A DNA stretch of 64,000 nucleotides, taken from contig JAFGTC010000130.1 in the NCBI GenBank assembly GCA_016934335.1, positions 1-64,000 on the forward strand, in the 5' to 3' direction. A model generated the notes under the pieces. It was not told the origin of the DNA. It worked only from the letters and a program-made list of their open reading frames with translations, and ran no database searches. This DNA comes from Candidatus Omnitrophota bacterium. Lineage in GTDB: Bacteria; Hinthialibacterota; Hinthialibacteria; Hinthialibacterales; Hinthialibacteraceae. Below, in pieces: positions 1 to 64,000 of the stretch; position 1 is the stretch's first letter, and each line of letters opens with the position of its first letter. Made by a program: the position numbers and the translations under genes.

Positions 1-714
1 CCCGATGATGTGAATGTCCGCATTATTGAAGGCGACGATAAAACCAGGAAAATTCAAATGCGCCTGGATCTCGGCCTGCTGCAGATGGAATTTTCGGGCC
101 GGCCGGATGGAAAGCGGCCTCATGGCTTTGAATCGTTCCTCGAATATTATCAACATCAACTAAAAGAACATGTTCAAGAAAATGGGGATGATTCCGGTTT
201 TTCCCTGGATTCCGATGAATGCGCGGCGTTGAAAAGCGAATCGATCCAATATTACTACCGTTACTTGAGTCTTTTTCATCTTTTGGAATATCAAGCGGTT
301 ATGCGGGATACTCAACGCAATCTGCAGGCATACGATTTCATTAAAATGTATGCGGAGAACGAAGATGACCGGTATATGCTGGAGAAATATCGGCCTTATG
401 TCATCATGATGCACACTCGATCGGCGGCCCATCTGTTTCTGGAAAAAAACCAACCGAATGAAGCCATTGAATTAATTGAAGATGCGCTCGAGCAGATCGA
501 GGTGTTTTACAGCGAATTACAACGACCGGACCTTGTGGAAAAATGCAATGAGATCCATTTTCTCAATCAATTCGCCGAAGAAATACGCCATCAATGGGAA
601 GATGATCCAGTCGGAGCGCTGCGGATTCAAATGCAGGAAGCCGTGAAGCGTGAAGATTATAAGACCGCCGCAAAAATTCGCGACGAAATCCGCCGCCTCA
701 TCGAAATTCAATGA
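1..714 (+). CDS. UvrB/UvrC-motif (UVR domain) protein, 5' end cut by window start
   Basis: Frame is open to base 1 (PDD-VNVRIIEGDD...); C-terminal MQEAVKREDYKTAAKIRDEIRRL matches the UVR motif. Confidence 0.75.
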   Translation, partial: PDDVNVRIIEGDDKTRKIQMRLDLGLLQMEFSGRPDGKRPHGFESFLEYYQHQLKEHVQENGDDSGFSLDSDECAALKSESIQYYYRYLSLFHLLEYQAVMRDTQRNLQAYDFIKMYAENEDDRYMLEKYRPYVIMMHTRSAAHLFLEKNQPNEAIELIEDALEQIEVFYSELQRPDLVEKCNEIHFLNQFAEEIRHQWEDDPVGALRIQMQEAVKREDYKTAAKIRDEIRRLIEIQ

Positions 715-770
715 ACTCTTGTTAAAAATCAGATTAAGTTTGGATATTTAAAGCAATTATAAACAGACGA

Positions 771-1643
771 TTAGCTTTTAATTTTAGCAATCGATCGAGC
801 GGCTTTTAATGTATTGACCAGCAACATGGCGATCGTCATGGGGCCCGGGCCTCCGGGTGATGGACTTAAATAACCCGCAACGCCTTCGGCCTCTTCGCGG
901 TCGACGTCGCCCACCTGCTTAAACTTGCCGTCCACTTCCTCGAAGCTGATCCCGACATCGATGACGGCGGCGCCCGGCTTAATCCAATCGCCTTTGATCA
1001 TTTTGGCCCTGCCGGTGGCGGCGATCAATATATCCGCCGTCCGGCATACGCCTGGAAGATCTTGCGTGCGCGAATGGCACATGGTGATCGTGGCGTGCTG
1101 CTGCATCAAAAGGCAGGCCATGGGTTTGCCGACGATATTGCTGCGTCCAACGATGACCGCATGCTTTCCTTTGATGGATATACCGGCGTGCTTCAGAATT
1201 TCCATGACGCCCAGGGGAGTGCAGGGAACCAGAGAGTCCTGCCCGATCCATAATTTTCCGACATTGACGGGATGGAAGCCGTCTACGTCTTTCATGGGAT
1301 CGACGCGCCGCTGCACCAATAGAGAATCGATCTGATCGGGCACGGGCAGCTGGACCAATATTCCATGGACGTTCGGATCGGCGTTCAGGTCGTCGATCCG
1401 ATCCAGGACTTCTTGTTGGGATGCGTCGGCCGGGAGTTTGTGCTCGATTGATTTCATTCCCGCTGCAACGCAGGCTTTTCCTTTGTTGCGAACATAGACT
1501 TGCGAAGCGGGATTTTCGCCCACTAAAATCACGGCCAAGCCGGGCTGTACGGAAGTTTCCCGGGTGAAATCATCGACTTGATGCTTCAATTCATCGCGAA
1601 TCGTCTTGGCAAGCGCTTTTCCATCTAAAATCTGTGCGGTCAT
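771..1643 (-). CDS. folD: Bifunctional methylenetetrahydrofolate dehydrogenase / methenyltetrahydrofolate cyclohydrolase
   Basis: YVRNKGKACVAAGM, GILVQLPVP, PGGPGPMTIAMLL motifs; expected length 290 aa. Confidence 0.97.
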   Translation of the reverse strand: MTAQILDGKALAKTIRDELKHQVDDFTRETSVQPGLAVILVGENPASQVYVRNKGKACVAAGMKSIEHKLPADASQQEVLDRIDDLNADPNVHGILVQLPVPDQIDSLLVQRRVDPMKDVDGFHPVNVGKLWIGQDSLVPCTPLGVMEILKHAGISIKGKHAVIVGRSNIVGKPMACLLMQQHATITMCHSRTQDLPGVCRTADILIAATGRAKMIKGDWIKPGAAVIDVGISFEEVDGKFKQVGDVDREEAEGVAGYLSPSPGGPGPMTIAMLLVNTLKAARSIAKIKS

Positions 1644-1691
1644 TTCATCACCCTTCTAAAGCGGCGCCGGGCCGGGATTTCTGTTTGTCGA

Positions 1692-1726
1692 GCAAAACAA
1701 TACTTTATGGCAAAACAATACTTTAT
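1692..1726. repeat. 17-bp direct repeat, 18-bp period, in the folD/tlpA divergent region
   Basis: GCAAAACAATACTTTAT-G-GCAAAACAATACTTTAT. Confidence 0.9.
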
Positions 1727-1868
1727 CATGCCCCGCCGGCTCTTCAACTCTTCCGGATCGGCGTTTGCAATCGCCGGTTTTGATGCCATTCCGTTCCGGA
1801 GTATTATCGAATCGCTATAATGGTTCGGGTTTTTTATGAAAAATAATCAATGAAGGATTGTCTAAAAA

Positions 1869-2531
1869 ATGACGCTATTTCGAAATTCATGTCTCATGTC
1901 GATGCTGGCGATTCTGCTATCGCTCTCTCTCGGGTGCGGCGAACCGCAAAACGAACCGGTGATTTCCATGGAAGAAAACCAAGCCGCATCGACGCCTGCG
2001 GAACAGCCTGCACCTGTGGAAGAATCCGTCGTAAATCAAGAGCCGGAACTGACGTCGGAAGATGTTGAATCTCAGATCGTCCAAACGGCGGTGGCGTATA
2101 TCACTCTCGACGAATATCTGCAAACCGTTTCGCTGCGCCATAACAAGCCCTTGTTCGTCAATTTCTGGGCGACCTGGTGCGCTCCCTGCATCGAAGAGAT
2201 GCCTCATATTGTGGAATTGTATGAGAAATATGGAAAGCAGGTCGATTTTCTTGTGGTTTCCTGCGACAGTTTTACCGGCACCGTCGATACGGTTCCCGGC
2301 GCCATGAAGACGCTCAAAATGGCGTTCACGACGCGCGTTTTAAAAACCGGCGATCAAAACAAGGCCATTTCATCCATCGACGCAGACTGGCAAGGCGCTC
2401 TGCCTACGACTTTCGTATATGACGTCAAGGGGAAAAAGATCAAATCCCTCGTCGGCGCGCAATCCAAAGAAGCGTTTGAAGCCGCCATTCAAGAAGCGCT
2501 CCAAACCGTTCTCAAAGTAAAGTTGGATTAG
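1869..2531 (+). CDS. TlpA-like thioredoxin-fold lipoprotein
   Basis: Lipobox-like LSLGCG near N-terminus; NFWATWCAPCIEEMP thioredoxin WCxxC motif. Confidence 0.88.
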   Translation: MTLFRNSCLMSMLAILLSLSLGCGEPQNEPVISMEENQAASTPAEQPAPVEESVVNQEPELTSEDVESQIVQTAVAYITLDEYLQTVSLRHNKPLFVNFWATWCAPCIEEMPHIVELYEKYGKQVDFLVVSCDSFTGTVDTVPGAMKTLKMAFTTRVLKTGDQNKAISSIDADWQGALPTTFVYDVKGKKIKSLVGAQSKEAFEAAIQEALQTVLKVKLD

Positions 2532-2604
2532 ACTCAGACTGTATTTTTTGCTCTTGCAATTTTCAAATAAAATTCCAAATCGGGCCGGTGTTTTTCGATC
2601 ATTC

Positions 2605-3801
2605 ATGACAAGACAACTGCGAGAATTCATCTTTTATTGTTTCAATCAAATCAGCGTTGAACTGCAAAGCGAGAGCATGCTTTCGCTGGCGGAGCGAAAG
2701 ACCGGCTTGAACGATTGGGGGAATCTGGCATTTCGCGAACCGCTGGATGTTTTGTTGGAAGCGCTGCGACGGGAAGCGAAACTGAGCCAAAGGGGGAGGT
2801 TTGTTGTTGCGCAGCATTACATGCGCCTGTTGTGCAATATTTTAAAAATCGTGGATGATTGGAAGCGGCATCCGGAAATTGCGCATGTTCCTGTTGAGGC
2901 GCCTATTGTGATTTTAGGCTTCCCTCGAACAGGGACGACTTATTTGCACAGCCTGCTCAGCCGGGATCCAGCGTTTCGAACTATGCAATATTGGGAACTT
3001 TTGTTTCCCTCTCCGCCCCCCGATCCGGCCGCGCACCGACAGGATCCCCGAAAGAGACAGGCGCGGCGGTTTGCGTTTTTTATCGGAAAGATTTCACCGA
3101 AACTATCCGCGATTCATGAATTGTCGGCGGAGGCGGTTGAAGAGTGCTGCTTTATTTTTGATCACTTTTTTCTGGATAACATACATCATCTGGTTTTCGA
3201 CATCCCCTCGTATATCGAATGGTATGACAAACACGACGCACTTCCTTCCTACCGGTTTCATCGCCGCATGCTGCAGTATTACGGCTGGAAATTTTCGTTC
3301 GAGCGATATGCGCTGAAAGCGCCCCGGCATCTGTTCTGCTTGAAGGATTTGCTGGCCGTTTATCCCGGCGCCATGATCGTATGGACGCATCGCAATCCAG
3401 AATCGGCTCTGCCTTCGTTGTGCAGTCTAAGTGAAACCGCCCGGCGCATCATCTCGGATGACATCGACAACCGGCGCATCGGTCGACTTTGCCTGGATCA
3501 TTTCGATAAGGATTTTAAGGCGGGCTGGGCGGCGCGAAAAAATTTCGCTCCCGGGCAATTTTATGACGTCCCCTATCGAGAACTGGTACACGATCCCATT
3601 GGCGTCGTCCAGAAGATTTACCGGCATTTCAATTTATCCTATACCGAGGAACTGGACGCCAATCTGTGCGAATCAATCAGCCATGCTAAAAAACAGCCGC
3701 GTGAGAAGCACCGATATTCGTTAGAACAATTCGGGCTGCATCGCGATGCGATTCACGAGCGCCTTCGTGATTATTATGACCATTTCGGGAAATATTGCTG
3801 A
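2605..3801 (+). CDS. Sulfotransferase family protein (ORF opens at 2548; ATG at 2605 is a plausible start)
   Basis: PAPS-binding-like VILGFPRTGTTYLHSLLSRDP; WTHRNPESALPSLCSL; 3' PAPS-site-like region. Confidence 0.85.
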   Translation: MTRQLREFIFYCFNQISVELQSESMLSLAERKTGLNDWGNLAFREPLDVLLEALRREAKLSQRGRFVVAQHYMRLLCNILKIVDDWKRHPEIAHVPVEAPIVILGFPRTGTTYLHSLLSRDPAFRTMQYWELLFPSPPPDPAAHRQDPRKRQARRFAFFIGKISPKLSAIHELSAEAVEECCFIFDHFFLDNIHHLVFDIPSYIEWYDKHDALPSYRFHRRMLQYYGWKFSFERYALKAPRHLFCLKDLLAVYPGAMIVWTHRNPESALPSLCSLSETARRIISDDIDNRRIGRLCLDHFDKDFKAGWAARKNFAPGQFYDVPYRELVHDPIGVVQKIYRHFNLSYTEELDANLCESISHAKKQPREKHRYSLEQFGLHRDAIHERLRDYYDHFGKYC

Positions 3802-3872
3802 GATGATGAATCTCGCAGACGCCTCTATTATTTTTTATTCTTAAAAGAACTAAGAGGAGTAGGGAATTCTCA

Positions 3873-5216
3873 ATGCAGCCGGATGCTTCTGAAGATATCA
3901 GATCGATTATTGATAAAGCGCGTTTGGCGGGTGAAAACGGACGGGTAGAAGAGGTCGGCCGTTTGCTGGAAGACTCGTTGAGCAAGAATCCCGAATCCGC
4001 GGAACTGATGGCGCATCTTGGATATTATTATTATCGGCGTGGACGAGGCGGCCGCGCGCTGGCCGTTTTTCTCCGCCGCAACGATCTGATCGAGCCGGAT
4101 GCGGGAATCTGCCGGATTCTCGCCGAACTCTATTCTAAGCGAGGGGAGTATACAAAGCAGCGTTTTTGGATGAAGCAAGCCCATTGGCAGGATCCGCAAA
4201 AAACATATGCGATACTGCTTCTTTACAGTTTCTTCAAGCAATTTTTTTCCTCCATTCGCCGCCGCTGTGCGCATTCAAATATTCTGCGCCGCTGCGCGTA
4301 TATTTTTCTTTGTTTGCAGGAAAAGTTTTCGCGGGGCGTCATTTATATTTTCGAAAAATTCATTCCTTCCCGGATGTATCCGGAATCGGGCGACGACTCG
4401 TTTCGCATGACTGAATTTCTGAGATTCGCTCGAGATTTTGACGCTCTCTATCGACGCGATGGACTCGCTTTCCATAAAGTTCGTGAAATTCTGATCGCGA
4501 CGCGCAATTTACCTGTCGCAAACCGTCAAGCAAATCTTCTTGACGTCGGTACGGGATTAAACACGGCCCCGTTGTTTTGGGCCATGAAGGGATCGTGCGT
4601 AACTGCCTTTGATGGTTCGATATACGGGTTCTCGCATCTAAAAAAAGTTCAGGAGAAGATATCCCAAGAAAATAATTCTATCCGTTTTCATTGCGTCGCG
4701 GGAGACGGCGCGCTGCTTCCATTTCAAGACGATGCTTTCGATGGAGCATCGGCGCTTTGCATGCTCGAACATATCCCTGAAGACGGCGACATCCATTGCA
4801 TGCAAGAGATGTTCCGAACGCTCAAGCCGGGCGGGTTGGCGGTTGTTACGGTGGAAGCCAATTCATGTTCAAAAGACGGCTGGCTCGAAGTCCCCTATGC
4901 CATAGGATTTCAAAGCGGGACGGATAAACCCGTGCAAGAGCGCGGCGGTTATGAGGAAGTCTACTGCCGGAATTATTCACCCGATGATATGATCGAACGC
5001 CTGGCGCGCTCCCGGCCTTGGGAGGTTGTTCAATCGGGATTTTATGACGATCGCGTTCTGCCCATGCGCAGGCGGCTTGCCCCGACTCATATATTCTCGC
5101 CTTTCCTGCGGGGGATGCAGCCGCTTCTTTCCCTGCTGTTTTTCCGCCCCGCTGCGCCGGATAAAAGCCTTTCTCCATCCAGCATCGGGTATCTCATACT
5201 TCGCAAGCCGCTGTAA
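3873..5216 (+). CDS. TPR-like N-terminus plus class I SAM-dependent methyltransferase
   Basis: LLDVGTGLNTAPLFWAMKG motif I; DGASALCMLEHI; N-terminal TPR-like helices. Confidence 0.78.
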   Translation: MQPDASEDIRSIIDKARLAGENGRVEEVGRLLEDSLSKNPESAELMAHLGYYYYRRGRGGRALAVFLRRNDLIEPDAGICRILAELYSKRGEYTKQRFWMKQAHWQDPQKTYAILLLYSFFKQFFSSIRRRCAHSNILRRCAYIFLCLQEKFSRGVIYIFEKFIPSRMYPESGDDSFRMTEFLRFARDFDALYRRDGLAFHKVREILIATRNLPVANRQANLLDVGTGLNTAPLFWAMKGSCVTAFDGSIYGFSHLKKVQEKISQENNSIRFHCVAGDGALLPFQDDAFDGASALCMLEHIPEDGDIHCMQEMFRTLKPGGLAVVTVEANSCSKDGWLEVPYAIGFQSGTDKPVQERGGYEEVYCRNYSPDDMIERLARSRPWEVVQSGFYDDRVLPMRRRLAPTHIFSPFLRGMQPLLSLLFFRPAAPDKSLSPSSIGYLILRKPL

Positions 5217-5297
5217 AATCTTGTTAAAAGGCATCTCTTTCCAGTTGGATTCGTAGAATTTGAAAGTATGATCACTCGATAGAGCTGTAGAGTAGAA

Positions 5298-6071
5298 ATG
5301 GAACAAACAATGCCTGAAAAATCGCGGGATATTATGGACATTCAGCCAAAGTTATCCATCATTATCCCGATCTATAATGAAGAAAGACTGCTGCCCGAAG
5401 TACTGCAGCGCATTCGCTCCCTCGAATGGGCCAACCGGGAAATCATTCTGGTCAACGACTGTTCGACCGATACAACCGAAGCCATTCTCGAACCGGAAAA
5501 GAAGAAATCCGATACGGTTGTTTTGACTCATTCCGAGAATCTCGGTAAAGGCGCCGCCATCCGGACGGGATTGCGCTATGTAACGGGAGACATCGTTATC
5601 ATTCAAGACGCCGACATGGAGTATGATCCGGCGGAAATTGTGCGGGTCATTGAACCGATCGCCCAGGGAGAAGTGAAGGTTTGCTTTGGATCGCGCTTCA
5701 TGGGATCCGTCAAAGACATGCGCTTGCCCAACCGGGTGGGCAACTGGCTGCTGGCCCAGATGGTTTCATGGCTTTTCGGCCAGCGCATTACCGACGAAGC
5801 GACCGCCTACAAGGCGTTTCACCGATCGGTCATCGACCGAATTCCTTTGGAGTGTCATGGATTTGAGTTCTGCCCCGAAGTGACCAGCAAAGTGTTGAAG
5901 TTGCGATACAAAATTCTGGAAGTGCCTGTCACTTTTAAGGCGCGAACCGTGGCGGAAGGCAAGAAGATCGGCTGGCGCGATTTTATTGTCGCCGTCTGGA
6001 CTATATTAAAGGTGCGTCTGTTTTGGAGTCCGAAGAAGGCCACGCCGGCGATCATTCCATCGAAGCAATGA
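5298..6071 (+). CDS. Glycosyltransferase family 2 (dolichyl/polyprenyl-phosphate mannosyl/glucosyltransferase-like)
   Basis: LSIIIPIYNEERLLPEVLQRI, VNDCSTDTT, IQDADMEYDP. Confidence 0.92.
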   Translation: MEQTMPEKSRDIMDIQPKLSIIIPIYNEERLLPEVLQRIRSLEWANREIILVNDCSTDTTEAILEPEKKKSDTVVLTHSENLGKGAAIRTGLRYVTGDIVIIQDADMEYDPAEIVRVIEPIAQGEVKVCFGSRFMGSVKDMRLPNRVGNWLLAQMVSWLFGQRITDEATAYKAFHRSVIDRIPLECHGFEFCPEVTSKVLKLRYKILEVPVTFKARTVAEGKKIGWRDFIVAVWTILKVRLFWSPKKATPAIIPSKQ

Positions 6072-7474
6072 ATGAGAATCGAAAAAAAATCGTTATTTTG
6101 GGCGCGGGCGCAGCCGGACTGTCCGCCGCATGGAAGCTGCTGCGCGAAGATCCCCGCCTGCATGTCGTTCTCATCGAGCGGGATCCGCTTCCCGGCGGAT
6201 TGGCCAAAAGCATTTCATGGAAGGGCTATGCGCTCGATTTGGGGCCGCACCGTTTTTATACGGAAATCCCTGAAGTTAAACAATTCATCAAATCCTTCTG
6301 CGAAGAGCGCATGATTCAAGTGACGCGCGCCAGCCGCATGTATCTTAACGGCCGCTATATTCCTTATCCGATCAAGCCGCTGCCGACGTTTCAGGCATTG
6401 GGATTGTCGAATACTCTATCTTTTTCCTTATCTGCATTGCGCGTCTTGTGGAATAAGCAATCTGACGCGGAGTCTTACGAAGATTACGTCATCGGATACT
6501 ATGGGGAAAAACTCTACCGGCGGATCTTTCAACCCTACGCCGAAAAAGTGTGGGGAATTCCCGCGGCTCAAATTACCGCTGAAACCGCGCGCGTGCGGCT
6601 GCGCGGCGAAAATATTTGGCATTCGCTGAAAGACGGATTGTTGTCCAAGCATGAAACCTATGTCGCGAAATTTCTTTATCCGCCCGGAGGCATCGGCGAC
6701 ATTCCACAGCAATTCGCGCAGGAAATCATCCGAGACGGAGGCGAGATCAAAATCAATCATGAGGTTACGGGCGTATCGCTGAATGACGGGCGCGTTCATG
6801 AGGTGGAAGTCTCCGGCCCGCAAGGCGTTCAAAAACTCGCATGCGATATATTGATCAATACGGCTCCTCTGCCCCAATTCGCCGAATTGATGCGGCCCGT
6901 GCCTCCCGCGGACATTCTATCGGCGTCCGCTTCCTTGCATTATCGAGCGATTACGCTGCTTTACTTGCAGTATGATGAAGACTTGAACATCAACGATACG
7001 TGGCTTTATTTTCCTGAGGAGCATGTTCCTTTTTCACGGATTTATGTTCCGGACAATTTCGCGCCGCACAAAAAACAGCCGGGAAAGACGTGTTTGTGCG
7101 TGGAATTCCCCTGCGACGTCGAATCGGATCTTTGGCGAATGGACGCTTTCCAACTAGCGGATCTGGCCGATCGTATATTGGCGCCGAGCGGCTTGATTCA
7201 TCGTCGCAGCATCGACGCCCTCGTCGTTCGTATTAAGGAAGGATATCCTTTATATGAAATTGGTTACGAGCATCGTGTTAACAAGACGCTTGAATATATT
7301 CGCTCCATGGGGAATTGCCTGACCACCGGCCGCCAAGGACTGTTCCGGCATAACAATCTGGATCAATCCCTGCAGATGGGCCTGCAGGTCGCCGAGCATG
7401 TTCTTGAACAGAAAGACAGCGATTCATGGTATGACAATATCGACCGGTACAAAGATTATCGAATTGTCGATTAA
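6068..7474 (+). CDS. FAD-dependent NAD(P)-binding oxidoreductase (protoporphyrinogen oxidase / UDP-galactopyranose mutase-like)
   Basis: VILGAGAAGLSAAWKL Rossmann motif; GGLAKSISWKGYALDLGPHRF; ATGA overlap with the upstream GT2 stop. Confidence 0.88.
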   Translation: MNENRKKIVILGAGAAGLSAAWKLLREDPRLHVVLIERDPLPGGLAKSISWKGYALDLGPHRFYTEIPEVKQFIKSFCEERMIQVTRASRMYLNGRYIPYPIKPLPTFQALGLSNTLSFSLSALRVLWNKQSDAESYEDYVIGYYGEKLYRRIFQPYAEKVWGIPAAQITAETARVRLRGENIWHSLKDGLLSKHETYVAKFLYPPGGIGDIPQQFAQEIIRDGGEIKINHEVTGVSLNDGRVHEVEVSGPQGVQKLACDILINTAPLPQFAELMRPVPPADILSASASLHYRAITLLYLQYDEDLNINDTWLYFPEEHVPFSRIYVPDNFAPHKKQPGKTCLCVEFPCDVESDLWRMDAFQLADLADRILAPSGLIHRRSIDALVVRIKEGYPLYEIGYEHRVNKTLEYIRSMGNCLTTGRQGLFRHNNLDQSLQMGLQVAEHVLEQKDSDSWYDNIDRYKDYRIVD

Positions 7475-7553
7475 TGAGTCATGAACCGCTCGCAGGCTGA
7501 CTTTGAATTTACAAAATAGGGCGAAGGCCGTTTTATGAAGGAAGGAAATTAAG

Positions 7554-8981
7554 GTGGCATTACAAAGGCCCTGGAAAAAAGCATTGCTTGTCGTTCCTCC
7601 TACGGGTAAATACATCCGAGAGGAGCGATGCCAAACTCCCCTGGACGAACTCCACACGGTTGCTCTTCGCCCGCCCATGGATCTTCTCTATATCGCCGGC
7701 GCTTTAGAGCAGATCGGCGTTCAAGCGAAAATTGTCGACTATCCCGCCCAAGAGGGCGCCTGGGAATCATTCGAGAACGACGTGCGCGGCTTCCAGCCGG
7801 ACGCGCTGATTCTATCCATCACAACGCCGACGCTTGAAGAGGATGTCAAAGCGGCGGCGAAGGCCAAGTCCATTGATCCGGAAATCGTCACTCTCAGCAA
7901 AGGCGCTCATTTTCTTCATCTCGATCGTCAGGCCATGCGGCGGCATTCTCAACTTGATCTGGTCATGCGCGGCGAATATGAGGAGACGGTCAAGGAACTG
8001 GCGTCGGGAAAGTCGTGGAGCGATATTCCAGGCATTACGTATCGGGAGAACACGGATATCACTCGCAATGAAGATCGGCCATTCATTCAAGATATTGATG
8101 CCATCGCTTTTCCCGCGCGCCATCTAATAGATAACGATCGCTATCGCCGGCCGGACACCGGCGAACCGCAAGCCACGATTGTCACCAGCCGGGGCTGCCC
8201 GTATCCCTGCATATACTGCCTGGCGCGCGCGGTCTCAGGCGCAGCGGTTCGCAACCGCTCGCCGGAAAATGTGGCGGCGGAGTTGAAGGAATGCATCGAG
8301 AAGCACGGCATTCGGGATTTTCTTTTCCGCTCCGATTTGTTTACAGCCAACAAACGATGGGTTCTTTCGCTATGTAAAGCCATCCAGGATGCCAGACTCG
8401 ACATCCAATGGTCATGCAACAGCCGGGTTGATACGCTCAATGAAGAAATGCTGGCCGAAATGAAAAAAGCGGGATGCTGGCTGATCGCTTTTGGCGTCGA
8501 GCACGGCGACCCGGTTATGCTGGAATTGATGCGCAAGCAGGTCAAATACGAGAATATCGAACCGGCCATCCACATGTGCCGGAAAGCGGGAATCAAAAGC
8601 AGCGTCTATTTTCTCATCGGCCTGCCTTGGGAAAGCCGGCAGACCTTCGAAAAAACCAAATCGTTTGCGCGCAAGTTGGATCCCGATTTCATCGAATTTT
8701 TCTATACGTATCCGTTTTACGGCACGGAATATTATGAAGAAGCCGTAAAAGAACAATTATTGCAGGAAGGCGAACTGCCCAAAATCGGCTACAATCAACC
8801 GGCGATACCGACCAAATATCTGACGATCGATGAATTGAAGCCATTGCGCAAAGAGGCGCTTCGCTCTTTTTATCTTCGCCCGCGTTATATCATTCGCACT
8901 CTGGCGGCCAATCCGTCTCCAAAGGTTTTGTTCAACTATTTCCGATACGGAATCCGTCAATTATGGGATTTATTGACTTGA
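7554..8981 (+). CDS. B12-binding-domain radical SAM protein
   Basis: CPYPCIYC (CX3CX2C); N-terminal B12-binding-like Rossmann domain; GTG start. Confidence 0.9.
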   Translation: MALQRPWKKALLVVPPTGKYIREERCQTPLDELHTVALRPPMDLLYIAGALEQIGVQAKIVDYPAQEGAWESFENDVRGFQPDALILSITTPTLEEDVKAAAKAKSIDPEIVTLSKGAHFLHLDRQAMRRHSQLDLVMRGEYEETVKELASGKSWSDIPGITYRENTDITRNEDRPFIQDIDAIAFPARHLIDNDRYRRPDTGEPQATIVTSRGCPYPCIYCLARAVSGAAVRNRSPENVAAELKECIEKHGIRDFLFRSDLFTANKRWVLSLCKAIQDARLDIQWSCNSRVDTLNEEMLAEMKKAGCWLIAFGVEHGDPVMLELMRKQVKYENIEPAIHMCRKAGIKSSVYFLIGLPWESRQTFEKTKSFARKLDPDFIEFFYTYPFYGTEYYEEAVKEQLLQEGELPKIGYNQPAIPTKYLTIDELKPLRKEALRSFYLRPRYIIRTLAANPSPKVLFNYFRYGIRQLWDLLT

Positions 8982-9039
8982 TTTTTTTGTATATATGAGA
9001 GAGATCGTTTTCTTATCAAGGGAGAAAGAGGAGATATTC

Positions 9040-10248
9040 ATGAATCGCCGAATGGTTTATTTTATGGCAGTTTTGTGCGTCTTTAGTTTATGCCGGAGCA
9101 GTTCGTTTTCGGCGGAAGCGCCCGCCTCTTCAATCAGTGAACCTTTTTTTGACGTGCGCGGCGGCGTTGATAACTGCCGGATCAAGTTTATGCAGCAAAA
9201 AACAGGGCGCATCGCTTATCTGGGAGGCTCCATCACAACCATGAAGGGGTGGCGCGAATTAACGTACGATCTCTTCAAAAAACGATTTCCTGAAACGAAT
9301 TTTGAATTCATCGATGCGGGCATCGGGGGAACCAATTCCACTCTCGGAGCATTTCGGTTTGAAGAAGATGCGTTCAAAAATGGGCCGGTGGATTTATTGT
9401 TTCTCGAATTTGCAGTGAACGACGGCGGCGGCGACTCTCCCGACAACCGCCGCATGCGCGCGATGGAAGGCATTGTTCGACGCGCCCGGCGCTTGAATCC
9501 CAAAATCGACGTCATCATGCAGTATTTTATTCATCAGGGGCAAATTCAAGAAATCAATCAAGGCAAAACGCCGGCCGCGATTCTCGATCATGATAAAGTC
9601 GCAAAACATTACAACATCCCCATCATTAATCTCTCACAGGAAATGACGCGCCGCCTGAATGCAGGCGAATTTACGTGGGATCAATTCTCACGCGACAGCT
9701 GCCACCCCAGTCCATTTGGACACGAACAATATCTTCAATGCATTGAAGCTTTTCTTGACGCCGCTTGGAAGAAGCCCATTGCGCCGGATGAAGAGATGCA
9801 GACTTATCCGACGCCGGCCCCGCTGGATTCCATGAATTATGAAAACGGCCGCTTTGTTAATGTAAGACAAACGCTGAGCATCCAAGGTTGGAAACTGGTG
9901 GAGGGATGGAAAGCCGAAAAGACCTGCAACTATGGCGGCCCGGTCGATGTTTATACGGCGGAACAACCCGGGGATGAACTGAAACTTGTATTCGAAGGCA
10001 GCTTGATCGGCATCTACGCCATCGCTGGATTCGACGCCGGCATTTTGGAGTATTCGATCGATCATGGAGAGGCTCAGACGCTCGACCTGTTCGATTATTA
10101 CTGCACACAGTTTCATCGCCCCGTCTGCCGCATACTCGCCGAAAACCTGACGGCCGGCCGGCATGAGATTACAATTCGTATGAAGAAGGACAAGAATGAG
10201 AAAAGCACCGGCCACGCCTGCCGGATTTTGAAATGGGCGGTTAATTAG
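9040..10248 (+). CDS. Secreted SGNH/GDSL-type hydrolase with C-terminal beta-domain
   Basis: Signal peptide; IAYLGGSIT; GIGGTNS; DSCHPSPFGHEQY catalytic D-x-x-H block; ORF opens at 8995 but an RBS precedes ATG 9040. Confidence 0.82.
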   Translation: MNRRMVYFMAVLCVFSLCRSSSFSAEAPASSISEPFFDVRGGVDNCRIKFMQQKTGRIAYLGGSITTMKGWRELTYDLFKKRFPETNFEFIDAGIGGTNSTLGAFRFEEDAFKNGPVDLLFLEFAVNDGGGDSPDNRRMRAMEGIVRRARRLNPKIDVIMQYFIHQGQIQEINQGKTPAAILDHDKVAKHYNIPIINLSQEMTRRLNAGEFTWDQFSRDSCHPSPFGHEQYLQCIEAFLDAAWKKPIAPDEEMQTYPTPAPLDSMNYENGRFVNVRQTLSIQGWKLVEGWKAEKTCNYGGPVDVYTAEQPGDELKLVFEGSLIGIYAIAGFDAGILEYSIDHGEAQTLDLFDYYCTQFHRPVCRILAENLTAGRHEITIRMKKDKNEKSTGHACRILKWAVN

Positions 10249-10324
10249 AAATTTTAAGAAAATGCACCATAAGAAAAGATCAATCCTGATTCGAAATCAA
10301 TCCTGATGAAATCGAAGACGAATT

Positions 10325-11767
10325 ATGCGAGTTTTATTACTGAATCCTCCCGGCGATAAGCCGTATCTGCGCGACTATTATTGCAGCCACACCGCCAAAG
10401 GATATTATTATTGGCATCCCTACGATCTTGTCGTGCAGAGCGGCATTTTATCAAGATGCCATGAAGTCGAGTATCTTGACGCCATCGTGAACAAAATGAG
10501 CCGCAAGAGCGCGGCGGCTAAGATCAAAGCCATTCAGCCCGAAGCGATTGTTTTCTTGAGCGGCGGCGTCAGTTGGAGGCAGGATTTCGATTTTTTGGAA
10601 AGCCTGGACATCCCCCAAAATATTCCCGTTCTCGGCACCGGCGACGTGTTGGTCAGCAAGGGCAGGGAACTGATGACCAAGCATTCGTGGCTTTCCGGCG
10701 TATTGCTCGATTTTACATCCGACTCGATTGATACCTTCCTGAACGCCTGGGATCGCCGCACCGGGCAAATCGATTTGGACGGCGACGTCCCCAATTTGCT
10801 GTATCGGAAAGACAGTGAATTCATCCGAGGCGTCGATCCGGGGAAGCGCTATTACTCGTTCCCTATTCCGCGCTACGATCTGCTGCCTCTGCGGAAATAT
10901 CGCATCCCGCACGGGCGGCGAAAGTTGTTCGCTTCGTTTTTAACCGATTTCGGCTGCCCCTATCACTGTTCATTCTGTTTTAACGGCAAGTGGGATCATA
11001 AACTGCGCGATCTCGACAACGCCATGCAGGAACTGCGGTACGTCCGAGAGATCGGGATTCGCGAATTGTGGATCAAAGATTTGACGTTCGGCGTCAATCG
11101 CAAACATTCCACTGAATTCCTCCATCGCTTGATTCAAGAGAACCTGCGCTTCGATTGGATCACTTTGTCGCGCGTGGACGTCATGGATGAAGAACTTTTG
11201 TCTCTCATGGCCAGGGCGGGATGTCATACCATTCAGTTTGGCGTGGAATCCGCCGATCCGGGAATCCTCAATTCCATCGAGAAAGGCATTCAGCCGGCGC
11301 GAGTCATGGAAATTTTTCGCCTGTGCCGAAAACTGCGAATTCGAACGCTGGCGCACTTCATCCTCGGCTTGCCCGGAGAAACCGAAGAAACCGCCCTTCG
11401 CACCATCGAATACGCCAAAGATTTAGATCCCGATTTTATTTCGTTCAACGTAGCCGCGCCGCGCATGGGTACCGATCTGCGCTCCGAAGCCATTCGTCAA
11501 GGCTGGGTGGATAAAGACGTCGATTCGGTTGACAACTCGACTTTTCTGCCTCAAATGGAAATCAACAGCATTTCCGGGCGGCGCGTCGTCGAACTACGCA
11601 ACAAGGCCATCCGCGAATTTCATCTGCGACCCTCGTATTTATGCCGAAAAGCCGCCGATATTCGCTCTCCGCGAGAATTCTGGCGGGCTTTGCAGAACGG
11701 TTATACGCTGATTAAATCGACGCTGTACAAACCAACCATCGAGGAAATAATGGATGGTGAAATGTGA
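10325..11767 (+). CDS. B12-binding-domain radical SAM protein (second paralogue-type enzyme)
   Basis: FGCPYHCSFC (CX3CX2C); N-terminal RVLLLNPPGDKPYLRDY B12-binding-like domain. Confidence 0.9.
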   Translation: MRVLLLNPPGDKPYLRDYYCSHTAKGYYYWHPYDLVVQSGILSRCHEVEYLDAIVNKMSRKSAAAKIKAIQPEAIVFLSGGVSWRQDFDFLESLDIPQNIPVLGTGDVLVSKGRELMTKHSWLSGVLLDFTSDSIDTFLNAWDRRTGQIDLDGDVPNLLYRKDSEFIRGVDPGKRYYSFPIPRYDLLPLRKYRIPHGRRKLFASFLTDFGCPYHCSFCFNGKWDHKLRDLDNAMQELRYVREIGIRELWIKDLTFGVNRKHSTEFLHRLIQENLRFDWITLSRVDVMDEELLSLMARAGCHTIQFGVESADPGILNSIEKGIQPARVMEIFRLCRKLRIRTLAHFILGLPGETEETALRTIEYAKDLDPDFISFNVAAPRMGTDLRSEAIRQGWVDKDVDSVDNSTFLPQMEINSISGRRVVELRNKAIREFHLRPSYLCRKAADIRSPREFWRALQNGYTLIKSTLYKPTIEEIMDGEM

Positions 11768-11866
11768 ATTTTATTGCGAGATCTACGCTCGATTTTAAAA
11801 TTCGATTTCTGATAGAATGAAACAGTTCCATGCGGCCATTCATTGGATCCATTATTAAGAGAAATT

Positions 11867-13057
11867 ATGAAGATTTTATTCATAACACCATGTGTTCCAA
11901 CAGCTTCTGATGGAAGGAGACCTTTTAATTTCCTTCGCTATCTCGCGCCGCGTCATGAAATTCATTTGTTATGCATGAAACTGCCCTCTCAAACGCCGGA
12001 CGACATCCGCCGCATTCAGGAAATGGGCGTTCGCGTCATGACGGTGGAATACGAAAAATCGCGATCTCTTTTCAATTGTCTCCGCGGCGCCGCCGCGGCT
12101 CGACCTTTGCGCGTTTCCTGGTGTCAGTCTTTAGAGTTTCGCTCGGCTCTCGAAAAGACGCTTGAGCATCGCCGTTTTGATCTTGTCCATATCGACCGCA
12201 TGCGCATGGGGCAGTACGCGCCGATAATCTCATCCCCCAAACTGGTTGATTTTACAGACTCTCTAACTCTTTATCTAGAACGATCTTTAACTCACCGGCG
12301 CAAACTTGGACAGCGTATGATCGATGCATGGGAGTTGCGGACGATTCCTCGCTTTGAACGCTGGCTGCTTCCCCGAATCGACGCCGCATTGGTTTGTTCC
12401 GAAGTCGATGCGGCGGAATTCAGAAAATGGCATCCAAAATATCAATTCGATGTCATCGAAAACGCCGTCGACAGCGACCAATACAAACCCAAATCACACC
12501 GGCCAAATCATGAAGCCCGCTGCGTGCTGACCGGTACGTTGTTTTATTTCGCCAATGTTGACAGCGTGCTGTATTACCATGATGAAATTCTCCCTCCACT
12601 TCGAAAATTATTTCCCAATTTGGAGACGCATGTGATCGGGGCGCGTCCAGTCCACGAAATCCGTAAATTGAACGAACGCCATGGCATTCAAGTATTCGCC
12701 GATATTCCAGATATGGCCGATTATCTCTATCAAGACGATATTTACTTATGTCCTTTACGGGTGGCGGCCGGCGTGCGCAACAAGCTGCTGGAAGCCATGT
12801 CGGCCGGAATGCCGATCGTCACCACTCGCCTGGGAGTGGAGGGCATGTCGGTGCAGGATGATCGCGAAGTGCTTTTCGCCGAAACGCCCCGAGAGTTTTG
12901 CGATTGCGTGCAGCGTCTGAAGGCCTCGCCGCCGCTGCGCCAAAAACTCGCTGAAAACGGGCGAGCGTATGTTCAGAAGAATCATTGTCTTGAAATACTG
13001 GGCAGTAAATTAGAAGATCTGTACGATCGAATGGTGAAGGAATCTGCGAACGCATAA
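11867..13057 (+). CDS. Glycosyltransferase family 4/1 (resembles TIGR03087-type enzymes)
   Basis: MKILFITPCVPTASDGRRPFNFLRYLAPRHEIHLLC; PLRVAAGVRNKLLEAMSAGMPIVTTRLGVEG. Confidence 0.88.
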   Translation: MKILFITPCVPTASDGRRPFNFLRYLAPRHEIHLLCMKLPSQTPDDIRRIQEMGVRVMTVEYEKSRSLFNCLRGAAAARPLRVSWCQSLEFRSALEKTLEHRRFDLVHIDRMRMGQYAPIISSPKLVDFTDSLTLYLERSLTHRRKLGQRMIDAWELRTIPRFERWLLPRIDAALVCSEVDAAEFRKWHPKYQFDVIENAVDSDQYKPKSHRPNHEARCVLTGTLFYFANVDSVLYYHDEILPPLRKLFPNLETHVIGARPVHEIRKLNERHGIQVFADIPDMADYLYQDDIYLCPLRVAAGVRNKLLEAMSAGMPIVTTRLGVEGMSVQDDREVLFAETPREFCDCVQRLKASPPLRQKLAENGRAYVQKNHCLEILGSKLEDLYDRMVKESANA

Positions 13058-13100
13058 TCATCAAAAGTCATAATCAAAAAAGATCATAATCAACAGCGAT
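13053..13100. repeat. Three 16-bp degenerate tandem units between convergent genes
   Basis: CATAATCATCAAAAGT / CATAATCAAAAAAGAT / CATAATCAACAGCGAT. Confidence 0.8.
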
Positions 13101-14896
13101 TATTTCTTTGATTCGACTTTGGCGAACGCTTCCTTCAGCAATGACTGCAGTCCTGTATGACGGGCGCGTATTCGATTATTGCGGACGGCCATTTGCAGCG
13201 CGCGCTGTTCTCCCACTAATACGACCAGTTTTTTGCCGCGGCTGACGGCGGTGTACAACAAGTTGCGCTGCAGCATGGGGAAATGCTGCATAACCAGCGG
13301 CGCCACCACCGCCGGATATTCGCTGCCCTGCGACTTGTGAACCGTCACTGCATAAGCCAGTGTCGTATTGTCGAGTTCATGCCGCTCATATACGACGCTC
13401 TTTCCCTCGAAATTGATGGTAGCTGTGTTATTTTTGGCGTCGATTTCCCAGACATAACCGATGTCCCCATTGAAGACATCCTTTGAATAATCGTTTTTGG
13501 TCTGCATGATCTTGTCGCCGGGCGACAGAGAATAAAACGGCGCTTTATAGCGGCTTTCCGCGGAATTCAGCGATTCCTGCAAAATGGCATTCATCGCCTC
13601 CACTCCCACGTCTTTTTTTATCATCGGACACAAAACCTGCACGTCTTCTTTGGGATCGAAACCGAACTGCAGGGGAATTCGCTGGGTCACCATTTCGACG
13701 ATCGCCTCCCGAACGCCGAGAGGCGTCGGCCGATTGATGAAAAAGAAATCTTGTCCCTCGTCGACGCCGCCGCTGTTCATCTCGGGCATCTCGCCTTGAT
13801 TGATCTTTTGCGCATTGATCGAGATTAAACTGCCTTCGTCCTGCCGGAAAATCTGCGACAGGCGAATCGTACATAAACATTCGCTTTCGATCAGATCGTG
13901 GAGTACGAATCCCGGCCCGACGGCGGGAAGTTGATCGACGTCGCCCACTAAAAGCAGATGGCAGGACGACGGCAGCGCTTCCAGGAGAGACGCCATTAAC
14001 GCCGTGTCGATCATGGACGATTCGTCCACCACCATCAAATCGACTCGCAGAGGGCGTTTGGAATTTCGTTTAAACATGGATATTTCGGGATCGTACTCCA
14101 ACAGCCGGTGAAGCGTGAAGGCCTGCCGGCCGGTGCTTTCCGATAAACGTTTGGCGGCTCGTCCGGTCGGGGCGGCCAATTTGATGCGCGCGCCTCGCTG
14201 CTTCCAGAGTCGCAAGACTCCGCGGACGATGGTGGTTTTGCCGGTTCCCGGACCGCCGGTAATGACAACCAGTTTATGGGTCAGCGAAGCGACGATCGCG
14301 TCCCGCTGGGCGGGGGCTAAATCGATGCGAAGGTCTCGCTCGACGTGATCGAGTTCCTCTTGAGCCGGCGCTTGCAGCGCCATACTCGACGCGGAAGCGT
14401 GCATCTCGGCGAAGCGGCGGGCGATTTGCGTTTCGGCCAAATAAAGATCGCGCAAATAGACGGACGAATCTTCCGCCGAGGACGCTTTCCGCATCATCAA
14501 TTCGCGATTATGCAGCATGGAGTGCATGGCGTCTTCCCACTGATCTTCCTGGATCATTCGTATCAATCGCGCCGTTTTTTGTTGTAATTCGCCCAAAGGC
14601 AGAAAAACATGACCGTCATTCATGGAGGACAATAACGCATATCGGATGCCGCCGCTGATTCGCTCCGGCGACGATTCGGCTATTCCCAATTGCAGCGCCA
14701 GGCGATCCAATTCCATCCACTTGATTGACGAATTTAAAAACAACGCGGAGTACGGATCCTGCCGCAAAACATCCAACGCGGAAGAGCCCCACTGACTATA
14801 CGCCTGGCCGGCCACTGTCTTGCTCCAACCCAGGCGCATTAAATCCTGAACAATATTTCTTCTTGTACGAGCCATGCTTGTTTCATTCGCTTCCAT
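13100..14896 (-). CDS. RecD2-like ATP-dependent DNA helicase, short N-terminus
   Basis: Walker A VVITGGPGTGKTTIVRG; DLMVVDESSMID; YAVTVHKSQGSEYPAVV. Confidence 0.93.
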   Translation of the reverse strand: MEANETSMARTRRNIVQDLMRLGWSKTVAGQAYSQWGSSALDVLRQDPYSALFLNSSIKWMELDRLALQLGIAESSPERISGGIRYALLSSMNDGHVFLPLGELQQKTARLIRMIQEDQWEDAMHSMLHNRELMMRKASSAEDSSVYLRDLYLAETQIARRFAEMHASASSMALQAPAQEELDHVERDLRIDLAPAQRDAIVASLTHKLVVITGGPGTGKTTIVRGVLRLWKQRGARIKLAAPTGRAAKRLSESTGRQAFTLHRLLEYDPEISMFKRNSKRPLRVDLMVVDESSMIDTALMASLLEALPSSCHLLLVGDVDQLPAVGPGFVLHDLIESECLCTIRLSQIFRQDEGSLISINAQKINQGEMPEMNSGGVDEGQDFFFINRPTPLGVREAIVEMVTQRIPLQFGFDPKEDVQVLCPMIKKDVGVEAMNAILQESLNSAESRYKAPFYSLSPGDKIMQTKNDYSKDVFNGDIGYVWEIDAKNNTATINFEGKSVVYERHELDNTTLAYAVTVHKSQGSEYPAVVAPLVMQHFPMLQRNLLYTAVSRGKKLVVLVGEQRALQMAVRNNRIRARHTGLQSLLKEAFAKVESKK

Positions 14897-15065
14897 GCGA
14901 TGATTGATCCATGCGGTAGTTTATCTTGACCGGCTTTGAAAACAAATCAACGAGCGCTGTGCATGAATCAGCGAATCGCTTTGAAATAGAAAGTTTTCTT
15001 CTATACTATCCGGTTAGGGATATTGGAAGATTCTTAAACAACCGATTTTTTAATGAGAATTTTGA

Positions 15066-15923
15066 ATGAAACTGCTGCGTTTTGGAGAAATCAATCAGGA
15101 AAAACCCGGCGTTTTGAACGAGGAAGGCGAGATTGTAGATGTTTCGTCCTTCACGGATGATTTCGATCCGGCGTTCTTTTCGAGGAACGGAGTGGAAACT
15201 CTATCCAGCTGGCTTCAGCAAAATCGAGATTCGCTGTCCACCTATCCGGCGTCGATGCGCTTGGGATCTCCTGTTGCGCGCCCCGGGAAAATTATATGCA
15301 TCGGATTGAATTATTCCGATCATGCCAAAGAATCGGGCGTCGAACCGCCGCGGGAGCCCCTGATTTTCTCCAAATCTCCAACCGCCTTAAGCGGTCCCAA
15401 TGATCCCATTGAAATTCCCAGACATTCCACTCACACCGATTGGGAAGTGGAACTGGCGTTCGTGATCGGGCGACGCGCCAAATATGTCGATGAAGAAGAT
15501 GCGTTTTCTTATATCGCAGGCTTTTGCATCATGAACGATGTGAGCGAGCGCGAGTTTCAAAAAGAACACTGCGGTCAATGGGTGAAGGGGAAAAGCCACG
15601 ACACGTTTGCGCCTTTGGGGCCGTATCTCGCGACGCCGGATGAAATAGCCGACGTCCAGAATTTGAATATGCGACTCGACGTCAACGGAGAATGCATGCA
15701 GGACGGCAATACAAGCAACATGATTTTCCGCGTCTCATTTTTAGTGAGTTACATCAGCCGATTTATGACGTTGGCGCCAGGCGACATCATCAGTACGGGC
15801 ACGCCGCCGGGCGTGGGCATGGGGAAAAAGCCGCCGCTCTTCCTGAAGCCGGGCGATGTGGTCGAACTATCCGTCGATGGGCTTGGAGGGCAGCGTCAAG
15901 AAATAATTTCGCATACATCATGA
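15066..15923 (+). CDS. Fumarylacetoacetate hydrolase family protein
   Basis: IICIGLNYSDHAKESG; DWEVELAFVIGRRAKYV; GDIISTGTPPGVGMG. Confidence 0.95.
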   Translation: MKLLRFGEINQEKPGVLNEEGEIVDVSSFTDDFDPAFFSRNGVETLSSWLQQNRDSLSTYPASMRLGSPVARPGKIICIGLNYSDHAKESGVEPPREPLIFSKSPTALSGPNDPIEIPRHSTHTDWEVELAFVIGRRAKYVDEEDAFSYIAGFCIMNDVSEREFQKEHCGQWVKGKSHDTFAPLGPYLATPDEIADVQNLNMRLDVNGECMQDGNTSNMIFRVSFLVSYISRFMTLAPGDIISTGTPPGVGMGKKPPLFLKPGDVVELSVDGLGGQRQEIISHTS

Positions 15924-15947
15924 ATCAGCAGAACGAGGTAAAGTTTC

Positions 15948-17198
15948 TTGGTACGTTTGTTTTTTGAGGATTGTACTCCCAACTTATTCATCCCCACTGA
16001 TATTTATTCTGGCGAAGCCAAAAAGCGCTTACTGGTGAAGAAGGGAACTCCTTTGACGGAAAGGGTCAAAGACCTTCTTCGTCAAAACGAAATTCATTAT
16101 TTGGATTTTCCTCTCCCCTATGAAACGTCGTCTTCCGTTCCTTACACTTTCTCTGAAGAGACGGAACTTGCTTTCTTTCGCTTGGCCCAAAAGACGTATC
16201 GCGCGTTTCAAGCGGACAGCCTGGATAATCCCCTGGATATTCGCAAAGAGGCTTACGATATCATCACCGGCGCGTTTCAGGAGTTTCAACAAATCGCCCG
16301 GACGGAAAATCCATCCGACGGCCGATCGGCAAGGCGCTCTCTTCGATCGATTCTTCACCTTCGAACCATCGGCGCGTTGGATGATTATTTGTTCGAACAC
16401 GCTAAAAACGTTTCCCTCTATTGTTTAACTTTGGGATACGATTATTTTCGGGAAAGCCGGCGCCAACTGGCGGATATTCATAAAGTCGCCGTGGCCGGTC
16501 TTTTCGCCGATATCGGGATGATGAAAATTCCAGCGAGCATTCGTCAAAAAAAAGAAAAATTAACGGAGCGCGAACTCGAAGTCATCCGAAAACATCCAAT
16601 CATCAGCGGGCAATTCACGGAGTCTTTGTTTCGTCAAAAGAATTTTGTTACGCCAAGAATCGTCCGGCAGCATCATGAACGCTGCGATGGAAGCGGATAT
16701 CCGAAAAAACTGCGCGGGGATGAATTGGAACCGTACTCTTTCATCGTGAGCGTCGCCGACTCGTACGCCAGCATGATTTCGAAGCGAAATTTTCGCCCGC
16801 CTATGAATCCCATCGAAGCAATTTGGGAATTAAACGATCAAGCCGGCCGCAGTTATGATGAAAAAACGGTGCGCTGCCTCAATTTTCGTGCGGCGCCTTA
16901 TGCGGTTGGATCGGTTGCTCGTTTCGCCGGAAGTCGTTTGGTGCAAGTCGTCGATCTTGACAATATCCCCCTTCATCTTGAAGACGTCCGCATCGTCAAA
17001 AAAAAAGGGAAGGAAAATCCCTACAATAGTCCCAAATCAATCCGCGTATTTGCCGTCGACAAACTGATTCACCGGTTGAAAGTCGTCTCGATTCGAGGCC
17101 ACTTGGATAAAATGGGATCTCTATTGGATCAATATGATTTGTTGGTGCTTTACGATTATGCAACAAAAGAAATGCTGGGTAATAAAAAACTAGATTGA
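15948..17198 (+). CDS. HD-GYP domain protein, HD dyad apparently degenerate
   Basis: VRQHHERCDGSGYPKKLRGDEL GYP motif; GLFADIGMMKIP at the HD position. Confidence 0.85.
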   Translation: MVRLFFEDCTPNLFIPTDIYSGEAKKRLLVKKGTPLTERVKDLLRQNEIHYLDFPLPYETSSSVPYTFSEETELAFFRLAQKTYRAFQADSLDNPLDIRKEAYDIITGAFQEFQQIARTENPSDGRSARRSLRSILHLRTIGALDDYLFEHAKNVSLYCLTLGYDYFRESRRQLADIHKVAVAGLFADIGMMKIPASIRQKKEKLTERELEVIRKHPIISGQFTESLFRQKNFVTPRIVRQHHERCDGSGYPKKLRGDELEPYSFIVSVADSYASMISKRNFRPPMNPIEAIWELNDQAGRSYDEKTVRCLNFRAAPYAVGSVARFAGSRLVQVVDLDNIPLHLEDVRIVKKKGKENPYNSPKSIRVFAVDKLIHRLKVVSIRGHLDKMGSLLDQYDLLVLYDYATKEMLGNKKLD

Positions 17199-18194
17199 AT
17201 CTTCTGCTTCCTTCCGATCTGTCGCACAGCTGAATTCTTCGATCTCAGGAACCTCGGCGGCGGGAACCGGCGATCCTTCGGCTCCCAGATGTTTTTGCGC
17301 CAAGAGAAGCAAACCCGCACCTCCCAATAAACCCAAGCCAAAAATCCACTGCCCCGCGCTGAAGGTTTCTCCATAGATGAAATAAGAACCGATCGTCGTG
17401 ATAAAGGGTAAGGATAGTTGACAGCCGGCGCTGATCGATGCGCCGAGATGCTCGATGGCGTAGTAAAAAGTAACATGAGCAAAGGCTATGCCCACCAAGG
17501 CGGAAATGACAAGAACGGCGAGCCGGTGCGGCTTCATGAGGGTTAAGTCGCTCGTTTTCCCAAAGAGAAGCATGATGATAATCAAACCGGCCGCCGTATA
17601 AATGCAAATGATGGGAAACGATACCCAGGGTTTGACTCCCCGCATGTAGTAGCGCACCGATACGCCGTACATCCCCAAAAAGACGGCGTTGCCCAGAATG
17701 AGCAGGATGCCGGTCCAGGATTCTTTCGATTGGAACGTCCCGCGCATTACATTGAGTCCGACGAAGCCAATTAACAACAACAGCATGCCCCCCCAGAAAT
17801 AGGGGGATCGCACAAGCGCCAGTTCATCGGGGAAAAGAGCAAAGGAAGCCAGGATGGTGAAGATCAGCGATAGACGGCTGAGAAACATCACCAGCCCCGG
17901 CTCTAAAAAGTAGACGGTCCACGCCCAAAAAGTTTGAGCGATAATGTTGATCAGCGAAGGGATGACGGCGTAATAAAAGAGTCGGCGAGGCACTTTTCCG
18001 CGGCGCATCGAAATGATCAAAGGCAGCAGCCACATCCCCGCCGCGACGCCGTAGCGCGAGCCGTTGGCCGTCCAGCCGTCCAATTCGTGAATGAACGAAC
18101 GCAAGAACAGAGGAACCGTCGCCCACAGCAAAATGGAAGCGGCTAACGAGATGGTTGCAGGCGCATGAAATGAAGATCGAGTTGTTATTCGCAT
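17190..18194 (-). CDS. DMT superfamily (EamA) transporter
   Basis: About 10 hydrophobic segments; two EamA-like halves. Confidence 0.85.
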   Translation of the reverse strand: MRITTRSSFHAPATISLAASILLWATVPLFLRSFIHELDGWTANGSRYGVAAGMWLLPLIISMRRGKVPRRLFYYAVIPSLINIIAQTFWAWTVYFLEPGLVMFLSRLSLIFTILASFALFPDELALVRSPYFWGGMLLLLIGFVGLNVMRGTFQSKESWTGILLILGNAVFLGMYGVSVRYYMRGVKPWVSFPIICIYTAAGLIIIMLLFGKTSDLTLMKPHRLAVLVISALVGIAFAHVTFYYAIEHLGASISAGCQLSLPFITTIGSYFIYGETFSAGQWIFGLGLLGGAGLLLLAQKHLGAEGSPVPAAEVPEIEEFSCATDRKEAEDSI

Positions 18195-18317
18195 TGTCTT
18201 TATCTATAGCGATTTGGGAAGAATCTAATTAAGATTGTAACTGTTGATTGTAACCGAGATAATCGGTGAGTCTCCGCCTGCATGACGAGATCATTAAAAA
18301 TAAGGGAAAATCATATC

Positions 18318-19583
18318 GTGAGCGATGAAATTAAATGCCTGCATCTCGCCGACCTTCATTTCGGCGTGGAAATCTATGGAACGACCAATTCGCAAACCGG
18401 ACTCAATACGCGGCTTGAAGATTTTTCCCGCAGTTTGGAACAAATCATCGATCATGCGCTGCAAGAAGAAATTGATTTATGCGTGTTCGCCGGCGACGCC
18501 TACAGGCGCCATACGCCCTCGCCCACGCAGCAGCGCGAGTTGGTCAAACATTTCTGCCGCCTGGCCGACGAAGGCGTTCCCACGGTCATGATTTCAGGGA
18601 ATCATGACATCCCCGTCATGCATGGAAAAGCATCCTCCATCGATATTTTTCGATCGCTGCGGCCGGGTCTGTTTCATGTCTATGTCAACCAACCGACCTG
18701 GGGCGAGAACAAGCCTCCGATCATCGAAACCAAACGCGGCCCGATTGCGGTCTGCTGCCTGCCTTATATCAGCCCCAGTTTTTTGCGCAGCATCGAAAGT
18801 TTCAGGAATCTCGGGCGAGAAGATTTTCTGGATCAATGCGAAGGATTCATCAACACGGTCGTCGAAACGATGCCGGAATCGCTTCCCGACGACATCCCCC
18901 GCATGCTGGTCGCTCACCTGACGGTGGAAAGAGCGAAATTGGGAGGCTACCGCGGTTCGATGCTCATGACCGACGACATCCAGATCACGCCCGCCAATCT
19001 CGCCAACGCGGGGTACGATTATGTCGCGCTCGGGCATATTCATCATTTTCAAAATTTATCGCCCCACGAGGATGCGCCGGTTGTATATAGCGGCAGCATC
19101 GACCGCGTCGATTTCGGCGAACGCGACGAGGAGAAAGGATGCGTCATCGCCCGCATTCGCCGGGGAGGGGCCGAGGTGGAGTTTACGCCGATCCGGGTGC
19201 GCCCTTTCATTGAAATTTCCGTAGAAACAGAGCCAGGCGCCGATATTACTGAAGCGATCGTGGAAGAGATTGAAGCCGAAGAGATCGAAGACGCCGTCGT
19301 CCGCGTCAGATTCAAGGCGGATGATAAAGAGATTCAACACATCGATATGAAGCGGATTCACGAGGCGCTCAAGCCGGCCTATCACAAAGCCGGCTTTATC
19401 CGCATTCCCCGCGAGACATCCGTCAGGCGCCGCAGCCTGTCGCTTTCATCCGATATCGCTCTATCTGACGCCATGTCCGCATACCTGCGCGAGCATGAAG
19501 AATGGAAGGAAGACGGAGACGATCTGCTCAAAAGAGCCAAAGAGATTGAAAAGACGGTTCAGTCGGCCCTGGAAAATGAATAA
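18318..19583 (+). CDS. sbcD: SbcD-type DNA repair exonuclease (metallophosphoesterase)
   Basis: CLHLADLHFG; VFAGDAYRRH; MISGNHDIP; YVALGHIHHFQ. Confidence 0.85.
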   Translation: MSDEIKCLHLADLHFGVEIYGTTNSQTGLNTRLEDFSRSLEQIIDHALQEEIDLCVFAGDAYRRHTPSPTQQRELVKHFCRLADEGVPTVMISGNHDIPVMHGKASSIDIFRSLRPGLFHVYVNQPTWGENKPPIIETKRGPIAVCCLPYISPSFLRSIESFRNLGREDFLDQCEGFINTVVETMPESLPDDIPRMLVAHLTVERAKLGGYRGSMLMTDDIQITPANLANAGYDYVALGHIHHFQNLSPHEDAPVVYSGSIDRVDFGERDEEKGCVIARIRRGGAEVEFTPIRVRPFIEISVETEPGADITEAIVEEIEAEEIEDAVVRVRFKADDKEIQHIDMKRIHEALKPAYHKAGFIRIPRETSVRRRSLSLSSDIALSDAMSAYLREHEEWKEDGDDLLKRAKEIEKTVQSALENE

Positions 19584-19740
19584 AAAGATCGAAAGAGCAT
19601 CAGCGGAAATGCGATAGTTTTTTCTAATTCGCTGAAGTTGCTTGAGATTCTCCGCAAATATTGGTAAAACGATGGAGAGGAATTTCAATGGGTAAGGAAC
19701 ATCATTCCCAATCCAACCATATTTTAAGAAGGAGTCTCTC

Positions 19741-20406
19741 ATGAAATACAAAACAGTGGCATGGGGAGTCGTGATTGCGTCGTTGATGTGCATCGGGATG
19801 TCTCTCAATGCGGCGGAAACAGAAGAAGCCGGCAGGGGCTCATGGACGCCTTTGTTCGATGGAAAAACGCTGGACGGCTGGGAGCAGATAAACGGAACCG
19901 CCAAATATGTGGTTGAAGACGGCGCCATCAAAGGAACCACCGTTGAAGGCAGCCCCAATTCGTTTTTGTGCACAAAGAAGCACTATTCCGATTTCGTGCT
20001 GGAATTTGAGGTTCTGGTCGACGATAGGCTTAATTCCGGCGTGCAAATTCGCAGCAACAGCTTCTCCGATTTCAAAGACGGACGCGTACACGGCTACCAG
20101 GCGGAAATCGCCGTCAATGGAAACGCGGGATTGATCTACGATGAGGCCCGTCGCGCTCAATGGGTCGATATGGAGAATTGCGAACAAACCGACGAAGCCA
20201 AAGCCGCCTTCAAAAAAGGCGAATGGAACAAATTTATCATCCTATGCGTCGGCGATAATATTTTCACTTGGATCAACGGCGTTAACATCGCTCATATTTC
20301 AGACTCGATGACGAAATCGGGATTCATTGGATTACAGGTTCACGCGTTTCGCGGCGAAACGCCGGCTTGGGTCAAATGGCGCAATATCAGGATTCGAGAA
20401 TTATAA
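19741..20406 (+). CDS. DUF1080 (3-keto-disaccharide hydrolase-like) secreted protein
   Basis: Signal peptide; WTPLFDGKTLDGWEQ; SGVQIRSN; GFIGLQVH. Confidence 0.92.
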   Translation: MKYKTVAWGVVIASLMCIGMSLNAAETEEAGRGSWTPLFDGKTLDGWEQINGTAKYVVEDGAIKGTTVEGSPNSFLCTKKHYSDFVLEFEVLVDDRLNSGVQIRSNSFSDFKDGRVHGYQAEIAVNGNAGLIYDEARRAQWVDMENCEQTDEAKAAFKKGEWNKFIILCVGDNIFTWINGVNIAHISDSMTKSGFIGLQVHAFRGETPAWVKWRNIRIREL

Positions 20407-20461
20407 TCCTGACAAATTCGTTAAAGTATCTTGATGTAAGTTGAATAATGATAGATGGTGA

Positions 20462-20499
20462 GAGGGGCGGCGTCTATGCGTCGGCCCCTCGTTGTTTTT
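20462..20499. terminator. Intrinsic terminator between convergent DUF1080 and ftsY genes
   Basis: GAGGGGC...GCCCCTC stem followed by gttgttttt. Confidence 0.75.
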
Positions 20500-20503
20500 A
20501 TCC

Positions 20504-21544
20504 TTATTTCTCATCTTCATCTTCATCCTGCTCGCCTTCCACCTGAAAGAGAGCCTTGGTGAATGCGTCCGGATCGAAGGGCTCTAAATCTTCAATGCTT
20601 TCGCCCACGCCGATAAATTTTACCGGAAGATTCAGTTCTTTATGGACCGCAAGCACGACGCCGCCCCGGGCGGTTCCGTCTAGTTTTGTGAGAATTAATC
20701 CGGTTACGCCGCATGACTGCAAGAACTGGCGCGCCTGGCTCAACGCATTTTGCCCGGTTGAAGCGTCCAACACTAATAAGATTTCATGCGGCGCCCCTTC
20801 AAATTCACGACCGATCACCCGAGACATTTTCGACAGTTCTTGCATCAAGTTGGACTTAGTGTGCAATCGTCCGGCCGTATCGATGATAATGACGTCGGGA
20901 GGATCGATTTTGGCTTTTTCCATAGCGTTGAAGACGACCGACGAGGGATCCGAGCCTTCTTTTCCCAAGACGATGGGGACGTCCGCCCTCTTCGACCAAA
21001 TATCCAATTGATCAATGGCCGCGGCGCGAAACGTATCCGCCGCCGTCAAAAGAATCTTGCGGCCTTCGCCTTTCAAACGATGCGCCAATTTTCCAATGGC
21101 CGTGGTTTTACCGACGCCGTTGACGCCGATAATCAAATAGATGCTCGGCCCTTCGGGCGCCGTCTTCAGCGTCCGGTCGCCTTGCTCCAACATTTCGCGC
21201 ATCAACGAACGCAAAGTATCCGTCAGCCATTTAGAATCTTCCGAGCCTCTTTTCTTTTCCCGGCGAATGCGCTCCCGCAATTCTTCAATCAATTCCGTGG
21301 TCGTATGAACGCCCACATCGGCGGAAATGAGAATCTCTTCCAGCTCTTCCAGCAGTTCGTCGTCGATCCGCCCGCGCAGCCGGAACAGGTTCAACGCTTT
21401 TTGCGCAATGGATTCGCGTGTGGCTTTCAGCCGATCGCGCAATTTGGCGAACAATCCCTTGGGCGCCGAGTCCTGCTTCTCCACGCCGGCGGTCTGAGCT
21501 TCCTGAACCGACTGAACTCCATCCTGCTTCTTTTTCCAAAACAT
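20504..21544 (-). CDS. ftsY: Signal recognition particle-docking protein FtsY
   Basis: IIGVNGVGKTTAIGKLA; LLTAADTFRAAAIDQL; IIDTAGRLHTKSNLM; LTKLDGTARGG. Confidence 0.97.
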   Translation of the reverse strand: MFWKKKQDGVQSVQEAQTAGVEKQDSAPKGLFAKLRDRLKATRESIAQKALNLFRLRGRIDDELLEELEEILISADVGVHTTTELIEELRERIRREKKRGSEDSKWLTDTLRSLMREMLEQGDRTLKTAPEGPSIYLIIGVNGVGKTTAIGKLAHRLKGEGRKILLTAADTFRAAAIDQLDIWSKRADVPIVLGKEGSDPSSVVFNAMEKAKIDPPDVIIIDTAGRLHTKSNLMQELSKMSRVIGREFEGAPHEILLVLDASTGQNALSQARQFLQSCGVTGLILTKLDGTARGGVVLAVHKELNLPVKFIGVGESIEDLEPFDPDAFTKALFQVEGEQDEDEDEK

Positions 21545-21570
21545 ATCTGAAAAATCCTCTTATAAACCAT

Positions 21571-21598
21571 TTAACTATAGCTTTTCCGCTATAGTTAA
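21571..21598. promoter_or_regulatory. Perfect inverted repeat between divergent ftsY and methyltransferase genes
   Basis: TTAACTATAGC-TTTTCC-GCTATAGTTAA (11-bp arms). Confidence 0.7.
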
Positions 21599-21660
21599 TA
21601 CATCATAGCGGGATGAATAGAGTGGGAAAGACATACAGGAAAGGATCAAGAGTAAATTTC

Positions 21661-22326
21661 ATGGATAAGAAATTATATAAATGGTTTTATGATAACATTC
21701 ATAGTAAATATTATGATTTCATGATCCAGTTGTTTTCTTTGCCATTCGGAGGAGAGAAGATTTTCCGGACTACGCTTCTGAAACCCATTCAATTTCGATC
21801 CAACGAGAAAATTCTTGATATGTGCTGCGGAACGGGAGGCGCAACCCTGTTCATTTCACAAAAAGCGAACCGTTCCGCTGGCATAATTGGGATTGATCTA
21901 TCAAGAGGGCAATTGAAGCGCGCGCTAAACAAGAATTATGGATGTCCTACTTTTTTCGCTGAATGCGATGCTTCTTGTTTAAGTATTTTAAATTGCATGT
22001 TCGATAAAGTCTTTATTACCCATGCCATCCATGAAATGCCCCGGAGCGAACGCTTGCAAACGTTGAAGGAAGCAAAACGAGTTTTGAAATCCAATGGCGA
22101 ACTCATTATTCTTGAACTGGATAATCCACCGAACTTTTTTTTGCGAATCTTGATTGGCTTTCTGTTTTTGTATTGGCTTCCGGGGAATTTCGAGACCGTT
22201 ACTCGAAGAGATTTAATGAAGCATGGCTTGATAAACGAAATGGCGGAATGTGGATTCGCTCATGTAAGAAAATTTCCCTCTTACAAGGGAATCTTACAAA
22301 CCGCTGTCGGAATTAAGAATACGTAA
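21661..22326 (+). CDS. Class I SAM-dependent methyltransferase (UbiE/COQ5-like); ORF opens at 21613
   Basis: ILDMCCGTGGATLFIS motif I; NGELIILELDNP. Confidence 0.8.
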   Translation: MDKKLYKWFYDNIHSKYYDFMIQLFSLPFGGEKIFRTTLLKPIQFRSNEKILDMCCGTGGATLFISQKANRSAGIIGIDLSRGQLKRALNKNYGCPTFFAECDASCLSILNCMFDKVFITHAIHEMPRSERLQTLKEAKRVLKSNGELIILELDNPPNFFLRILIGFLFLYWLPGNFETVTRRDLMKHGLINEMAECGFAHVRKFPSYKGILQTAVGIKNT

Positions 22327-22349
22327 ATATGACCGCCGAAGAACTGATA

Positions 22350-23693
22350 TCAAATTGGATTTCGGGTTAGCCGGCGCGAAATCCAATAGACAGGCAAACC
22401 GATGATGACGATCCCGAATCCAATCCACGAACCGTATGGCGTAATGCTGTTGCCATAATTGAAACTGCTGTAAAGAAGCATGCCGCAGGTGGCGAGATAC
22501 ATCAGGGGGATGAAAGGATAGAAGGGAACTCGAAACGGCCGCTCGACGTCCGGTTCGCGCCGCCGCAGGATGATCAATGTTACGCCGACCATCGCCATAA
22601 AAAGCCAATGCGCCGCCGATGTATAAATGACTAACTGAGCGAAGGTGCTCGTCAACAGCAGAATGCACGAAATCACGCCTTGAACGACCAGCGCAGTCGT
22701 CGGAACGGCGGAGCGAGAATCCCATTGTCCCATGAAGCGAAAGAGAGCGTGATCTCGACCGAAGGCGTGGTAGATTCGACCGCCGACCAGCACCATGCCG
22801 TTCACCGATCCCAAGGCGCAGATGATGACGACGGCCGCCATCAATCGTCCTCCCATCGGCCCCAATCCCATTTCCATGACCTTGGCCATGATTCCGCTCG
22901 ATTCGGCCATGCCTTTCGGGCCGAGCGAGTACAAAAGGGCGGCGTTGACCAGGCAGTAAATCAGAGTGACGACGGACAGGCCGATCAGCAGCGCCCGCAA
23001 AACATTTTTGCCGGGATTCTTGATGTCCGCCGCCACAAATGCGCAGTCGCTCCACCCGCCAAACGCCAACTGGACGAAAATCAATGAAAGAAAGAACGCT
23101 CCGAAAGTAAAACTGGCGGGCTCTGCCGGTTGAACGCTCTGCGGAGTCTGCGGAGAAACAAAAAACGCGACGAGTATGATGCCGGAGAGGCCCAACACCT
23201 GCGCGGCCGATAGGCCGTTCTGCGTCCATTTTCCCTGCTTCAACCCCAGACAGTTAATCGCTGTAAATCCGACGACGGCTGCCAGCGCGTACACTGTTTT
23301 CGCGTAGGGAAAAGCATAGAGTTGCTCGCCGTAAATTCCGGCGATGGACGCCATCATGGCGATGTTGCCGCTGTGAATCACCCAAATGCGCCCCCAGGCG
23401 TAGAGAAATCCCGCCCAGGATCCGTAGGTATGATGCAGAAAAAAATAGTCTCCCCCCTCGCGCGGATAGGCGGAGGCCAATTCCGCATAGCAAAGCGCGC
23501 CTAAGAAGGACAATATTCCTCCCATCATCCATACCAGCATGATCCATTTTCCCGAACCGAGAAGTCCGGCGATGTCGGAGGGAGTTTGATAAATGGCGCT
23601 GCCGATAATAATGCCGACAATAATGCAGACCACGTCAAAGAGCCCCAGCGAACGTTTAATCAGAGGCGTCGAATTATCATTCGGATGATTCAT
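22350..23693 (-). CDS. APC family amino acid permease
   Basis: LGLFDVVCIIVGIIIGSAIYQTPS; GALCYAELASAYPREGGDY; about 12 TM; ATG 23693 avoids overlap with the nudix gene. Confidence 0.93.
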   Translation of the reverse strand: MNHPNDNSTPLIKRSLGLFDVVCIIVGIIIGSAIYQTPSDIAGLLGSGKWIMLVWMMGGILSFLGALCYAELASAYPREGGDYFFLHHTYGSWAGFLYAWGRIWVIHSGNIAMMASIAGIYGEQLYAFPYAKTVYALAAVVGFTAINCLGLKQGKWTQNGLSAAQVLGLSGIILVAFFVSPQTPQSVQPAEPASFTFGAFFLSLIFVQLAFGGWSDCAFVAADIKNPGKNVLRALLIGLSVVTLIYCLVNAALLYSLGPKGMAESSGIMAKVMEMGLGPMGGRLMAAVVIICALGSVNGMVLVGGRIYHAFGRDHALFRFMGQWDSRSAVPTTALVVQGVISCILLLTSTFAQLVIYTSAAHWLFMAMVGVTLIILRRREPDVERPFRVPFYPFIPLMYLATCGMLLYSSFNYGNSITPYGSWIGFGIVIIGLPVYWISRRLTRNPI

Positions 23694-23793
23694 GCTTTTG
23701 GATGCATCCTTTTTACGAATTTTTTTTATAATTCGGGTTTTATTCGGATTGCATGTTTCAAATTGCATAAAATGGAAAACAAATATTGACGCA

Positions 23794-24249
23794 TTATTCC
23801 CAACGATTGCCAATCGATCGCTGAGAAATAATCTTCGATTGCGCCCAATCTACAATTTCGCGCGCCGTCGGCGGAAATATCAACAGATGGGGAATATCCT
23901 CGATCGGATGCCATTGGGCGTCGCGCAGCACGGCGTCGGGATTGACGGTCATCTCTCCGCCGACAATCTCTCCCTCAAAATAATAATTGATCACATGGCG
24001 ATGTTGATCGGGGGGGATGGTTTCAGAAATAAACAGCAAATCGCCGATGCGAACATCCAGGCTGCATTCCTCCATGAGCTCCCTCTGAGCGGCTTCGCTC
24101 AAAGTCTCGCCGTATTCCACGCCGCCCCCCGGGATCAGCCAATAGGTTCTGCCGTATTTTTCATGTTGAACAAGCAGGATTTTCCCATCCTGTTCGATGA
24201 TGACGGCGACGCGATTGCGAATGTATCTTTTATCTTTCCGTTCGGCCAT
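23794..24249 (-). CDS. NUDIX hydrolase
   Basis: Nudix box GGGVEYGETLSEAAQRELMEECSLDV (Gly replaced by Ser late in the box). Confidence 0.92.
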   Translation of the reverse strand: MAERKDKRYIRNRVAVIIEQDGKILLVQHEKYGRTYWLIPGGGVEYGETLSEAAQRELMEECSLDVRIGDLLFISETIPPDQHRHVINYYFEGEIVGGEMTVNPDAVLRDAQWHPIEDIPHLLIFPPTAREIVDWAQSKIISQRSIGNRWE

Positions 24250-24350
24250 TTTAATCCGTTGATATTTCTAATTCGACATAATGTCGAGAAATTCCCTTAT
24301 CCGAAAGAGCGGCGGCGCCTTTCGTCTTTTATGTGCGTGGCGATTGACGA

Positions 24351-25655
24351 TTAACTTTTTAATTGATATCCAGCCGGCGGCGGCGGAGATTGCTCGGCGT
24401 CGACGTCAATTTTGCAGGGCATGCTTTTTTTGCGGAATAAATAATGCGCAAAGGGCTTCATCATCGCCAGTTTCGTTTTGTATAGATAATAAGACATCGA
24501 CGGTTCGACGAGATATTCGGCGTCGGTCGGCTGTACGACAAGGCTTACTTCAATATTCGGGGTCAATCCGATGGGGATGCCGTACTGCATGCACGATTCG
24601 TAGACCTGTCGGAAAACGCGGATCATATCTTCATAGGATGGCGACGGCCATTCTTCCATGATCGCCCCTTTGACCGGACGGAAAATACAGACTGTGGGAA
24701 ACGCGCCGACGCTGCAAATGTAATCGATGGCTTTCAGCGTATCTTCGATCGGCTCGATCCCTGCGATGATTTCGCCGGAAATGCGCCCTTTCCCAAGCAG
24801 TTTGCTGGTGTATTCCATCGCCCGGAAAAAAGTTTCTTGGCCGATGTGCTTGGTTTTGCCGGGCAGATAGCGTTGAAAATATTCTTTGTTATGAAGTTCG
24901 TAACAGAACGAAAAATGATCGGCGCCGCATTCCGCCAGCCAGTCGTATTTCCATAGCTCCTTTTGGGGGATGGCCTGCACGCCGACCAAATTGCCAACTT
25001 GCTCTTTGATCGCTTTCACGAATGGCGCGCATATTTCCAGCCCCTTGCCCGACTGGTAGCCGGTATTGAAATGCGTAAACGTTACGCCTGATTCTTCTTT
25101 GGCGACTTGAGCCACTTCGACTACTTCATCGACCGTTTTTTCGGATTTATCGCCGCCCGGGCTTCCTACGTTCAGACCGGTAATGCAGAACTGGCAGTTT
25201 TCTCGAGGATCGGAATTCCAAAAGGCGCAGGCTTTCCCTAGATAGATCCCCAGATAGGTTCCCTGAAGAACGCCGATTTCCCGCATAATCACGCCGGAGG
25301 ATGTCTTGCGGGCATACCATTCCGGCGCCGGCGGCAAAGAGACGGGGTATTTCTCTTGATCCTGAGTATGCGCAACAACATATCGGCCGTCTTCAAAGCG
25401 CAATTCATAGGGGCTGTAAGCAGCAAAACCCTCTTTTACAGGAGCGTTGAGCCAGATTTCCCGCTTTTTACCGGGCAGCAAAAGTTCGAGTCCGCTGCCC
25501 AGGCCTGCGCGGGCGCGCGCAAAGGTTCGCGCATCTTTCTCGAGATTGCACGATTCGTGAATGCGTATTCCTTTACAGAAGAGATCGATTTCCAATTCCG
25601 CCGGATTCAGGCGGCGTCCGTGGGATGCGTATTGATAATCTTTTGAATCAATCAA
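24351..25655 (-). CDS. Radical SAM-like protein with CX10CX2C cluster motif
   Basis: GIYLGKACAFWNSDPRENCQFCITGLNVGSPGG; downstream TIM-barrel-like sequence. Confidence 0.78.
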   Translation of the reverse strand: MIDSKDYQYASHGRRLNPAELEIDLFCKGIRIHESCNLEKDARTFARARAGLGSGLELLLPGKKREIWLNAPVKEGFAAYSPYELRFEDGRYVVAHTQDQEKYPVSLPPAPEWYARKTSSGVIMREIGVLQGTYLGIYLGKACAFWNSDPRENCQFCITGLNVGSPGGDKSEKTVDEVVEVAQVAKEESGVTFTHFNTGYQSGKGLEICAPFVKAIKEQVGNLVGVQAIPQKELWKYDWLAECGADHFSFCYELHNKEYFQRYLPGKTKHIGQETFFRAMEYTSKLLGKGRISGEIIAGIEPIEDTLKAIDYICSVGAFPTVCIFRPVKGAIMEEWPSPSYEDMIRVFRQVYESCMQYGIPIGLTPNIEVSLVVQPTDAEYLVEPSMSYYLYKTKLAMMKPFAHYLFRKKSMPCKIDVDAEQSPPPPAGYQLKS

Positions 25656-25843
25656 GGCCGTATTCTCCTAACTACATGATTTCACATGCAACTCCAGTTT
25701 ATCATGCATTCAATTAATGCTATAGAACCGCGATACGCTCTGGAAAAGGCTTTCTTCGTCTCACCTCGAAGAGCATTTGCAACTAAAATGCCGGATAGCG
25801 TCACATCTCCGTGCAATGAATCATCCAATAAGGAGTAAATGTA

Positions 25844-26809
25844 ATGGTTGAATTACGACGAAATCCACAGTTAGACTCGTGGGTTATGGTTAGCGCCCAG
25901 CGGCAGCATCGCCCGCAAATGCCCAAAGATTGGTGCCCTTTCTGCCCCGGCTCCGGCAAAGTGCCCGATGATTACGACGTTTATCTGTATCCCAACGATT
26001 TTCCCCATTTATTAGCCGCCCCCCCCGAACCCGAGTATCCCGGCGATTCGTTCTATCAAACAGAGAAGGCGTTCGGGCATTGCGACGTGGTGTTGTATTC
26101 GCCCAATCACACCGGCTCGATCAAGGAACTTTCTGAAGGTCGCCTCATGAAATTGTTCGCCTTGTGGCGAGACCGCACCGAAGAGATGAAAACCAAAGAT
26201 TACGTCAAATATTGTTACATCTTTGAAAACAAAGGCGACGTGATCGGGGTTACCATGCCCCATCCGCACGGGCAGATCTATTCCTATCCCTTCATCCCCA
26301 TGCGAGTCGCTCGCGAGTTGGAATGCGCTAAAACTCATTTCGATAAAAATCAAAGAAATCTTTATGAGGATATTGTTCAAAAGGAGCTTCGCGAAAAAAC
26401 GCGATTGATTTTTGAATCGGAATCTTTCATTCTCTGCTCGCCGTTTGCGGGCGACTATCCCTATGAAACCCACTTGTTCTGCAAAAAACAGAGACTTCAT
26501 CTGGCCGATTTAAGCGAAAAAGAAGCCCTCGACTTGATGCGAAGCATCGTCAAGACCGTCAAGATGTATGACGCCCTGTTTGGATTTCAACTGCCTTTCA
26601 TGATGGCTTTCCATCAAGCTCCGGTCGACGGCGGCGAATATTCTTTCTATCGCTATCATGTCGAGTTCTATCCTCTGCACCGCGCCTCCAACAATCTGAA
26701 ATACAACGCGGGCAGCGAAACCGGCGCATGGGCTTCCACCAATCCCTCCGCGCCGGAAGACAAAGCGGCGGAATTGCGCGAGGTCTTGAAAACCGTGGAG
26801 GAAGTTTAG
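25844..26809 (+). CDS. galT: Galactose-1-phosphate uridylyltransferase
   Basis: Zn-site-like CPFCPG; active-site HPHGQIYSYPF; DGGEYSFYRYHVEFYP. Confidence 0.95.
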   Translation: MVELRRNPQLDSWVMVSAQRQHRPQMPKDWCPFCPGSGKVPDDYDVYLYPNDFPHLLAAPPEPEYPGDSFYQTEKAFGHCDVVLYSPNHTGSIKELSEGRLMKLFALWRDRTEEMKTKDYVKYCYIFENKGDVIGVTMPHPHGQIYSYPFIPMRVARELECAKTHFDKNQRNLYEDIVQKELREKTRLIFESESFILCSPFAGDYPYETHLFCKKQRLHLADLSEKEALDLMRSIVKTVKMYDALFGFQLPFMMAFHQAPVDGGEYSFYRYHVEFYPLHRASNNLKYNAGSETGAWASTNPSAPEDKAAELREVLKTVEEV

Positions 26810-26816
26810 TTCATTC

Positions 26817-28823
26817 ATGAGACGTTGGGGCGGCTGCATACTACTTTTTTTATTCATTTTCCAGTCCTTTTTTGTCCAGGCGGAGACGTGGCATCCTTTT
26901 CCCATGGCTTGGGATCAAGCCCCGATCCGCCTTTCCTTCCTGCTCGATCCCCCCGCCGGCAAACACGGCTTTCTCGGCGTCGAGGGGGATCGATTCGTTT
27001 TTGAAGACGGCGTAGAAATTCGATTCTGGGGAGCGACGCTGACCGGTTCGGGCTGCTTCCCTTCGCAGGATATCGCTCCGATGGTCGCCGAGAGGTTATC
27101 CCAGTTCGGCGTCAACCTCGTTCGCTTCCATCAAATGGACGCCGAATGGGCGACGCCGAATCTATTCTCCATGGATCCCGACGCCCGTGAATATTTGAAT
27201 CCCGAAGCCTTGGATCGCTTGGATTTTTTTCTTTACCAGTTGGAAGGCCGGGGAATCTATGCCTGGATGGACGGTCTTTCCGCGCGCCGCCTTCGGGAAT
27301 TCGACGGCATTGCATCCTGGAAATATCTTCCTCCCGGCCTGAAAGGCTACATCTTTTTCGACGCGGGTCTGCAGGATGTCCATCAGGAATTTTTGCAGGC
27401 GTTCTGGAGCCATCGCAACCGCTATACCGGCCGGCAGTATCGCGATACGCCCGCCATTGTCATGACGGAATTGTTTCACGACAACCATTTGCTTTTGGAT
27501 CGTCCCCGCATTCAACCTTTTTCGACCGATTTCGCGGATCAATGGAAAGAGCATCTGCGCAGCCAGGGCGCCGAGGACGATCTGGAATTTGATTGGGAAT
27601 CGCCTACGCTGGAAATGCGGCGGTTCGCTTCCCAATTGATGGGCGCCGCGTCGGCCGATTTTTTTCATTCATTGCGCGCATTCAGCGTCAAATCGCCGGT
27701 TACGTCGTCAAACGCCGTTCTTTCCCTTTTTGACCTCCCTTTGGCTTCTCTCCTGGATTTCACTCATGCGGAAGGCCTCTGGAATGCGCCGGGATTGCAG
27801 ACTGAATTATTCAGCAATCGAAGAATGACCGACGTCGATTTGCGCCAGTCCGATAACCTATTCTCGAATTTGGCCTTCAGTCGAGTTGAAAAAAAGCCGT
27901 TCGTAGTCTCCAAATGGGGCGAACCCTGGCCCTGCGACTACCGGGCGGAAATGCCGCTGTGGATGGCCGCCATGGCGCGTTTCCAGAATTGGCGGGGCGC
28001 GATATCCTCAACCTGCCATTCGTTTTACGATCCGGATCTCGATTCCATCGCCGCGCCTTTGGAGTCATTCAACGATCCCTGCGTTTTCGGATTGATGCCC
28101 GCCGCCGCCTTGTTATTCCACCGCGGGGGAATGCAGGAAAACCGGCAAAAAGCCACGATGGCCGTCCCGGATTTTCTTTTTGAACAGGATGATCCCATCG
28201 CGCCGTCCGCCTGTCGGACAACCCGGCTGGTCGACGATAGAGCCGTCTATGTTAAACTGAAAAGCCGCGCGTCGGGCAAGAATATTTTTCTGCCGACCGA
28301 ACCGCTTGATTTGGATTCGTATGAAAGTCGAGATAATAGCGCCTGGCATCGGCGCGATGCAAAGCGAGGGCTTGTCTTTATCGACGATTCTCAAACGCAG
28401 GCGATGATCGGCAGGATCAAACTGGCGCAGTTCGGTGAATTGAACTATCTGGATGTAGAGAGCGGCGAAGATTTCGCCGTCGTCAGCCTGAACAGTTTAG
28501 ACGGCCGGCCGATCCCGCAGTCGCGTGATTTATGGGCGACCGTCGCATCCCAGGCGCGCAACCAGGGATTCCAAGCCCGGCAGATCGACGAAGAAACATA
28601 TCGGATTGAAGACAGGGGCCGCGCGCCCGTTCTGATCCGCGAAACGCCGGTTCGACTATTTGTTAAGACGAACCATGAAGAGTGGACTGTTTCGGTTGTA
28701 GACGGCGGCGGGGAGGCCGGGGAGAATCTTCCGTATCAGATTGAAGAGGGGCGTCTCTCCTTCCGCGCCGGGGTTCACGGAACGATCTATTATCGGTTAT
28801 CATGTCGTGCGCGAGACGAATGA
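26817..28823 (+). CDS. Secreted glycoside-hydrolase-like (TIM-barrel) protein
   Basis: Signal peptide; FWGATLTGSGCFP...LSQFGVNLVRFHQMDAEW as in GH5/GH-A type proteins; starts 8 nt after galT. Confidence 0.65.
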   Translation: MRRWGGCILLFLFIFQSFFVQAETWHPFPMAWDQAPIRLSFLLDPPAGKHGFLGVEGDRFVFEDGVEIRFWGATLTGSGCFPSQDIAPMVAERLSQFGVNLVRFHQMDAEWATPNLFSMDPDAREYLNPEALDRLDFFLYQLEGRGIYAWMDGLSARRLREFDGIASWKYLPPGLKGYIFFDAGLQDVHQEFLQAFWSHRNRYTGRQYRDTPAIVMTELFHDNHLLLDRPRIQPFSTDFADQWKEHLRSQGAEDDLEFDWESPTLEMRRFASQLMGAASADFFHSLRAFSVKSPVTSSNAVLSLFDLPLASLLDFTHAEGLWNAPGLQTELFSNRRMTDVDLRQSDNLFSNLAFSRVEKKPFVVSKWGEPWPCDYRAEMPLWMAAMARFQNWRGAISSTCHSFYDPDLDSIAAPLESFNDPCVFGLMPAAALLFHRGGMQENRQKATMAVPDFLFEQDDPIAPSACRTTRLVDDRAVYVKLKSRASGKNIFLPTEPLDLDSYESRDNSAWHRRDAKRGLVFIDDSQTQAMIGRIKLAQFGELNYLDVESGEDFAVVSLNSLDGRPIPQSRDLWATVASQARNQGFQARQIDEETYRIEDRGRAPVLIRETPVRLFVKTNHEEWTVSVVDGGGEAGENLPYQIEEGRLSFRAGVHGTIYYRLSCRARDE

Positions 28824-28901
28824 TGGAAGCGTGATCGATATCGTGATTCGCGGATGGATTGCACGCCACTGCATATAAAAGTCGTAAGGAAAAATCCCCA
28901 A

Positions 28902-29852
28902 ATGGATGAAATCAAACGTTGTTTAGTCACGGGCGGCGCCGGCTTCATCGGTTCTCATATTGTCGATCAATTGCTGGGCGCGGGGCATCATGTCACCGTC
29001 GTGGACGATTTAAGTTCAGGGAAAAAAGAAAACCTGCCGGAAAATGCAGTCTTGTATGAACAGGATATCTGTCACGATTTAAATGAGATTTTTGAAAAAG
29101 AGCGGCCTCAAGTCGTTTTTCATGAAGCCGCCCAGGTCAGCGTTTCCGTGTCGGTTCGCGAGCCGGAATTGGATGCGCAGCTCAATATTATGGGCTCTAT
29201 CAATGTACTCGAGCATTGCCGCCGGCACGGCGTGCAAAAAGTGATTTACGCCGCATCCGGCGCCGCCTACGGGGAACCTGAATCGCTTCCTCTGCGCGAA
29301 GACGGCCCTGCGCATCCTATTTCCCCCTATGGCATCAGTAAATTTACCGTCGAACAATATCTGTACGGCTACCAGCGTCAGTTTGGCATTCAATTCGCCG
29401 CGCTTCGCTACGCCAACGTATACGGGCCGCGTCAGGATCCCCATGGCGAGGCGGGCGTCATGGCGATCTTCTGCGAGAGAATGTTAAAAAACGAACAATG
29501 CGTCATTTTTGGCGACGGTGAACAGACCCGCGATTTTGTCTATGTTGAAGACGTCGCCCGCGCTAACTTGGCGGTTATGAACGCTTCCATCGATGCGTCT
29601 GTCCATCCCATTTTTAATGTGAGCACTCAGGTTCAAACCGATGTCAACACGATTTACGATTTAGTCGCCAAGCATACGGGTTGTTTGATGCCGAAGCAAT
29701 ATGCAGGTGAACGACCGGGCGATGTGCGCGATTCCTGCCTGGCGAATGAGAAAATCCGAGAACACGCCGGCTGGGCGCCTGAAATCGATCCCGATGAGGG
29801 GATTCGCCGCACGGTCGCCTATTTTCGCCAAAAAAGGCAAAAAACAGTTTAA
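28902..29852 (+). CDS. galE: NAD-dependent epimerase, UDP-glucose 4-epimerase-like
   Basis: CLVTGGAGFIGSHIVDQLL; SPYGISKFTVEQYL (YxxxK); RYANVYGPRQDP. Confidence 0.9.
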   Translation: MDEIKRCLVTGGAGFIGSHIVDQLLGAGHHVTVVDDLSSGKKENLPENAVLYEQDICHDLNEIFEKERPQVVFHEAAQVSVSVSVREPELDAQLNIMGSINVLEHCRRHGVQKVIYAASGAAYGEPESLPLREDGPAHPISPYGISKFTVEQYLYGYQRQFGIQFAALRYANVYGPRQDPHGEAGVMAIFCERMLKNEQCVIFGDGEQTRDFVYVEDVARANLAVMNASIDASVHPIFNVSTQVQTDVNTIYDLVAKHTGCLMPKQYAGERPGDVRDSCLANEKIREHAGWAPEIDPDEGIRRTVAYFRQKRQKTV

Positions 29853-29935
29853 GCGGAACTTCATCAGCTTGTGCGTCTTATCATTCTATGTCTTAATCTG
29901 AACAAGGATCTTAAAAGATAAAGACAGGAGCTCGT

Positions 29936-31096
29936 TTGATGATTCAGTCCAACGGTGAAAAACTCTACCAAGAGCGTTATCAAAATAATCCTACAGCGGC
30001 CAGTCAAGCCCCTGGGCGCGTAGAAATTTTGGGCAACCATACCGATTACAATGGCGGCTTCGTTTTGACTGTGGCCATCGATAAAACGATCTCCCTGCAC
30101 GGCGAGGCTTGCAGCGAACCCTTCGCTGCGATCTACTCGGCCGCATTGGATGATGAAACCCGCTTTCCCCTGGATCAAATCGAAAGAGATCCACAACATA
30201 TGTGGGCCAATTATGTTAAAGGCGTTCTCTTGCAGCTGCGAAAACGGGGAATCTCGTTCGGCGGTTTTCGAGCCGTGATCAGCGGCGATCTGCCCATCGG
30301 CGGCGGCGTCAGCAGTTCGGCGGCTCTGGAGGCCGCCTCGGCTCTGTTCGTCAAGGCTCTCTATCCTTACGACATGGATGTTATGAATATGGCGAAATTA
30401 TGCCGCGCCGCTGAGAACGAGTTTGTTGGAATGCCTTGCGGATTATTGGATCAGTTTTCCTCGTTTTTCGGCAAGCAGGACTCTTTCCTATGCTTGGATT
30501 GCCAAACATTGGAGCATAAAAGCCTGACCTTGACCGTCGAAGCGCCCCGCCTGGTCTTGTGCGATTCGGGCGTGAAGCATGAATTGGTGGAAAGCGAATA
30601 TAAAGACCGGCGAGGGCAATGCGAAGGCGCCGCTCGAACCTTGGGCGAGCATTTGGGGCGTGAAGTAAGCATGCTTCGCGATATCTCCATCCTGGAATTC
30701 ATGGATCTGGAAGACGTTCTCGACGATGTCCAGCGCATTCGCGCTCGTCATGTGTTTTACGAAAACCAGCGCGTCCAACGAGGCGTCGCCGCCTTGCAAT
30801 TGAACGACTTAAAGCACCTGGGCGAATTGGTGCATCAATCGCATGAAAGCTCGCGCGACTTGTTTGAAAACAGTTGTCCCGAACTGGATTTTCTTGTGGA
30901 GCAGGCGGTGCAGATCGAGGGGTGCTATGGCGCCAAACTAACGGGCGGCGGCTTCGGCGGTTGGACGGTCAACCTCGTCGAGTCGGATCAGGTCGATCCC
31001 TTTGTCGCCAAGATCACAGAATACTTTGAACAAAAATATGGCCGCGCCTGCAAAACCATGGTTTGCGCAATCGGCGACGGCGCGCGCATTCTATAA
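29936..31096 (+). CDS. galK: Galactokinase
   Basis: APGRVEILGNHTDYNGGFV; PIGGGVSSSAALE; AKLTGGGFGG. Confidence 0.96.
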   Translation: MMIQSNGEKLYQERYQNNPTAASQAPGRVEILGNHTDYNGGFVLTVAIDKTISLHGEACSEPFAAIYSAALDDETRFPLDQIERDPQHMWANYVKGVLLQLRKRGISFGGFRAVISGDLPIGGGVSSSAALEAASALFVKALYPYDMDVMNMAKLCRAAENEFVGMPCGLLDQFSSFFGKQDSFLCLDCQTLEHKSLTLTVEAPRLVLCDSGVKHELVESEYKDRRGQCEGAARTLGEHLGREVSMLRDISILEFMDLEDVLDDVQRIRARHVFYENQRVQRGVAALQLNDLKHLGELVHQSHESSRDLFENSCPELDFLVEQAVQIEGCYGAKLTGGGFGGWTVNLVESDQVDPFVAKITEYFEQKYGRACKTMVCAIGDGARIL

Positions 31097-31254
31097 TGGA
31101 AGAATTTTTTCATTTAAATCTTCGATGGTTCATCTTCGTGTTATTTGAATAATAACGTATGAATTCTGCATCAAATTGAGAATCTGATCATATGATTGTC
31201 TCTGGCGTCTATACGTAATGCTTTCTCCTCCAATATGAACGAGGACGAATAACT

Positions 31255-32499
31255 ATGTTTATTTGGTTATGGATTGGATTTCTTGCGCTGATATTGCTTT
31301 TATTGGCGCTGGATTTGGGCGTCTTCAACCGTAAAGCGCATGCCATCGGCATTGTCGAGTCGCTTTTGTGGACGACATTTTGGGTCGTTCTGGCGCTTCT
31401 CTTCAATGTCGGAATCTACTTTCTTTACGAACATCATTCTCTCGGCGCGGGGAATTTCGGCGGCCATGAAATCGGCGGGAAGGCCGCCGCTCTGCAGTAT
31501 TTCACGGCCTATCTTGTGGAGAAATCTCTCAGCCTCGACAATATTTTTGTCTTCGCTTTGATTTTTTCTTATTTTCGCATTCCGCTTAAATATCAGCATC
31601 GCGTTTTATATTGGGGGATTTTAGGCGCTTTGATTATGCGGGGGGCTATGATCGCCCTGGGATCGGTTTTGATCAGCCGATTCGATTGGATCGTTTATGT
31701 CTTCGGCGGGTTTTTGATTATAACGGCGATAAAATTGCTGATCAGCCGGCATGAAAAATTTGAGCCGGAAAAAAATCTTTTTTTCCGGTTAGCGCATAAA
31801 ATCTTTCCCGTGACCGCCGACATCACCGGGACGCATTTTTTTACGCGCATCAATGGCGTGTTGACGGCCACCCCGCTGTTTTTTGTCCTGGTTTTAGTTG
31901 AAAGCTCCGATGTCTTGTTTGCGGTCGATTCGATTCCAGCGGTCTTCGCCGTAACCACGGATCCATTTCTGGTCTTTACATCCAATATCTTCGCCATACT
32001 CGGCTTGCGCTCGTTGTATTTCGCCTTGGCGGGAATTATCAACCGGTTTCGCTTTTTACGGCTGTGTCTCGTGATTCTTCTGGCCTATATCGGGGTGAAA
32101 ATGATTCTTTCGCATCATTATCCCATCCCCACTGACGTTTCCTTATACATCATCGGCGGCGTCTTGATTACCGGCATCATCGCTTCCATCCTGGCGCCGC
32201 TTCCCGAAAGCGAGCAACCGGAATTTTCGTTTACAGATGATTTGGCCCAGGCAGTCGATGTTACCTGGCGGCAGGTGCGGAAAGTCGTCGTGCTTATCGT
32301 TGGATCCGCCGTGATTCTGGTCGGGGTGATCATGCTCGTCCTGCCCGGGCCGGCGTTTGTCGTCATCCCGATGGGCATCGCCATCCTCAGCATCGAGTTC
32401 AGGTGGGCGAAGCGCTTGTTCCAGAGAATCCAAGATTATTTTATAATGGCAAAAGAATTCCTCTCCTCCCGCCTTCAAAGGCGTAGGAAGCCGAAATAG
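31255..32499 (+). CDS. TerC family membrane protein with C-terminal PGPGW-like domain
   Basis: ALDLGVFNRKAHAI; YLVEKSLSLDNIFVFALIF; ESSDVLFAVDSIPAVFAVT; C-terminal VIMLVLPGPAFVVIPMGIAILSIEFRWAKR. Confidence 0.92.
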   Translation: MFIWLWIGFLALILLLLALDLGVFNRKAHAIGIVESLLWTTFWVVLALLFNVGIYFLYEHHSLGAGNFGGHEIGGKAAALQYFTAYLVEKSLSLDNIFVFALIFSYFRIPLKYQHRVLYWGILGALIMRGAMIALGSVLISRFDWIVYVFGGFLIITAIKLLISRHEKFEPEKNLFFRLAHKIFPVTADITGTHFFTRINGVLTATPLFFVLVLVESSDVLFAVDSIPAVFAVTTDPFLVFTSNIFAILGLRSLYFALAGIINRFRFLRLCLVILLAYIGVKMILSHHYPIPTDVSLYIIGGVLITGIIASILAPLPESEQPEFSFTDDLAQAVDVTWRQVRKVVVLIVGSAVILVGVIMLVLPGPAFVVIPMGIAILSIEFRWAKRLFQRIQDYFIMAKEFLSSRLQRRRKPK

Positions 32500-32518
32500 T
32501 ATTACCCTCCGTATGGAT

Positions 32519-32884
32519 TCATCCCATGCCTGCAGGTTGAAGAAAGGCGTTCACCTTCTCTTTGAGAATGCTGAGATCGCCCGACTTCACCACAAAAGCA
32601 TCGGCGTTCCAACTCATAAAATTATCTTGATAATGAGGATATGCGGAATGGATTATGACTGGTCTGCTGCGGTCATGTTCTAATATATGCGAGATTGTAT
32701 CCAACCCGTCCATGCCAGGCATGCGAATATCGACGACCACCAGATCGGGATTTTCGCGTTTGCACAATGAAATGCCTTCAAATCCGTTTTTCGCCAAGAC
32801 CACTTCATACCCTTCTTCAGTAAATTCGGTCTGGTAAAGTTGACGCAGATGAGTCTCATCTTCTATGATCAGAATCTTTTTCAT
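32519..32884 (-). CDS. Receiver-only response regulator
   Basis: KILIIEDETHLRQLYQ; DLVVVDIRMPGMDGLD; 121 aa. Confidence 0.93.
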   Translation of the reverse strand: MKKILIIEDETHLRQLYQTEFTEEGYEVVLAKNGFEGISLCKRENPDLVVVDIRMPGMDGLDTISHILEHDRSRPVIIHSAYPHYQDNFMSWNADAFVVKSGDLSILKEKVNAFLQPAGMG

Positions 32885-35054
32885 CCGCTCTCTCCTGCTT
32901 TCGAGGCAGTCGTATGGTCACCTCGGCGCCTTGGTTCAAATGACTCTTGACTTCGATCGATCCTCCGTGATTTTGTATGATTCGCTGCGAAACGTGCATT
33001 CCTAAGCCCGTTCCTGCATGCTTGGTCGAAAAAAACGGTTCGAAAATCCGTGGAAGGTTCTCAGGAGATATGCCCTCCCCCGTATCGCGAACTTCGATGA
33101 TGATTTCACCGTTTTTTTCGCGAGTGCCTATATATAGTTTACCCCCTTTTTCCATGGATTGAAAACTATTTTGAATAATATTAACGATTACCTGACGTAT
33201 TTGGTTACGGTCAAAGGGAAATGGCTCCTGGGTGGCGAATTCTGTTTTCACTTCGATGCCGTTTTCCTTGAATTCCGTTTCGAGAAGAGAAAGCGCGCCT
33301 ACGATAAGAGGCTCAATCAATTGGACTTCAAGCTGAGGCATACTGGGCCGCGCATAGTAAAGGAGCCTGTTAAGGACATCCTCCAGCCGAAACGCTTCAT
33401 CCCGCACCACTTTTAAATGAGGATATTCGGGATCGTCCGGCTTCCGTTTTTTAATCAGCAAATTGACAAATCCCCCGATGGCGACCAGCGGCGTGCGAAT
33501 TTCGTGCGCCACGGTAGCCGCCATTTGTCCGAGGGCGGCGAATTTGCTGGCCTCGATTAACTTTTCCTGGCTGGCTCTCAATTCAGCGTAGGCGGCTTCG
33601 GTTTCTTTCACTTTCCGGGCCAACTGTTCCATCGCGTCCGCGTGGGCGATGGCCAGGGCGGCTTGAGCGGCCAAGATTTCCAATAACTGGATATCGTCTT
33701 CTTCAATCGGACGCCGCGTAATGATGTTATCGACGACCAGAACTCCGATGGGATTATTTTCTACAAGCAGCGGTACAACGGCAAAATGATCGTTTCCCAG
33801 CTGCTTCAGAATGATCGGATCGAATTCGACTTCGCCGGTCCCGTTCTTGATCACTACCGCGCGGCGCAGATGAATGGCTTTGGTAAGAATGGAGGAAGAA
33901 TCGTCAAGCGGGACGCCGATTTTCTGAGCGATTTGATTGGCTTGAATTTCTCCCTCGCCCGCATACTGCAAATAGGATTGCAGCGTATCGGCCAGGGATT
34001 TAGAGCGGGGGATCTGATCGACGCGCTCCCAGAGAATTCCGGCTTCTTCCGGCGTCGAAGGCCCGAAGGCAATGCGCCCCTCCAGGTTCTTGTTCGATTT
34101 GTCGACCAGCAGGAGAAAGGCGCGGTTGAACCGGAACACTTCATTGGCGGTGGCCGATATCAACAGCAGTCGCAGCCGTTTGTCGAGAGTTTGAGCGCTA
34201 TGGAAAAGTTGGGTGATATCATGGAGATTGGCGAGTTCCTCCGTCCTTTCGGCTACCATGCGCTCCAAATTATCGGAATAATCAACCAACTGTTTTTCGA
34301 TTTTCTTGCGTTCAGTTATGTCTCGCTGGACGCAAATGAAGCCCACGACCTGTTTCTCTTCCGTTAAAATGGGCGTCATTCGCATTTCGACGTTGTACGA
34401 AGTGTGATCGCTCCGAATCCATTTCATCTCTCCCGACCAGGACCGGGCGTTCTGGATGCATCGCCAAAGATCCTCGCGAAGCGAAGGCGAATCGTTTTCA
34501 CTCCAAAAATATTGAATTTTTTGTCCAAGTATCTGCTCGCGCGGCAGATTGACCTGATGTTCGAATGCGGGATTGGTGAAAAAAATCAGTCCATTGCCGT
34601 CAAAAATGAAAATGGCGTCGCCGGCGGCGTGAATCGCGGTTTTGAAGCTTTGCAGTTCTTGCTCCAGCAATAAAATCTCACTATGGTCTTCCACAAAGAG
34701 GCAATAGTTATTCTGGAGTCGTGAAACCGTGATGCGTACATGGATGTCATTCGCGAATGGCGATTGAAATGTGAAGGGAAGGGAGGCCTTTAAGGACGAT
34801 TTTAAGTAAGATGACAATAAATTCCGATCATGATTGTTTTTGCATAATTCTTCGATCGAAATCCCCTGCAGGTCTTCCCGGTGCAATAATATCTGCGATG
34901 CGCGAGGGTTGTTGTAGACAACATGAAAATTTTCATCGAGAATAACGATTCCGACCGGCGTATTTGTTATGATGGATTCCAGGTCGGCTTGCAGGGAAAG
35001 CCCGGTTGTTCTCGGCTCGGAACAGGGTTGGCGGCTGTTTAAATCATCGGGCAT
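32856..35054 (-). CDS. PAS/PAS/GAF sensor histidine kinase
   Basis: ALGQMAATVAHEIRTPLVAIGGF H-box; NIIQNSFQSM N-box; DTGEGISPENLPRIFEPFFSTK; GTGLGMHVSQRI. Confidence 0.95.
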   Translation of the reverse strand: MPDDLNSRQPCSEPRTTGLSLQADLESIITNTPVGIVILDENFHVVYNNPRASQILLHREDLQGISIEELCKNNHDRNLLSSYLKSSLKASLPFTFQSPFANDIHVRITVSRLQNNYCLFVEDHSEILLLEQELQSFKTAIHAAGDAIFIFDGNGLIFFTNPAFEHQVNLPREQILGQKIQYFWSENDSPSLREDLWRCIQNARSWSGEMKWIRSDHTSYNVEMRMTPILTEEKQVVGFICVQRDITERKKIEKQLVDYSDNLERMVAERTEELANLHDITQLFHSAQTLDKRLRLLLISATANEVFRFNRAFLLLVDKSNKNLEGRIAFGPSTPEEAGILWERVDQIPRSKSLADTLQSYLQYAGEGEIQANQIAQKIGVPLDDSSSILTKAIHLRRAVVIKNGTGEVEFDPIILKQLGNDHFAVVPLLVENNPIGVLVVDNIITRRPIEEDDIQLLEILAAQAALAIAHADAMEQLARKVKETEAAYAELRASQEKLIEASKFAALGQMAATVAHEIRTPLVAIGGFVNLLIKKRKPDDPEYPHLKVVRDEAFRLEDVLNRLLYYARPSMPQLEVQLIEPLIVGALSLLETEFKENGIEVKTEFATQEPFPFDRNQIRQVIVNIIQNSFQSMEKGGKLYIGTREKNGEIIIEVRDTGEGISPENLPRIFEPFFSTKHAGTGLGMHVSQRIIQNHGGSIEVKSHLNQGAEVTIRLPRKQERADEKDSDHRR

Positions 35055-35257
35055 GATCGATTCCCGAAAATCTTTATTGGCTGTTGCTGTTCTTTATTAT
35101 ATCTTTAACGTCTTTTAGCGCCAAATGATTTATAAAATGCCGAGTTTGTTTTTATCCGGTCGCTGAAACGGCGGTTGGAAGGATTTTAGTTCGAGAATTT
35201 TTGCCGGTTTTAATAGCATTTTTCAATGTTTAAAATATCGAAATAGAAAGGAAAATA

Positions 35258-35653
35258 ATGACGAACGAGTATGGATTTCCTCAACCGCCCGAACCGCCCC
35301 ATAACAACGATATGACCAGCAGTCTGGTCAAAGAAATCAGTTATCCTCTCTATCAATCTAAAATCTGGCTGCGAATCATCGGAATCATCTCCATTCTATC
35401 CGGAATCATCAGCATCTTTACCATTATCGGCATTCTATTTTGCTGGATTCCCATCTGGCTGGGCGTGCTTCTTTATCAGTCGGCCACGTCGATTGAAATC
35501 GCACAGTTGAGTGGAAGTAAAGAAAAGTTTACCGATTCGCTGGATAAATTGCGTTTATATTTTCTCATCATGGGGATTATGACGCTGCTGGGCGTCATTG
35601 TATCGATATTCGCGCTGGGATTTGGAATGCTGGGCGTAATCTTCGGCGTCTAG
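35258..35653 (+). CDS. Small membrane protein, DUF5362-like
   Basis: Two TM regions; 131 aa; LYQSATSIEIAQLSG. Confidence 0.55.
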   Translation: MTNEYGFPQPPEPPHNNDMTSSLVKEISYPLYQSKIWLRIIGIISILSGIISIFTIIGILFCWIPIWLGVLLYQSATSIEIAQLSGSKEKFTDSLDKLRLYFLIMGIMTLLGVIVSIFALGFGMLGVIFGV

Positions 35654-35681
35654 CAAGATCGATCGAAAAGGCGTCTTCATT

Positions 35682-37121
35682 ATGATGAAAGCATCTCGCG
35701 CTGAACATTCTTGTTATCTCCAGCCTTCTTCAATGTTGCTCATGCTTATAGTAACAGGCTGGGTCGGCGTTCTGACTCTAGCGGGCGTCGCCTGGCCGCC
35801 TTACACGGCTGTTGCGGCGGCGCTTATCATTCCCTGCGCCGCTCTCTTTATCGGGCGGCCGGATTGGGCCTTCGCTCTTTTTTTCGCGATCGAAACGATG
35901 TTTTCCGAAGACGTCCTTTTGGTAACCGAACAACTGGAGCAAACCATATACCGGATCCCGTTGCCTTATATGGGTCTCAATGGCTTCGAATTGATCCTGT
36001 TGATTCTCGTCCTGGCAACCCTTCTTCAGCGGCGGGGAGTCATTCGGAGGACGGCTCTGGATTCCAGCCTTTTTCTGTTTGGCGCCGCGTGCCTTCTTGG
36101 ATACCTCTCCTGTATACTCTTTTATCATGATCCGGCCCGTCTTTTCGAGCCGCGCCGTCTTCTGCATTTTTTCATCGCCTATTTTCTGACGGTTAACTTG
36201 ATCCGTACGAAATCGTCGCTTCGCGTTTTTTTAACTCTTTTTTTTCTCGCGGTCTGCCTCAAAGCTCTCCAAGGCGTTTATCTGTATACGGCGGGATCGG
36301 GCTTGCTTATCAAATGGAAAATTCGGGCGATTTTTACCGGCTGGGCCGATTCGCTCTGCTTTGTGACCTTCCTCTTGATGTTCGGCGCTTTTTGGATCGA
36401 AAAAATTCATTTTCCCGGCAAACGCTTTTTTTCTCTGATGGTTCCCGTCGTCGCTTTTTCGTTCCTTTTTTCATACAAACGAGCTTACTATGTGGCCATC
36501 GCGGCAGGGATCGCCGCTCTGTTTTGGGTGCAGGGCGGAAAATCGCGCTTTCGAATGATCCAGCTTGTTTTCATCGGCGTTTTGGTTTTTATTCTGTTGA
36601 TTTCCATTACCGGTCAGTGGCAGGCGATCGGCATGCGCGTTGAGTCCATTCTTAATCCCACGAAAGAAAGCAGCGCCAATTATCGACTGGTGGAATGGCG
36701 AAACGCCATGATCAGCATACGCCACAATCCTCTGTTGGGCATCGGCCTGGGAGGAGTCATGCCCATGGAAATCTGGTTGTCGCGCACTAATTTATTGGGC
36801 GTGCACAACACATTTCTCTGGGCGGCCGTGAAAATGGGAGTTTTGGGCTTTTTCTCGTTATGTCTTATTCATGCGGTTTTCTTGCAGCATCTTTTCCGGC
36901 AAAACAAGATCTTGCAGGATCCTTTTTTGAGAACGGTTTCCCGGGGCGCCGCCTGCGTTTTCATCGCCTTTACGGCCGCAGAAATGTTTGCTCCCATGTT
37001 TGCTCAAATGAGAACCGCGGCATGGTTCGGCATTATTTTGGGAATTGGCATGCTTTTGAAAGAAATGGATGAATTCGAACTGGAATCCCAGAACACCGGC
37101 GCGAGAGGGAAGAATTCTTAA
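35682..37121 (+). CDS. O-antigen ligase/polymerase-like membrane protein
   Basis: Multi-TM; NYRLVEWRNAMISIRHNPLLGIGLGGV...HNTFLWAAVKMGVLGF Wzy_C-type signature. Confidence 0.88.
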   Translation: MMKASRAEHSCYLQPSSMLLMLIVTGWVGVLTLAGVAWPPYTAVAAALIIPCAALFIGRPDWAFALFFAIETMFSEDVLLVTEQLEQTIYRIPLPYMGLNGFELILLILVLATLLQRRGVIRRTALDSSLFLFGAACLLGYLSCILFYHDPARLFEPRRLLHFFIAYFLTVNLIRTKSSLRVFLTLFFLAVCLKALQGVYLYTAGSGLLIKWKIRAIFTGWADSLCFVTFLLMFGAFWIEKIHFPGKRFFSLMVPVVAFSFLFSYKRAYYVAIAAGIAALFWVQGGKSRFRMIQLVFIGVLVFILLISITGQWQAIGMRVESILNPTKESSANYRLVEWRNAMISIRHNPLLGIGLGGVMPMEIWLSRTNLLGVHNTFLWAAVKMGVLGFFSLCLIHAVFLQHLFRQNKILQDPFLRTVSRGAACVFIAFTAAEMFAPMFAQMRTAAWFGIILGIGMLLKEMDEFELESQNTGARGKNS

Positions 37122-37184
37122 TCCAATCAAGTAATGAATCGCCGCACCAAAAAAACGGGCGACAATTACACTTTGTTTATTTTA

Positions 37185-37496
37185 CTACACTTTGTCCATT
37201 TTACCGTAGACTATATGACCTTTATCCCAGATGCAGACGAAATTGCGCTGCTCCAAATCTTTTTTATCCTGCGCAATGACGCCGGCCGGCGTCATTCCAT
37301 CCTTGCGATTCTTGATGCGCGGTTCATCGTCGGGAAACACTTCGCGCCACACTTCATATTCAGAATCATGGCGAGAAACGGCAAACGTTAATTTCTGCTC
37401 GATAAATTGCCGCACAACGCTGCGGATATCCTTCTTGGGGAGGCGTTTGGTGACTTGGACTTTTATTTTATCGTCATATTCATTTCGCGGCTTCAC
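37185..37496 (-). CDS. Hypothetical protein (103 aa)
   Basis: Intact ORF between flanking genes; no family recognised. Confidence 0.5.
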   Translation of the reverse strand: MKPRNEYDDKIKVQVTKRLPKKDIRSVVRQFIEQKLTFAVSRHDSEYEVWREVFPDDEPRIKNRKDGMTPAGVIAQDKKDLEQRNFVCIWDKGHIVYGKMDKV

Positions 37497-37783
37497 AACC
37501 CTCCCCCCTTTCTATTCGGGAATGGGATGTGCTGAACGTCGAATGAAATAGTAACAACTCGCTTCGATATTAAAAGATATTGCATCCTTTGATCGATAAT
37601 TCATTTACATCATATAGATTACGACTTTTTTTTGAAATATACAAGAATAATTTTTGTTTTTTATTTTTGTCTAAACAAAAATCTTCATGCAAAACTCGTA
37701 AAGTGAGTTCATAGATAAAATGGTATAAACTTAATAAAATAAAATGTTTGATAGGTCGAAGAAAAGGGCGGCGTCTGGAGAGG

Positions 37784-38185
37784 CTACTCTTTGGCGACTT
37801 GATCGAGAACTTCTTTGGCTACAAAAATGGGCGAATTAGAGCGAACGGCCAACGCTATGGCGTCGCTTGGGCGGGAATCGACGTCGACCGGGCCGTTCGG
37901 CGTAGTGAAATGGATTCTTGCATAAAAAGTGGATTCACGCAGATCGTTAACTACAATGCGGTCGATCGTCGCATTCAGCGAACGGATGACATTGACGGTG
38001 AGATCGTGCGTTAAGGGGCGCTGTATATGGATGTCATTCAAAGCGAGATGAATGGATTGGGCTTCATAATACCCGATCATGATGGGCATCATGCGGCTGC
38101 CGCCTTTTTCTTTGAGAATGATGATTTGATCGGCGCCGGTTTCATCCAAGCGCAATTCAAAAAAATCCATTTCAATTTCTATCAT
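37784..38185 (-). CDS. Bifunctional nuclease (DUF151) family protein
   Basis: ILKEKGGSRMMPIMIGYYEAQSI; DSRPSDAIALAVRSNSPIFV. Confidence 0.93.
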   Translation of the reverse strand: MIEIEMDFFELRLDETGADQIIILKEKGGSRMMPIMIGYYEAQSIHLALNDIHIQRPLTHDLTVNVIRSLNATIDRIVVNDLRESTFYARIHFTTPNGPVDVDSRPSDAIALAVRSNSPIFVAKEVLDQVAKE

Positions 38186-38248
38186 GAAGAATCACTCCCT
38201 CTTACGTTTCTTCTCTTTCATGGAGCGTAGAACTATTCTCGCAAAATT

Positions 38249-38926
38249 CTATGATTCCCGTTCATTGAATGTCTCCATAGGAAGACTGTCTATGGAGACG
38301 CCCAGATCCTCCAGCATTTTGGCTAGTTCAAACGTGGGCAGACCGATAACGTTATGGTAAGATCCTTTTAATTCTCGAACCAGATCTTTACCTTTGCCCT
38401 GAATCGCATACGCCCCGGCCTTGTCCATCGGTTCGCCGGTCTGAACGTAGCGAGTTATTTCTTCCTCGGTTAAATCTTTGAAGCGTACTTTCGAACAGAC
38501 GGCTTTTAATGCCTGGGCGCCGCTCTTTTTATGGTAAAGACAAATCCCCGTCCACACTTCATGCCATTGACCGGAAAGACGACTCAACATGACGATCGCT
38601 TCGTTGGGCGAGGACGGCTTTCCCAAAATCATGTCGTTGACGGCCACCACCGTATCCGCGCCGATGACTAAATGATCCGGATACGAATCCGCCGCTTCCA
38701 TCGCTTTTTCCAACGCCATCCGAGTGGAATAGGCGCCGGGACGTTCATCCCGGCAGGGAATTTCGATAATCCGGCTGGCCGCCACTTTAAAAGGAATGTT
38801 CATCTTTTCCAACAACGTTTTTCGGCGCGGCGACTGGCTGGCGAGTATGATGCCCGCAAAGTTAAATGAACTCATCGGATTTTTTCTTAAAAAGGCTCGA
38901 TTCGGATAATTTCTTTCGCGAATCAT
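38249..38926 (-). CDS. maf: Maf family nucleoside triphosphate pyrophosphatase
   Basis: IILASQSPRRKTLLEKM; VIGADTVVAVN; DKAGAYAIQGKG; NVIGLP. Confidence 0.95.
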   Translation of the reverse strand: MIRERNYPNRAFLRKNPMSSFNFAGIILASQSPRRKTLLEKMNIPFKVAASRIIEIPCRDERPGAYSTRMALEKAMEAADSYPDHLVIGADTVVAVNDMILGKPSSPNEAIVMLSRLSGQWHEVWTGICLYHKKSGAQALKAVCSKVRFKDLTEEEITRYVQTGEPMDKAGAYAIQGKGKDLVRELKGSYHNVIGLPTFELAKMLEDLGVSIDSLPMETFNERES

Positions 38927-39294
38927 TATACTATGGAATAACTAAGTCCCAAGGGATTTTGTTCTTCTGCTCATGGCGGATGAATCTCGTTTTGCGGATT
39001 CTGAGAGCGTAAAGTATTTGTAATACCAAACTCTCTTTTTTTCATTCAGATCATGAGCGCCGTCATCTCATTCGCCGGCTGCGTTGGTTGACAGAACTGC
39101 GGCCGGACATGAGAATCCTGTTTGCAAATAAAAGGAATAGAACATTGTCTCTTTTCTCCTTCCTGCAAAAAAATCATGAGATCTTTTGGGGAAAATAAAT
39201 TTTCGCAGGGAGATGATCGAGTGGAATCGGGATTCAAAAGATGAAGGGGGAGGTTCGAGTCTCCGGCGCCGTATAAATTGAGGGAGCGACAATC

Positions 39295-40524
39295 TTGAAG
39301 ATAAGCATCAGTAGCGATCGATCGTATCTATTTTTTCTCGGCTTGCTGGCTACGGCGCCTCCCTTGGCGACGGATATGTACCTGCCCGCCATACCCGATA
39401 TCGCTCAGTTTTGGAGCGTGAACGAAAGTCTGGTCAACCTTTCCCTGGTTCTCTGGTTTTTTAGTTTCAGCGTTTCGCTTCTTTTCTACGGTCCGCTGTC
39501 GGATCGATTCGGCCGCAAGCCCATTCTTCTTTATGGTTTGCTCCTATTCAGTCTCTCCAGTTTTCTTTGCGCCTTTTCTTCGAATATCTGGCAGCTGATT
39601 CTCTTTCGCATCCTGCAGGGAATGGGCGCTGCGTCGCCTTCGTCCATGTCGATGGCCATCTGCCGCGATCATTTTCAGGGGAAGCGCCGGCAGCAGATGT
39701 TCGCCTACATTGGAGTGGTTCTCGCTGTGATGCCCATGCTCGCTCCTTCGATCGGCAGTTTTCTGTTGTCTTTTTTCTCGTGGCGATTTATTTTTGCCGC
39801 ACAAGGATTCATCGTCCTTGTTTCTTTTCTTCTGTCTATTGTCTATCAAGAAACGGCGACCCGACTCCGAACCGGGAAAATCTTGTATGTGCTCGCTCGC
39901 TACAAAGGATTAGTCAAGAATCCGGAGTATTTCTTATCGAACTCGCTCATGGGCGTCTTGACCGGCCCCTTTTACGCTTATATCGCCATTTCACCGATTA
40001 TTTACATCAATATCTTTCAGCAATCCAAAAGCGCGTTCAGTCTTTTCTTTGGCTTGAACGCTCTTTTCTCGATGCTGGGGGCCTTGCTCTGCGCCCGGCT
40101 GGTTCGCCGGTATTCGTATAAACTATTGCTGCCGGTCGGCTTCGTCGGCTACATCGCCGGCAGCGTGATGATGCTTCTTTTGGGATCATTCAGCGCGTAC
40201 CTGTTTTTTATCGCGATGATGACAATCTCATTCTTCCTCGGATTAAGCCGCCCCATCAGCAATCATTTGGTATTGGATCAAGTCGATGAAGACATCGGCT
40301 CCGCTTCCTCTTTTCTGGTGTTTTATCAAATGATGGTAGGGTCGATTTGCATGTTTTTTACGTCTCTGCCTTGGCCGCAGCCCATTTTGGCGTTTGGCCT
40401 TTTAGCGCTGATCACGCCTGTTTCCGTGCTGAGTCTTTGGCCGACGCTGTTACGTCGTCTCGAAAAGAAAGAGAAGCGCACTGCGGCCAATCTCGTTGAG
40501 GATCCGATTGAACAATACCCGTAA
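39295..40524 (+). CDS. MFS drug efflux transporter, Bcr/CflA-like
   Basis: ATDMYLPAIPDIAQ; GPLSDRFGRKPILLYG; about 12 TM. Confidence 0.93.
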   Translation: MKISISSDRSYLFFLGLLATAPPLATDMYLPAIPDIAQFWSVNESLVNLSLVLWFFSFSVSLLFYGPLSDRFGRKPILLYGLLLFSLSSFLCAFSSNIWQLILFRILQGMGAASPSSMSMAICRDHFQGKRRQQMFAYIGVVLAVMPMLAPSIGSFLLSFFSWRFIFAAQGFIVLVSFLLSIVYQETATRLRTGKILYVLARYKGLVKNPEYFLSNSLMGVLTGPFYAYIAISPIIYINIFQQSKSAFSLFFGLNALFSMLGALLCARLVRRYSYKLLLPVGFVGYIAGSVMMLLLGSFSAYLFFIAMMTISFFLGLSRPISNHLVLDQVDEDIGSASSFLVFYQMMVGSICMFFTSLPWPQPILAFGLLALITPVSVLSLWPTLLRRLEKKEKRTAANLVEDPIEQYP

Positions 40525-40660
40525 AATGAAATTCACTGAATTTCATCGGCTTCCATGATATTGAAAAAAATAAAATCACTGCTGTGAGATTAAATTTATT
40601 GATTCGGCGGGGAAGGGCTTTGTTTTTTCAGAAATCAGCCTATAATTTTCACACGATTCA

Positions 40661-40733
40661 GGGGTGCTAGCTCAGCTGGGAGAGCGCTACCTTCGCAAGG
40701 TAGAGGTCGTGGGTTCGATCCCCATGCACTCCA
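40661..40733 (+). tRNA. tRNA-Ala (anticodon CGC)
   Basis: Acceptor GGGGTGC/GCACTCC with G3-T70 wobble (Ala identity element); anticodon arm CTACC-TTCGCAA-GGTAG; T-arm GTGGG-TTCGATC-CCCAT. Confidence 0.97.
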
Positions 40734-40745
40734 CAAGAAAATCCT

Positions 40746-40771
40746 AACCCCTTGGCGCGCCAAGGGGTTTT
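40746..40771 (+). terminator. Intrinsic terminator after tRNA-Ala
   Basis: 24-bp perfect palindrome AACCCCTTGGCGCGCCAAGGGGTT followed by T-rich tract. Confidence 0.85.
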
Positions 40772-40850
40772 CTTATGAGCGGTTCAAAAGAAATCCCCGC
40801 TATGACAGCCGAGCGTTTCGGCTTTGTTGTGTTGAGTCGTCCCGCTGTCC

Positions 40851-40878
40851 TTGCCTGCCGTTTTCTCCCTCGTATAAT
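40851..40878 (+). promoter_or_regulatory. Sigma70-like promoter for the riboswitch transcript
   Basis: TTGCCT - 16 nt - TATAAT, about 8 nt upstream of the riboswitch 5' end. Confidence 0.6.
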
Positions 40879-40885
40879 GTACGTA

Positions 40886-41078
40886 GACATACCTGGTGCG
40901 GTCATCGCTTTCCATGCGATGAAGAAGGGAAGCCGGTGCGATTCCGGCGCGGTCCCGCCACTGTAATCGGTCATGCCTCGCCATGCGCTATACCCACTGT
41001 CTTCACGATTCGAAGATGGGAAGGGGGCGGGGATGACGGCCGTAAGTCAGGAAACCTGCCCGCCAAGGTTTGTCACCT
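40886..41078 (+). ncRNA. Cobalamin (B12) riboswitch
   Basis: Conserved boxes in order: GGTGC, AGGGAAGCCGGTGCGATTCCGGCGCGGTCCCGCCACTGTAA, CCACTGT, GGGAAG, AAGTCAGGAAACCTGCC. Confidence 0.96.
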
Positions 41079-41122
41079 CTTCGGGGATTGAGAGCGTGGC
41101 ATGTGTTTGATGAGGATTGTCA

Positions 41123-41158
41123 AACGCCCCGTCCTTTGAGAAGAGCGGGGCGTTTTTT
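41123..41158 (+). terminator. Intrinsic terminator in the riboswitch expression platform
   Basis: AACGCCCCG...CGGGGCGTT stem followed by TTTT, upstream of ORF 41234. Confidence 0.88.
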
Positions 41159-41233
41159 CGTCTCCGGCCCTTCTCTATGGAAGGGCCCTCCGTTTCTTCA
41201 TGCCCCGTCATCTTGTATAGGAGTGTATAAAAC

Positions 41234-42070
41234 ATGAAATGGAAAATCGGATTGGTTTTGGGATTGTATCTGGGGGCGTCGACAGGATGGACGGCCAACA
41301 AAGCCGGCGTCGTCATCCAAAATTCCACCGGCGAAGTGATTACGCGCTGCGTTGAATTTGAGGAAGAATTCGTCACTGTCGAAGATTTGCTCGCTCAATC
41401 GGGCTTCGCTATGATTACGGAGGATACGGCCTGGGGCGCTCAATTGCATTATCTGCACGATGACGGCGTTCCCTTCGGCGTAACGCATTCGCAGGGATGG
41501 TTTTGGAATTTCTTCCTGCGCGAGGATGATCAGTGGATCTCCGCGCCGGTTGGAATCTCTTCGGCAACGGCCGTTGACGGTTCGCTCTTTGGCTTCGGCT
41601 TCGGCGCCTGGGGCGAAGTAGAACTGCCGCAGCGCACTTATGCTGATGTTTGCGAAGTTACGAATCAAGCGGCTTTGGTCATCGATCACAGCAATGGGGC
41701 GCGAATTGTGCAGGTTGTGGAATTTTACGGCGAAACTATCACAGGCTTGCAGCTGCTCTTAAAATCGAATCTGGATGTCGTTTCCAAAGAAACCTTCTAT
41801 GGAACAGCAGTCTGTGCTATCGACGGTGAAGGCCAGCCCGCCGATGATTGCTTCGGCGACGCTGAGGGACGCTATTGGGGATTGAATATTCTCGATTCGA
41901 ATAACGCCTGGGCCGTCTCCATTGAAGGCGCCGGCGATTTGATTGTTCGCCGCCATGATGTTCATGGGTACATCTTCGGTTTGTGGGGCGTCATTCAACC
42001 TCCCATCGATCGCAGCGATATTTTCGAGATCCCCTCCGGCATCCCCTTCTGGGGTTCTTATTGGAACTAA
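41234..42070 (+). CDS. Secreted tandem transcobalamin-like (DUF4430-like) domain protein
   Basis: Signal peptide; two repeats (AGVVIQNSTGEVITRCVEFEEEFVTVEDLLAQSGF... and AALVIDHSNGARIVQVVEFYGETITGLQLLLKSNL...), second with AVCAIDGEGQPADDCF...YWGLNI. Confidence 0.75.
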   Translation: MKWKIGLVLGLYLGASTGWTANKAGVVIQNSTGEVITRCVEFEEEFVTVEDLLAQSGFAMITEDTAWGAQLHYLHDDGVPFGVTHSQGWFWNFFLREDDQWISAPVGISSATAVDGSLFGFGFGAWGEVELPQRTYADVCEVTNQAALVIDHSNGARIVQVVEFYGETITGLQLLLKSNLDVVSKETFYGTAVCAIDGEGQPADDCFGDAEGRYWGLNILDSNNAWAVSIEGAGDLIVRRHDVHGYIFGLWGVIQPPIDRSDIFEIPSGIPFWGSYWN

Positions 42071-42088
42071 TTTTCGGATGATGACAGA

Positions 42089-43462
42089 ATGAAATCTTTT
42101 GAGTATTTACGTTTCACTTTGAGTTCAATGGTTCGTTGTTCAAACGGCGGGCTGGGCTTCGCTTTTAGCCCAACCTGCCAGATTTTACTATTATCTTTAG
42201 TATTGCTTGCTCCTCCGATTTGCGCGGTTGAATTTGATGAGCCGTTTCTGATTTATCAGGGCGGGGAAGAGATTCAGTTCTCCTATAATACCAGCGGAGC
42301 GATGGCCGTCGATTCTAAGGGGAGGATTCATCTCGTATATTTTATCGCCGACGCCGGCGGCAGTCTCCCTGACAATCGAATTCTCTATCAAACAATCGCG
42401 GACGGGAGCGTCTCGTCTCCCGCCCGCGTCGACAGCGGGGATCAAGGCGGGGGAAGACATCCCACCCTGGCCGTCGATTCGCAGGACGCCGTTCATATCG
42501 CATGGCAGGATTATCGCCATACGACTGCGCCGGGAAATTACATCGATAATCTCGAAATCTACTATGACAAAAAGACTCCCGGAGGCTCATTTTCCATAGA
42601 CGATGTTCGCATCACCAATACCAGCGCCGGCCACATGGGAGACAGCGGCTATGTTCCCAATATCGATATCGGCGCCGATGATCGCATCGAAATTGCCTGG
42701 TACGATTTCACGGCGAACGGAAATAACGCCGACGTCTACTTGCGAAGAAGCACAGGCCAAGGCGCCTTTCCTCTTCAAGAGGGCATTGAATCGTTTCGAA
42801 TCACCGACGCGTTGAGCGATCCAACAAACTATACCGCCAATTGGATGCCGGACGTCGCCGCCCTCGCGGACGGTTCTTCTTATGTGATTTGGGGATTCCT
42901 CGAAGGCTGGCAGGGCTCTTTCCAACTTCAGGGCCGCTCTATCCTTTCAGACGGCGGCTTGGGCCCCGTCGAAAAAATTGCGGATCAAGGAGGGCGCTTT
43001 CTCGATCCTCCTCGGTTGGCTTCGGATCGCGACGGCAATCTTGGATTGGCTTCCTCTGAATTTGTGGATGGCTTCTACCAGGTGAATTTTTATTACAAGC
43101 CCAAAGCGAGCGACTGGATCGGGCCGATTCGCGCGAACGACGGTTCTTTAAGTTCCTCTCAGCCCTCTCTCGCCTTCGATTCGTCCGGAATTGCTCATGT
43201 CGTCTGGCAGGAGGATTTAAGCGGGATGTATCAGGCCATGCTGGCATCCATCGATCCGCAAACGTTCGCCGTCAATGACCGCCGGATTTTGAGCAGTGAA
43301 GATCGCGATGCGCGCACGCCCGCCATCGCCGTCGATCCCCGAACCGATCAAATTTATGTTGTCTGGATCGAATTTGGCTGGGACGGCGATCGCTCCATCG
43401 TCGGCCGGAGCGAAGCGGCGACGGGTGTTACAGATTGGAAAATGTATGTCTCAAATAAATAA
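42089..43462 (+). CDS. Secreted sialidase-like beta-propeller (BNR-type) protein
   Basis: Repeated blades such as PTLAVDSQDAVHIAWQDYRH, PNIDIGADDRIEIAWYDF, PSLAFDSSGIAHVVWQED, PAIAVDPRTDQIYVVWIEF. Confidence 0.75.
   Translation: MKSFEYLRFTLSSMVRCSNGGLGFAFSPTCQILLLSLVLLAPPICAVEFDEPFLIYQGGEEIQFSYNTSGAMAVDSKGRIHLVYFIADAGGSLPDNRILYQTIADGSVSSPARVDSGDQGGGRHPTLAVDSQDAVHIAWQDYRHTTAPGNYIDNLEIYYDKKTPGGSFSIDDVRITNTSAGHMGDSGYVPNIDIGADDRIEIAWYDFTANGNNADVYLRRSTGQGAFPLQEGIESFRITDALSDPTNYTANWMPDVAALADGSSYVIWGFLEGWQGSFQLQGRSILSDGGLGPVEKIADQGGRFLDPPRLASDRDGNLGLASSEFVDGFYQVNFYYKPKASDWIGPIRANDGSLSSSQPSLAFDSSGIAHVVWQEDLSGMYQAMLASIDPQTFAVNDRRILSSEDRDARTPAIAVDPRTDQIYVVWIEFGWDGDRSIVGRSEAATGVTDWKMYVSNK
42146..42179 (+). 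repeat. 34-nt hairpin-forming repeat, copy 1 (inside ORF 42089)
   Basis: GGCGGGCTGGGCTTCGCTTTTAGCCCAACCTGCC; 29/34 identical to copy 2; GGCGGG/CCTGCC and TGGGCT/AGCCCA stems. Confidence 0.75.
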
Positions 43463-44198
43463 GATCAAAGCGGATGATGGAAGCGGCGGGCGGCGCTTCG
43501 CTTTTAATCCATCCTGCCAAGGACGGTCAGGATTTACTTTGATAGAACTGCTGGCGGCTGTCAGCGTCATCAGCATACTCGCCGCGATACTCGGCGCGAA
43601 CTATATTCACGCCGTTCACCGCGCCGATGCGGCCGCCTGCCAGCAAAATTTGCGAACCGTATTTACCGCTTTGCAATCCTATCGTTTGGATTACAACCAT
43701 TTCCCCCCGGCGGACGGCGTCGCCGACGCTCAAGCCCGGCCGGATCACACGGAATATGGCTGCGGGCCGGCCGCCAATGGATTTTGGAGCGGCGTATCTC
43801 TGTTATTGGCCAAATATCATTTCTGTTCCGAAGAAAGCCTCTACTGTCCGGCTCTCAAGCGGCGCTATCAAAATTCCATTGAGGCCTGGCCCGGCTGCCG
43901 CGATACGCAATTCGCCGGCCGGCAGGCGCCGCAATGGCGATTCCTTCGATTCGCTTACAACAACGCCGCCGCCGACGCCGGCGGGTACAGCGGAGGCGAA
44001 CACAACATCGATGCGATAATCGACGACGATGTCTGGCTTGTTCGATGCCTGCATGTCGACGTCAGTCAATTCGACCCGGCCCGCGCCATCCCTTTTCCTT
44101 TCGAGATCGAACCGGACGAAGATCATCCCGGCAAGACCGGCCGGGGCGAATACGAACTCACTCTCCATGGCAGCATTCGCATGCGTCGCGTGAATTGA
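43446..44198 (+). CDS. Type II secretion/type IV pilin-like pseudopilin (prepilin N-methylation motif)
   Basis: GRSGFTLIELLAAVSVISILAAILGANY; ATG at 43446 overlaps the upstream stop; ORF track start at 43296 is too early. Confidence 0.88.
   Translation: MSQINKIKADDGSGGRRFAFNPSCQGRSGFTLIELLAAVSVISILAAILGANYIHAVHRADAAACQQNLRTVFTALQSYRLDYNHFPPADGVADAQARPDHTEYGCGPAANGFWSGVSLLLAKYHFCSEESLYCPALKRRYQNSIEAWPGCRDTQFAGRQAPQWRFLRFAYNNAAADAGGYSGGEHNIDAIIDDDVWLVRCLHVDVSQFDPARAIPFPFEIEPDEDHPGKTGRGEYELTLHGSIRMRRVN
43485..43518 (+). repeat. 34-nt repeat, copy 2 (inside pseudopilin ORF)
   Basis: GGCGGGCGGCGCTTCGCTTTTAATCCATCCTGCC; same reading frame as copy 1 (GG..FAF.P.CQ). Confidence 0.75.
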
Positions 44199-44314
44199 CT
44201 TGAAATAGGCATACGGCTGGCTGTTTACGATTTCCCGGCGGCTTCGCTTCGTTTCGAGGCAAACTTACATTTCAAAAAACTCAGCAAATTCATACGCCAT
44301 TTATCATCATCATC

Positions 44315-44339
44315 CATGATGGCAATGGATGCCATCATG
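44315..44339. promoter_or_regulatory. Perfect inverted repeat upstream of the GH95-like gene
   Basis: CATGATGGCA-ATGGA-TGCCATCATG (10-bp arms), no T tract. Confidence 0.65.
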
Positions 44340-44694
44340 AATTCATTTTCATCGATTCATATCCCAACCCATAGTCATATATAATTTCTGCAACTACCCG
44401 TCCAAAATCCGCATCCTTTCTCTATTCTTATGTCTGAACATGATTTATGTTGAACGGCAGTGTATCATGAGTCGGTTATTTTGGCATAATCGGATCCATG
44501 AAGATAACTTGGGAGATTGCATCGAGCTTGAATACAATGGGAATGGATGCGGCAGAGGGATTATCTTCTTAGATCAACGGAGCGTCATGCTCTTTCCATC
44601 TGCGAATTGGCTGAATAGCGCTGCAATTGGATGTAATGAAAAAGATGTGGAAGCGCGAAAAAAAGATATTTCAAGATATCTGGAGAAGGGAATC

Positions 44695-47175
44695 ATGTTC
44701 TCATATAAAAACAAGCGAGTTGTGATTAACGTATTATTTGTGTTTGCTTTTCTTATAACGCCGGGATGCTCTTCCGCTTTCGATTCCTTCGAACGCGCCA
44801 AACTCCATCCCATCGCCGCCAACCACGCTTGCGTGGATTTCTTCGAAGGCGCGCTGCTCGGCAACGGCGGCATGGGTGCGGTCGTAACTACCCGCCCCGA
44901 CGCCGTTGTGATCTACTTCGGCCACAACAATGTGTGGGATATCCGCGTCGCCGAAGACAATCAAGAGAAGATCGGAACGTTCCAAGAAATCTTTGAAAAA
45001 GTGAAGGCTATTTCCGAAGAGTTGCCTTCGCTCAACGACGATCCATGGTACAACCAATATCGAACCATGACGCGCGAGAATTATGCGAAGCCCTACCCGC
45101 GCCCATTTCCCTGCGGATCGGTGCTGCTCGGGTTCGATCGCCGCGAGGTCAGGCTGCTCGGCCATCGCCTGGATGTTTCGAACGGATTATGCGAAATCGC
45201 GCTGCGCGTCGGAGGCCGTCCTGCGACCTTGCAGGTGTTCGCCGATATGACCGCCGACCGCTTGTGGTTTCAACTGATCGACGAATTCGGCGACTTGCTG
45301 CCTTCCTGCTTCGAACGCATTCGCCTGTTCGCCGATCCAAAGACCCCGGAAGAATTTCCCCGATACACAATCCCCGAATCCCTGCCGGACGATGCTCTCT
45401 CCTTCCGCCAAACTTTACCCGCTCTGGAGCCGGATGAATATGACAAAGAAAAAGGCGATCCCAACGACCGCGCCTTCCACCTGTCGATTCGCTTGAACGC
45501 CAAACTGGAGCGCGGTGAGCGCATCAACTGGGAGGGGCTGCCCCAAGCGATGGAAGCCATGGAGCGGGCTCTCTTGCCCCAGGAAGGCCTCGTTGGCTGC
45601 ATTCAATTGGACGAAGGGCTTTCGGCCGACATCGATGAAGGATTGGGCGACGTTCCCAAACCCACCGGCTGGCGCTTCCATGAAGCCCGGCGTCAAAGCG
45701 ATGAAATATGGAAAGCCTATTGGAACCGGTCCGGCGTCGCTTTGGAGGACGAGTTTCTGGAGCGCGTCTGGTATTGGAATCTCTACTTCATCAACTGCTC
45801 GGTGCGCGATGGAGTCACGTGTCCCGGATTGTTCGCCAATTGGAGTCTTGGCGACATCGGGACAGCCTGGCACGGCGATTACCACATGAACTACAACACC
45901 CAGCAGCCCTTCTGGGCGACATTTTCCAGCAATCACGTGGAAAAGAATCTTCCATATGTTGATTTGGTAGACCATCTGCTGCCCGTCAGCCGAAAATGGG
46001 CCAAGGATTATTACGGTCTGAGAGGGTCGTATTTTCCTCATTCCGCTTATCCAACCCAAATGAACATGATGCCCTATCCCGTCCCCACTTGGGGCTGGGA
46101 AATCTGCGAGACGCCCTGGACGGTGCAGGGGCTCTGGTGGCACTACCTCTATACGATGGACGAATCCTTCCTGCGCGAACGCGCCTTCACTCCCATCCGG
46201 GAGGCGGTTCTGTTTCTTGTCGATTACATGAAACGGCCCGAAGCGCGCGGCGAACGCTGGGGCGACGACAAATATCATATCTTTCCCACCGTCCCGCCGG
46301 AGTTGTACGGGCTCAAACCGGGATTTCAATATAATTACGACTGCCTGGTCGATCTGACGCTGACTAAATTTATATTCAAAGCCTATCTCCAGGCTGTCGA
46401 TGTTCTGAATCAGGACGACGCAGAATTAGTCAGCGACGTCAATGAAATTCTGGAACATTTTCCCGATTACCCCACCGCCGAATCGAAGCGGGGAGCCGTT
46501 TTCGTCTCTGTGCCGGGCGAGCGCTCCGACGTCGTTTACAACGTCCCCAATTCGTTGATGACCGTCTTTCCCGGAGAAGAACATGGGCTCCATTCTCCTG
46601 CGGAAATATACGACATGCTCAAAGTCACCTATCGCAATACCCGCATTGAAGGCGGAAACGAACTGGTGTTTCTCAACCTTCAGGCGGCTCGAATCGGCCT
46701 TCTCGATCTGGAGGAATTTAAACGGCAAATCCGCTACTGCATGCTGCCTAATGGTTCTTGCACGGATATGGTGTTGCAGGTGCACGGGCGCTACAACGAT
46801 TACACAAACTACGCTTTCATGGAGCGTATGGGGATCTGGTTCGAAAATTTCGCTCTGCCGGTCGTGATAAATGAATGCCTGATGCAGAGTTACAACGGAG
46901 TCATCCGTCTATTCCCCAATTGGCCCGAAGAGAAAGACGCCCGTTTTTATTCTCTGCGCGCCGCCGGGGCCTTTTTGGTCAGCGCCGAATATGAAGGCGG
47001 CGCCGTCCAGGGAATTGAGATCGAAAGCGAAGCCGGCGCTCCTCTCCGCCTGATCAATCCCTGGCCTCAAGGCGCTAGAATCGTCGTCGGCCAGAGAGAA
47101 GCCATAGCGACTGGAGAAATCATGGAACAAAAAACAGAAGCGGGAGAGACGATAAGAATAACGCCGTTCAAGTAA
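44695..47175 (+). CDS. GH95-like glycoside hydrolase lipoprotein
   Basis: ATG 44695 after GGAGAAGGG; lipobox LITPGC; FFEGALLGNGGMGAVV; HGDYHMNYNTQQPFWATFSSN; (alpha/alpha)6-like region. Confidence 0.7.
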   Translation: MFSYKNKRVVINVLFVFAFLITPGCSSAFDSFERAKLHPIAANHACVDFFEGALLGNGGMGAVVTTRPDAVVIYFGHNNVWDIRVAEDNQEKIGTFQEIFEKVKAISEELPSLNDDPWYNQYRTMTRENYAKPYPRPFPCGSVLLGFDRREVRLLGHRLDVSNGLCEIALRVGGRPATLQVFADMTADRLWFQLIDEFGDLLPSCFERIRLFADPKTPEEFPRYTIPESLPDDALSFRQTLPALEPDEYDKEKGDPNDRAFHLSIRLNAKLERGERINWEGLPQAMEAMERALLPQEGLVGCIQLDEGLSADIDEGLGDVPKPTGWRFHEARRQSDEIWKAYWNRSGVALEDEFLERVWYWNLYFINCSVRDGVTCPGLFANWSLGDIGTAWHGDYHMNYNTQQPFWATFSSNHVEKNLPYVDLVDHLLPVSRKWAKDYYGLRGSYFPHSAYPTQMNMMPYPVPTWGWEICETPWTVQGLWWHYLYTMDESFLRERAFTPIREAVLFLVDYMKRPEARGERWGDDKYHIFPTVPPELYGLKPGFQYNYDCLVDLTLTKFIFKAYLQAVDVLNQDDAELVSDVNEILEHFPDYPTAESKRGAVFVSVPGERSDVVYNVPNSLMTVFPGEEHGLHSPAEIYDMLKVTYRNTRIEGGNELVFLNLQAARIGLLDLEEFKRQIRYCMLPNGSCTDMVLQVHGRYNDYTNYAFMERMGIWFENFALPVVINECLMQSYNGVIRLFPNWPEEKDARFYSLRAAGAFLVSAEYEGGAVQGIEIESEAGAPLRLINPWPQGARIVVGQREAIATGEIMEQKTEAGETIRITPFK

Positions 47176-47270
47176 TGGAATATTCATCACAGCATGAGGC
47201 GATAAGAAATTCTTTGCGGATAAGGATGAAGTTGGAGCGGGTGATCAGCATGTAAGCATAGGAGGAAGCG

Positions 47271-48269
47271 ATGGCGGCGCAATATAATCCAGGATGTTCG
47301 AGTACGATGTCTCGACGCGCGTTTTGTCATAATTCGTTGGCGTTCGCGATGTGGCCCTCCTTCGCGAGTTGGATGTCCTCCGATCGTATGATCGAATCCA
47401 ACCGATCGTCCAAAGTGGTCGTCGTACGAGATCGAAAGGCGTTGGATTCCAGCCATGAGCCTTCTTTCGATTCCGTTCTCAGGATGCTCCACGCCGGCTT
47501 GTGCGAGCTCTGCGGAACGGGATCGGTCCGCCAGGCGTGGGAGCGGCTGTTTCCCTCGATTGAACGAGCGGCCGTCAAATCAAATGTAAGCGTGCGTCCG
47601 GTTCATGCCGCTTTTCATCAAGCGATCATGGAATCGTTGTCTCTGTATGGAATCCGTCAAGATCAAATGTGCGTATGGGATCGGAATCGAGGCGGGATTG
47701 GAATCGCTCAAGCGGATTCCAAGGATTGGGATTGGGCGCCGGGCTACGGAGACGATCATCTCAGCCGCGCCGTGCATTGGGCGGATGGGCTGATCAACGC
47801 TCCCATGTTGAAGACGCACCCCGTCACGGGGATTTCCGGGGCGGTGAAAAATTGGGCGGGGGCGGTCACCGGCATCAATCGGCGCGACGATCAGGCGACT
47901 TTCGCTATTCACGCCAATCGGTGCGCCGATATCGGGCGCATTCATGCATTGCCCGCCATCCGATCGAAAAGCCGGTTGATTGTAATGGACGCTTTAACTC
48001 CGCTTTTCCAAACAAGTGAGCCGAACCGTTCGTACGAATCTTGGCCCTATGGCGGATTGATTCTGGGATTGGATCCTGTGGCTGTTGATCGAGCGGGATG
48101 GGAAATATTGAATGAATATCAGAGTGCAATAGAAAATCGAACTTGGCGGAAGCCGCCTTTACCGCTGCATTTGATCGAATCGTCGCGGCGATATGGGTTG
48201 GGAAACTGGGAGGCCGGCTGCATTGAAACGAGATTCGTTGACTCGAACAAGGCTGTTTTCGGGAAATAA
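47271..48269 (+). CDS. DUF362 family protein with possible Tat-type leader
   Basis: MSRRAFCHNSLAFAM; VKSNVSV; LINAPMLKTHPVTGISGAVKNWAG; ILGLDPVAVDRAGWEIL. Confidence 0.85.
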   Translation: MAAQYNPGCSSTMSRRAFCHNSLAFAMWPSFASWMSSDRMIESNRSSKVVVVRDRKALDSSHEPSFDSVLRMLHAGLCELCGTGSVRQAWERLFPSIERAAVKSNVSVRPVHAAFHQAIMESLSLYGIRQDQMCVWDRNRGGIGIAQADSKDWDWAPGYGDDHLSRAVHWADGLINAPMLKTHPVTGISGAVKNWAGAVTGINRRDDQATFAIHANRCADIGRIHALPAIRSKSRLIVMDALTPLFQTSEPNRSYESWPYGGLILGLDPVAVDRAGWEILNEYQSAIENRTWRKPPLPLHLIESSRRYGLGNWEAGCIETRFVDSNKAVFGK

Positions 48270-48284
48270 GGTTTGGGGGGGGCG

Positions 48285-48938
48285 TCAAGTCGTAATTTCG
48301 TTGTGAACCCATTCAAACGCTTTCATGAGCAATTCGTTCGTGTTATGAAGGTTGAGTTTTTCTTTGACGCGGGAACGGTAGGTTTCGATGGTTTTAACGC
48401 TCAAATGCAATTGATCCGCAATTTGGCGGGTTGTGTAACCCTGGCCGATCAGGCGAAAGACGTCCAATTCCCGGTCGCTCAAAACTTCCATATCCGAAGC
48501 GATTGGCGATTGGCCTACGTCAGAGACGCGATGAAGGATTTTTGAAAGGATGGAATCGCTGACATACATTTCGTTGTTAAGAACTTTGCGTAAAGCCAGC
48601 ATGATTTTTTCGGTCAATTCGCGCTTCATAATGTAGCCGTTGGCGCCGGCTTTCAGCGCACGCTCGGCGTACAGGGTTTCCTCGTGGAGAGAAATCACCA
48701 ATATGGGAACCTTGTTCATAGTGGCGCGGATATTTTTGATTAAATCGATCCCATTGGTTCCCCCGAGGTGAATGTCAATAATGATGATGTCCGGTTTGTG
48801 AGTCTGGATCTCGGTGATGGCGCTATTGGCGTCGTCCGCTTCGGAGCAAACGCATAGATCGTCTTCCTGATCGATCAGTTGCTTCATTCCGTGGCGAACA
48901 ATGGGATGATCGTCTACTAACAGGACTTTCTTTTTCAT
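48285..48938 (-). CDS. NarL/FixJ-type (LuxR HTH) response regulator
   Basis: VLLVDDHPIVRHGMKQLI; IIIIDIHLGGTNGIDLI; LSDRELDVFRLIGQGYTTRQIADQLHLSVKTIETYRSRVKEKL. Confidence 0.96.
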   Translation of the reverse strand: MKKKVLLVDDHPIVRHGMKQLIDQEDDLCVCSEADDANSAITEIQTHKPDIIIIDIHLGGTNGIDLIKNIRATMNKVPILVISLHEETLYAERALKAGANGYIMKRELTEKIMLALRKVLNNEMYVSDSILSKILHRVSDVGQSPIASDMEVLSDRELDVFRLIGQGYTTRQIADQLHLSVKTIETYRSRVKEKLNLHNTNELLMKAFEWVHNEITT

Positions 48939-49288
48939 GAAATGATCTCTTCTGCCTGTATGCTAAAACGGGCGAGATCTTGGAAGGGCAGTAAGGCAAG
49001 AGGAGATCGTGCTATGTTGGATCGAATCCAAGCCGCCCGCTGCTAAAATTGACATGATTCATGCAGCAAGCCATCACTAATAAGAAGATAATATGTAAAG
49101 ATCTTTTTAATCTCCAATCACATTGTAAACGATTGGATCAAAAAAAGAAGTAGAAATTAACACAATCGTCAATTATTTAACAATTCACATAAAAGCTATT
49201 TTTCTACAAAATCAATGAATATTTATAGAATAGTATCGTTTTCTTGTCAATATGAAAAAACCATTCGTCAAGTTTTCCATTGATCCGA

Positions 49289-49741
49289 TCAGGCGGCTTG
49301 AAAACTTAGATCGATGCCCCATAGGATGTTGGATTCGTTGCGGTGGTTTCTCGTGTAAGTCGTCACCCACTCATATTCCCCGCACATCATTCCTTTGCTT
49401 ATAACGGCGATCAACTCGACTTCATTGCAGGGCAACTCGAAATACCAGGTAGGAATTCCCGCCTCTTTTCGCTGTTTATAGGCCGGGCGATATCCCCGCA
49501 TCCACATTTCGGAAAATGAAAGTTGGATGCTGCCGCAAAACATTTCAAAAGCGTCGTCCAGATCCGGCATGGCGCCGAGAAATTCTTCCATTCGCTCCAA
49601 GGCGTGTTCTTTGATTGAAAAGAATCCCGCTTTGCTGAGTTTTAGAAACTTATCGCCGCGTATCGCCATCGCTCCAGCCCTCCCTTCGTTTGTGTCGTTA
49701 TTAAAAAGCAAAATAGGCGCCAAAGGGATTGTTTTGGGCAT
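49289..49741 (-). CDS. Hypothetical protein (150 aa), weak DUF4258-like HALERM segment
   Basis: Only long ORF in an AT-rich interval; SIKEHALERMEEFL. Confidence 0.5.
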   Translation of the reverse strand: MPKTIPLAPILLFNNDTNEGRAGAMAIRGDKFLKLSKAGFFSIKEHALERMEEFLGAMPDLDDAFEMFCGSIQLSFSEMWMRGYRPAYKQRKEAGIPTWYFELPCNEVELIAVISKGMMCGEYEWVTTYTRNHRNESNILWGIDLSFQAA

Positions 49742-50049
49742 TTGGAGAGACGACTCGCTTGAAAATATGAATTTAGGGAAAAGTCGCCATGCTATGCGCC
49801 TCCCTCGGGAAGCGCGATTTTCATGAAAAATGAATCAAAAATTGAGTGGAATTATTCAGTTTTTGATTGGTTATTCTTGATCTCATCCGTAAATGAATGC
49901 CGGGCTTGGAGCGGACGCCGAAAGCCGTGCGTTCAAACCGCCGCTCATTCAGTATTATGCTTTTCTGAACTAGGATAGTCTAAGAGGATAGTCTAAGAGA
50001 GGTTTTCCACTCCGGTCTCTCTTCGCGCAGAAGAGGAAGAAAGAGCAAA

Positions 50050-51069
50050 ATGTCGATGAACTTGGATTTGATACGCGATGTATTGATTCAAATTGGAAGG
50101 CGGGTGCGAGAGCGCGTTTATCATTCTCTGACGCACCAGTCGCTGGAGGAGCGCACCTCCGTTCATGCGGAGACGGAGGAGGATACGATCTACCAGATCG
50201 ATCGGGATGTCGAATCCATCATCCTCCCCGAATTGAATCGTCATGCGGCTGCATTGAACGGCGTTATCCTGATTGCGGAAGGCATCGGCGATGAGGACGC
50301 CGTCGCGCTCCCGCATGGATGCGATCCCCGCGATGCGGCCCTGCGCATCCTGATGGATCCCATCGACGGCACGCGCGGCATCATGTATGACAAGCGATCG
50401 GCGTTTTTCCTGGCGGGAGCGGCCCCCAATCGGGACGAGGCGGCTTCGCTCCGGGATGTCGTCGCGTCCGTCATGGTGGAACTCCCAACCTCGCGAAGTT
50501 ATCTCAGCGATGAAATATGGGCGTTGCGCGGGCAGGGAGCGCATCGGTCAACGTACAATATGAAATCGGGCGAAATCGAAGCGCGAAAAATCGCGCCCTC
50601 CCAATCGAAGACTCTTCTCGGCGGTTTTGGCCAGATCAGCCGGTTTTTCCCGCCGGCCAAGGAGATTCTCGCCCGCATTGAAGACCAATTGATAGAGCGC
50701 CTTTTCCCCGACGCGCCTGCGGGCCGGGCGATTCTTTTTGAAGACCAATATATTTCCACCGGCGGTCAATTGTATGAAATGCTAGTCGGACACGACCGGT
50801 TCGTCGCCGATTTGCGCGCGAGTCTCTATCGCCGGATCGAAAAAGAGGGCCGGCGAATCGGCTTGACCTGCCATCCCTACGATGTGGCCGCCCATAATAT
50901 CGCTCAAGAAGCGGGCGTGATTGTCACCGACGCCCGAGGCGCCGATCTCGATCCGCCTTTGACAACCACCGGCGCAGTGGATTGGATCGCTTACGCCAAT
51001 CCCAGCATCCGGGATGAAATTCAGCCGGTGCTAATGGATCTGCTGCGGGAGCAGGGATTGATTGAGTAA
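50050..51069 (+). CDS. Inositol monophosphatase-family phosphatase
   Basis: MDPIDGTRGIMYDKRSAFFLAG; C-terminal YDVAAHNIAQEAGVIVTDARG. Confidence 0.87.
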   Translation: MSMNLDLIRDVLIQIGRRVRERVYHSLTHQSLEERTSVHAETEEDTIYQIDRDVESIILPELNRHAAALNGVILIAEGIGDEDAVALPHGCDPRDAALRILMDPIDGTRGIMYDKRSAFFLAGAAPNRDEAASLRDVVASVMVELPTSRSYLSDEIWALRGQGAHRSTYNMKSGEIEARKIAPSQSKTLLGGFGQISRFFPPAKEILARIEDQLIERLFPDAPAGRAILFEDQYISTGGQLYEMLVGHDRFVADLRASLYRRIEKEGRRIGLTCHPYDVAAHNIAQEAGVIVTDARGADLDPPLTTTGAVDWIAYANPSIRDEIQPVLMDLLREQGLIE

Positions 51070-51084
51070 AAGAGGCGTTAAACC

Positions 51085-53424
51085 ATGGGGGAGGCGATGC
51101 GCAGCGATCATTTTGCATATAACCAGAAATTGTTTGTTATTTTATCGGCTGTTTTTGTCGGCTGCATGGCGACCTTAATGCAGGTTGTTCTTTTTCGCGA
51201 GCAAATGGCTCTGCTGGAAGGGAACGAACTGACGCTCTCTTTGATGCTGGCCTGGTGGCTGTCGGGGATCTCGCTGGGCGCATTGCTGCCCAAGCATTTT
51301 TCCATCGACTGGGATCGGCATGATTGGCTTCCCGCCTTGCTTCTCTCTTTGCCTTTGACGCTCGCTTTTTGCGCCGTGTTGATTCGCCTGGCGCCTTGGT
51401 GGCTTTCCATCCCCCCGCAGGAAAATCCTTCGCCCATTCAAATCGTCATCCTTTCCGCCGCATCCGTCATGCCGGCTTCGCTGCTGATCGGTTTCTTGTT
51501 TCCACTACTGTCAATCGCGATGAAGAACGCCGCCGAGAATCATGCGGACGCTCTGACGGTCGGGCGCATCTTTTTCTATGAAGCGCTGGGAAGTTTTGCG
51601 GGAGGGATTTTACTGCTGCTTCGTCTTGTTCCTCGATTCTCATCCTATGAAATCGCGGGATTGTCGTTGGGCCTGATCGCGCTGGTCATTTCCATCTTGC
51701 TTCCCAAATCGTTTTGGCGCAAGGCGGGATTGGCCGTCTTGGCTATGGTCTGCATCATTTTTTGGAGCGGCCTGCCGCACCGGATGGACCAGTGGAGCGC
51801 GCAGGCCCGCTGGGACGCCCGGCAGGCGGGCTATCGATTCATCCAGTCGCTGGAAACGCCCTATCAACGCCTGGAATTGGGGGAGAGAGACGAACAGTAT
51901 ACCGTGTTCGGCAACGGCGCTCCTCTTTTTTCCTATCCGGACGAGTACGCCCATTCGCAATGGGCTTTCATGAGTTTATCGCAAAATCCCGATCCCCGTT
52001 CCATTCTTCTCATCGGGAACGCCGGCGGAGAGTTCTATCCGTACTTCGTTCAGCATCAACCGCAGGATTATTGGATTATCGAAATGGACGCGGGCGTGAA
52101 AGAGATCGTCGGCGATCGTTTGGATAAAATCGATTCTCAGGAAAATCCGTCGCCGCCGCCGACCTGGGTCAGCGGCGACGCCATACGCTTTTTCGGCCAA
52201 AAATATTGGAGCGGATATTTTGATTTGGCCGCCGTCAACCAACCCGATCCTACCAACGCCGTGATCAACCGCTATTATACGCGCGAATTTTTTACGCTGC
52301 TCCGGCGCATCATGTCCGACGAAGGCATTGCGGCGTTCAGCACGACGGGTACGCCCAATTATCAGCTGGGCGACGTGGGTTTTTATGCGGGGACGCTGTA
52401 CTGGACTTTGCGCGATGTCTTTGAACATGTACTGGTCGTTCCGGGAACGGAATGGTGGTTTTTCGCCGGCGCCAACCGCGATCTGCTGTCCGATCCCGCT
52501 GCTGTAATCGAGCGCTTCAAGCGCCTCCATCCCAAGACGACTGGCTTCTCGCCGGAAATATACAGTCTCTATTACGATGCTGAGCGCATCGAACAGACGC
52601 GCCAATCGCTGGAGCGCTATCGCAGCGTTCCCCGGAATACGGATTCCCGGCCGTTGTGCTATCTGTACAATCTGCTCATGTGGTCCAAGAAATACGGTTA
52701 TCTCAAATGGCTGCCGGTCGAGTCTCTGGCGGCGTCGGGGCGAACCTTGATGGGGATGGGGATCGCCGCGCTTTTGGGATTGTACATCGCCGCTTTGGCA
52801 TTCTTTCGTCTTTTTACGCCGCGATCCATACGAGCGTCCTCGATTCCTTTGGTCGCCTTATTCTTTGCGGGCTTCTCTTCGTTAGCCGCCGAGACCGCCA
52901 TTCTTTTGTTTTTTCAAAGCTGCGTCGGCTATCTCTATCAACACGTCGGGATCTTCTTCGGCGTGTTCATGCTGGGATTAGCCGCCGGCGCCTTAGCCGC
53001 CAATCGATTTGTGATCCGACGGCGAAGGCCGGCCGGATTATGGCTGACTTGCGCCGCGGCATTGTTCAGCATCCTGCTGGCTCTTTCTCCAGCCGTCTTG
53101 TCCCTGTTTTCACACGTATGGATTCAATTCTGGGTGGAATTCCTTTTGCTGTTCTGGCTCGGCGTTTTGGCGTTTCTGATGGGATGCCTGCTGCCCATCG
53201 CGGCGCGAACGGTGGAAGATCAGGGAATCGATATGGCGTCGCTGGCGGGTTGGATTGACGCCAGCGACTGCGCGGGCGGAGCGTTGGGCGCGCTGATAAC
53301 CGGTTTGCTGCTCGCTCCCTTAATTGGATTGATGAATACTTTTTATGGATTGGCGGGATTGAACGCTTTCAACGTTTTGATTCTGTTTTATTGGCTGCGC
53401 AAAAAAAATACACAATCTTATTAA
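51085..53424 (+). CDS. Membrane-fused spermidine synthase-like protein
   Basis: N- and C-terminal multi-TM blocks flanking a Rossmann-like SILLIGNAGGEFYPYFV...YWIIEMDAGVKEIV region. Confidence 0.8.
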   Translation: MGEAMRSDHFAYNQKLFVILSAVFVGCMATLMQVVLFREQMALLEGNELTLSLMLAWWLSGISLGALLPKHFSIDWDRHDWLPALLLSLPLTLAFCAVLIRLAPWWLSIPPQENPSPIQIVILSAASVMPASLLIGFLFPLLSIAMKNAAENHADALTVGRIFFYEALGSFAGGILLLLRLVPRFSSYEIAGLSLGLIALVISILLPKSFWRKAGLAVLAMVCIIFWSGLPHRMDQWSAQARWDARQAGYRFIQSLETPYQRLELGERDEQYTVFGNGAPLFSYPDEYAHSQWAFMSLSQNPDPRSILLIGNAGGEFYPYFVQHQPQDYWIIEMDAGVKEIVGDRLDKIDSQENPSPPPTWVSGDAIRFFGQKYWSGYFDLAAVNQPDPTNAVINRYYTREFFTLLRRIMSDEGIAAFSTTGTPNYQLGDVGFYAGTLYWTLRDVFEHVLVVPGTEWWFFAGANRDLLSDPAAVIERFKRLHPKTTGFSPEIYSLYYDAERIEQTRQSLERYRSVPRNTDSRPLCYLYNLLMWSKKYGYLKWLPVESLAASGRTLMGMGIAALLGLYIAALAFFRLFTPRSIRASSIPLVALFFAGFSSLAAETAILLFFQSCVGYLYQHVGIFFGVFMLGLAAGALAANRFVIRRRRPAGLWLTCAAALFSILLALSPAVLSLFSHVWIQFWVEFLLLFWLGVLAFLMGCLLPIAARTVEDQGIDMASLAGWIDASDCAGGALGALITGLLLAPLIGLMNTFYGLAGLNAFNVLILFYWLRKKNTQSY

Positions 53425-53525
53425 AAATGTGTTATCATCTTTTGGGGATGATGAGAGGAATAAACGAGACAGCGTTTCATTTTGAGCCCGCCTTGTCCCG
53501 TCTCTTTCAGATTGCCTCTCCAATA

Positions 53526-54227
53526 TTATTCCACTACTCCGGGTTTCAGATTCCCGTCCTGTAGTTGTAGGTGGCGGTCGGCGTTTCGGGCGATGGATTG
53601 ATTATGAGTGACGATGACGATGGTCAAATGCCGGTTTTGCTGCTGTTTGCGAATCAACGCGATCAATTCGTCGCTGCTGGCCGGGTCGAGGTTGCCGGTC
53701 GGCTCGTCCATAAACAGAATGGCGGGCGAATTGATCATGGAGCGGGCGACGGCCGTGCGCTGCTGTTCGCCGCCGGAAAGACGGCTGGGTTTGTGGCTTA
53801 AGCGATGTCCCAATCCCAAGTCGGTCAGCAGGGATCGGGCTTTTTCGCGCAGGTCGCGGGCGGGCAGGCCGGCGATCATGCCGGGCAGCATGACGTTTTC
53901 CAGCGCGTTGAACTCGGGCAGCAGATGGTGAAATTGAAACACGAAGCCGAATTCGCAGTTTCGGATGCGGTTCAATTCCTCGCCGTTGGTTTGGGCCAAG
54001 TCGCGTCCCAGGTAGAGAATTTGTCCGGAGGTGGGGTGGTCCAGGCAGCCCAATAGATGCAAAAGAGTGGATTTTCCCGAACCGGATTCGCCGGTGACGG
54101 CTAAAAACTCATTTTTGTGAATCTGCAAGTGCAGATCGTGCAGAACGACTAAGTCTTCTTCGCCGGTCTTGAAGGTTTTTTGGAGACTTTTGGCTTCGAG
54201 CAAAATATTATTGAGATCCGGATTCAT
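53526..54227 (-). CDS. ABC transporter ATPase, LolD-like
   Basis: GESGSGKSTLLHLLG; LSGGEQQRTAVARSM; FVFQFHHLLPEFNALENVMLP. Confidence 0.93.
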   Translation of the reverse strand: MNPDLNNILLEAKSLQKTFKTGEEDLVVLHDLHLQIHKNEFLAVTGESGSGKSTLLHLLGCLDHPTSGQILYLGRDLAQTNGEELNRIRNCEFGFVFQFHHLLPEFNALENVMLPGMIAGLPARDLREKARSLLTDLGLGHRLSHKPSRLSGGEQQRTAVARSMINSPAILFMDEPTGNLDPASSDELIALIRKQQQNRHLTIVIVTHNQSIARNADRHLQLQDGNLKPGVVE

Positions 54228-56469
54228 TCGAGCGGCCTTCCTGCTGCGATATGTCGCGTTCGAGTTTGTTTTGTTCCATGATTATCTGTTTTTCCAAGTC
54301 GCGCATGGAGAGCGCGCGGGCGCCTTCCAAGGCTTTATCGAAATGCTGCCTCGCTTCGGATAACTCGTTCAATTGGACTTGGATGAGGGCGAGTCGGAAA
54401 TGGATGTCGACCGAGCCAGGTTCGAGATCGAGAACCTTTTGATAGAGGGCCGCGGCTTCATCCAGATTGTTGAATTGCTCCTGCTCAATTCGGCCTAACA
54501 GAGCGATGGCGTTCGTGTTGTAAGGGTGCAGTTGAATTTCTTTCCGGAGATGGCGGGCCGCTTCCTGGTATTTGCGCGCTTTCTCATCGATCTGGGCAGC
54601 CAAGAAGTTCGCATCCTCGCGGTTGGGATCGATGATCAGCAGGATGTCGGACATTTTTTGCGCTTGCGCAAATCGGGATTCTTCCAAGTACAAATTGCAC
54701 AGCAGTTGATAGGTTTCAGGGACGCACCAGGTCTCTCGCGAGCGTTCGAGGTGGTCGATGGCGCGCATGCGCAAGCGCGGGTCTCGCTGAATTCGAAACT
54801 GCGAAGCGTATAAGCGGCCCAGGTCGAATAAGACGGCGCCGCGGCGGGGGAAAAGGCGATTGGCCTGGTTCAGGCGCGTCTCCGCCAAATGGAAATGAGT
54901 AAAGGCGCCGGCCGGATCGGATTGTTGAATGCTTCTCATGCCGTTCTGCCAATTAACAAAAGCTTTGTTGAGATTATGGCTGGAGGCCAGATGGCTCAGG
55001 ATCAATCCCGCCGCCGCGGCGAGAAGAGGGATGGCGGCCAGCGATATGATCCAGCGAAAATAAGCCGGGCGGTTTGAAAGAGTTCCTTTTTCTTTTCTGG
55101 TTAATAGGATGACGCCGCCCGCCGCTAAGGCGAAAAGTACTGCGCTGGCGGGAAGCAGAAGGGGGAAATCGTAAAGACATTGAATGATTATCATCACAAG
55201 AACGGCTGTGCATCCGGCCAGCAGCGCCGTTTTCTCTTGGGCGCGGTGGGAACGGAGCAGTCCGCACACGGCAAATGTCAGCAGAGAAATCAGAAATAAA
55301 ATCAGCAGGGAATAACCGATCAGGCCGGTTTCGGCGAGCGTCTGCAGGTAATCGTTGTGCGCTTGGTCGGTTCGGATGGTGTTCATTTCCCGGGTGACGT
55401 GCTGAATGCGCTGCGGATCGGTTTCCAGAGCGGACGTATAAATAGCGTCCAAAAACCGGGGGGCGTAGCGACCGAGGCCCTGGCCCCACAGGGGATTTTC
55501 CCGCCACATGCGCAGCGCGGCGTACCACATAAGAGGGCGGGCGCGCAGGCTGGCGTCGCGCAGTTGCAGGCCGTGGTGAAATCGCCGGGCGGTATTATGC
55601 AGGGGGCCGTTATTCGATTCCAAGGCAAAAAACGCGGTAATAAGGAGGATGAGCGCGCATGCGGCAAAACAGGCCTGCTTCCAGCGCCGTTGAATCGTCT
55701 GAAGAATGGAGGAATGAGACGCGTCTTTCCGATAGGCTAAGAAAAGAATGGTCAATAATAAAGTCGGGATTAAACTGATCCAAATGCCGCGCGTGAATGT
55801 GTAGGCTAACGTGATCAGCACAATGACGCTGTAAGCGATCCAAAGCAAGCGAGCCCGCCAATCGCGCGAGGCCGCCGCAAGGGTGATCAGCCATATCAAT
55901 AAGATTCCGCCGTAGCTGGCGTAATAATTTGGATTTCCTAGGCTGGACCAGATAACGGCGCGATCGGCGCCGATGAACGAACTTTGCCAGACCCAGGGCA
56001 GTTTTTTGATCCATGTCAAAAAAATAAATTCGCCGAAAATGTTGCCGACGGCTAGAATCACCGGCCCTAACTGGCCGATGGCGGCGATCCAAAGCAATTG
56101 GAAGAATTCTTTTCGCCCCGCGCAGGCGTCTGCAATCAGAAGGATCAAAAGCAACCAGGATATGGGTTGGAACGCCGCATCCATTGCGAATTCTCGATGA
56201 TCGTCCACAGCCGCGCGCGCCAGGATATACAGGATCCATGCGGCGATGACGGCGGCGATCGTGTTGAAGCGGCTATGCGTTCGCCGGGCGCACCAGAGCG
56301 GCAGTGTGAATAAAACAGCAAGCAATACGCCGTATTGCAGAAAACGGAATTTCGTTTCCGGCCCGGCGCCGACGCCGATCTGCAGGTCGACCAGCACGGG
56401 CGTCAGCAGCAGAACGGCGGCGATCGTCAGGAAGCGCAATTTTTCTATATAATCGAGAAGGATGCCCAT
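54208..56469 (-). CDS. O-antigen ligase-like protein with C-terminal TPR repeats
   Basis: Multi-TM N-terminal half; RPLMWYAALRMWRENPLWGQGLGRY...QAHNDYLQTLAETGLIGY; TPR-like C-terminal half. Confidence 0.88.
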   Translation of the reverse strand: MGILLDYIEKLRFLTIAAVLLLTPVLVDLQIGVGAGPETKFRFLQYGVLLAVLFTLPLWCARRTHSRFNTIAAVIAAWILYILARAAVDDHREFAMDAAFQPISWLLLILLIADACAGRKEFFQLLWIAAIGQLGPVILAVGNIFGEFIFLTWIKKLPWVWQSSFIGADRAVIWSSLGNPNYYASYGGILLIWLITLAAASRDWRARLLWIAYSVIVLITLAYTFTRGIWISLIPTLLLTILFLAYRKDASHSSILQTIQRRWKQACFAACALILLITAFFALESNNGPLHNTARRFHHGLQLRDASLRARPLMWYAALRMWRENPLWGQGLGRYAPRFLDAIYTSALETDPQRIQHVTREMNTIRTDQAHNDYLQTLAETGLIGYSLLILFLISLLTFAVCGLLRSHRAQEKTALLAGCTAVLVMIIIQCLYDFPLLLPASAVLFALAAGGVILLTRKEKGTLSNRPAYFRWIISLAAIPLLAAAAGLILSHLASSHNLNKAFVNWQNGMRSIQQSDPAGAFTHFHLAETRLNQANRLFPRRGAVLFDLGRLYASQFRIQRDPRLRMRAIDHLERSRETWCVPETYQLLCNLYLEESRFAQAQKMSDILLIIDPNREDANFLAAQIDEKARKYQEAARHLRKEIQLHPYNTNAIALLGRIEQEQFNNLDEAAALYQKVLDLEPGSVDIHFRLALIQVQLNELSEARQHFDKALEGARALSMRDLEKQIIMEQNKLERDISQQEGRSNESGSQ

Positions 56470-56482
56470 CGTTTTCTTCGAT

Positions 56483-57574
56483 CTAATCTTCCTTGATGAG
56501 TTGATTGTAGAACCGAATCGTCTCTTCGGCGATGCGCGGCCAGGAAAATCGGGTTTGAGCGTCCTGGCGCGCCTGGCCGCCGAGGCGTTTTGCGGCCGCC
56601 GGATCGAGCATCAAATCGCTGACCGCCTCCGCCAGCGCCTGAGGATCGTCGGGGGGGACGAGCCGGCCGGTTTCGCCGTCGCGGATCACTTCCGGAATGC
56701 CGCCCACCCGCGTCGCCGCGATGGCTTTTCCATAAGCCATCATCAGCATTAGCGCGGCGCTTTGATCGATGTCGCGGTAGGGCAGCGCCGCAACCGCCGC
56801 CGAATCCAGGAGCGCAGGAATTTCTTCATCGGGAATGTAGCCGAAGCGCGTTTCGACGCACGACTGCAAATGATGTTCTTGGATCAACTTCTCGCATTCT
56901 TCGAACGGCCCCAAGGCCTGGCCGGCGATCAACAGGCGTGCGTCAGGGACTTTCCGTCGAATTTCGGGCATGGCTTTAATCAAAATATCGAGGCCTTTGT
57001 AAGGGCGGATATTCCCGAAAAAGAGAATGACGGGCGACGGCGACGGCGAGGCTTCCGGCGTTTTTTCTCCCAGCAAAAAACCGTATTCCCCGAGTGGAAT
57101 AACGGAGTGCTGCTTGCGAATTTCCGGAAACTGCCGCTCGAAAGCAACCCGCGAATGGTTGGTATGAAAAATCAATCCCTGCATGCGCTTGTAGGTTTTT
57201 CCATAGAGCGCCAACGAGGATTTTCGGATTTCATGAGGCAGCACATTATGAACCGTGTACACCCACGGGATGCGCTGCAGGGGAATCATGCGCATCACTG
57301 CGAGAACCAGCCGGGGGTATGTCGAACACTGCCAATGTACAATGTCGGCTTGACGGCGGAACGGGCGGCAGGCCGCCCATACGCGCAGCGGATTGGTGCA
57401 GAGTGCGTTAAAGACGCGGTGAACGCGAACCGAATCCGGCAAGGGACGGTCCAGCCAGCGAGAGGCGGTGATGATGTCGCATCGCGCGCCCTGTTCGCCC
57501 AACGCGCGCGCCAGGGCGTACGTGCAGTGCGATACTCCTCCAGCGCCGGAAGGTTCAATGAAAAGAATGTGCAT
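56483..57574 (-). CDS. Glycosyltransferase family 4
   Basis: PVILFFGNIRPYKGLDILIKAM; LPYRDIDQSAALMLMMAYGKAIAATRVGGIPEVIRDGETG. Confidence 0.93.
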   Translation of the reverse strand: MHILFIEPSGAGGVSHCTYALARALGEQGARCDIITASRWLDRPLPDSVRVHRVFNALCTNPLRVWAACRPFRRQADIVHWQCSTYPRLVLAVMRMIPLQRIPWVYTVHNVLPHEIRKSSLALYGKTYKRMQGLIFHTNHSRVAFERQFPEIRKQHSVIPLGEYGFLLGEKTPEASPSPSPVILFFGNIRPYKGLDILIKAMPEIRRKVPDARLLIAGQALGPFEECEKLIQEHHLQSCVETRFGYIPDEEIPALLDSAAVAALPYRDIDQSAALMLMMAYGKAIAATRVGGIPEVIRDGETGRLVPPDDPQALAEAVSDLMLDPAAAKRLGGQARQDAQTRFSWPRIAEETIRFYNQLIKED

Positions 57575-57703
57575 GAGATGTTGTTATCGTATGGATTTCT
57601 CCCCGGCGTATTGAATTTAAGCCGAAGGAGAGAGTCTTTTGCGGACTATTCTACCCTTCTGCATCGTTCTTTCTAAGAGAGAGAAGGACGGCTTTGTTAT
57701 GAA

Positions 57704-58819
57704 TCATCCGCCGGACATTGCCCGGCGATAGACGTTCAATGTTTCTCTAGCGGCGCAATCCCACGAAAACTGTTTGGCGCGCTCGATTCCTTTTTGAGAC
57801 CAGGCGTCCCGGTCGGAGGCCATCCACAGCCGGTTCATGGCCGCCATCCATTCGTCTTCTTCGTCCGAATCGATTAAAAGCCCCGCATCGCCTACGACTT
57901 CGGGAATCGAAGAATGCCGGGGAGCGATCACCGGCGTTCCGCAGGCCAGCGATTCGAGGCCCGGCAGCCAGAATCCCTCATACGCCGGCGTCAGAATCGA
58001 AAATTGAGCGGCGGAGTAGTAGAGGCGCATAACGTCCATGTCGCGCACGTAGCCTTCGAAACGGACATAAGGCTGGAGCTTCAGGGCATCCAGGGTTTCA
58101 TAGATGTCGTCATAGAGCCATCCTTCCTTCCCCACAATCACCAGCGTCGCGCCGGGATTGAATCGCTCCCGCCAGCGCGCAAATGCGCGCAGCAGGAACG
58201 GATAGCGCTTGCGCGGCTCGAGCGTGCCCACCGCCAGAATGAATCCCGGCTCCAGGGCTTTATCGTAGAGAAAGCGCCGCAAGCGCTCTGAATCCGGCTC
58301 GGGATAATAGGCCGGATCGGCGGCTTCATAAATGCGCGTGATTCGCTCTTCCGGGATGCCGAGCAGATTGACGACGTCGCGCTTGGTGTTGTCCGATACG
58401 GTTATGATATGGCGGGCCCGGCGGGCCATGATTGGAACCAGGCTGTTCCAAATCAGGCGCGACGTCAAATCTTTCTGCCGGGGAAACAGCATCGGCGAAA
58501 GATCGTGGATCGTCAGAATCGACGGATTTTCATACAGCAGCGGAATGGCCTGCCCCGGGCTGTGCAGCAGATCGATTCCCTCGCGCCGGCATAGGGATGA
58601 GAGGCGAGTCTGCGCCCAAATATGGGTGCTGGCCGGGCCGCTCAGGATATGGCGCAGGCGGCTGGGCAAGCGCAGATCCTGCGGCAGGGGGCGGTTATAA
58701 AGCAGCGTGTATTCCTCCTCGCCGGGCTGTTTGGCCAAGGCGCGCACTAAATTGTCCGTATAAAAGCCGATTCCCGCCCGGGAGCGCGTCAGTATGGAGC
58801 ATTCAATGCCGATTCGCAC
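57704..58819 (-). CDS. Glycosyltransferase family 4
   Basis: ILAVGTLEPRKRYPFLLRAF; PAYEGFWLPGLESLACGTPVIAPRHSSIPEVVGDAG. Confidence 0.94.
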   Translation of the reverse strand: MRIGIECSILTRSRAGIGFYTDNLVRALAKQPGEEEYTLLYNRPLPQDLRLPSRLRHILSGPASTHIWAQTRLSSLCRREGIDLLHSPGQAIPLLYENPSILTIHDLSPMLFPRQKDLTSRLIWNSLVPIMARRARHIITVSDNTKRDVVNLLGIPEERITRIYEAADPAYYPEPDSERLRRFLYDKALEPGFILAVGTLEPRKRYPFLLRAFARWRERFNPGATLVIVGKEGWLYDDIYETLDALKLQPYVRFEGYVRDMDVMRLYYSAAQFSILTPAYEGFWLPGLESLACGTPVIAPRHSSIPEVVGDAGLLIDSDEEDEWMAAMNRLWMASDRDAWSQKGIERAKQFSWDCAARETLNVYRRAMSGG

Positions 58820-59034
58820 AGTATCTGATTCTTTCTTTAAGATCGTTATTCTTACTCGTCGATTATTTCAGAAAGTATAAAGAAGAGCGGGCGCGCTCCC
58901 AACCCCGGCAGCCGCCGACTCGTCATCGATCCCCGCTTCTCATTGTCAAGAAGGAACTTTTCGACGATACTCTTACAGAACAAATGGATGCGCTTTTTAT
59001 CGCAGTTTGAGCCAATAATACGAAAGTTTCGATT

Positions 59035-59955
59035 ATGCTGTTTACGATTCTCAATTTTTTCTTCACCGTCATCATCGTCATTCTTTTTGTCCGTTATTTT
59101 GTAGAAAAATATCGGTTTTATGGATTCGGTCCGATTATGGTCTCGGTCGTCACCTTGACCGAACGCCTTATTCGGCCTTTGAAGCAGATCGCTCCGAAAG
59201 GCGCTCATCGTTTGGAAGAAAATATGCCTTTGGCCGCCATCGGGGTGATCCTGGTCATCCGCGGCCTCGCGATTTGGGCGCTGGGATCGGGGCCGTTGGA
59301 TGCGGCCGCCTTTATTCACCAGCAAAACAGCGGCGGCGTTTCAATCTTGAGCGCTATGGCGCTAAGTTTCAGCCAAGGGATCCTGCTGGTTGTCGAATTG
59401 TTGATCGCCTTCCTGTTCGCCAGCGTGATGGTCTCGCGGCGGGGGATCTCGATGAGCGGAAATGCGGGATTCATGTGTTTTCAAGAACGAACCTTCGCTG
59501 TGTTTCGGTGGACGCAGCAGTATTTCAAAAGCAACAATCTGATGTCCCTTTTTCTTGCAAGTTCCAGCCTGGCGCTCATTGCCGGTTCGGTTCTGGCGTC
59601 TCTGTTCAGTTTGACATTTTTCTATGGATCGTCGTTTTTCTATATGACGTTCATCGCTTATCTTTTCGATGTGCTTCTTGCGCTGCTGTATGTGTATTGG
59701 ATGGTGTTATTGCTGGCTATTCTTTCTTCGTGGATCGGCGCGGATCAATTTAGCATCGTGGTGCAGATTGTTCGGGCCATGGCCGATCCTTATTTAAACA
59801 TCTTCCGCCGCTGGATGCCCTGGGCGCGCATTGATTTCATCGATCTTTCCCCTATTTTTGCGTTTTTGTGCCTGAATCCCGGGTTGGTCTATCTGCTGAT
59901 GTGGATGCAGCAAATGGTTTTTCAGAATCTACGCGGATCGATTCAATGGATCTGA
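59035..59955 (+). CDS. YggT-family-like integral membrane protein
   Basis: LLAILSSWIGADQFSIVVQIVRAMADPYLNIFRRWMPWARIDFIDLSPIFAF plus an earlier RPLKQIAP half. Confidence 0.72.
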   Translation: MLFTILNFFFTVIIVILFVRYFVEKYRFYGFGPIMVSVVTLTERLIRPLKQIAPKGAHRLEENMPLAAIGVILVIRGLAIWALGSGPLDAAAFIHQQNSGGVSILSAMALSFSQGILLVVELLIAFLFASVMVSRRGISMSGNAGFMCFQERTFAVFRWTQQYFKSNNLMSLFLASSSLALIAGSVLASLFSLTFFYGSSFFYMTFIAYLFDVLLALLYVYWMVLLLAILSSWIGADQFSIVVQIVRAMADPYLNIFRRWMPWARIDFIDLSPIFAFLCLNPGLVYLLMWMQQMVFQNLRGSIQWI

Positions 59956-61521
59956 TTATCGATCGCTTTCGAAAATCTCATACGCCGCCGAACCGTCCGG
60001 ATAATAGATCCTCTTGATCGGCTCCGCTTCAATCTCGCCGGCCGCCGCTACAAGTAGATTCCTGCCCCGCGCCAGGGTATACCAGCGCGCCGCGGTTCCG
60101 TATCGTCCATATCCGTTGTCGAAATCGGCGTACATTCGGACATAATGGGGAAAGGGTAGCACGTACTTTTTAAATTTTTCCGCTTCGAGGGGGCCGGGCT
60201 CGTAGTTCGTAAAACAGGCCAGCGCCACCGGGTGAAGTCGCACTTTGTGTGAAACGACGATTCGGTCGTACTGTTCTTTTTGGGAATCCACGAATTGCAC
60301 CGCTTCCCGCAGCCCGTACTGCCACACCGGAGCGGAGCGGGCGGGATACTGAAAAACGGCGTCATAGGCGATATACAGAGCATTCGCGATAACCAGCGCG
60401 GCAATCGCTTTCCCGGCGCATCGCCGCCATGGTTGGCTTTTTACCCGATTTAAAATCCATACAACGCCGATCGCGCTAATGATCTCGAGAAGAGGCATGC
60501 CGTTGATCGAGCGCAGGGGATTGGGCATGCTGAACGGATCGAAGCGGTCGTAGGTCATGCTGGATGGAATTGGAAATGTGAAAAACCAGGCGAGTAAAAT
60601 CCAATCCATTTTATTGCGGCGACGGAGCAGAAAAACCAGGCCGGCGAAAAAAAACGGCAGCAGGACGAACAGCGCGAGTCCCCCGGCGAGCTGATGCAGT
60701 GAATTCGGATTGCCGCGCAGAAATAGAAAATCGGGCGATAAATGCATGAAATATTGCTTTAAAAATAGTACGAATCCGTCGCCGCGATTGAAGACGGAGA
60801 CAAAATTCCAACGAGCCTGCATGGCCTGGTAATTCCGGCTGAGTACGGCGAGATAGGGCAGCAGCCAAAGTACAAAAAGTCCAACGGCGATCGCGGCTTG
60901 CTTGGGCCGCCGCTTCACTGTTTTCCAATAAACAATCCATAGAGCCGTCATCAACATCGTCGACGACAGGCGCGCCACCGGATAGGCGTAAATCGTCAAT
61001 CCCCAAAACGAGGCGGACGCCAGAAGATGCCGAAGCCGCTCGTTTTTCGTCCAGCGCAGGAATGCCCATAATCCTCCCAATTGGAGGGGAGCCAGCAGAA
61101 TGGCCTCCCAGCCGATTCGGCTGTAATGGACGTTCCAGGGAGAAACGGCGGCGAGCGCCGCCGCGATCAAGGCGGTTTTCCGGTCGGCGAACGCCTGCAC
61201 AAAGAAAAAGGTCATCAAAATGGAAAGCGTTCCCAGCAGGGAGGAAGGCAGGCGGGTTGTATATTCGTTGATGCCGAAAAAGGTGGAGAACAGCCCGGCG
61301 TAATAGATATACAATGGCGGGCTGTATTCGCCCGATTGTTTGAAAAACAGCGGCCAGGACTGGCCGTGATGATCCATGCCGGTGCGATAAACCGATGCCC
61401 CGTCAAATACTTTCAGCAGCTCGTCCGAATTCAAGGCGGGGGGATGCGTCGCCAAACCCGCCGCCCGGATTAAAAATCCGCCCGTCAACAAAAGAAGAAG
61501 AATTGTTCGCGTATGATTCAC
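59956..61521 (-). CDS. GT39/ArnT-like membrane glycosyltransferase
   Basis: LNSDELLKVFDGASVYRTGMDHHGQSWPLFFKQSGEYSPPLYIY; TRLPSSLLGTLSILMTFF; multi-TM. Confidence 0.88.
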   Translation of the reverse strand: MNHTRTILLLLLTGGFLIRAAGLATHPPALNSDELLKVFDGASVYRTGMDHHGQSWPLFFKQSGEYSPPLYIYYAGLFSTFFGINEYTTRLPSSLLGTLSILMTFFFVQAFADRKTALIAAALAAVSPWNVHYSRIGWEAILLAPLQLGGLWAFLRWTKNERLRHLLASASFWGLTIYAYPVARLSSTMLMTALWIVYWKTVKRRPKQAAIAVGLFVLWLLPYLAVLSRNYQAMQARWNFVSVFNRGDGFVLFLKQYFMHLSPDFLFLRGNPNSLHQLAGGLALFVLLPFFFAGLVFLLRRRNKMDWILLAWFFTFPIPSSMTYDRFDPFSMPNPLRSINGMPLLEIISAIGVVWILNRVKSQPWRRCAGKAIAALVIANALYIAYDAVFQYPARSAPVWQYGLREAVQFVDSQKEQYDRIVVSHKVRLHPVALACFTNYEPGPLEAEKFKKYVLPFPHYVRMYADFDNGYGRYGTAARWYTLARGRNLLVAAAGEIEAEPIKRIYYPDGSAAYEIFESDR

Positions 61522-61699
61522 AGCGCCTCTGTTCCTTCCTTAAGAATGCTATCATATTGAATTGTTGATCAATCATCAATTGATGGACGATCGATGGGAT
61601 AAACGCTCTCCCGCTCGCTCTCTTCCAGCGGGGGGAGGGAAGAACACAAACCGTCAAATCATTAGCGCCTTCCTGTCGCCTTCTCAGACTGTATGAGAA

Positions 61700-63106
61700 A
61701 TGATGGAGCGGCGCGGCACAGGATTTCTCATGCGTTACGAATGGTTTATCGCGAAACGATACTTGAAGCCCCAGGGCGGCGCCACCTTTATTTTTCATTT
61801 AACTCTGATCAGCATGGCCGGCGTGGCGCTGGGCGTCGCTTCGCTCATCACCGTCTTGTCCGTCATGAACGGCTTCGGCAACTACTTGCGATCCATTATG
61901 GTCGAGGTGGGCTCTCACATCGTCATGAATTACGATTCCGCCGGGGGATTGAAGAACGTCGAAGAATTCATAGAAGAATTGGATAAAATCCCCAATGTGG
62001 AGGCTTGTTCGCCGATGATTCAATATTGGGGGATGATCCAGCGCACGAATTATCCCGGCGCCTCGCCTCAACTGGTCACCTTCATGGGCGTCGATCCGGA
62101 TCTCGAGTCGAAGGTCACGGGGCTTGGCGACAATATGATTGCGGGAAGTTTAGAGGGATTGAAGCAGGAAGTGCGCCCCGCCGCCTCTCAAGAAAAAGTG
62201 CGCTTGAGCGATTTGGTCGCCCGGGACGACGGCGTGAAAAAAAATCCGGGAATCATTATCGGAAAAGAGATGGCCTATCTTTATTTCGGCGCTCAAGAAA
62301 CGGATCGGATCAGCAAACAAGAGGCGTACGAATATGTGTTAGGGCAGAAATTGACGCTGCTCACCTATCTCAACGAGGGCGACTCCGTCACCGAGGGAAA
62401 GCCGGTCCAGCGAACTTTTGTAGTCGAAGGCGTTTTTGAAACTGGTCATTATCAATACGATTCTTCGTTGGTTTACATCTCTCTTCTTTCCGCGCAGGTG
62501 CTGCTTCAACTTCCGGAAGGGCGGGTCACATCGATTCAGTTCCATTTATATGACCATTCCCAAAAAGCCACCAATGAGACGTTTGACGCCATAGTCGCGA
62601 AAAATCAGGAATTATTGGGCTGGTATGGCGGAGGGACGACCTGGATGAGCCAGCACCAGATCTTTTTCCGGGCGCTGGACATCGAGAAGCGCACCATGGA
62701 TTACATTCTCAAGATCATTATTCTGGTCGCCACGTTCAACATTATCGCCACGTTGTTCATGGTCGTCACCGAAAAAACCCGCGACATCGGCCTCCTGCGC
62801 GCCATAGGCGCCGGGCGCAGAAACGTCATGAGCATCTTTATTCTGCTCGGCATCATCGTCGGCGCGCTGGGCGCGGTCTTCGGCGTCGCCGGCGGCTATA
62901 CGATCTGCTCCATCATCCAGATTTTTCCGCCCGAACTGCCGGGCGACGGGCAGGTGTATTACTTGAAATACCTGCCCTGCGATATGGAGGCGATGGATTT
63001 CATCTGGGTGAGCGTCTATACGCTGGTCGTCAGTTTTTTGGCGTCCATCTATCCGGCGGTGCGCGCCTCGCGCTTTATTCCGGTTGAAGCGCTGCGTTTT
63101 TCGTAA
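61700..63106 (+). CDS. LolC/LolE-type lipoprotein-releasing ABC permease
   Basis: RYEWFIAKRYLKPQGGATFIFHLTLISMAGVALGVASLITVLSVMNGF; C-terminal TEKTRDIGLLRAIGAGRRNVMSIFILLGIIVG. Confidence 0.93.
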   Translation: MMERRGTGFLMRYEWFIAKRYLKPQGGATFIFHLTLISMAGVALGVASLITVLSVMNGFGNYLRSIMVEVGSHIVMNYDSAGGLKNVEEFIEELDKIPNVEACSPMIQYWGMIQRTNYPGASPQLVTFMGVDPDLESKVTGLGDNMIAGSLEGLKQEVRPAASQEKVRLSDLVARDDGVKKNPGIIIGKEMAYLYFGAQETDRISKQEAYEYVLGQKLTLLTYLNEGDSVTEGKPVQRTFVVEGVFETGHYQYDSSLVYISLLSAQVLLQLPEGRVTSIQFHLYDHSQKATNETFDAIVAKNQELLGWYGGGTTWMSQHQIFFRALDIEKRTMDYILKIIILVATFNIIATLFMVVTEKTRDIGLLRAIGAGRRNVMSIFILLGIIVGALGAVFGVAGGYTICSIIQIFPPELPGDGQVYYLKYLPCDMEAMDFIWVSVYTLVVSFLASIYPAVRASRFIPVEALRFS

Positions 63107-64000
63107 GTGGAGGGGCATCTTTGAGTTGATTCAACGAGGACGGCGCGTCGAGAAGATCGGAGACGACGATATGACCGTCCCGGATCATTGACCGCGCGGT
63201 TTGCGCAACGGCTTCATCCAGCGGCTGCTTGGAATGCGAAGAGACGCCCATCAAGCGCTCCAGGATTTCTTTCAATTCCGTATGATGGGGGTCGGCGCTG
63301 GGGTAATAAAATCCTTTGCTGCTGTCCTTGTGGATCAAGTTGACGCTTTGAAGATCATAGAGGCAGCGGCGCAGCCGATTGGGCGTAATCCCTTCTATTT
63401 CTTCCAACTGGGGTAGAGAAATCCCCTCCTGAAAGTCGCGGAAATGCCGGCAGATGTCTAAAAACACATATAACGATTGGATCGGCCGGTGCATGGTCAA
63501 AGAGGTGCGCCGCTTCAGTCGCGCCAGGTGACGGGGATAATCCTGCACGGTTGTGGCGATCACCGGCCCGATCAGGAAGCACAGATAACTGTAATACAGC
63601 CAGCAAATAAACAGGGGGATGGCGGCCAGGGTTCCAAAAATGGAATAATAGCCTTCCGTACTCAGGACGTAATTCATGTAATAATCGAAAAGCACTTTGG
63701 CCGATTCCCACAAAATCGCGGAAAGAGCGCTGCCGATCAAAGCGGGTATCAATCGAACGTGCAGATTGGGCAGATAGCGATTGGCGACTAAAAAGGCGAA
63801 CAGGGTGAAAATATACGAGATGCCGTGCCAGAATATCCACGACCCCCATTCGATCCGCATGAATCGAGAGACCGCCTCCGACGAAGCAAACTCGGTCGTG
63901 TAATAATAAGAGAGCGCCAGGAGCAGCGGGGTGATCGTCAAAAGGATCCAGAAAGCCAGAAACTGGGCGAAAAAGGTGCGCCTGTGGCGCACGGCCCAGA
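63075..64000 (-). CDS. YihY/BrkB family protein with C-terminal winged-helix-like region, 5' end cut by window end
   Basis: FLAFWILLTITPLLLALSYYY; IWHGISYIFTLFAFLVANRYLPN; frame open to window end. Confidence 0.87.
   Translation of the reverse strand, partial: WAVRHRRTFFAQFLAFWILLTITPLLLALSYYYTTEFASSEAVSRFMRIEWGSWIFWHGISYIFTLFAFLVANRYLPNLHVRLIPALIGSALSAILWESAKVLFDYYMNYVLSTEGYYSIFGTLAAIPLFICWLYYSYLCFLIGPVIATTVQDYPRHLARLKRRTSLTMHRPIQSLYVFLDICRHFRDFQEGISLPQLEEIEGITPNRLRRCLYDLQSVNLIHKDSSKGFYYPSADPHHTELKEILERLMGVSSHSKQPLDEAVAQTARSMIRDGHIVVSDLLDAPSSLNQLKDAPPLTKNAALQPE

Follow-up and report, generated by a model that had tools for sequence, protein, structure and literature searches.

A cobalamin-riboswitch operon encoding a transcobalamin-like protein, a beta-propeller, and a riboswitch-linked pseudopilin suggests pilus-linked B12 uptake

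Three tightly packed genes lie behind a cobalamin riboswitch on the forward strand of the window, the whole 64,000-nucleotide stretch of DNA that was analyzed: ORF1 (41234-42070), ORF2 (42089-43462), and ORF3 (43446-44198). The gene coordinates reproduced the packing reported in an earlier interpretation of the letters (hereafter, the sequence-only reading), with an 18-nt gap between ORF1 and ORF2 and a 17-nt overlap between ORF2 and ORF3, and no Btu or Cob gene adjoined the cassette in the annotated stretch at approximately 37.7-48.3 kb of the window. The full cobalamin riboswitch claimed in that reading was confirmed with cmscan, which matched the RF00174 aptamer at 40881-41077 (+) with 98.9 bits (E 1.7e-23; gathering score, 31.5) over model positions 1-189, corresponding to the full length of the model. 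The intrinsic terminator was recovered as well, since folding of the segment 41110-41165 (-24.0 kcal/mol) revealed a hairpin followed by a run of six T at 41122-41158 (+). A scan of seven further ORF1 loci from the order showed similar hairpin-plus-T-run sites 42-54 nt downstream of the aptamer in each, and the element in the window is probably the expression platform of the riboswitch. The promoter-like TTGCCT-N16-TATAAT was located at 40851-40878 (+), agreeing with the consensus at 10 of 12 positions; by itself it is weak evidence because five sites of this type were observed in the region, compared with 3.5 +/- 1.9 in shuffles.

ORF1 encodes a 278-aa protein with a signal-peptide-like N-terminus and two tandem transcobalamin-like beta-grasp domains. 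The secondary structure of the AlphaFold2 model placed domain 1 at approximately residues 22-134 (41297-41635, +), and domain 2 covers approximately residues 143-250 (41660-41983, +). A beta-grasp fold with a hairpin after the helix was present in the predicted structure, and transcobalamin, haptocorrin, or intrinsic factor accounted for 16 of the 18 Foldseek matches to the PDB below E 0.001; together with an internal repeat, these results upheld the tandem transcobalamin-like fold proposed earlier. The accompanying assignment to DUF4430 was not supported, as the Pfam DUF4430 profile (PF14478) matched neither ORF1 nor seven of its relatives. A BtuH-like identity was also dropped, given that BtuH and BtuJ (DUF4465) belong to other families. 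Sequence searches of the PDB with ORF1 and ORF2 returned nothing useful, and no lipobox was evident in the sequence of either protein. ORF1 is shared by nine genomes of the order and was preceded by RF00174 in all nine, with a btuF gene downstream of ORF1-ORF2 in two of them. An aromatic residue next to a glycine in the domain 2 hairpin was kept in all eight ORF1 sequences aligned, the hairpin aromatic of domain 1 was not conserved in the alignment, and shorter riboswitch-linked proteins in two genomes (G011 and G045) shared the domain 2 part. Judging from this conservation pattern, domain 2 rather than domain 1 is the likelier candidate for a corrinoid binder.

The 457-aa ORF2 product also begins with a signal-peptide-like N-terminus, and its AlphaFold2 model (pLDDT 80, pTM 0.82) bore out the predicted beta-propeller, which is of the BNR/sialidase type. 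The top Foldseek match in the PDB was 7esl (E 3.9e-12), and the nearest structures were polysaccharide lyases and sialidases. BNR_4 was found in five of seven ORF2 relatives, with the ORF2 of the window scoring below the curated cut-off. Identity with BtuG was rejected, since BtuG was not among the best 50 PDB matches by fold and no PDB match was obtained by sequence.

ORF3 encodes a 250-aa pseudopilin that exceeded the cut-offs of N_methyl (PF07963) and of TIGR02532 and carries the prepilin cleavage/methylation motif GFTLIELL at 43530-43553 (+). Among 11 aligned family members, the motif read GFTLIE in 10 and AFTLVE in one, and the Glu at +5, which is required for pilin assembly, was conserved. 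GspG-type models matched at the N-terminus, the GspG model itself reaching 41.2 bits against a cut-off of 88.85, and all other named pilin equivalogs fell below their curated cut-offs. Our survey detected the ORF3 family in 13 of the 14 class genomes and in 4 of 370 more distant genomes, and in every one of these 17 carriers a member belonged to a cobalamin-riboswitch operon; the gene order varied, and the linkage extended beyond the class. The family is nearly single-copy, is often preceded by a riboswitch of its own, and in several cases adjoins btu transporter genes or a propeller, as exemplified by G011, where the pilin occurs with btuD-btuF-btuC and a propeller, and by the distant genome G276, where riboswitch, btuF, btuC, btuD, a 267-aa protein gene, propeller, and pseudopilin follow one another consecutively. 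These riboswitch-linked pilins were separated from eight other pseudopilins of the same genomes with a support of 100/100. The description of ORF3 as a "lone" pseudopilin thus gives way to that of a distinct riboswitch-linked family, and nothing relevant to a pilin or pseudopilin tied to a cobalamin riboswitch or B12 uptake was found in the searchable literature.

On another contig of the same genome, a second cobalamin riboswitch (RF00174; locus L027) lies upstream of btuF-btuD-btuC, which encode the parts of a BtuFCD importer, namely, a Peripla_BP_2-type BtuF, a FecCD permease, and an ABC ATPase. The regulon therefore includes btuFDC, contrary to the earlier view that riboswitch control covers surface proteins only; the view of the cassette as one B12 regulon was sustained, in that riboswitch, transcobalamin-like protein, propeller, and pilin recur with btuFCD in related genomes. 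The bacteria of this class are probably unable to make B12, as judged from their gene content, because cobQ was not found over cut-off in any of the 14 draft genomes of the class. MetH-type matches occurred in all 14. The class has an outer membrane; Omp85 was likewise present in all 14, and secretin and PilT exceeded their cut-offs in all 14, so that pilin assembly machinery is encoded. No TonB plug domain was found in 7 of the 14 class genomes or in any of the four outside genomes with the ORF3 family, although a missing gene is no proof of absence because these genomes are drafts. The receptors examined were of the TOL_0244 or Xanth-Caul type, not BtuB, and the draft assembly of the bacterium's own genome held one plug protein, which was Xanth-Caul/Oar-like.

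The operon very probably represents a module for B12 acquisition that includes a dedicated pseudopilin; this status is well supported by gene context, and B12 binding, surface location, pilus assembly, and the transport step are our inferences. The recurrence of these genes with B12 transporters in related bacteria whose draft genomes showed no outer-membrane B12 receptor of the usual kind suggests pilus-linked B12 uptake, a process undescribed in the searchable literature. The operon would serve B12-repressed corrinoid acquisition in a diderm that is probably incapable of B12 synthesis. Under low B12, the riboswitch would permit transcription past the terminator at 41122-41158, and the exported two-domain ORF1 and the ORF2 propeller would capture corrinoid at the outer membrane or beyond it. 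ORF3 would enter a type IV pilus or a type II secretion-like pseudopilus, whose assembly and retraction through a secretin may carry B12, or the binder loaded with it, into the periplasm, and BtuF and BtuCD, encoded behind the second riboswitch, would complete import. The ORF1-ORF3 system could in this way replace BtuB-TonB, much as a competence pilus takes up DNA for ComEA. Such a full import mechanism, in which the dedicated pseudopilin brings B12 or loaded binder across the outer membrane, is a tentative proposal with somewhat less than an even chance of being correct. A categorically new vitamin route, with a retractile pseudopilus and a B12-regulated pilin pulling corrinoid or the loaded transcobalamin-like carrier through the secretin to BtuFCD in place of BtuB and TonB in these lineages, is more doubtful still. 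Against import count that some f1 genomes carry TonB receptors, that the class genome G009 lacks the ORF3 family, and that none of the surveyed ORF3 family operons contained a pilus assembly gene, the machinery being encoded elsewhere in the genome. To our knowledge, known systems leave unexplained how B12 passes the outer membrane of diderms without BtuB or TonB receptors, and the regulon supplies candidate parts for such uptake, rendering the question testable.

Pseudopilins normally serve secretion, and the export of binders is therefore a live alternative. As a B12-regulated adaptor, ORF3 might let a type II secretion system select ORF1 and ORF2 and push them to the surface or medium, with corrinoid entering by another porin or receptor. 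The N-terminal match of ORF3 to GspG-type models, the abundance of secretins in the class genomes, and the presence of ORF3 together with an exported propeller in the window, G003, G011, and G276 are consistent with this proposal. However, the riboswitch unit of G006 and G008 consists of pilin-btuC-btuD and holds no exported binder, and an ORF3-type pilin is present in f4 and f17 genomes in which ORF1 was not found; we regard the export role as unlikely, yet as the strongest competitor to import. The surface scaffold envisaged in the sequence-only reading, in which ORF3 forms a static fibre or anchor that holds ORF1 and ORF2 to concentrate B12 while passage through the outer membrane occurs by diffusion or another protein, would explain why a single riboswitch operon encodes three exported proteins and would provide a tether, which ORF1 and ORF2 would otherwise need from another source because neither has an evident lipobox. 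It is nevertheless improbable, as ORF1 and ORF3 lie on different contigs under separate riboswitches in most relatives and ORF3 is also present where ORF1 was not detected. The company these genes keep is explained by outer-membrane import or by export of the binders no less well than by this presumed display role.

Slightly less probable again is that the system handles another ligand under B12 control, with ORF2 acting, for instance, as a lyase or sialidase-like enzyme and ORF1 binding a metal or another cofactor. The best PDB matches of ORF2 agree with this notion, as does the prediction that transcobalamin-like domains bind various soluble ligands (PMC1796856), but in distant genomes ORF2 and ORF3 repeatedly accompany btuF, btuC, and btuD under the control of cobalamin riboswitches, and in G129 an ORF2-like propeller lies beside a TonB receptor that, among NCBIfam models, scored best against the B12 receptor model, albeit below cut-off. 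That ORF3 is a chance neighbour is hardly credible and already largely refuted, for although these genomes hold many pseudopilins and the one class genome without the family (G009) has an unrelated generic pseudopilin approximately 300 nt behind a riboswitch, the consistent riboswitch linkage of a distinct, nearly single-copy family across gene orders and beyond the class argues against it.

Pilus-linked uptake as favoured here shares with the BtuB-TonB-BtuFCD system of E. coli the inner-membrane half, BtuF, BtuC, and BtuD, under cobalamin riboswitches; it differs in that no BtuB-type receptor was detected in these draft genomes and that a pseudopilin and other exported proteins take its place in the regulon. 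Each ORF1 domain is predicted to fold like the beta domain of the animal proteins transcobalamin, haptocorrin, and intrinsic factor; ORF1, a putative B12 binder, differs in comprising two such domains without the alpha/alpha toroid. A B12-controlled bacterial protein with tandem transcobalamin-like domains is relevant to how these animal carriers originated. In competence, a retractile (pseudo)pilus brings DNA to the periplasmic receptor ComEA, and the proposed passage of a ligand via the secretin to a periplasmic receptor would follow the same logic, although the ligand there is DNA and the two gene sets show no homology at the level of the system. The ORF3 family constitutes a defined pseudopilin family with a putative ligand; for most stand-alone pseudopilin genes, we know of no inferred ligand.

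The B12 uptake loci of Bacteroides, with BtuB, BtuG, BtuH, and BtuJ (PMC10404256, PMC8941943, PMC13398666), similarly join a beta-propeller and further exported proteins, in Bacteroides a surface propeller and other B12 binders, with btuFCD under cobalamin riboswitches. Their binders, however, are lipoproteins that act together with BtuB, a TonB receptor, no pilin has been described, BtuG is a different propeller from ORF2, and BtuH and BtuJ have folds other than that of ORF1. The bacterial transcobalamin-like SLBB proteins, including DUF4430, described by Burroughs et al. 2007 (PMC1796856) are also exported beta-grasp proteins with a hairpin insert, some fused with a beta-propeller or linked to one and some occurring as paralogous pairs; they differ in having been described mostly from Gram-positives, planctomycetes, and archaea, in having no described pseudopilin partner, and in that Pfam DUF4430 misses ORF1. 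Planctomycetes offer pilus-like fibres of a diderm that bind a nutrient, in their case a polysaccharide instead of a vitamin: the fibres bind dextran, some of which is apparently internalised, and a role in uptake was the speculation of that paper (PMC5394234).

A cobalamin riboswitch heads the cassette, as the sequence-only reading had proposed: a covariance-model scan of the window placed an RF00174 aptamer at 40881-41077 (98.9 bits), with a promoter-like site on its 5' side and, on its 3' side, the expected intrinsic terminator, a hairpin with six T (41122-41158). Because terminator-like sites lie at comparable spacing behind the aptamers of seven further ORF1 loci in the same order, the cassette switch most likely acts on transcription. 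Our terminator scan found no comparable hairpin behind several riboswitches that precede genes of the ORF3 family, which suggests possible translational control there. The three forward-strand genes are as tightly packed as had been described, with an 18-nt gap between ORF1 (41234-42070) and ORF2 (42089-43462) and a 17-nt overlap between ORF2 and ORF3 (43446-44198).

Most of the 14 class genomes carry relatives of ORF3 directly behind a riboswitch of their own. Searches with a profile of the C-terminal part of the family (A6), leaving out the generic pilin N-terminus, revealed it in 13 of the 14 class genomes as well as 4 of 370 others, and riboswitch scans combined with gene lists placed it within a cobalamin-riboswitch operon in all 17, a count that includes a gene split across two contig ends in G007 and leaves aside a second G003 copy at a contig end. 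By chance alone, one gene would fall ≤5 kb downstream of any of up to three riboswitches with a probability of about 0.0014 in each genome, a figure that serves only as a guide because the genomes are related. The operon orders (pilin alone; pilin-btuC-btuD; propeller-pilin-btuD-btuF-btuC; btuF-btuC-btuD-267aa-propeller-pilin; secreted protein-pilin; ORF1-ORF2-pilin) are so varied that the association is not a single inherited block. In our tree, a 100/100 branch split the 17 sequences from eight other class pseudopilins. ORF3 is a pseudopilin, as first read, and not merely a lone one, belonging to a distinct riboswitch-linked family. No description of a B12-regulated pseudopilin family was found in the literature that could be searched. 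The second pilin-propeller pair in G003, diverged and at a contig end (L093, 3888-5938), indicates that the pair was copied as a unit. In G009, the sole class genome without the family, an ordinary pseudopilin (L040, 645-1208) lies about 300 nt behind the only cobalamin riboswitch, which may reflect coincidence or replacement.

A Pfam profile search returned no match for ORF1. Its AlphaFold2 model (pLDDT 81; seven input sequences) contains two beta-grasp units, each with a hairpin after the helix, and the repeat is also seen in the sequence (28% identity, E 7e-13). In Foldseek comparisons with the PDB, 16 of 18 matches at E < 0.001 were transcobalamin, haptocorrin or intrinsic factor, the others being chains of a single Ruminococcus protein (3u7z); the target-normalised TM-score to the beta domain of human transcobalamin, taken in isolation, was 0.72-0.76. 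The tandem transcobalamin-like nature claimed for ORF1 therefore holds at the level of predicted fold. In transcobalamin-like domains, according to Burroughs et al. (PMC1796856), a conserved hydrophobic hairpin residue stacks on the cobalamin base. An aromatic residue beside the hairpin glycine of domain 2 is kept in all eight aligned sequences, the hairpin aromatic of domain 1 is not conserved across the same eight, and the part that shorter riboswitch-linked proteins in G011 and G045 have in common with ORF1 is domain 2. The kept aromatic and this shared domain would make domain 2 the likelier B12 binder of the two. Precedents exist both for bacterial transcobalamin-like domains, of which some are propeller fusions, and for additional B12 binders encoded in riboswitch loci.

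ORF2 was modelled as the beta-propeller it had been taken for (pLDDT 80, pTM 0.82), nearest in the PDB to rhamnose-glucuronate lyase and sialidases (Foldseek). Neither its structure nor its sequence identifies it as BtuG. Its link to B12 is one of gene company: it follows ORF1 in seven genomes, separates the riboswitch from pilin-btuD-btuF-btuC in G011, and stands between btuFCD and pilin in G276. In the distant G129, an ORF2-like propeller follows a weaker cobalamin riboswitch (38.3 bits); the propeller's neighbours are a second propeller-like protein and a TonB receptor that scores best, though below cut-off, against the B12 receptor model of NCBIfam. The exception is G005, where the propeller lies immediately upstream of the pilin's riboswitch and not behind any.

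Cobyric acid synthase (TIGR00313) exceeded the cut-off in none of the 14 class genomes, control genomes being positive, and MetH-type matches occurred in all 14 (over the full-length cut-off in seven); these bacteria therefore probably depend on external corrinoid. They are diderms, since all 14 encode Omp85 and secretins, and PilT-type ATPases over cut-off are equally universal. A TonB plug domain was not found in 7 of the 14, among them every genome of families f2 and f4, nor in the four pilin-bearing genomes outside the class, most surveyed genomes being drafts, which bears on such absences. Of the TonB receptors examined, those of four f1 relatives are TOL_0244-type and the only one that the cassette's own genome encodes is Xanth-Caul/Oar-like; none was seen behind class cobalamin riboswitches. 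The cassette's genome has btuF-btuD-btuC behind its other cobalamin riboswitch. We tentatively propose pilus-linked B12 import, a reading we hold at somewhat short of an even chance, in which exported binders would catch corrinoid, the B12-regulated pilin would carry it or the loaded carrier through the secretin, and BtuFCD would finish import. Service of the pilin in type II-like export of the binders, a role that type II pseudopilins do perform and with which the lack of assembly genes within pilin operons agrees, is a less likely yet credible alternative; import is favoured because the pilin joins btuC and btuD in units that encode no exported binder, and because it is present where ORF1 was not found. 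Sequence alone does not tell the two apart. The module as it stands is a variation on B12 acquisition; pilus import, if true, would be a new kind.

Further secreted proteins accompany these riboswitches. One, weakly similar to LIC_13355-family lipoproteins and a candidate further B12 binder, precedes the pilin in G025 and G309 (L086, 5902-8212; L087, 4779-7082), where LarB-like and LarC-like genes come next, and follows the transcobalamin-like protein in G045 (L127, 3645-5214). Another conserved family (49-57% identity, no Pfam match), seemingly propeller-like by eye, is encoded behind the second cobalamin riboswitch of each of the three f4 genomes (L047, 198-1403; L048, 1839-3179; L050, 126-1451). 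In G004, a FIST-domain protein (L018, 1315-2511) follows ORF1-ORF2 on the same strand. The glycoside hydrolase family 95-like gene next after the cassette (44440-47175) has its own promoter-like site (44356-44385); it was not seen beside the cassette in relatives and is probably unrelated to it. The 5' coding parts of ORF2 and ORF3 share a 39-nt repeat (42142-42180 and 43481-43519; 85% identical) encoding similar peptides, GLGFAFSPTCQ and GRRFAFNPSCQ, ahead of a hydrophobic segment; these were the only two copies in a search of the window, with none expected by chance, and either a short mobile repeat or the copying of a segment could account for them.
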